From a virus, in the IMG/VR virus record IMGVR_UViG_3300046820_000902, positions 1 through 21,414 of that record: a DNA stretch of 21,414 bases. One strand, written 5' to 3'. The notes beneath the pieces were generated by a model, which was given only the letters and a program-made list of their open reading frames with translations, had not been told where the DNA came from and did no database searches. The first letter of the stretch is position 1. Each line of letters opens with the position of its first letter. This document shows, one piece after another, positions 1-21,414 of the stretch. The position numbers and the translations under genes are program-made.

Positions 1-57
1 ACGAGGTTTCTTGTGCGGCCCAGGGACACGATAGAGAATAGTTGGAAAGTCGGTCAT
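1..57 (-). CDS. Small phage protein, 5' part only (runs off left edge)
   Basis: Nineteen codons are visible before the window ends, beginning MTDFPTILYRVPGP and continuing HKKPR. The ATG overlaps the stop of the preceding 58-residue gene as ATGA, so translation is probably coupled. The opening, with a hydrophobic-aromatic stretch followed by a Pro-Gly pair, resembles short virion-cluster proteins that follow the coat gene in many tailed phages, but too little is visible to assign a family. The start is supported by the overlap and by the same arrangement one gene upstream. Function unknown. Confidence 0.6.
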   Translation of the reverse strand, partial: MTDFPTILYRVPGPHKKPR

Positions 58-230
58 TTCTTTTTGCCCTTCATTGGCTTTGCGGTCTTTGCTGACGCGA
101 CGAAAGCAGCCTTGGTTGGCGCTCCCTTGCTACCGACCTTACGCATACGTTCTGGAGTCTTGCCAGCGGCTTTCTGCTCCTTAATGCGTTTCCGTTTCGC
201 ATTGATGTTTGCGTATAGGCCCATCTTCAT
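54..230 (-). CDS. Small basic phage protein, 58 aa
   Basis: A short, very Lys/Arg-rich protein. It has an N-terminal YANINAKRKRIK stretch, a central RMRKVGSKGAP segment and a Lys-rich tail. This pattern is common in small conserved proteins coded next to phage head genes; no enzymatic motif is present and I do not know its role. Binding to nucleic acid or to the acidic capsid interior would suit its charge, but that is inference. Its ATG overlaps the stop of the upstream 57-residue gene (ATGA) and its own stop overlaps the next gene in the same way, giving three coupled cistrons after the coat gene. An alternative start two codons later (224) is possible. Confidence 0.75.
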   Translation of the reverse strand: MKMGLYANINAKRKRIKEQKAAGKTPERMRKVGSKGAPTKAAFVASAKTAKPMKGKKK

Positions 231-400
231 TTCTTTGCCTTCCGCTTGGGAGCCTTCGATGGCTTGCCAGCTTTCATTGCAGCATCTCGTGCTACGTTAA
301 GCGCGATGGCGATGGCTTGCTTTTTAGGGCGTCCAGCCTTTTCTTCCATCTTGATGTTCTTGCCGATGCTTGAACGGCTGTAACCTTTTTTCAATGGCAT
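227..400 (-). CDS. Small basic protein, DUF6496-like, 57 aa
   Basis: The protein begins MPLKKGYSRSSIGKNIK, followed by a Glu-Lys-Ala-Gly-Arg-Pro-Lys segment, a QAIAIALNVARDAA helix and a Lys/Pro-rich tail. This matches from memory a family of very small proteins (DUF6496-like) frequent in phages and prophages; its function is not known. An in-frame ATG 16 codons upstream at 448 would place the N-terminus inside the hairpin behind the coat gene. The internal ATG at 400 is preferred because GAGGAG lies just upstream and the family normally starts with MPLKKG. It overlaps the next gene by ATGA. Confidence 0.8.
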   Translation of the reverse strand: MPLKKGYSRSSIGKNIKMEEKAGRPKKQAIAIALNVARDAAMKAGKPSKAPKRKAKK

Positions 401-423
401 TGAATCACTCCTCAAAGGAAAGA

Positions 424-446
424 GGGGGAAGCCGAAGCCCCCCCCC
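424..446 (-). terminator. GC-rich hairpin after the coat gene
   Basis: Between the coat stop codon and the next small gene, the minus strand carries a run of G, a CTTCGG-containing loop and a run of C, followed by TCTTTCC. The stem is at least 5 G:C pairs. It could act as a partial terminator that lowers expression of the three small downstream genes relative to coat, or as an mRNA-stabilising 3' hairpin. The T tract is short and interrupted, so full termination is doubtful. Confidence 0.5.
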
Positions 447-453
447 ATCTCTA

Positions 454-1728
454 TTAGGCTTGGTTGAAAAGCAGGATGCCTGCCATTTCAGGGTTGGTCA
501 TTACAACGCCATACAAGGTGTCGAGCGTGTAAAGCGTCTGGAAGGTCAGTGGATCGAACTTCTTGGTCATGACCAATTCGATGCCCTGATCCGTCGATGC
601 ACGCAGAACGTCAACGCCTGCACCATCTGGAACAGCATAACGGCCTGGGAGCAATTCAATCGAATCCTTGCGCCAGAACGGGTTGATGTTCGAAGCAGTG
701 GTGTTCAAGAAGTTGAGCGGAGCAGATGATGCGGCTGCAACCAATTCCACGTTCTTGTATTGCAGTTCAGCATCCGTTGCTGGAGCAGTCGCCGCAATGA
801 TTGGTGGCGAGATAACCATCGAAGTGCTGTTGACAACTTCAATAACGCGGAACGTCTTGAGTTCGCCAGTCGAACGCTTCGTGATGTGGTGAACGGCTTC
901 AATGCCATCGATCGTGAACGCATCGCCAGCAGTGACGCCAGTTGTCGAGGAGACAGTGACAGTCTGATAGCGGTTGTCCACGTTCAGAACGCCGCCAGTG
1001 CTCGTGGTTGTCGCCTGTGGAACATACTGAGCTTGAGCGCCAGTGGTGTTGATCGTGACAGTTGCCGAGTTAGCAGCGCAGCGGTTTGCATAGTCAAGCT
1101 TGTAAGTCTGGAAGCTTGCGACTTCACCGACGAACGAACGCTCGTATGCGTTAGCCGACTTGTTACCAGTGAACGAACGAGTCGCTACTGCCAAGTTGCC
1201 AGCCATGCCGTTGTAATCGCGGCTCGACAATGCGAGGTAGCGATCGCCAGCCATAACACCCTGCTCGTTCATGATGCTGTCGCAAAGTGCAACATCGTCA
1301 TAAGTGCCAGGTGCGGTTGCTACGTCAACAACGAGCGTGCCTTGAGCAGCAGCCAAATCCATAACGGAAAGGTTGATGTCAGAAGCAAGCTTTTGCTTTG
1401 CCGAATCGCCAAGGCGGCCTTCCTGCAATGCGTCACGCAGTTCCAAAGCGTTCATCTGCCATGCAGAGCACTTGTTGAAACCGAGCGTCGAAGGCACGGA
1501 GAGCTGAGTCATCGTCGAAACGTCAGAAGCAATCGAGGTGCCAATTACGCGGTCAAACGACTGAGCGATGTAAGGCTGTGGACGCCAGATGGTGTCACGA
1601 GCGCGTTCCATCGTTACGCCGTTGGTGTTGTATACGTTGATGTTCTTGCTGAGGATCAGCGCATCGTTGAAGCCTTCGAGGATGTCCTCAAAAGCAACAA
1701 TTTCTTCTTTTGAAAAAGCGTTAGCCAT
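454..1728 (-). CDS. Major coat protein, P22 gp5-like, 424 aa
   Basis: The capsid shell protein, which polymerises with scaffold and portal into the procapsid. Length is close to P22 gp5 (430 aa). Recognisable shared stretches include DTIWRP near residues 45-50, the segment LELRDALQEG near 95-104, and an inserted domain beginning NVDNRYQTVTVSSTTG near 249-264 that matches the telokin-like I-domain of P22 coat. The C-terminus, with LDTLYGVVMTNPEMAG, also resembles the P22 family. It sits directly after scaffold with GGAG before its ATG, the standard order. Coding-strand constraint is strong enough to leave a 317-codon antisense shadow ORF. Confidence 0.95.
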   Translation of the reverse strand: MANAFSKEEIVAFEDILEGFNDALILSKNINVYNTNGVTMERARDTIWRPQPYIAQSFDRVIGTSIASDVSTMTQLSVPSTLGFNKCSAWQMNALELRDALQEGRLGDSAKQKLASDINLSVMDLAAAQGTLVVDVATAPGTYDDVALCDSIMNEQGVMAGDRYLALSSRDYNGMAGNLAVATRSFTGNKSANAYERSFVGEVASFQTYKLDYANRCAANSATVTINTTGAQAQYVPQATTTSTGGVLNVDNRYQTVTVSSTTGVTAGDAFTIDGIEAVHHITKRSTGELKTFRVIEVVNSTSMVISPPIIAATAPATDAELQYKNVELVAAASSAPLNFLNTTASNINPFWRKDSIELLPGRYAVPDGAGVDVLRASTDQGIELVMTKKFDPLTFQTLYTLDTLYGVVMTNPEMAGILLFNQA

Positions 1729-1746
1729 TTTAATAACTCCAAAAAA

Positions 1747-2604
1747 TTAGGTTTTCTTATTACGCTTGTAAGCCATGACCTTTGACAAATCTCCAGTCTT
1801 CAGAGCTTCAGCGCGTAAGCGTTCAAGTTGTGAATCAATGGAACCAGACATACGACCACCGCTTGTGGTGATCGTGCGTTCTGGCGCGGTTGCTGCCCTT
1901 CGGTTAGTTACTTTCAACTGAGTCTCCAGTTTTGCTACCGCGAAGGCAAACTTCACGGGGTCGGTGATTGCTGCAAGTTCCTTTGCACGCTTGGAGCTTT
2001 TGCCAATTGCGTAGATAAGCAAAGCAGGGTTGTCAGAGCCTTGCAGAACGATTCCCTGTTGCGTTACGTCAAACGTATCCAAGGCAGTAGCTTCGGCTTC
2101 GTCATAGTCACGCACCTTTAACGAGGCTTTCGCCTTCGCATAGGAATCAAGCTTGTCCTGCCATGCTTTGGCTTCAGCATCTCGCTGCGCCGCTACATTG
2201 GCTTCGGCTGCATCGTATTCGCGTTTGTGCTCATACCATTCAGCAAGCTTTTGTTCATACTCGTCGGAATCATAATCGCAACTTTCGAGCGTTGGCTTTG
2301 CTACCAATGCAACTGGTTTGGTCTCAGTTGCCGTTGTATTAAGCTTTGCTTCCAGTTCACGAATCTTCCGCTCTTTTTCCCGATTCGATTTACGCAATTC
2401 ACGCACCCAAGCTGGCGCACGAACTTCTTCATCTTGAGGTGGCGATTCCTCTCCGATAGATATTACGACCTCATCTTCGTCATCTTCTTCCTCATCATCC
2501 GCATCGTCGATGGTATTGGTCTCATCGCCCGATTCTTCATTGATGTCTGTATCGATGTCGATTGTTTCGAAGTTGTCGTTATTATCCAATTCTGCCGTTT
2601 TCAT
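1747..2604 (-). CDS. Scaffolding protein, P22 gp8-like, 285 aa
   Basis: Placement between portal and coat, size close to P22 gp8 (303 aa) and composition identify it as the internal scaffold that directs coat assembly and is released afterwards. Residues 1-60 are extremely acidic (runs of Asp/Glu); about 65-90 is a charged coiled coil (RELRKSNREKERKIRELEAK); 110-190 is helix-rich; the last 30 residues form a basic helix pair (LERLRAEALKTGDLSKVMAY, then RNKKT). In P22 a basic C-terminal helix-turn-helix binds coat, so this end probably does the same. Sequence similarity alone would be weak; the call rests mainly on order and architecture. Confidence 0.88.
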   Translation of the reverse strand: MKTAELDNNDNFETIDIDTDINEESGDETNTIDDADDEEEDDEDEVVISIGEESPPQDEEVRAPAWVRELRKSNREKERKIRELEAKLNTTATETKPVALVAKPTLESCDYDSDEYEQKLAEWYEHKREYDAAEANVAAQRDAEAKAWQDKLDSYAKAKASLKVRDYDEAEATALDTFDVTQQGIVLQGSDNPALLIYAIGKSSKRAKELAAITDPVKFAFAVAKLETQLKVTNRRAATAPERTITTSGGRMSGSIDSQLERLRAEALKTGDLSKVMAYKRNKKT

Positions 2605-2621
2605 GTTTTAACCCCATTAAC

Positions 2622-4694
2622 TCACCCTAATTGTGTGGAGGGTGGAACCACATTTGCTTGCGGCTGGAGTGCAGCCCCAATCTTTTCAGCAGTCTCAATA
2701 GCCGACTTGCGCTGATCAATGTCGATATTTGAGATGGTCTCTGCGGTCTTGGCTTTTGTTTCTTCAGCGCGTGCCAAGGTGTATTCGGTGTTAGCTTGTG
2801 CCTGGATAGCTTGGGCCTGTGCTTTAGTAGCCTCTGCCATCAGGTAAGCGGATTGCGGGTCAGGCTGCACGTTTGCTTGTGCTTCCATCATCATCATCTG
2901 TTCTTCTTCCGTTGGCTGCAATACGCCCATTTGAACGAGTTGCTTGCGGAAAAATTCCTTGATGTCGCCAATGCCTTCGCCTTCCATGTTCATGATAGCC
3001 ATAGCTTGTAGAACCTGTTGGGTTGTCGGATCGGATGTAACTTGCATCATGCCTGTCAGCGCACGAACTGTTGCATCGCGGCGGCTCGATGAGGATGGGC
3101 CAACATCTACAGCAACGTCAAACAAAGCATCGCCAAGATTGTTTTCGTAAATCAGTTCGCCAGTGTCTTGGTCGATCTGCGGCTTCATCAGTTCAACAGA
3201 GCCTACTTCCTCCATTGCGCCGATGGTTTTCATCTTGCGCTTTTCTTCGACGTAGATGTCCTTCGACATTGACAGCCATATTTCACCACAGCGCCGCACA
3301 GCCTTGGCCATATTGCTCATGTAGATGAACGCTTGCATATCAAGGCGCGTCTGAATTAGCTCTACAGCCTTGCCGCTGATACCGCTAACCATCTTGTCGG
3401 CTTGTTGGTTGTTACCCAGAATCTCAGCCATGTCGGATTCTGTAATCTGCAACAACGCAGCCATCGCTGGCGGAATCGCTGCGGACTTGGTGTAAGCAAC
3501 TGGGCCAGCAGCCTGAGTCTCGCCATTTGGCCCTGTGATTGGGTTGATTAGCAGATAAGGATAATTGCGTAAGTTATCCTCTGCCCACATGATTTGGTGG
3601 CCAGCGACTTGCTCAGGCAACAAGATTGGCTTTTCAACAGATGAAAGCGCACTAATCTCGCCCAGCTTCGATAGCTGCATATTCTTCAAACGCTGTGCAT
3701 CTTTGGCTAGGCGAACATGGCCCATGCAACGCTCTACGTTATCAACGAACCAACGCTTGCCATAGACAGGAACAATCGGAATGTTCTTACCAGCGATGTA
3801 GCCCATATCATCAAGGATGCCGCCACCGCTCATGATATACTTGCGGACGCGCTTACGCTTCACGCGCTTCTGGCGCACTTCAACAGTGCCAACAGCAGCA
3901 AGCGTTTCCTCTAGCGTTTCGTCTGCGTCAAAGTCCGCTTGCATATAGCGTTCTTCTTCGCCTTGGATTGTTTGGAAGATGCGGACAGTCTCACGCACTT
4001 CCTCGACGCGATAGTATTCAGCAACGAACACAACGTCAGGCGTATCCCAGTCAAATTCGTATTGATGAATCTCTTTGGGCCAAGTCGTTGGGTCATCATT
4101 CCATTCGGCTTTGTAAGCGTCATAGGTCATGGAATATAGGACGAAGCAATACTTAGCGTCAGCCTTGTCCTGGCGCTTTGCATCCAGATCGAAGAACACG
4201 GAGCTGTCAGCGTCATAGATTGGCTCTATGCGAATGCGCTGGCGCTCGTCTTCGTCGTTCTCATCATCTTCGTAAACAGTGCGTAAACGCCAAGCGCCGA
4301 AGCCACCGCCTACTGCTTCCTCAAAAGCGTTGTCGTATGCTTCTTCCGCCATGCTGTCGCGCTCGTCGGCACGATAAAGACCATTGCAAGTCTCAGCCAG
4401 CTTTGTATCCGTGTCGCCATCTTTGCTCACAAAGTCTACAGCGATGCGGTTGTTACGATATTCGTTGATGATACGAATAACGCTCAGGTGAATCTTGTTT
4501 ACCTCGAAGCGCGGCTTGTTTTCGTATTGGTCACCCAATGGGCCTTCCCACTGTGCGCCAGCAATTGAATAGAAGCGTCTGTCTTGAAGGCACTGTAGAC
4601 GCTCATCACGGAGCGAGGATTGAACGCGATCAAACTCAGTCAACGCCTGTTGATGGATGTTCTGGAAACGCTGTTCTTTGTTCAATCGAGCCAT
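2622..4694 (-). CDS. Portal protein, P22 gp1-like, 690 aa
   Basis: Forms the dodecameric ring at one capsid vertex through which DNA is packaged and ejected. Size is close to P22 gp1 (725 aa). The N-terminal 90 residues include NKPRFEVNKIHLSVIRIINE (about 59-78), followed by an Arg-Asn-Asn-Arg segment. Residues 128-170 carry a Gly-rich GGGFGAWRLRT segment and YDADSSVFFDLDAKRQDKAD, typical of P22-type portals. Residues about 610-680 are an Ala/Gln/Glu-rich helix with heptad character, which in P22 forms the long C-terminal barrel. The ATG abuts the large terminase stop (TAGATG) and uses a ribosome site within that gene. Confidence 0.95.
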   Translation of the reverse strand: MARLNKEQRFQNIHQQALTEFDRVQSSLRDERLQCLQDRRFYSIAGAQWEGPLGDQYENKPRFEVNKIHLSVIRIINEYRNNRIAVDFVSKDGDTDTKLAETCNGLYRADERDSMAEEAYDNAFEEAVGGGFGAWRLRTVYEDDENDEDERQRIRIEPIYDADSSVFFDLDAKRQDKADAKYCFVLYSMTYDAYKAEWNDDPTTWPKEIHQYEFDWDTPDVVFVAEYYRVEEVRETVRIFQTIQGEEERYMQADFDADETLEETLAAVGTVEVRQKRVKRKRVRKYIMSGGGILDDMGYIAGKNIPIVPVYGKRWFVDNVERCMGHVRLAKDAQRLKNMQLSKLGEISALSSVEKPILLPEQVAGHQIMWAEDNLRNYPYLLINPITGPNGETQAAGPVAYTKSAAIPPAMAALLQITESDMAEILGNNQQADKMVSGISGKAVELIQTRLDMQAFIYMSNMAKAVRRCGEIWLSMSKDIYVEEKRKMKTIGAMEEVGSVELMKPQIDQDTGELIYENNLGDALFDVAVDVGPSSSSRRDATVRALTGMMQVTSDPTTQQVLQAMAIMNMEGEGIGDIKEFFRKQLVQMGVLQPTEEEQMMMMEAQANVQPDPQSAYLMAEATKAQAQAIQAQANTEYTLARAEETKAKTAETISNIDIDQRKSAIETAEKIGAALQPQANVVPPSTQLG

Positions 4695-5918
4695 CTACCA
4701 CCTATTCACAGTTGCCAAAGGTTGCACATCGAAAGTCTTTGGTGGGACTGCTCGACGTATGGCCTCGCACGCATAACGTAGCGCATCTATAAGGTGATTA
4801 TCACGATCCGCAAGTATTGGCAAGATTTGTCCTGTCAAGGGGTCAGTTTTATAACTGTAACACGTTAATTCGTCGATTGTATGCTGGCATCGAGGATGGA
4901 CAATTATGTCGTAAGACTTCAGCCATTCGACGCCTTCCTCTACAGACTTCGGCCCCTTGATTGCTGGCATAATCTTTGGAAAGCCATGCTTTCTCATGTG
5001 GCTGATTGTTTCGGGTCGTGCGCTATCAGCAACGATGGGCCATTTCTCAGAGTCTGGCACAGTGAAGAACAAGTCTGGCGTGTCCATAATCTCGCAGCCA
5101 ACGCGATACGCTTCATAGTCAACGTAGATGGTGCGGCCAACAACATGGCAGCGGATAAGCACAGTCGGATCGGAAGCAAAGCCCCAGTCAGCGCCGAAGC
5201 GAAGCGTTGCGTCCTCTGGCGTTTCGAAGTCCTCAACCTTCCAGTTGCGGAACACTCGTGCCTCGCTGTTCGATGCGTAACTGCCCAGCCAAACGTGTTT
5301 GTATTTGTCAGGGTCTCGATCCCTGTCGTATTCCATTTCCGCTTTAAGCACATCAGGAAACCAAGGATTGTCTCGATAGTTCACCTGTGAAACGATAGCG
5401 TCAGGCGGAGGCGTATCTCCACGCAGCAGCATATCAATCGGGTCGGTGCTATTCAGCGGGTTCCATGTGAACCATAGCTCGCTGTCTGGCTTGCGGATTG
5501 TCGGACGCAATAGGTCAAGCGAACGCTGCGATAGCGTCTGTGCTTCCTCAACCCAAGCGCAGTCATAGCCTTCCAGGGACTTAATGGAGTCAGCAGTGTG
5601 GTTCTGCATCCCCTGGAATATGATTAGGCCATCGCCATGCCGTGACTTTATCTGCGTTTCCTGAACCTCGAAGTAATCCTGAACGCCAAGCTGTTCTATC
5701 TTTAGTTCCAGCAAACGCTTGACGGACTGCGCCAATGACTTCTGAATCTCACGAACGCAAACTGTTCTGCGCCGCTGATCGATAACGTGAGCCTCGATAA
5801 CCATTTCCGCAAAAGCGTGTGACTTACCAGAGCCACGCCCTCCATGTGCGCCTTTATAGCGACTGGGCTTTAGGAATGGCTTGAACCATCGCGGTGTTTT
5901 AATCTTCAGCGTTGTCAT
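4695..5918 (-). CDS. terL: Terminase large subunit, 407 aa
   Basis: The packaging motor: an ATPase that drives DNA into the procapsid and a nuclease that cuts the concatemer. The Walker A motif GGRGSGKS is at residues 26-33, Walker B DCAWVEEA at 119-126 with the catalytic Glu pair, and the coupling motif FTWNPLN at 150-156. The RNase H-like nuclease domain shows FGADWGF (Asp244), ADSA (Asp298) and DNHLIDAL (Asp378). These match the Terminase_3/Terminase_3C (PBSX-type) family. It overlaps the small subunit gene by 20 bases and directly precedes the portal gene, the classical order. Confidence 0.97.
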   Translation of the reverse strand: MTTLKIKTPRWFKPFLKPSRYKGAHGGRGSGKSHAFAEMVIEAHVIDQRRRTVCVREIQKSLAQSVKRLLELKIEQLGVQDYFEVQETQIKSRHGDGLIIFQGMQNHTADSIKSLEGYDCAWVEEAQTLSQRSLDLLRPTIRKPDSELWFTWNPLNSTDPIDMLLRGDTPPPDAIVSQVNYRDNPWFPDVLKAEMEYDRDRDPDKYKHVWLGSYASNSEARVFRNWKVEDFETPEDATLRFGADWGFASDPTVLIRCHVVGRTIYVDYEAYRVGCEIMDTPDLFFTVPDSEKWPIVADSARPETISHMRKHGFPKIMPAIKGPKSVEEGVEWLKSYDIIVHPRCQHTIDELTCYSYKTDPLTGQILPILADRDNHLIDALRYACEAIRRAVPPKTFDVQPLATVNRW

Positions 5919-6303
5919 CGATCACTTCACGCTGAATGTGCGTAACCAGATTGCCTGTAAGATTAAGCTTGGATGGAGCATCAAGGCCAATCATTGCGTT
6001 GATGGCCTTTACAGCGTTTACTTTGTCGCTTGGCTTTGCGTCTGCGTCCAAGCCCTTGGCTATCGTAGAGAGAACATCAAGGCTGTCTGCCATCGTCCAA
6101 ACTACACGTTCAGCAACGGCTGCTTTGAGTTCTGCAATCCTTGATGAAATGTTGACATCAGCCATGAGGCGCGATGCGTTTTGATGAATGCTTTCTGGCT
6201 TGGTTGTTGGCCTAACATTAAACGCGGCCCTGTATGCGTCCGCTTGGCTTTTGCCCTGTGATATTTCTTGAGCGAAACGCTCTTGTTTTGGTGTCAATGC
6301 CAT
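5899..6303 (-). CDS. terS: Terminase small subunit, 134 aa
   Basis: Recognises the packaging site and loads the large subunit. The N-terminus MALTPKQERFAQEISQGKSQ, followed by ADAYRAAF, is the hallmark of the Terminase_2 small-subunit DNA-binding domain, here residues 1-50 including a helix-turn-helix. The rest is a helical oligomerisation region (SSRIAELKAAVAERV) and a short acidic tail. An ATG 30 codons upstream at 6393 would give a 164-residue form, but that extension overlaps the methyltransferase gene and lies outside the domain, so the start at 6303 is chosen. The ribosome site is weak (GGAAG about 11 bases upstream). Confidence 0.93.
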   Translation of the reverse strand: MALTPKQERFAQEISQGKSQADAYRAAFNVRPTTKPESIHQNASRLMADVNISSRIAELKAAVAERVVWTMADSLDVLSTIAKGLDADAKPSDKVNAVKAINAMIGLDAPSKLNLTGNLVTHIQREVIDDNAED

Positions 6304-6321
6304 CTGTCTCAGCTTCCATAA

Positions 6322-6352
6322 AAGGTCTGGTGCTTGCCTATTACACCAGACT
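6322..6352 (-). terminator. Hairpin between methyltransferase and terminase genes
   Basis: On the minus strand, TCTGGTG pairs with CACCAGA across an 11-base loop, immediately after the methyltransferase stop. It is followed by CCTTTTATGG, with A-rich sequence on the 5' side. This is a plausible Rho-independent terminator or attenuator separating the early-type genes from the packaging and head genes. A/T flanks on both sides make it potentially bidirectional. The stem is only 7 perfect pairs plus a few interrupted ones, so strength is uncertain. Confidence 0.45.
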
Positions 6353-7006
6353 TTATGAAATGAAAAGGTCTCCCTGTTTTTGTGCATCTTCAATGCGCTT
6401 ACAGGCTATGTCAAAATACTTTGCGTCAATCTCCATACCTACAAATAATTTTCCTAACTGCACCGCTGCAACGCCCGTTGTTCCGCTGCCCATAAATGGG
6501 TCTACTATTACAGACGCATCTTTGCTTATCCATTCGATTGCAGACTTCATCAGCGAAATAGGCTTTTGGGTTGGATGCACTCTGCGCTGTCCATGCCCAT
6601 CAGCATTAACAATCCCGCCATGTAAGACGCGCAACATTTTTCCGTAACCATTGGTTTTATTAGACCATGCTAATTCAAACGCTTGCCCCAGCATTGCATC
6701 AGCCGCACCATCTATTGTGCGCTTATCCCAACAAAGCCAGCGTCCTCTATGTGGCAACTGGCTTGGATAATTGTTTGCTCCAAAAGCAAGAACAGGACAA
6801 TCCATATTTAAAAAAAACGATAAATCTAAACTTCCATCATCGTTTTGCAAAACATCAAACTTTAATGCGTCAGGTTGAGTTGACTGATATTCTATACCAT
6901 AAGGCGGGTCGGTCACAACAGCATCTACCTTGCCAAGCGTAGGCAGTATGTCGCGGCAGTCTCCTAGATACAGCGTTGCGTTGCCAATGATGACAGGCTC
7001 AACCAT
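6353..7006 (-). CDS. DNA adenine/cytosine-N4 methyltransferase, 217 aa
   Basis: An S-adenosylmethionine-dependent amino-methyltransferase of the N6_N4_Mtase family. The catalytic motif IV is TDPPYG (DPPY at 33-36), HPTQKP is at 144-149 (motif X region) and the cofactor motif DPFMGSGTTG is at 169-178. The order IV then I places it in the beta class. It is short with a small target-recognition region (about 60-130), so specificity cannot be read. No restriction endonuclease lies nearby, so it is an orphan, most simply protecting phage DNA from host restriction or marking it for packaging or transcription timing. It ends just before a hairpin and the terminase genes. Confidence 0.93.
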   Translation of the reverse strand: MVEPVIIGNATLYLGDCRDILPTLGKVDAVVTDPPYGIEYQSTQPDALKFDVLQNDDGSLDLSFFLNMDCPVLAFGANNYPSQLPHRGRWLCWDKRTIDGAADAMLGQAFELAWSNKTNGYGKMLRVLHGGIVNADGHGQRRVHPTQKPISLMKSAIEWISKDASVIVDPFMGSGTTGVAAVQLGKLFVGMEIDAKYFDIACKRIEDAQKQGDLFIS

Positions 7007-7009
7007 TGC

Positions 7010-7369
7010 TTACGCATCTTCCTTTTCATAGAAATAGCGAAGGCACTCAGCTTCTTTGTCTGACTTAAAGCTGCTTATCGCCCAATCTTTCATACTTTCA
7101 GTAGTGTAAGCGGTCTGCTTATATGCCTCCGTGATATAGGCATCGACCATAGTCATTACGAATGTCAATTCGTTTTTGATAAGAATATCCTTGAGCCTCT
7201 TTCGAATCTCAGTTGGAGATATGTTACGCTGGCGAGCGGTCATAACTGCATTTGCGGTAGCGCCTAACATCTCACACGATTTAACTTCAAACTCATTGAT
7301 GTCTAATGCCTTGACTGGCGTTGATATAGCGAACGCCATAAATGCAAACATTGATAGTTTCTTAATCAT
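7010..7369 (-). CDS. Small exported protein with signal peptide, 119 aa
   Basis: Residues 1-21 (MIKKLSMFAFMAFAISTPVKA) form a clear Sec signal peptide: a Lys-rich start, a hydrophobic core and an A-x-A-like VKA cleavage site. The mature part of about 98 residues has two Cys (32 and near 109) that could form a disulphide, and a helical middle (ISPTEIRKRLKDILIKNELT). I do not recognise an enzymatic family. It overlaps the upstream DUF3310 gene by 8 bases and precedes the methyltransferase. A periplasmic phage product expressed with early genes would suit superinfection exclusion or envelope stress control, but that is inference. Confidence 0.85.
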   Translation of the reverse strand: MIKKLSMFAFMAFAISTPVKALDINEFEVKSCEMLGATANAVMTARQRNISPTEIRKRLKDILIKNELTFVMTMVDAYITEAYKQTAYTTESMKDWAISSFKSDKEAECLRYFYEKEDA

Positions 7370-7748
7370 TGGTTTCCGCCCTTCCCTTCAGATACCCGCT
7401 TACCCAGTCTTTGTGCATTTGCGATCTTTGAAGGTTGGTAATAACGCCTCCGGTCAAACCTGTTTGGTAGCCAGCTTCAAAATGATGCCTGTCAACAGAC
7501 TCAGCGTTTTCAACCATCAAATCTAAACGGACTTCCACCTCAATAAGCTTTGCAAGATAGTGCTGGCATTTTTTTAAATCTTGCGTGCCATTCTTTTCAC
7601 GATAGCGGGATAAATACTTTATGCAATTACCTTGCAAATATCCCGCGAAAGCTTCTGGCGACATCCAGGACTCCATTGCCTCCCAAGGCTGAACGGATTT
7701 GGATGCGTAATGGTCTCCACCTACCTGATGTGAATTAATATCCTCCAT
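7362..7748 (-). CDS. DUF3310 family protein, 128 aa
   Basis: The segment HQVGGDHYASKSVQPWEAME near residues 7-26 and the later stretch NCIKYLSRYREKNGTQDLKK are the signature of DUF3310 (SaV-like), a small domain often annotated as a phage nucleotide kinase; biochemical support for that name is thin. Residues 75-128 are an additional, unassigned C-terminal region. The chosen start follows GAGGAGG with a 9-10 base spacer inside the upstream HTH gene. The ORF opens nine codons earlier (7775), but no comparable ribosome site lies there. It sits in the early-type operon beside the MazG-like gene, consistent with a nucleotide-pool role. Confidence 0.9.
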   Translation of the reverse strand: MEDINSHQVGGDHYASKSVQPWEAMESWMSPEAFAGYLQGNCIKYLSRYREKNGTQDLKKCQHYLAKLIEVEVRLDLMVENAESVDRHHFEAGYQTGLTGGVITNLQRSQMHKDWVSGYLKGRAETND

Positions 7749-7962
7749 CGAGCATTTCCTCCTCGTCATATCCAAACGGATCGTATCCCTTCAGCATGGC
7801 ATCTACTGCCACCATGATTGGCCCAGTGATACGCACCTTGCCAGCTTCCATCTTGCGAATGGTTGTGCCGCCATTGTCAGGCGATAGGCGCAGCGCGTCA
7901 GCCATCTCGTTGACGCTATAGCCCATATGGTGACGGGCAAGCTTTAGTTTATCTGGTGTCAT
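7735..7962 (-). CDS. XRE-type helix-turn-helix protein, 75 aa
   Basis: Begins MTPDKLKLARHHMGYSVNEM and continues with the pattern of a Cro/C1-type HTH: scaffold helix, MADALRLS positioning helix, then TTIRKMEAGKVRI as recognition and stabilising helices. The tail (DPFGYDEEEMLDGGY) is acidic. This architecture occurs in phage-borne regulators and in helix-turn-helix subunits found in alphaproteobacterial phage operons. It could act on the operon promoters near 9230 or on a host promoter. Its ATG overlaps the end of the DnaA-like gene by 4 bases (ATGA). Confidence 0.85.
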   Translation of the reverse strand: MTPDKLKLARHHMGYSVNEMADALRLSPDNGGTTIRKMEAGKVRITGPIMVAVDAMLKGYDPFGYDEEEMLDGGY

Positions 7963-8207
7963 GCTTCTTCCATCTCTGCCGCTGCTGCCACCTTCTGCAA
8001 TGCGTGAACAATGGTAGTGTGATCGCGGTTCATAATCCGTCCTATTTCTGTGGTTGAATAGCCTTTTCCTCTAAGCCATACAATGCATTTGCGCCTTACT
8101 GCGACTAGTGCTTTCAGTTTGCTCTTGCCTAGAATGTCTTCCAGTGTGTAACCATATAACTCTGCGATAGCATCAATCTCTGCAAAGTTCTTTTCCCTTG
8201 GTGTCAT
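7959..8207 (-). CDS. Stand-alone DnaA domain-IV-like protein, 82 aa
   Basis: The C-terminal half carries STTEIGRIMNRDHTTIVHAL followed by QKV. This matches the signature of the origin-binding helix-turn-helix of DnaA (Bac_DnaA_C), in which the RDHTTxxHA motif contacts the DnaA box. The N-terminal half (MTPREKNFAEIDAIAELYGY) has no AAA+ ATPase, so it binds DNA but should not itself open an origin. Similar short proteins occur in phages of Alphaproteobacteria. Likely roles are binding DnaA-box-like sites on the phage genome or competing with host DnaA. It is ATGA-coupled to the genes on both sides. Confidence 0.88.
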   Translation of the reverse strand: MTPREKNFAEIDAIAELYGYTLEDILGKSKLKALVAVRRKCIVWLRGKGYSTTEIGRIMNRDHTTIVHALQKVAAAAEMEEA

Positions 8208-8434
8208 GATTCCTCATAATCCTGTTCGCCGAAGTGATTGTGCGTCTCGTCGCCTATGTTGCAGTTGGATATTGATGATATTGATACTTCCCCCATGGTT
8301 AGGGTGCTTTTCATGGCTTCCAGAGCCGCCATTTTTACGCACTCACCTGTAGGTGCGTCTATAATGTAGCGGATTAGTTCACCAACTTCTGTCACGGATT
8401 GTTGGTCATGGCCTATTTTAAGTCCTGTTTGCAT
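8204..8434 (-). CDS. Unknown small protein, 76 aa
   Basis: No family recognised. The first 45 residues (VGELIRYIIDAPTGECVKMA then ALEAMKSTLTM) look helical and soluble. The tail is polar, Asn/Glu-rich and ends in QDYEES. The start is well supported by AAAGGAGG six bases before the ATG. It lies one base downstream of the MazG-like gene stop and overlaps the DnaA-like gene by ATGA, so it is part of the same operon. Confidence 0.8.
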   Translation of the reverse strand: MQTGLKIGHDQQSVTEVGELIRYIIDAPTGECVKMAALEAMKSTLTMGEVSISSISNCNIGDETHNHFGEQDYEES

Positions 8435-8435
8435 C

Positions 8436-8729
8436 TTACGCCTCCTTTATAAAAATTCCGTCAACCATCTTGCCTTTGCGGTCTTTAATTTCCTGCCAGG
8501 CGTTATCGATGCAATCTTCAATCATCATGCCATTCTGTGCAGCCATGATAGTTAGCACAACGACCATATCGCCAATGGCATCCGCAAATTCTATGTCGTT
8601 CTTTTTAGCGATAGCGTTAGCCAGCTCTCCGGCTTCCTCGATCAGTTTAACGAATTGGCTCTTTACATCGCTGCCTCTGATTAGGTTGCGGTCTTCAGCC
8701 CAGCGACGAATAAGTTCTGCGTAAAACAT
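8436..8729 (-). CDS. MazG-like nucleotide pyrophosphohydrolase, 97 aa
   Basis: An all-alpha NTP pyrophosphatase fold. The metal-binding signature is the pair KLIEEAGELANAIAKKN (about 28-44, with the E-E-x-x-E motif) and EFADAIGDMVVVLTIMA (about 46-63, with E-x-x-D-x-x-x-D). Phage MazG-type enzymes hydrolyse (d)NTPs or (p)ppGpp-like nucleotides, clearing nucleotides or relieving host stringency. Which substrate applies cannot be read here. It overlaps the upstream membrane-protein gene as TAATG and sits with DUF3310 in the same operon. Confidence 0.9.
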   Translation of the reverse strand: MFYAELIRRWAEDRNLIRGSDVKSQFVKLIEEAGELANAIAKKNDIEFADAIGDMVVVLTIMAAQNGMMIEDCIDNAWQEIKDRKGKMVDGIFIKEA

Positions 8730-8929
8730 TAGATTTTGTCCTTTTTGATAAAGCGGCCTGTTTTGGGATCGCGCAGTGAAGCTGTGCGCTTGTAAAATAA
8801 AAATTCGGCTGCGTCATGCGTCCACATGGCTTGCCAAAATTGGCGGTCTCGATGTGTTAGCCACAAGAGATATAGCGTTATGGCTTCCAGAGCCAGTAGC
8901 CCAATTATTGCGATTTTATATTGGTTCAT
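8729..8929 (-). CDS. Small single-pass membrane protein, 66 aa
   Basis: Residues about 5-24 (KIAIIGLLALEAITLYLLWL) form one transmembrane helix with a short N-terminal Lys-bearing tail. The remaining 40 residues are polar, aromatic (QFWQAMW) and end in a basic RDPKTGRFIKKDKI segment. The GGAGG five bases before the ATG supports the start. A small hairpin (8948-8960) lies just upstream. No family is recognised. A host-membrane effector is possible, but nothing in the sequence proves it. Confidence 0.75.
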   Translation of the reverse strand: MNQYKIAIIGLLALEAITLYLLWLTHRDRQFWQAMWTHDAAEFLFYKRTASLRDPKTGRFIKKDKI

Positions 8930-8947
8930 TTAATCCTCCATATTAAC

Positions 8948-8960
8948 GAGGCGTAGCCCC
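8948..8960 (-). other. Leader hairpin before the 66-aa membrane protein
   Basis: On the minus strand GGGGC, TAC, GCCTC form a 5-bp stem (one G-U) with a 3-base loop, followed after 11 bases by GGAGG and the ATG at 8929. It is the same size and position as the hairpins in the three promoter-leader modules at 9188, 9351 and 15877, but has no promoter of its own because it lies between two genes. Confidence 0.5.
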
Positions 8961-8963
8961 TGG

Positions 8964-9167
8964 TTATGCGAACGTGAACTGGCGTTCGTGAAAGCAATGA
9001 GCGAACCAGCGAGGAGCTGGATTACTGCTAATCAAGTCAGCGAAGAATGCATATTCTGCGTTCCCCTTACTATCGAAGCGAAAGCAACGATCCGAAGGTT
9101 GGCGCTCATCAGCGTCAGTGACTTCGATAAAAACGCCATCAGCGAGTGTGGAAAACTTTACTAGCAT
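8964..9167 (-). CDS. Unknown small protein, 67 aa; first gene of the leftward operon
   Basis: No family recognised. The sequence has alternating hydrophobic and charged residues (LVKFSTLADGVFIEVTDADE) suggesting a beta-rich fold, then DRCFRFDSKGNAEYAFFADL and a His/Phe-rich end. Its ATG follows AAGGAG with an 8-base spacer, downstream of a promoter-leader module. As first gene of the leftward block it should be among the earliest expressed on that strand. Confidence 0.75.
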   Translation of the reverse strand: MLVKFSTLADGVFIEVTDADERQPSDRCFRFDSKGNAEYAFFADLISSNPAPRWFAHCFHERQFTFA

Positions 9168-9175
9168 TAAACTTA

Positions 9176-9244
9176 CTCCTTAAAGGCGAGGCATTGCCTC
9201 CGTTGCTGTTGCACCCTTCTAAAATTGGTCATTTTATATGTCAA
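9176..9244 (-). promoter_or_regulatory. Promoter and leader module C, leftward
   Basis: On the minus strand: A-tract (TTGAAAAAAGTG), -35 TTGACA (9239-9244), 17-base spacer, -10 TAGAAG (9216-9221). Next come the initial transcribed sequence GCAACAGCAAC (9202-9212), a hairpin GAGGC/ATT/GCCTC (9188-9200) and AAGGAG (9176-9181), then the ATG at 9167. The -35 is consensus sigma-70 and the -10 matches 4 of 6. It is one of three related modules in the window and drives the block down towards the packaging genes. Confidence 0.75.
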
Positions 9245-9291
9245 ACACTTTTTTCAATAAGATGCATTTTTATTTAATATGAAAAAAGCTC

Positions 9292-9382
9292 TTGACATTA
9301 ATTTTTGCATCTGCTATATAATGTGCATCAGCAAGGAACACTTTGTTGATGGGGCATCGCCCCGCTCTTTGACAATTTGGAG
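9292..9382 (+). promoter_or_regulatory. Promoter and leader module A, rightward
   Basis: A-tract ATATGAAAAAAGC, -35 TTGACA (9292-9297), then TATATA (9315-9320, 17-base spacer) overlapping a perfect TATAAT (9317-9322, 19-base spacer). The leader starts near GCATCAGCAAGG (9325-9336) and contains a hairpin GGGGC/ATC/GCCCC (9351-9363) and GGAG (9379-9382) before the ATG at 9389. It is about 50 bases from the leftward promoter, so the two form a divergent control region. Confidence 0.8.
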
Positions 9383-9388
9383 ATTGAA

Positions 9389-9625
9389 ATGAATTTAAAA
9401 GACCTACGCGCACGCGCTGCGACCATTGGTATTCGGATTGAGGCTGAACGCTTTGATATTCCAGTAGACGGAAACTTTTGGGGATACTGGCTAATTGACG
9501 AAAAGACCAATGATGGCGTTTGGGATGATGAAAATTATTGCTCAAGCCACAAAGAATTGAGTGATTCGCTTCGTAAGCTTGAATTTGAACGCGGTGTTAG
9601 ATTCAAAGCCATGATGCCATTCTAG
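9389..9625 (+). CDS. Unknown small acidic protein, 78 aa, own transcription unit
   Basis: No family recognised. Begins MNLKDLRARAATIGIRIEAE, followed by DGNFWGYWLIDEKTND near residues 27-42, and has a helical C-terminal part (HKELSDSLRKLEFERGV). The ORF opens at a TTG four codons earlier (9377), but that codon overlaps the GGAG ribosome site, so the ATG at 9389 is the start. It is flanked by a strong promoter module and a strong terminator, so it is a monocistronic, probably early, highly expressed gene. Proteins in that position often act on the host; the sequence does not show how. Confidence 0.8.
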   Translation: MNLKDLRARAATIGIRIEAERFDIPVDGNFWGYWLIDEKTNDGVWDDENYCSSHKELSDSLRKLEFERGVRFKAMMPF

Positions 9626-9631
9626 TAAAAG

Positions 9632-9667
9632 ATGGCCCTGCCTTAATCGGTGGGGCCATTTTTATTT
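9632..9667 (+). terminator. Strong Rho-independent terminator
   Basis: ATGGCCCTGCC pairs with GGTGGGGCCAT around the 6-base loop TTAATC, giving an 11-bp stem with two wobble pairs, followed by TTTTTATTT. It starts 7 bases after the stop of the 78-residue gene. Its T tract overlaps the stop codon of the convergent leftward gene ending at 9662. Confidence 0.85.
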
Positions 9668-9835
9668 CTGCTGTTTTGCGTGCGCGATAGCTTCAAGCGC
9701 CCAGGCTTCAGGAGCGCCTACATAGCGCCCTTTGGCCCAGTGCTTGCGTATGTCATCTATCGAAAGCTTCCCAGCTTGGTATCGGATCAGATCGCACATC
9801 AAGTTCGTTGCGGCGCTTCCGTCAGTCTTTGCCAA
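9662..9835 (-). CDS. Unknown small protein, about 57 aa (TTG start) or 45 aa
   Basis: The reading frame continues past the stop of the 184-codon-frame gene. From a TTG at 9835 it gives a protein starting MAKTDGSAATNLMCDLIRYQ, then AGKLSIDDIRKHWAKGRYVG and a helical end with a Gln-Gln-Lys terminus. The first ATG is at 9799 (45 aa). TTG is favoured because GGAG lies 11 bases upstream and the frame reads well before the ATG, but this is not certain. The mix of charged and aromatic residues looks protein-like. It overlaps the upstream gene by 14 bases and converges on the terminator at 9632. No family recognised. Confidence 0.6.
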   Translation of the reverse strand: MAKTDGSAATNLMCDLIRYQAGKLSIDDIRKHWAKGRYVGAPEAWALEAIAHAKQQK

Positions 9836-10346
9836 TTTGTAGATTGCTCCGTAACTCCTGCAATTCTTCGGCTGTCACATATTCCTGTGGCGGAACGTAA
9901 TCCCGCTTGTGGATTTGCAACAGATATTGCGCTCGATTAATCCTGCGTCTGCGATTGTAGCCTTCATCCTGAACCACCGAATCTATTTCGGCTGGCGTTG
10001 GCATAAACTTGCAAGTGCGAAGAAGTTTCAGGAACGCGCTGCGTAGATCGACTAGCGGATAAATGCGAAGCGTCATCCAGTATAGCTCCAATCGTGCCGC
10101 TTCTTCGTCAACGCTGCGCTTTTGGGTTGCTGTGGCGAGAGACAGTTTGGCGATCATCACTTCAACCTGTTCGCGCTCTGGCATAGGTGGCTTTGGTGCG
10201 TCCACGAACTGCTGAAGAATCTCCGCAGACTTAGGCCCAATCGTCGGAATGTCGTTCCCCATTAGTAGCTCGTCGAGCTTGGCTGGCAAGAACGGCTCTG
10301 ACCATTGGGCTGGTTGGTTCTGTTGCGTGGTTGCTATTTCCTGCAT
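9822..10346 (-). CDS. Probable replication accessory / helicase-loader-like protein, 174 aa
   Basis: Follows the replication protein gene. The middle and C-terminal part is helical, and contains RLELYWMTLRIYPLVDLRSA then a CKFMPTPAEID motif near residues 130-140. A (K)F-hydrophobic-PTPAEI motif is typical of small phage helicase loaders and replisome organisers of the lambda P/G40P-partner sort, and an O-then-P gene order is common. The remainder (RRRRINRAQYLLQIHKRDYV) is basic. The assignment is inference from motif and context. The start at 10346 has AAAGG upstream and overlaps the previous gene by 116 bases; an internal ATG at 10262 would cut the overlap to 32. Confidence 0.6.
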   Translation of the reverse strand: MQEIATTQQNQPAQWSEPFLPAKLDELLMGNDIPTIGPKSAEILQQFVDAPKPPMPEREQVEVMIAKLSLATATQKRSVDEEAARLELYWMTLRIYPLVDLRSAFLKLLRTCKFMPTPAEIDSVVQDEGYNRRRRINRAQYLLQIHKRDYVPPQEYVTAEELQELRSNLQIGKD

Positions 10347-10929
10347 TTGTCGCGCCTTTCGGTTCGTATATATCAAGCCAGCCGTTGATTGTCGAACGAT
10401 CCAGCAATTCGTTTATGTCATGTCCTGCCAAGTGCAAGGCTTCCAGCTTCTTATAAGCCCTGGCCTTTGCTCGATCAGTTAATGGGCGTTTGCGTTGCTT
10501 CCGCATCTCAACCCAACCCTTCCAAGCATCTATCGGCAACCAAGTGGGATAGCCCTCGATTATATACTTGGTGTTTAATTGATGTGTCTTTGATGTATTG
10601 GGTGCATCTGATGCACGGGTCTCATGCATTTGATGCACGGGTGGGATGTCTTTGGTGCACGGGTGCATCTGGTGCATGGGTATCTGAACCCAATACTTAT
10701 TGCCTTTCCCGATCACTTCTTCGCGGCGAATAAATTGCATTTCCTCCAGCGATCTAATCGCCAGTTGAACAGCCCGTTTTTTCAACGATGATTTTTTTGC
10801 TACGCGCTCAATCGAAGGCCAGCATAAGCCATCGTCGTTTGCCCAATCCGCTAAAGACAGAAGAACGAGCTTTTGCGTGGATGATAGGTCTTCCCTATCC
10901 CATACTGCTGTCATTAATTTGATGCTCAT
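10231..10929 (-). CDS. Phage replication initiator-like protein with HTH domain, 232 aa
   Basis: N-terminal residues 1-85 form a winged helix of the HTH_36 type: LSSTQKLVLLSLADWANDDG, CWPSIERVAKKSSLKKRAVQ, then RRxEVIGKGNKYWV. A polar linker with His/Met/Pro repeats (about 88-118) follows. A second domain holds LPIDAWKGWVEMRKQRKRPL and INELLDRSTINGWLDIYEPK, typical of phage O-like or DnaD-like replication proteins. It would bind the phage origin and recruit the host helicase via the downstream product. The C-terminus (residues 195-232) overlaps the next gene in another frame. The ATG overlaps a 15-codon ORF as ATGA. Confidence 0.85.
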   Translation of the reverse strand: MSIKLMTAVWDREDLSSTQKLVLLSLADWANDDGLCWPSIERVAKKSSLKKRAVQLAIRSLEEMQFIRREEVIGKGNKYWVQIPMHQMHPCTKDIPPVHQMHETRASDAPNTSKTHQLNTKYIIEGYPTWLPIDAWKGWVEMRKQRKRPLTDRAKARAYKKLEALHLAGHDINELLDRSTINGWLDIYEPKGATNAGNSNHATEPTSPMVRAVLASQARRATNGERHSDDWA

Positions 10930-10973
10930 GACGCAATGCCTTGCGTGATGGTTCTGTGGCGTGTATTACTCAT
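10926..10973 (-). CDS. Possible 15-aa leader peptide coupled to the replication gene
   Basis: The ORF MSNTRHRTITQGIAS ends in TGA overlapping the ATG of the replication gene (ATGA), with AAAGG about 10 bases before its start. Such an arrangement can couple or regulate translation of the downstream gene. Short ORFs arise by chance, so the evidence is only the overlap and the ribosome site; no homology can be claimed. Confidence 0.35.
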   Translation of the reverse strand: MSNTRHRTITQGIAS

Positions 10974-11006
10974 TACAGCGATGCCTTTCTCTGCTAGGCG
11001 TTGTTA

Positions 11007-11050
11007 GAGCGGGTCGAGTGCCTTTCCGTTCCTTTCGGCACTCCCCGCTC
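11007..11050. other. Long 14-bp stem-loop upstream of the replication gene
   Basis: GAGCGGG and GAGTGCC (plus strand, separated by a TC bulge) pair with GGCACTC and CCCGCTC around a 14-base pyrimidine-rich loop (plus strand). No T tract follows on either strand, so it is not an ordinary terminator. It lies about 80 bases before the replication gene start. It could be a leader structure controlling translation, a single-strand initiation or origin hairpin, or part of an RNA gene. Confidence 0.6.
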
Positions 11051-11101
11051 GCTCTTACTTAACTCAAAACAAGCATTTGTAAAAGCGTTTTTGTGGCAGC
11101 G

Positions 11102-11130
11102 TTGACCGACGCCCTGTTTTAGCGTATCTG
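11102..11130 (+). promoter_or_regulatory. Possible promoter of a short plus-strand RNA
   Basis: TTGACC (11102-11107), 17-base spacer, TATCTG (11125-11130): -35 matches 5 of 6 and -10 matches 4 of 6 positions of sigma-70 consensus. It points to a terminator only about 30 bases downstream, so any product would be an RNA of roughly 50 bases. That RNA would include CCTCCTTA, complementary to the ribosome-site-like sequence on the opposite strand. Weak on its own; plausible because the terminator has no other upstream plus-strand gene. Confidence 0.35.
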
Positions 11131-11161
11131 GCGCGGATTGGTTCCTCCTTACCAAACATAC

Positions 11162-11188
11162 TGGGTGGCTTCGGTCACCCATTTTTTT
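11162..11188 (+). terminator. Rho-independent terminator, plus strand
   Basis: TGGGTG, loop GCTTCGGT, CACCCA followed by seven T. The T tract belongs to the plus strand, where no protein gene precedes it, and it overlaps the stop codon of the leftward DUF1064 gene (11187). It may terminate a short plus-strand RNA, or stop rightward read-through from the 9300 region from entering the DUF1064/HTH genes. On the minus strand the same hairpin directly follows DUF1064. Confidence 0.7.
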
Positions 11189-11531
11189 ATTTGGTTTCCC
11201 GCAACGTGTGATCGGGGAACAGTGCAATAAAGACAGCGCGGCGCAAAGGCCAATCCCTAACGATTACGCCCTTCACATCTTCGGTGATTTTGATACCGCA
11301 TTCGGTATACTCAAAGTCCGATTTATAACCAACGCGCCTACCATTAGCGTGCTTTAGCTGGCGACCATTGATAACGAACCAGTATTGCGGAGCCACTTTT
11401 AATTCGCTGATCGCGCCAGCCGCTTGCAATGCGTGCAGTTCGTTGCACCTGATAGCCTCCCGCTTGCTGTCATGTGTATGCCCAGCGTTGCAGTTTGCTT
11501 TAACGGCTCGGTATTTGCCGAAGCGCCTCAC
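11187..11531 (-). CDS. DUF1064 family protein, probable PD-(D/E)XK nuclease, 114 aa
   Basis: The start (FGKYRAVKANCNAGHTHDSK, then REAIRCNELHALQAAG) and the core YKSDFEYTECG with KITEDVKGV match DUF1064, a phage protein family regarded as having the PD-(D/E)XK nuclease fold. The likely active-site set is Glu25, Asp72, and Asp85 with Lys87 in the E-D-V-K strand. It could resolve recombination or replication intermediates, taking the place that RusA holds in other phages. It overlaps the upstream HTH gene by 4 bases, and its stop lies within the T tract of the terminator at 11162. Confidence 0.88.
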   Translation of the reverse strand: MRRFGKYRAVKANCNAGHTHDSKREAIRCNELHALQAAGAISELKVAPQYWFVINGRQLKHANGRRVGYKSDFEYTECGIKITEDVKGVIVRDWPLRRAVFIALFPDHTLRETK

Positions 11532-11734
11532 CAGTCAACCTTTTGAGATACTAAGCGATCCAGTGCGTCATTGGCTGCAAGCCATGCGCCTAGCTGCGGT
11601 TCAGTGCGTCCGCTTTTCCAGTTCGATAGCGTGACACGGGTAATGCCAGCTTCAATGGCTATCTTGCAAGCCCTGATTTTATGCGTCTTTGCGTAGCTAA
11701 AAAAGTTCGCAATTTCATTCTCTACCTGGGTCAT
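11528..11734 (-). CDS. Small XRE/Cro-like DNA-binding protein, 68 aa
   Basis: Residues about 8-55 read as a Cro/C1-type HTH: NFFSYAKTHKIRACKIAIEA, GITRVTLSNWKSGRTEP, then a short C-terminal helix ending DRLVSQKVDW. The recognition helix is RVTLSNWKSG. At this size it resembles Cro more than a cleavable repressor, as there is no peptidase domain. It faces the ERF gene across a short promoter region, the classic position of a regulator controlling divergent early genes. The ORF opens with TTG at 11740; the ATG at 11734 follows GAAAG and is preferred. Confidence 0.85.
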   Translation of the reverse strand: MTQVENEIANFFSYAKTHKIRACKIAIEAGITRVTLSNWKSGRTEPQLGAWLAANDALDRLVSQKVDW

Positions 11735-11747
11735 ATTCAACTTTCTT

Positions 11748-11784
11748 TTGTCTGTTTATAAAAAACGCTTTTAATCTTCTGCAA
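11748..11784. promoter_or_regulatory. Divergent promoter region between HTH and ERF genes
   Basis: Rightward: TTGTCT (11748-11753), 16-base spacer, TTTAAT (11770-11775); an alternative uses the shared motif AAAAAACGCTTTTA (11760-11773) as its -35 region. Leftward: TTGCAG (11779-11784), 18-base spacer, TATAAA (11755-11760), which would start transcription just before the regulator's ATG. The two overlap, so occupancy by one would block the other. The adjacent HTH protein is a candidate binder, but no clear inverted repeat is seen. Confidence 0.5.
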
Positions 11785-11825
11785 ATTAGTTACAAGGGCT
11801 TTGGCAAATAAAAGGAGATACCACA

Positions 11826-12386
11826 ATGCCAGTGCATAAAAAACTTAACGAAGCGCGGATTACCTTCCACGCATTACCGCTCAAAAAGTCCGGCCACAAC
11901 ACGTTCGCTGGTTACAAATACTTCGAGCTTTCCGACTTTGTGATTCCAGCCCTTCGCATATTTAACGATGTCGGATTGTGCGCGGTTATTAGCTTTTCGG
12001 AAACCACAGCATCGATGCATATCGTCGATGTTGAAGATGGCTCGATGGTTATTATTCACAGCCCAATGGGATCAGCAAATCTAAAAGGCTGTCACGAAAT
12101 TCAGAACATTGGCGCTTGCGAGACATATTCCACCCGCTACCTCTGGACAGCAGCCCTTTGCATTGTCGAGCATGATGCTTTGGATGCTACCACAGGCAAG
12201 AGCGAATCAGCACCACGCGAAAAGTTTATCAGCGACGAACAGTTTGAGGTATTAGTGGATTTGGTTCACATCACAAAAACAGATATGGCTTTGCTCTGCA
12301 AGCATTACAAAATCAGCGCACTTAAAGAATTGCAGGAAAGCCGCTTCGATGCGGTTAAGGCTGCATTAGAAAAGAAGCTGGCATGA
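11826..12386 (+). CDS. erf: ERF-family single-strand annealing protein, 186 aa
   Basis: A recombinase that anneals complementary single strands during phage recombination and genome circularisation. Family features: FAGYKYFELSDFVIPALRIF near residues 27-46, a beta-rich middle, SPMGSANLKGCHEIQNIGAC at 79-98 and ETYSTRYLWTAALCIVEHDA at 99-118, ending with the family's Asp-rich DALDAT. Residues 130-186 form a separate helical C-terminal domain. The ATG follows AAAGGAG. The YqaJ exonuclease two genes downstream supplies the single strands, making a two-component Red-like system. It is the first gene of the rightward block. Confidence 0.9.
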   Translation: MPVHKKLNEARITFHALPLKKSGHNTFAGYKYFELSDFVIPALRIFNDVGLCAVISFSETTASMHIVDVEDGSMVIIHSPMGSANLKGCHEIQNIGACETYSTRYLWTAALCIVEHDALDATTGKSESAPREKFISDEQFEVLVDLVHITKTDMALLCKHYKISALKELQESRFDAVKAALEKKLA

Positions 12387-12514
12387 GAGAGGTTTTAGTC
12401 GCAGCCATTCTTGGCGCAATGTATGCAATGCTGTTCCTACTGTTTCTGATTGTGGGCGAATTGAGAACACAAACCGAAATCATGCAGCCAACAGCATTGA
12501 TTGAAGGAAACTAA
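12383..12514 (+). CDS. Small membrane peptide, 43 aa
   Basis: ATGA-coupled to the end of the ERF gene. It codes for one hydrophobic helix (VLVAAILGAMYAMLFLLFLI, about residues 4-23) followed by a short polar tail with a Glu and an Arg after the membrane. No family is known to me. Coupled start, intact frame and clear membrane character support a real gene. It lies between two recombination genes, so its role is not explained by context. Confidence 0.65.
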   Translation: MREVLVAAILGAMYAMLFLLFLIVGELRTQTEIMQPTALIEGN

Positions 12515-12517
12515 ACC

Positions 12518-13153
12518 ATGACAGACGCAGCTATTATCCAACGCAGCCCTGAATGGTATGCGGCACGTTGTGGAAGCCTTGGCGCTTCCCAACTGGCAGA
12601 CGCCCTAGCCAAGACCAAATCTGGCTGGGGAGCGTCACGCGCCAATCTTCGTGCAACGCTTGTGGTCGAAAGGCTCACAGGCCAGCAGGAGGAAGGCTTT
12701 GTCCGCAGTGCAGCAATGCAATGGGGAATTGACAAAGAAGAAGAAGCCAGAATCGCCTATAGCTTCATGACAGGCCATGAAGTGACTGAGGTGGGCCTAT
12801 ATAAGCATCCAACCATTATCGGCACTCACGCCAGCCCTGACGGGCTTGTGGGAGATGATGGCTGCATCGAGATTAAATGCCCTAACTCTGCCACGCATAT
12901 TGAAACTCTGAAAAGCAATCAGGTTGCCCATAAGTATTTGCTTCAGATGCAATGGCAGATGGCTTGCGCTGATAGGCAATGGTGCGACTTCGTGAGCTTC
13001 GATCCGCGAATGCCAGATCATCTAATGCTTTACATTCAGCGGGTGCAGCGCGACAACGATATGTTGGCGATTTTGGAAACAGAGGTCGCCGCATTTCTGG
13101 CAGAAGTCGAGAAAGACGTAGAAGCATTATCTGAGCTAGGAATCCCATCATGA
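12518..13153 (+). CDS. YqaJ-type viral exonuclease, 211 aa
   Basis: Phage recombination exonuclease of the lambda Exo/YqaJ family. It would degrade one strand of duplex ends to give 3' tails for the ERF protein. The N-terminus QRSPEWYAARCGSLGASQLA (about 8-27) is diagnostic. The active site is visible as Glu74-76 region (DKEEEARIA), HASPDGLVGDD with Asp108, and CIEIKCP with Glu118 and Lys120. The following YLLQMQWQMA is the usual helix with Gln residues. Length is normal for the family. It starts 3 bases after the stop of the membrane peptide. Confidence 0.94.
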   Translation: MTDAAIIQRSPEWYAARCGSLGASQLADALAKTKSGWGASRANLRATLVVERLTGQQEEGFVRSAAMQWGIDKEEEARIAYSFMTGHEVTEVGLYKHPTIIGTHASPDGLVGDDGCIEIKCPNSATHIETLKSNQVAHKYLLQMQWQMACADRQWCDFVSFDPRMPDHLMLYIQRVQRDNDMLAILETEVAAFLAEVEKDVEALSELGIPS

Positions 13154-13371
13154 ATCAGAACGAACGAGTTTTCGATCACTTGCTTACAGTTGGGCCAATC
13201 CGTCCAATGACAGCATTGAATGACCTTGGCATCTATCGCCTTGCATCGCGGATTAATGATTTGCGAAAGGCTGGGCATAAAATCAAAACCAAAAAGATTG
13301 AGGTGGTCAATCGCTGGGGAGAATCATCTTACGTTGCTGAGTATAGCTTGGAACTTGAAGATGCTTCCTAA
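13150..13371 (+). CDS. HTH-domain protein (HTH_55-like), 73 aa
   Basis: Contains NERVFDHLLTVGPIRPMTAL then NDLGIYRLASRINDLRKAGH, a winged-helix pattern typical of a short phage helix-turn-helix family with the motif ALNDLGIYRLASRI. The last 25 residues form the wing (KTKKIEVVNRWGESSYVAEY). It starts on the ATGA overlap with the exonuclease stop. Role is likely transcriptional or DNA-structural control inside the recombination operon; the target is unknown. Confidence 0.85.
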   Translation: MNQNERVFDHLLTVGPIRPMTALNDLGIYRLASRINDLRKAGHKIKTKKIEVVNRWGESSYVAEYSLELEDAS

Positions 13372-13699
13372 TCGCATTGCCAGGAAGCCAAAGCGTTCAA
13401 CGCGCTGGCGCTCACAAGGCCATCTGAACTTCATTCGATCATTCCATTGCAGCATCAATGGTTGCCAGGATATGCCAATCGAATGCGCTCATGTAAGACT
13501 TGGCAGCGGAGCAGGGATGGGGCAGAAGCCAGACGATTGGCGAGTTGTGCCATTATGCCGTCAACATCATAATGAGCAGCATACAGTCGGGGAGCAGACG
13601 TTCTGGAAAGGCATCGATGTAGAAGCTTTGATTGAAGCATTCTGCAAAGCCAGCCCGAAGGCGCGTGAGATAGCCGAAAAGCAAAAGGAAGTGCAGTAA
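13361..13699 (+). CDS. HNH-type nuclease (DUF968/Ref-like), 112 aa
   Basis: A small zinc-binding HNH nuclease: FHCSINGCQDMPIECAHVRL supplies a Cys pair, a third Cys and the first His, and VPLCRQHHNEQHTVGEQTFW supplies the rest, near residues 26-85. Glycine-rich GSGAGMGQKPDDWRV lies between. This resembles nucleases encoded beside phage recombination genes (Ref/DUF968-type) that nick DNA during repair. The ATG at 13361 lies inside the previous gene (11-base overlap); the longer frame upstream is not used. It ends TAATG into the next gene. Confidence 0.88.
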   Translation: MLPNRIARKPKRSTRWRSQGHLNFIRSFHCSINGCQDMPIECAHVRLGSGAGMGQKPDDWRVVPLCRQHHNEQHTVGEQTFWKGIDVEALIEAFCKASPKAREIAEKQKEVQ

Positions 13700-13905
13700 T
13701 GAATACAGCAGAACAAGAGCGTGCCGCTATTGTCGCGTATTTGCGAAAGTGCCAGGAAACTATGAAAGACTTGGCAGAGCACTATGGCACAACCAAAGGT
13801 AAATATAATTTTCACGAGCAATCATGCCGCTATGCAGCAGATGCCATAGAGGAAGGGGAGCACCTTAACCCCATCCTGTTTAGCGAAATAAGTCCGCCAG
13901 CATGA
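13699..13905 (+). CDS. Unknown small protein, 68 aa
   Basis: No family recognised. The sequence is mostly helical (EQERAAIVAYLRKCQETMKD, then EQSCRYAADAIEEGEH) with two Cys, and ends in a short proline tail. Tight overlaps on both sides, TAATG with the nuclease gene and ATGA with ninB, mark it as a genuine member of the recombination operon rather than a chance frame. Confidence 0.8.
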   Translation: MNTAEQERAAIVAYLRKCQETMKDLAEHYGTTKGKYNFHEQSCRYAADAIEEGEHLNPILFSEISPPA

Positions 13906-14282
13906 CGCAAACAGTTTGGCTTCGCGGTGAATATCAAAGGCGATTGGCGCACCAGCTTATCGACAAGGCTCCACAGGATGCAGTTGTTAAGATCAGCCAA
14001 GCCAAACGCTCAGATGACCAGAATGCAAAGATGTGGGCCATGCTGTCAGACATTAGTCGAGCAGCGCCAGAGGAAAGGCGGCACATACCAGAAGTTTGGA
14101 AATGTATTTTCATGGCGGCATTGGGGCATGAAGTGATGTTCACAATGGGCCTTAACGATCAGCCGTTTCCAATAGGATTCAAAACATCAAAATTAACCAA
14201 GCCTCAGATGTCAGATTTGATTGAATTTATCTATGCGTATGGGGCGCAACATAATGTTGCTTGGAGTGAAAATTCCATGTAA
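13902..14282 (+). CDS. ninB: NinB-type recombination mediator, 126 aa
   Basis: NinB (lambda Orf) binds single-stranded DNA and SSB and loads the annealing protein. The diagnostic stretch is KRSDDQNAKMWAMLSDIS (about 35-52), followed by a WKCIFMAALGHEV segment, PFPIGFKTSKLTKPQMSDLI and FIYAYGAQHNVAWSE near the C-terminus. The length is typical. It sits in the same operon as ERF, the exonuclease and SSB, all partners in the recombination route. The ATG overlaps the previous stop (ATGA). Confidence 0.93.
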   Translation: MTQTVWLRGEYQRRLAHQLIDKAPQDAVVKISQAKRSDDQNAKMWAMLSDISRAAPEERRHIPEVWKCIFMAALGHEVMFTMGLNDQPFPIGFKTSKLTKPQMSDLIEFIYAYGAQHNVAWSENSM

Positions 14283-14288
14283 TGTTGC

Positions 14289-14322
14289 GGAGGCAACCAG
14301 TGAACCAACACCAGTTGCCCCC
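14289..14322 (+). other. Stem-loop between ninB and the HNH/AP2 gene
   Basis: GGAGGCAAC pairs with GTTGCCCCC (8 of 9), with inner GTG/CAC pairs beyond a symmetrical CA/CA loop and a 6-base terminal loop. No T tract follows, so it is not a standard terminator. It lies about 15-20 bases before the AAAGGAG of the next gene, at the edge of what looks like an inserted endonuclease gene. Confidence 0.55.
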
Positions 14323-14350
14323 TAATCATTAGCGAAAAAGGAGTTTCGCC

Positions 14351-14887
14351 ATGACTACATCGAATTTACCAGACCCATCATATCTTCGTCAACGTTTGAG
14401 ATATTGTCCAGAAACAGGAAAACTGTTTTGGCTTGATAACGCTGCCTTACCCCAAAAATGGAGGACGCGATGGGCCAACAAAGAAGCGTTTTTTTATATC
14501 TGTAATCGCGGATATCTGACAGGCACAATCAATGGCCGTAAACTTTTGGCTCATAGAGTTGTTTGGGCCATAGTTCATAATCAATGGCCCAGCGGAGATA
14601 TGGATCATATTGACCATTGCCGAACTAACAATAAAATTGAAAATTTACGAATAGTTTCAAATTGTGAAAATAGACGAAATCAATCTATGGCTAGCAATAA
14701 TACAACTGGAGCAACTGGAGTTTATTGGTATCCTAGATGCAAAAAATGGTTGGCGCAAATACAAGTAAATAAAAAGCAAATACATTTAGGTTTGTTTTCG
14801 GATTTCAATGATGCTGTTAAAATTAGAAAGGCAGCAGAGCGGCATTATAACTTTCATGAAAATCACGGATTAATATCTTGTAGATAA
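14351..14887 (+). CDS. HNH homing-type endonuclease with AP2-like domain, 178 aa
   Basis: The HNH core is LLAHRVVWAIVHNQWPSGDM, DHIDHCRTNNKIENLR and a following VSNCENRRNQS segment (residues 65-113): His68, His86/His89 and Asn94/Asn98 form the usual metal site. Residues 118-166 (GATGVYWYPRCKKWLAQIQV, then LGLFSDFNDAVKIRKAA) match the AP2/integrase-type DNA-binding module common in phage homing endonucleases. Base composition is clearly more A/T-rich than its neighbours, and it splits two genes of the operon, so it is probably a mobile insertion. The start follows AAAGGAG. Confidence 0.9.
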   Translation: MTTSNLPDPSYLRQRLRYCPETGKLFWLDNAALPQKWRTRWANKEAFFYICNRGYLTGTINGRKLLAHRVVWAIVHNQWPSGDMDHIDHCRTNNKIENLRIVSNCENRRNQSMASNNTTGATGVYWYPRCKKWLAQIQVNKKQIHLGLFSDFNDAVKIRKAAERHYNFHENHGLISCR

Positions 14888-14897
14888 GGAAAAAAAT

Positions 14898-15137
14898 ATG
14901 AGTGAACCACATAGCGAACAGTTACGCCTTTTGATTGAGCGCATCGAGCGCATGAACGAAGAAAAGAAAGGCGTTCAAGAGGACATCCGCGATGTCTATA
15001 ACGAAGCCAAAGCACATGGATACGACACTAAAATTATTCGCGCAGTAATCCGCCTTCGCGCAATGGAAACAAATGAGCGCCAAGAATATCAAGCTGTGCT
15101 TGACACATATATGATAGCCCTTGGTCTTGGTCTTTGA
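14898..15137 (+). CDS. GapR-like (DUF2312) nucleoid-associated protein homologue, 79 aa
   Basis: Begins SEPHSEQLRLLIERIERMNE, followed by an EEKKGVQEDIRDVYNEAK helix, GYDTKIIRAVIRLR and a short C-terminal helix: the complete DUF2312 domain. In Caulobacter, GapR binds overtwisted DNA ahead of replication forks and stimulates topoisomerases. A phage copy would mimic that host factor on phage DNA or titrate it. Length is near normal for the family. It lies between the HNH insertion and ssb, so it is part of the replication/recombination operon. It also supports an alphaproteobacterial host. Confidence 0.92.
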   Translation: MSEPHSEQLRLLIERIERMNEEKKGVQEDIRDVYNEAKAHGYDTKIIRAVIRLRAMETNERQEYQAVLDTYMIALGLGL

Positions 15138-15148
15138 AAGGAACCATC

Positions 15149-15529
15149 ATGCAAAATATCACAATATCAGGAAACGTAGGCAAAGATGCAGAGTTGCGCG
15201 ACACCCGCGATAGCAAGGTTTTGAGCTTCAATGTTGGCGTTAAGAACGGATTCGGCAAAGATGCTGGCAGCGTTTGGTATCGGTGCAGCTTATGGGGCAA
15301 GGCAGCAGAGGTGTTTGCTGGCAGTCTCAAGAAAGGCACTAAGGTGTTTGTCTCTGGCGAACTGACGCACGATGAATATGAAGGCAAGCCGCAATTCAAT
15401 GTGCGGGTTGGCAGCATTGATACAGCGCCGCGATCAGAAGCTGGTGGAAGTGCAGCGCAGTCAGATGCATCTAGTCAGAATCAGCATACTACGTTTGATG
15501 ATGATTTGGAGGATTCTGTTCCGTTTTAG
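15149..15529 (+). CDS. ssb: Single-stranded DNA-binding protein, 126 aa
   Basis: The OB fold spans about residues 1-95: MQNITISGNVGKDAELRDTR, then LSFNVGVKN, VWYRCSLWGKAAEVFAGSL and KGTKVFVSGELTHDEYEGKP. A short Ser/Gln/Ala linker precedes an acidic tip (FDDDLEDSVPF) whose terminal D-x-V-P-F resembles the protein-docking end of bacterial SSB. It is shorter than most bacterial SSBs, as usual for phages. The ORF opens at TTG (15134), but the ATG at 15149 has AAAGGA at the right distance. Confidence 0.95.
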   Translation: MQNITISGNVGKDAELRDTRDSKVLSFNVGVKNGFGKDAGSVWYRCSLWGKAAEVFAGSLKKGTKVFVSGELTHDEYEGKPQFNVRVGSIDTAPRSEAGGSAAQSDASSQNQHTTFDDDLEDSVPF

Positions 15530-15539
15530 GATAATGGTA

Positions 15540-15770
15540 ATGCTAACAAAAACACGCCCAGAATTACCAACGCGCTCCAGGAATATTCCGCCACCATCTG
15601 AATATCTGGAGCATCGCTACAGGCAAAACAACGAAGCGATTGCGGAGGGATCGGCAGCATTGTTGAAAGCGCAGCTAAAGGCTGGGCATCATACGCTGAC
15701 ACAGGAAAGCTTGAAGGCAGTTGTCAGAAAATACAAATGGCAACTCTGCTTACAACCTACGTTATTCTAA
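15540..15770 (+). CDS. Unknown small basic protein, 76 aa
   Basis: No family recognised. It starts MLTKTRPELPTRSRNIPPPS, has EYLEHRYRQNNEAIAEGSAA next, and a basic helical end (LTQESLKAVVRKYKWQLCLQ). The frame opens far upstream inside ssb; the ATG at 15540 is chosen because AGGA (15528-15531) sits 8 bases before it, whereas the ATG at 15534 is only two bases away. It is the last gene of the rightward recombination block, ending 5 bases before a strong terminator. Confidence 0.7.
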   Translation: MLTKTRPELPTRSRNIPPPSEYLEHRYRQNNEAIAEGSAALLKAQLKAGHHTLTQESLKAVVRKYKWQLCLQPTLF

Positions 15771-15775
15771 GCCAG

Positions 15776-15812
15776 ATGGCGGGTGGCAATACGCTTCCCG
15801 CCATTTATTTTT
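15776..15812 (+). terminator. Strong Rho-independent terminator
   Basis: ATGGCGGG pairs perfectly with CCCGCCAT around a 13-base loop, followed by TTTATTTTT. It begins 5 bases after the 76-residue gene and about 20 bases before the next promoter module, so it isolates the recombination operon from the small-gene cluster. Confidence 0.88.
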
Positions 15813-15832
15813 GCCTAATATGAAAAAAACGC

Positions 15833-15902
15833 TTTACACATAAAAAAGCCATTTTTATAAGAGGGCATCAGCAACAGGGGCCATGCCCCGCCAATACGGA
15901 GG
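15833..15902 (+). promoter_or_regulatory. Promoter and leader module B, rightward
   Basis: A-tract ATATGAAAAAAACGC, -35 TTTACA (15833-15838), exactly 17-base spacer, -10 TATAAG (15856-15861), each matching 5 of 6 consensus positions. The initial transcribed sequence is GCATCAGCAAC (15865-15875), then hairpin GGGGC/CAT/GCCCC (15877-15889) and GGAGG (15898-15902) six bases before the ATG. It is the closest relative of module A at 9292, and drives the five-gene cluster. Confidence 0.8.
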
Positions 15903-15907
15903 AAGTT

Positions 15908-16093
15908 ATGGTAACTGATAATCTAACCGACGCAGAGCGGGTTCAGCGCCGCATAGAATTTTACAGGGAAGTCGCAAAAGGACTTGCTGAAAGGCTCAAG
16001 ACTTATCCCCTGCAAGAAGATGTATCTACGCCGCACCCAGACGATTACGATGGCGGACGCTTTGATTACCTAACTTCACGAGGTGTAAAATGA
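15908..16093 (+). CDS. Unknown small acidic protein, 61 aa
   Basis: First gene of the cluster. Begins MVTDNLTDAERVQRRIEFYR, continues as a charged helix (KGLAERLKTYPLQED), and has an acidic loop (PHPDDYDGGRFDYL) before a short end. No family recognised. Promoter module B and GGAGG immediately precede the ATG, so strong expression is likely. The stop overlaps the next start as ATGA. Confidence 0.75.
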   Translation: MVTDNLTDAERVQRRIEFYREVAKGLAERLKTYPLQEDVSTPHPDDYDGGRFDYLTSRGVK

Positions 16094-16179
16094 CCAAGAT
16101 GACAAAAACTCAATTTTGGCTGGCTGTAATATGGTTTGCAGCAATGATAATAATGTTTGCAACGGAGAGGACATTTTAA
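16090..16179 (+). CDS. Tiny membrane peptide, 29 aa
   Basis: MTKMTKTQFWLAVIWFAAMI then a short polar tail ending ERTF: a single membrane helix with aromatic residues at one end. The ATG overlaps the stop of the preceding gene. It is too short for the usual gene callers; support comes from the coupled start and membrane character. Possible host-membrane effector; role unknown. Confidence 0.6.
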   Translation: MTKMTKTQFWLAVIWFAAMIIMFATERTF

Positions 16180-16180
16180 G

Positions 16181-16492
16181 ATGATTAAGCCACAGCAAGC
16201 CGCTCCTATGGGGAGAACGCATCGAGTATCATCCGATAGCGCCTGGCCTTTACGGGCAGCAGATGGCAGGACTTTTGCGGAGCGCCGCGCAGAACGTGAA
16301 AAGGAACAAGCCAAATGGCAAGACCAATGATTTACCCAATGGGAACGCTGGAAGTCGGCGAAAGCGCCAGCCACCAAGCGCGGCGATGCCAAGCGCACTA
16401 GTCGCAATGCCTCACAATATGGGGTGCGGCACGGTAAACTATTCAAGTGCCGCACTGTTGAGGGCGTAACATTTATCACGAGGTTAGTATGA
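16181..16492 (+). pseudogene. Small gene interrupted by an in-frame TGA (49 codons, then 53 more)
   Basis: From ATG 16181 the frame codes for 49 residues (MIKPQQAAPMGRTHRVSSDS, then a charged FAERRAEREKEQAKW helix) and meets TGA at 16328-16330. The same frame then continues for 53 sense codons (FTQWERWKSAKAPATKRG at first, and YGVRHGKLFKCRTVEG towards the end) up to a TGA at 16490-16492 that overlaps the next ATG. The downstream part reads like protein, and the ATGA coupling is in the right place. This points to a recent nonsense change (CGA or TGG to TGA), a base error, or read-through. If the first stop is real, the expressed product is the 49-residue form (16181-16330). Confidence 0.65.
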
Positions 16493-16662
16493 CAGACGAA
16501 GAAATCACAAAAGCCGCACGGAACATCTGTGCCTCGCAAGCCGACAAGCAAGACAATAGCGACGGGCAATTATATCTGTCCGGCGGCTGGGATCATACAG
16601 TCTGGATGCGCCTCGTAGAGCAAGGCATCCGCAAGGGCATCGAGATTGGGAGGTCGCTGTGA
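16489..16662 (+). CDS. Unknown small protein, 57 aa
   Basis: MTDEEITKAARNICASQADK, then a polar loop and a Trp-rich strand (LSGGWDHTVWMRLVEQGIRK). No family recognised. The ATG overlaps the stop of the interrupted gene, and its stop overlaps the GTG of the next, so it belongs to the chain of coupled cistrons. Confidence 0.75.
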   Translation: MTDEEITKAARNICASQADKQDNSDGQLYLSGGWDHTVWMRLVEQGIRKGIEIGRSL

Positions 16663-16853
16663 CTGACGAATGGCGAGATATTTATATTGACCAATTAAAT
16701 GCGCTTCATCAGGCTTGCTCTGATATGCTTGGCTATCTGGGCGACAATTCATGTAGCGATCCAGACTGCTGTGGTGGCCCATATTATGAAAAAAAGGATT
16801 TTGAGCATGGGCAAGATACCTTGCGGACATTTGGTTTGCGCTTTGTTGAGTAA
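16659..16853 (+). CDS. Unknown small Cys-rich protein, 64 aa (GTG start)
   Basis: Begins at GTG overlapping the previous stop (GTGA), giving MTDEWRDIYIDQLNALHQAC, followed by SCSDPDCCGGPYYEKKDFEH. Cys at about positions 20, 32, 37 and 38 could form a small zinc site, although spacing is not a standard knuckle. Ends two bases before the convergent metallophosphoesterase gene, with no terminator visible between them. Confidence 0.75.
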   Translation: MTDEWRDIYIDQLNALHQACSDMLGYLGDNSCSDPDCCGGPYYEKKDFEHGQDTLRTFGLRFVE

Positions 16854-16855
16854 AT

Positions 16856-18034
16856 CTAGTCTGCTTCAAGCATCTCAGTCGTTATCATAACGCGACCAAC
16901 AGCTCCATATTTCTTATGATATGTGATAGCCCAAGCCGCTCGATCAGCAATCCAGCCTCCACGCGCAGCATAGGCATCACGCGCCGCTAAGGTTGGATGT
17001 TGAACGACTGTGACGCCGTTATATTCCTTTTCGTCGCGGTGATGGCGATGTCCGCAGTGAATCTCACGACGATTAGTCCTGCCCCATTCCTGCGGGAATT
17101 GTGCCGCAAACAAAAGCGGTAGGCTCTCGTTCTTTACCTTATGCCCGTGATGGATGCCCAGCATAGTATTGCCCCATTCAAAGACATAGAATGGCAGGAC
17201 GCTATCATTGACAGTGACGCGAGGTTCTTCTTCGTAATGCACCGAAAACAAGTCAGCCAGCCAGCCGCTTGCTTCTTCGTCGTGATTGCCTTCAGCTATA
17301 ATTAGATGCACTTCTTGATGGCGATGCAGCGACATATTTACCATTGATCGAATGACGCGGATCGCGGACTTGCGTATCTTAGGGAATCGGCTGTCAGCAT
17401 CCAGAACGTGTTTTGATGCTGGCGTCACTGGCGTCTTGCCATCCGTATGCAGAAAGTCGCCCTGGATGTTGATTACTGCCGTATGCGCTTTAGGGCTTTG
17501 CTCGATCATCTGTTGCAGCGCAGCAATGATTGTGCGCTCCGCTATAGAGATGTTCCAATCGCTGCCGCCTTCTTTATGCCATGCCAGCATTCCAAGGTGG
17601 TAATCGGTGAACGTGTAAAGATTGCATAGATGCTCGTCAGAAGCCACAGGAGCAACGATAGGGCTTGCTTGGTCTATATCACCCTTGAAGCCTTCGATTG
17701 CCTCTCTCATGGCGTCTACAAGGGCTTCATGGCTGAGTGATGCTTTTACCCATTGCCCAGATGGTTTGCCTTCAGCGTTGTAATAGGTGCTTACGCCCTT
17801 GGCGATAAAGCCATCAGGCACAGGGCGAGTGAAGTCATGCTCTGGCGCATAACCAAACTTTGCAGCCTTACGTTTTACGGCAATATAAGTTTCGCTTGCA
17901 CCGCCTATGTTCATTCCTAATTCAGCGGATGCGGCTCTAGCACTTCCAAGGCGTTCTATAGCTTCAAGAACCTGCTTCTGCCGAGGGGTGCAGTATTTAT
18001 ATAACTCTTCGTCGATGGTTATGGTCGGCGGCAT
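16856..18034 (-). CDS. HTH-metallophosphoesterase, 392 aa
   Basis: A two-part protein. Residues about 14-60 look like a winged helix or helix-turn-helix (TPRQKQVLEAIERLGSARAA, then SAELGMNIGGASETYIAVKR). From about 135 it is a calcineurin-like metallophosphoesterase: FTDYHLG (Asp144, His146), IQGDFLH (Asp193), EGNHDEE (Asn250-His251-Asp252), GIHHGHK and CGHRHH (GHxH at 328-331), the five metal-binding motifs in order. Phages commonly carry this fusion near late genes; substrate unknown (a phosphodiester or nucleotide is likely). The ATG directly follows the Rz1-like stop codon. Confidence 0.9.
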   Translation of the reverse strand: MPPTITIDEELYKYCTPRQKQVLEAIERLGSARAASAELGMNIGGASETYIAVKRKAAKFGYAPEHDFTRPVPDGFIAKGVSTYYNAEGKPSGQWVKASLSHEALVDAMREAIEGFKGDIDQASPIVAPVASDEHLCNLYTFTDYHLGMLAWHKEGGSDWNISIAERTIIAALQQMIEQSPKAHTAVINIQGDFLHTDGKTPVTPASKHVLDADSRFPKIRKSAIRVIRSMVNMSLHRHQEVHLIIAEGNHDEEASGWLADLFSVHYEEEPRVTVNDSVLPFYVFEWGNTMLGIHHGHKVKNESLPLLFAAQFPQEWGRTNRREIHCGHRHHRDEKEYNGVTVVQHPTLAARDAYAARGGWIADRAAWAITYHKKYGAVGRVMITTEMLEAD

Positions 18035-18274
18035 TTACTTGCCTTTCGGACAATCATCCTCGCACAAGCAAACAAAGACGCTGTTATGTAGCTCTATTTC
18101 TGCCACAGTTTCAGGCGTGTCTTGCGTTGCATCGTAGCTGATGGGTTTTGCGATGGTGCAATAGCTATTTGCTGGAGCGACTTCGGTCAAATCTGTTACG
18201 CAACCGCTCGTCGCGCTCAGGATCAGGAATAACAGTGGCAGCTTCGCCAAGTGCAATTTGCCTGTTAATGGCAT
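18035..18274 (-). CDS. Outer-membrane spanin, Rz1-like lipoprotein, 79 aa
   Basis: Residues 8-25 form a lipoprotein signal peptide ending LSATSGC; Cys25 is the lipid-bearing residue. The mature part has SYCTIAKPISYDATQDTPET followed by a HNSVFVCLC region, a pattern seen in Rz1-type outer-membrane spanins. Three later Cys residues may form disulphides. It would pair with the inner-membrane spanin to fuse the membranes at the last step of lysis. It starts inside the Rz-like gene in another frame and overlaps it by 110 bases. Confidence 0.85.
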   Translation of the reverse strand: MPLTGKLHLAKLPLLFLILSATSGCVTDLTEVAPANSYCTIAKPISYDATQDTPETVAEIELHNSVFVCLCEDDCPKGK

Positions 18275-18383
18275 CGTTCATTTCCTTGATCGTTTCCTGA
18301 CGTCCTTGCTGCTTCCAACGCGCCTTATCGAGATAGGCAAAGAACCTCTCGATTAAAGCCAACAAGGACGTCAGGAACTTCAT
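18165..18383 (-). CDS. Inner-membrane spanin-like protein (Rz-like), 72 aa
   Basis: MKFLTSLLALIERFFAYLDK supplies a short amphipathic or membrane start, followed by a charged coiled coil (ARWKQQGRQETIKEMNDAIN) and a basic tail (ERDERLRNRFDRSRSSK). The location between holin and an overlapping Rz1-like lipoprotein gene makes an inner-membrane spanin the best explanation. The hydrophobic part is shorter than in lambda Rz, so the call depends on the gene arrangement. The ATG overlaps the holin stop as TAATG. Confidence 0.72.
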   Translation of the reverse strand: MKFLTSLLALIERFFAYLDKARWKQQGRQETIKEMNDAINRQIALGEAATVIPDPERDERLRNRFDRSRSSK

Positions 18384-18565
18384 TATTCTGCTGCTTCAGC
18401 CAAAGGTTGCTTGCTGACAAAAGACCAGATAGCAACGCCAAGAGTCGCCACAGCGCCAGCCAACAAGTCAACAGTTGCGCCGTCAATAAAGCCTTTTCCT
18501 GCCAGATAGCCGAAGCCAGCAGCAGCGATTGTGCGGACGAGTCCGAATAATTGTTCTTTCTTCAT
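18383..18565 (-). CDS. Holin, Pam3-gp28-like, 60 aa
   Basis: Two hydrophobic helices: VRTIAAAGFGYLAGKGFID (about 10-28) and TVDLLAGAVATLGVAIWSFV (about 31-50), with a basic SKQPLAEAAE tail. This matches a small holin family (Pam3-gp28-like) with the pattern GYLAGKG then a Trp-containing second helix. It would form the inner-membrane lesion that times release of the endolysin encoded 11 bases upstream. AAGGA precedes the ATG at a slightly long spacing. Confidence 0.85.
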   Translation of the reverse strand: MKKEQLFGLVRTIAAAGFGYLAGKGFIDGATVDLLAGAVATLGVAIWSFVSKQPLAEAAE

Positions 18566-18576
18566 ATCATTTTTCC

Positions 18577-19065
18577 TTATGCTTCATTGGTGGAAACAGT
18601 TCCACCATTCAAATACACTGGATTGCCCACAACAGGCTCACCCTTTGGCCAGCGCGATGCAATAAGCCGAGACTTACCAAGCTTCATCACGCTAACAGCG
18701 TTGCCTTGGTTTCCACCAAGAACAAAGTAATGTCCAGCATCTTCGCCAACGTAGAATCCAACGTGACCACCGCCAGCGCGATCGAAGACAAGGATAGCGC
18801 CTAGAGCAAGTCTATCGCGGCGCAGCAATGAACCATAATCAGCCCAAGCTTTTGCACGCATATAAAACTTTGGGAAAGGCAATCCCGCTTCTTTGATGCA
18901 GTGCGCCACGAATACTCCGCACCAAGGCGTTTCATCATTGCGCCACCATGCATTTAGTTTTTCAAGCCAGCCGAGGATCACCTTATTGTGCTTAGGCCCG
19001 ACAACCTCACGCAAGCCTAAAAAACTATAGGCAACCTTTAACCAAGGCGGACGCGCAGACTTCAC
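18577..19065 (-). CDS. Endolysin, TIGR02594 (CHAP/NlpC-like), 162 aa (GTG start)
   Basis: A cysteine peptidase-fold cell-wall hydrolase. Family signature: LGLREVVGPKHNKVILGWL (about 16-34), DETPWCGVFVAHCIKEAGLP with catalytic Cys49, and GGGHVGFYVGE with His101, then GGNQGNAVSV with Asn119. It probably cleaves peptide stems or cross-links in peptidoglycan. The frame is open to an ATG at 19128, but that lies deep in the upstream gene; GTG at 19065 has AAGGG at good spacing and overlaps the previous stop as GTGA, so 162 aa is preferred over 183. No signal peptide, so it relies on the holin. Confidence 0.9.
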   Translation of the reverse strand: MKSARPPWLKVAYSFLGLREVVGPKHNKVILGWLEKLNAWWRNDETPWCGVFVAHCIKEAGLPFPKFYMRAKAWADYGSLLRRDRLALGAILVFDRAGGGHVGFYVGEDAGHYFVLGGNQGNAVSVMKLGKSRLIASRWPKGEPVVGNPVYLNGGTVSTNEA

Positions 19066-19244
19066 GCAGCGCCCTTTTGCACTAGGTTTAGCAATATGCC
19101 GACCAGTAAAACAATGATAGTTCCGCAAGCACCGATGCCGATGCTTTCAAGACGCTTCAACCGAGCACAGATGCTGTCATAGCGAAACGCGCAAACTTCT
19201 TCGTGCGTGTTGAGTTGCGCTTGAGTTTCGTCGATAGTTCCCAT
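19062..19244 (-). CDS. XhlA-like small membrane protein, 60 aa
   Basis: MGTIDETQAQLNTHEEVCAF, a coiled-coil segment RYDSICARLKRLESI and one C-terminal membrane helix (GIGACGTIIVLLVGILLNLV): the organisation of XhlA-type haemolysin/holin-accessory proteins. It probably assists the downstream endolysin and holin. The frame stays open to 19361 inside the tailspike gene; the ATG at 19244 (residue 40 of that frame) lies 4 bases after the tailspike stop and is the sensible start. Confidence 0.78.
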   Translation of the reverse strand: MGTIDETQAQLNTHEEVCAFRYDSICARLKRLESIGIGACGTIIVLLVGILLNLVQKGAA

Positions 19245-19248
19245 GTGA

Positions 19249-20844
19249 TTATCCAGTAACAGGGCCAGGGCCAACGCTGACCACAGTTGTTGCGTCGAGT
19301 TGCGAAACTTGGAGATAATCAGATGTTCCCGCCAAGTCATAGTTGCCAGTTCCATTTCCACGGAATTGAACGCCAGTCAGGAGCACAGGACTGTTGCCAG
19401 TCGATGCAACGCCGCGCAATGTGTTAGCGATTAGCTGCATGGTTCCGATGTTAATAGGGCCAGCCTGAGCCGCAATCTTATAGATGCCGTTGCCAGTGAA
19501 GTCGCGCATATATCCGCCAGTTATTACGATGTCGCCGCAACCAGATACGATGCGAATGCCATCTGCGCCAGCAGGAGCGCCAGCAAGATAGTTACGACCA
19601 AAGCCTTCAATACCAACAAAGCTAGAGTTGATAACATCTGTTAGATAGTAGCCGTGACTGCCACATAGACCAGCCGTAGTGCCGACAAGATGCAGGCCAA
19701 CAATGTCCTCAAAGACAAAGCCAATCTCGCCAACAGTGTCCGCACGACACTGCTTCATCCAGACAGCAGCCGTGTTGCGGATGTCATAGCCACGCTGATT
19801 CGCATTGTAGAATACGCCCATTGTGCCAAGAACATCGCAATCGTCCATGACTAGGCCACCAGCGCCGCCGCCGATCCCTGCTGGATTGAAGTAGAAGCCA
19901 GTCCAGTTAGCCGCTGCGCCCATGCCGACATAATCAATCGAGACTTGCGTCAAGAAGATAAAGGCAAACGGACGGGTGAAGTAAATGCCATAGCCGCGAT
20001 GCCCACGAGCTTGGCATTCGGTAACGCGAGTCGTAACGTGAACGCCAGTGGTTCCAGTGTCACGCATGAAGCCGAAGCTGTAGAACGAATTGATGTTGGT
20101 GAAGTTCAAACGCTCAAGCGTCGATGTGCCGCAAGCGATGGTAAAGTCCCAGCCACCAGTTTTCGAAGTGTCATCGATGTAAAGATTCTCAATCGTGACA
20201 TCAGAGCCGCTGATCGTGAACATATCATAGTTGCCAGATTTGGCGGTAATCGTTGTCTGCGATCCTGCACCCAGCAAATGCAAGTTGCCAGTGACTGTGA
20301 TTGCGCCAATCTTAAACGCGCCTGGAAGGTAAAGCGTCAGGTTTTTAGTTTGCGCTTCGTTTACCGCGTTCTGGAAGGCGGTAGTGTCATCCGTTGAGCC
20401 ATCTCCTGCCGCGCCAAAGTCTTGCGGTGTAATAGTCCGGCGCAAAGCGGATTGCACTGTCTGAGCCGCAGCGCCAGTGCCAGACTGTATGTAACCAACC
20501 AAGGACGAGCCGCTTGATGCAGCAAGGTCAGCGCGAAGGCCAGCAGCGCCAATTACTTCAGGTGCAGAATAGACAAGATTGCCCTTGCTATCCTGCACAG
20601 TGATCGAGAAGTCATCCGCATTGACGTAGACGTTCGTTGGTGTCCCTTGGTAATAAAGATAGCCGCCAGTTGTCTTGATAGGCTGTGCGGCAGGGATTGT
20701 CAGCGCCTCATCCCAATAAACGGAGATAGGGTTCGTCACGGCATCCGTATTAGCAGTGCCGATATAGACGGAGCCATTGTCAAGAGGCTGTCCATCTGCG
20801 TCCGTAAATACGGGGAATGGAACCTGAACAGAGAGAGCAGTCAT
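19249..20844 (-). CDS. Tailspike with P22-type head-binding domain and beta-helix, 531 aa
   Basis: Receptor-binding, probably polysaccharide-cleaving, tail fibre. Residues 1-100 match the P22 tailspike head-binding domain: PFPVFTDADGQPLDNGSVYI, TDAVTNPISVYWDEALTIPA, then a beta-rich NVYVNADDFSITVQDSKGNL stretch. A linker follows, then TITPQDFGAAGDGSTDDTTA at 137-156, the start of a pectate-lyase-like right-handed beta-helix. Glycine- and Asn/Asp-rich rungs continue to the end. The enzymatic target cannot be read; the depolymerase role is from the family. RBS AAGGGG precedes the ATG. Confidence 0.9.
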   Translation of the reverse strand: MTALSVQVPFPVFTDADGQPLDNGSVYIGTANTDAVTNPISVYWDEALTIPAAQPIKTTGGYLYYQGTPTNVYVNADDFSITVQDSKGNLVYSAPEVIGAAGLRADLAASSGSSLVGYIQSGTGAAAQTVQSALRRTITPQDFGAAGDGSTDDTTAFQNAVNEAQTKNLTLYLPGAFKIGAITVTGNLHLLGAGSQTTITAKSGNYDMFTISGSDVTIENLYIDDTSKTGGWDFTIACGTSTLERLNFTNINSFYSFGFMRDTGTTGVHVTTRVTECQARGHRGYGIYFTRPFAFIFLTQVSIDYVGMGAAANWTGFYFNPAGIGGGAGGLVMDDCDVLGTMGVFYNANQRGYDIRNTAAVWMKQCRADTVGEIGFVFEDIVGLHLVGTTAGLCGSHGYYLTDVINSSFVGIEGFGRNYLAGAPAGADGIRIVSGCGDIVITGGYMRDFTGNGIYKIAAQAGPINIGTMQLIANTLRGVASTGNSPVLLTGVQFRGNGTGNYDLAGTSDYLQVSQLDATTVVSVGPGPVTG

Positions 20845-20899
20845 TGCGAAACCCCTTGCGTCATTGAGTGTATAGATGAAATTATGTTGCTGCGAAAGG

Positions 20900-21414
20900 T
20901 CATTGCGGCATTTCCACAGTCGGAGGAGCTAATTTAGCTTCTGGCCCTGTTGCTTCAGTCGCAAGAACGCTTGCTGAAACTGTTGGAGCAGATTTTACTA
21001 CAGTCTTCAGATAGTCCTTAGCTTTATCGCCCTTTATACCGATTGTAGCAATGAAGCTACGGAATGGTTTGCTCATTGAAACGCGATTGATGATTATATC
21101 TGAAACATCGCCTTGTGTAGCTACATCGTTAAGCAATCCCTGAAATTCAGGGCTTGAAAACATCTTGCCAGCAGCGCGGATTGCATCTGGATTGCCTTTG
21201 GTCATTGCTTGCATAATATCAGGCATAACGGCTCCAACGATAGGGCCACCCATTCCAGCAGCGGCTCCAACAGCTCGTTTAGCCATAGTGCTGTCCATGA
21301 TGCGAGCAATTAGGCCCTCAGCATTGAGCGACTCAACAAGCGCCTGATTTGCTTTACCTGTGGTAATTACATTGGCACGGGCCTCAGTGATGCGCTTCGA
21401 TACCTGATATAGAT
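20900..21414 (-). CDS. C-terminal part of a large virion protein (runs off right edge)
   Basis: The frame is open to the window edge with no stop; 171 codons are visible, and the first in-frame ATG (21298) is not a convincing start. The sequence is Ala/Gly/Met-rich and helical (VGAAAGMGGPIVGAVMPDIM, then DYLKTVVKSAPTVSASVLAT) with a Pro-rich acidic end. Position directly before the tailspike and the Ala-rich, membrane-active look suggest the end of an internal ejection protein (P22 gp16/gp20-like position). The family is not proven. Confidence 0.65.
   Translation of the reverse strand, partial: LYQVSKRITEARANVITTGKANQALVESLNAEGLIARIMDSTMAKRAVGAAAGMGGPIVGAVMPDIMQAMTKGNPDAIRAAGKMFSSPEFQGLLNDVATQGDVSDIIINRVSMSKPFRSFIATIGIKGDKAKDYLKTVVKSAPTVSASVLATEATGPEAKLAPPTVEMPQ

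Follow-up and report, generated by a model that had tools for sequence, protein, structure and literature searches.

The stretch of DNA that was analysed (the window) is a 21.4-kb IMG/VR virus record of 21,414 nucleotides, encoding P22-like coat, portal and terminase genes. Its early region comprises two divergent operons. The leftward operon (9662–11740, minus strand) carries genes for an HTH protein (11528), a DUF1064 protein (11187) and a RepO-like protein (10231) together with genes 9822 and 9662, and ends at a position designated slot A. The rightward operon (11826–15771, plus strand) carries ERF, YqaJ, NinB, SSB-like and small genes and ends at slot C. Slots A and C are therefore the far (downstream) ends of the two operons. 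Slot A lies between the end of the leftward operon and MazG-like, DnaA-C-terminal, HTH7735, methylase and terminase genes, slot C is flanked upstream by SSB and downstream by a convergent metallophosphoesterase-like gene, and slot B is divergent from, and back-to-back with, slot A. The same genome plan was found in related records of 28–38 kb; the related records are metagenomic and are mostly fragments. Each slot of the window holds a small gene, referred to as its cargo: 8964–9167 (minus strand) in slot A, with 67 amino acids, no Pfam or PHROG family and a cargo family of seven distinct copies; 9389–9625 (plus strand) in slot B, with 78 amino acids and no family; and 15908–16093 (plus strand) in slot C, with 61 amino acids, no family and single-linkage relatives in slot A elsewhere. 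An 82-amino-acid protein encoded at 7959–8207 (minus strand) consists of little more than a DnaA C-terminal DNA-binding domain (Bac_DnaA_C); its gene is conserved beside slot A and is sometimes the first cargo gene itself (L212).

Module A (9165–9258, minus strand) extends from an A-tract through the start codon of the slot A gene. Its promoter has a −35 element TTGACA (9239–9244), a 17-nt spacer and a −10 element TAGAAG (9216–9221). The leader consists of GCAACAGCAA (9203–9212), the hairpin GAGGC-AAT-GCCTC (9188–9200) and GCC, followed by the Shine–Dalgarno (SD) sequence AAGGAG (9176–9181) and ATG (9165–9167). Module C (15819–15910, plus strand) likewise runs from an A-tract through the start codon of the slot C gene, with −35 TTTACA (15833–15838), a 17-nt spacer, −10 TATAAG (15856–15861), GCATCAGCAA (15865–15874), the hairpin GGGGC-CAT-GCCCC (15877–15889), GCC, the SD sequence GGAGG (15898–15902) and ATG (15908). 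The alignment of A with C is free of gaps from A-tract to SD. A fourth copy of the leader, without a promoter, was located at 8936–8970 (minus strand) before the second gene of the A operon (8729–8929); it consists of ATAACCA, the hairpin GGGGC-TAC-GCCTC (with one G-U pair), GTT and GGAGG. Scores with models R1 and R2, the E-values of which are rough, were 94.3 bits (E = 4e-17) and 37.0 bits for A, 104.1 bits (E = 5e-19) and 45.9 bits for C, and a weak 12.8 bits and 25.5 bits (E = 9e-4 in 520 kb) for the fourth copy. The hexamers of A (TTGACA-17-TAGAAG), C (TTTACA-17-TATAAG) and B (TTGACA-17-TATATA) are of the sigma-70 type with spacings within 16–18 nt, from which sigma-70-type promoter activity is predicted. 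The module promoters, whose hexamers are partly off-consensus, were not listed by a generic promoter scan of the window. An Rfam search of the window returned chance-level matches only, none of them on the modules, and no family at the gathering threshold. The whole-leader folding energy of single A and C leaders was no better than that of shuffles.

Module B (9278–9391, plus strand; A-tract through start codon 9389) occupies slot B and represents a distinct subtype, with an R1 score of 27 bits. Its −35 element TTGACA (9292–9297) can be combined with −10 TATATA (9315–9320, 17-nt spacer) or TATAAT (9317–9322, 19-nt spacer). The start-of-RNA sequence GCATCAGCAA (9325–9334) pairs with TTGTTGAT in a 9-bp stem 1 (9327–9335 with 9342–9350), and stem 2 is the common hairpin GGGGC-ATC-GCCCC (9351–9363; 9351–9355 with 9359–9363). 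When aligned with A and C, module B contains a 17-nt insert that carries the second arm of the extra stem. A boxA-like sequence, GCTCTTTGACA (9364–9374), precedes the SD sequence GGAG (9379–9382) by 4 nt, and ATG follows at 9389; the order in the leader is thus 9-bp stem, common hairpin and then CGCTCTTTGACAATT directly before SD. The predicted fold of the leader has an energy of −21.9 kcal/mol with both stems formed (z = −2.1 versus shuffles). Over 12 sequences both stems are 100% paired, with eight double-change cells compared with 1.8 in shuffles (0/500); the double changes are A-U to G-C, G-C to C-G and G-C to A-U, and G-U pairs are also present.

The boxA-like stretch agrees with the consensus GYTCTTTAANA, which may not be that of the host, at 10 of 11 positions. 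Position 8 is G in 12 of 12 B copies, where the consensus has A (PMC5725501). Within the related viral loci, GCTCTTT[AG]ACA occurs in B leaders only. In E. coli sequence GCTCTTTAACAATTT, which differs by one base, has about seven occurrences per genome, the number expected from the leaders of seven rRNA operons. The form with G at position 8, GCTCTTTGACAATTT, was found in four of 274 gammaproteobacterial genomes and in no case beside a detected rRNA gene; a role as a host rRNA signal was not borne out. The suhB leader of E. coli carries a boxA 6 nt before SD that represses translation via Nus factors (PMC5725501). With its boxA-like sequence at 4 nt, with one mismatch and confined to subtype B, module B may by analogy be regulated like suhB through host Nus factors. 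The presence of hairpin and boxA in one leader also recalls lambdoid nut sites, but nut has boxA and then the boxB hairpin, whereas in B the order is reversed, the boxA-like stretch following the hairpins, and the stretch is absent from A and C. A lambdoid nut site was rejected for B given this order and a 78-amino-acid cargo that is acidic (pI about 5) and belongs to no family, where nut would call for an N-like protein. A terminator-like hairpin with a T-run is located at 9628–9663, after the slot B gene and before the opposing early operon; this would matter should the boxA-like site of B have a role in antitermination.

The original prediction had described one promoter-leader module used three times in the window. 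All three modules are present and A and C are alike, but the −10 element of A is TAGAAG, that of B is not of the stated TATAAG type, and B is a subtype set apart by its second stem and boxA-like stretch. The three uses were confirmed; the promoter-less fourth leader had been missed.

Copies of the module were sought using an iterated weight matrix that spanned −54 to +10 only, with hairpin and SD excluded. In 2.1 Mb of sequence from related viruses this promoter-only profile identified 80 distinct copies, and the reversed-sequence control of 2.1 Mb contained no position scoring above zero. When trained without the window and without A/C orthologues, the profile gave scores of 84 bits for C, 57 bits for A and 4.7 bits for B; the next independent site in the window scored about −33 bits. 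A chance origin of the modules was rejected on the basis of these held-out scores and the empty control, so that the expectation of further copies in related phages and the claim that the modules are not due to chance were both upheld. Conservation across 70 copies covers the A-tract, both promoter hexamers (−35 and −10) and the start sequence, and the spacer and the region past +11 drift. A hairpin-leader pattern matched 14 viral contigs, with the same kind of promoter upstream in all 14, and a pattern of −10 plus start-of-RNA sequence matched 82 stretches, mostly true modules. Matches of a close pattern to bacterial contigs (41) were dismissed as chance, most of them being one conserved coding stretch.

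Comparison of the related records showed that the modules track the early region and not the capsid type. The early region and modules are shared by G010 and G014, which have unrelated terminase and portal genes, and by G011 and G018, which are also without relatives of the P22-like terminase and portal; G007 has P22-like capsid genes, a different early region and no module. Among 30 additional contigs, modules were present in 10 of the 10 having a close ERF homologue. No module was found in the stretches compared of the nearest annotated phages (MW202867, PfAn1, PBR31 and MW202475) or of the nearest phages by ERF (MW202484, MW202481 and OP947164). BLASTN searches of a phage collection gave no match for the C leader or for two leaders with other promoters, and weak AT-rich chance matches only for the B leader. 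Narrow searches with the leader model R2, using strict filters and no positive control, yielded nothing in 190 genomes around an alphaproteobacterium or in 274 genomes around a gammaproteobacterium. Literature searches on repeated phage leaders returned nothing relevant. One IMG/VR record of 68,853 bp (G015; L212 and L241) contains two sets of modules and two phage genomes that are related but differ in their coat genes, and is a tandem, a mixed infection or a misassembly.

A hairpin follows nearly every copy although it had been left unused in finding them; each distinct downstream sequence contains a stem of at least 4 bp, the first base of which is nearly always at +11 to +13. The most frequent stems were GGGGC/GCCCC (18), GGGA/TCCC (11) and GGGGA/TCCCC (6), and GAGGC/GCCTC, GGGGT/ACCCC, GGGAC/GTCCC and GGGAA/TTCCC were single cases. 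In alignment A4, which was aligned to the hairpin model (the bias-free test being the survey of stems behind promoter-found copies), 99.4% of cells were paired and 49 double-side changes were counted compared with 16.7 in shuffles; slid controls were far lower. The stems covary as proposed, since in neither the A4 nor the B alignment did any of 500 shuffles reach the observed score. The loops are variable across copies, which indicates that the structure is kept more than the loop sequence. The offset of the hairpin from the promoter shifts by 0–2 nt and its arms change in sequence. GCC is near-invariant behind the hairpin, and the start-of-RNA core CARCMA is conserved. An outer GGC/GCC stem was rejected because its 5′ side varies (TGC, TGG, AGT, CGC and GTT) and GCC is constant.

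The leader is separable from the promoter. The RBS motif GGAGACTGA occurs three times outside the modules, each time behind hairpin and GCC and before a second cargo gene. Further promoter-less leader copies were found, several of them behind a GGGGGCTTCGGCCCCC-type hairpin. Such UUCG hairpins stand ahead of many promoter-less leaders (L254:540–620, L258:1770–1850, L067:930–1015 and similar), so that the cistrons look bracketed by two hairpins. Scans using hairpin, GCCA and SD only located leaders behind other promoters, namely TAGGACC-type palindrome promoters (L338, L340, L344 and L342), GGGCCGGTGGCCC-type promoters (L325 and L329–L331) and, in L328/L337, a third promoter type that has changed in both slots A and C. 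In L338, L340, L344 and L342 a palindrome of the TAGGACC-N3-GGTCCTA type lies within the promoter spacer and is probably an operator for a repressor. From the promoter-less and other-promoter copies it follows that the conserved unit is a gene-start leader, which in most but not all cases is fused to the A-tract promoter, and that the hairpin is tied to the gene start and not to the RNA 5′ end. The view of promoter and leader as one unit is contradicted by these copies. As for the description of an early-gene leader rather than chance, chance is excluded, but ‘early’ is unproven because the modules end rather than head the early operons.

All 80 copies are located in the three fixed slots (51 in A, 21 in C and eight in B), and whole records have one minus-strand and one plus-strand copy, 5–7 kb apart and facing outwards. 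The first genes behind 79 copies encode proteins of 29–122 amino acids (median 78) and fall into 32 clusters by single linkage at E = 1e-3, the largest cluster being loose. The proposal of a shared control element before unrelated small genes is borne out by these repeated copies and cargo clusters. No matches to Pfam or PHROGs were obtained for the cargo representatives tested. Six clusters are present in two slots (A and C, or A and B). In pairwise comparisons of 14 slot A loci, upstream identity reached 95% over 700 nt and mostly ended at +40 to +54, which is the start codon; several pairs regained similarity near the end of the cargo.

Uncultured water phages thus reuse one promoter-leader part at fixed positions for dozens of unrelated tiny genes. 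We tentatively favour, as somewhat short of probable, a portable expression cassette for small accessory genes, with the leader as a standardised translation-start element, as the best explanation of the established anatomy, recurrence, covariation, slots, unrelated cargo, start-codon junction and separability of leader and promoter. Transcription from a sigma-70-type promoter, preceded by an A-tract, would yield a short mRNA. Its 5′ leader would consist of an unpaired stretch that is mostly rich in C and A (AUCAGCAA, AUCAACCA or a variant), a 4–5-bp hairpin with a loop of 3–4 nt, GCC, about four free bases and the SD sequence. The leader would act as a ribosome-standby-type element, its fixed geometry giving any docked small ORF an adequate start. 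The cassette promoter would re-initiate transcription at the ends of the early operons, and coding sequences would be exchanged cleanly from the start codon behind it. We infer the timing of expression and, for subtype B, extra control by host Nus factors, as its second stem and boxA-like sequence suggest. The leader probably functions in translation initiation, which is the likeliest role for a site right before SD that is found with and without the promoter in constant geometry. The predicted unpaired probability of SD was 0.47 compared with 0.49 in dinucleotide-shuffled leaders (65 leaders, p = 0.22). A simple insulator in which the hairpin exposes SD is therefore unsupported, and the translation claim rests on anatomy. 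A wider proposal, which we regard as somewhat doubtful, is a natural integrase-free cassette system in which small host-directed ORFs would be swapped from start to stop codon at fixed slots, even between slots, with the leader as both gene-start part and recombination homology.

The invariant GCC and CARCMA count against the favoured explanation, being more sequence-specific than a pure geometry element needs, and leave room for a binding protein. In a rather unlikely alternative, an RNA-binding protein of phage or host origin, or a modified RNA polymerase (cf. nut/put), would read CARCMA, hairpin and GCC and switch all cargo together. Besides these specific sequences, the boxA-like sequence in B, the constant association of the modules with one early region encoding the HTH protein (11528), and not with a capsid type, and the joint change of both slot promoters in L328/L337 are consistent with such a regulon. 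However, recognition usually involves the hairpin loop, which is not conserved here, and the leader occurs between genes without a promoter and behind unrelated promoters in phages lacking that early region. Within-genome homogenisation was absent except in the L328/L337 lineage (p = 0.25 without it), and no candidate RNA-binding protein was found. The least probable reading places recognition at the level of DNA, with CATCAGCAA at the transcription start as a repressor or activator site and the hairpin as incidental. Promoter and start sequence are indeed the most conserved part, and CATCAGCAA occurs twice in B as an inverted repeat, so that stem 1 can be read as two half-sites; nevertheless, both B stems contain G-U pairs and compensatory changes, which favour RNA, hairpin, GCC and SD recur without the promoter, and the hairpin moves by 0–2 nt relative to the promoter with arms that vary.

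It is improbable that the leader is an mRNA stability element, in which the 5′ hairpin would guard the transcript from RNase and the between-gene copies would guard processed mRNAs. In its favour, a small GC-rich hairpin is found within 8–12 nt of the probable 5′ end of the RNA, many promoter-less copies stand behind a UUCG-type hairpin, and stabilisation by a 5′ hairpin has been discussed as one possible effect of RiboJ (PMC6206723). The stem is merely 4–5 bp, however, and SD spacing and GCC, which stability does not require, are also conserved. About ten unpaired bases lie 5′ of the hairpin, and these should reduce protection of the 5′ end. Still less probable is a recombination docking site, the leader being kept as homology for exchange of cargo ORFs by an annealing recombinase. 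This alternative is compatible with the portable cassette and agrees with the position of the junctions, which lie at the start codon and for some pairs also close to the stop codon, with the sharing of a cargo family between slot A and either slot C or slot B, and with the ERF annealing protein and YqaJ exonuclease encoded next to the slots. Homology alone leaves the compensatory stem changes unexplained, and A and C leaders are no more alike within a genome than between genomes.

Among the closest known likenesses to the portable cassette is SAS/ESAS of cluster K mycobacteriophages, a short repeat directly before the start codons of many unrelated small non-structural genes (PMC3203893). SAS contains SD, about half of the copies have an inverted repeat just upstream, and a role in translation is suspected (PMC3203893). 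Both are thus repeated SD-containing elements before unrelated small genes. The SAS 13-mer, GGGATAGGAGCCC, is fixed, lies over the RBS and is accompanied by imperfect repeats of 17 bp, whereas the present leader has a covarying hairpin, GCC and a variable SD, is mostly coupled to a sigma-70 promoter and occupies three fixed slots; the two share no common sequence. GGGATAGGAGCCC at 3–7 bp before the start codon was absent from the module and promoter-less leader sequences examined. The leader geometry (free stretch, small hairpin, about seven free bases, SD) fits the definition of standby-site modules, in which a small hairpin flanked by free bases lies upstream of SD (PMC3936740), and the synthetic insulator RiboJ is similarly a standard 5′ part placed before different genes (PMC6206723). 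The present leader differs in being natural, in having an invariant GCC and a conserved start-of-RNA sequence, and in containing no ribozyme. The small accessory genes of this mosaic P22-like phage also resemble independently transcribed phage morons, but here many cargoes, at fixed slots, share one standard promoter-leader.

Accessory genes in phage early regions often encode factors for host takeover or anti-defence. The leader flags 32 families of very small, uncharacterised phage proteins whose genes stand behind a standard gene-start part, and it can serve as a search signature for further ones. With its covarying stems, exchangeable cargo, and copies that lack a promoter or follow a different one, this natural set of leaders constitutes a ready experiment on the effect on translation of a short hairpin ahead of SD. 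The junctions at start codons likewise open the mosaicism of phage genes to direct testing. The slot C proteins of L013 and the window (15908–16093) differ in their N-terminal parts and have the C-terminal end DDYDGGRFDYLTSRGV in common, which indicates that exchange junctions also lie inside genes.
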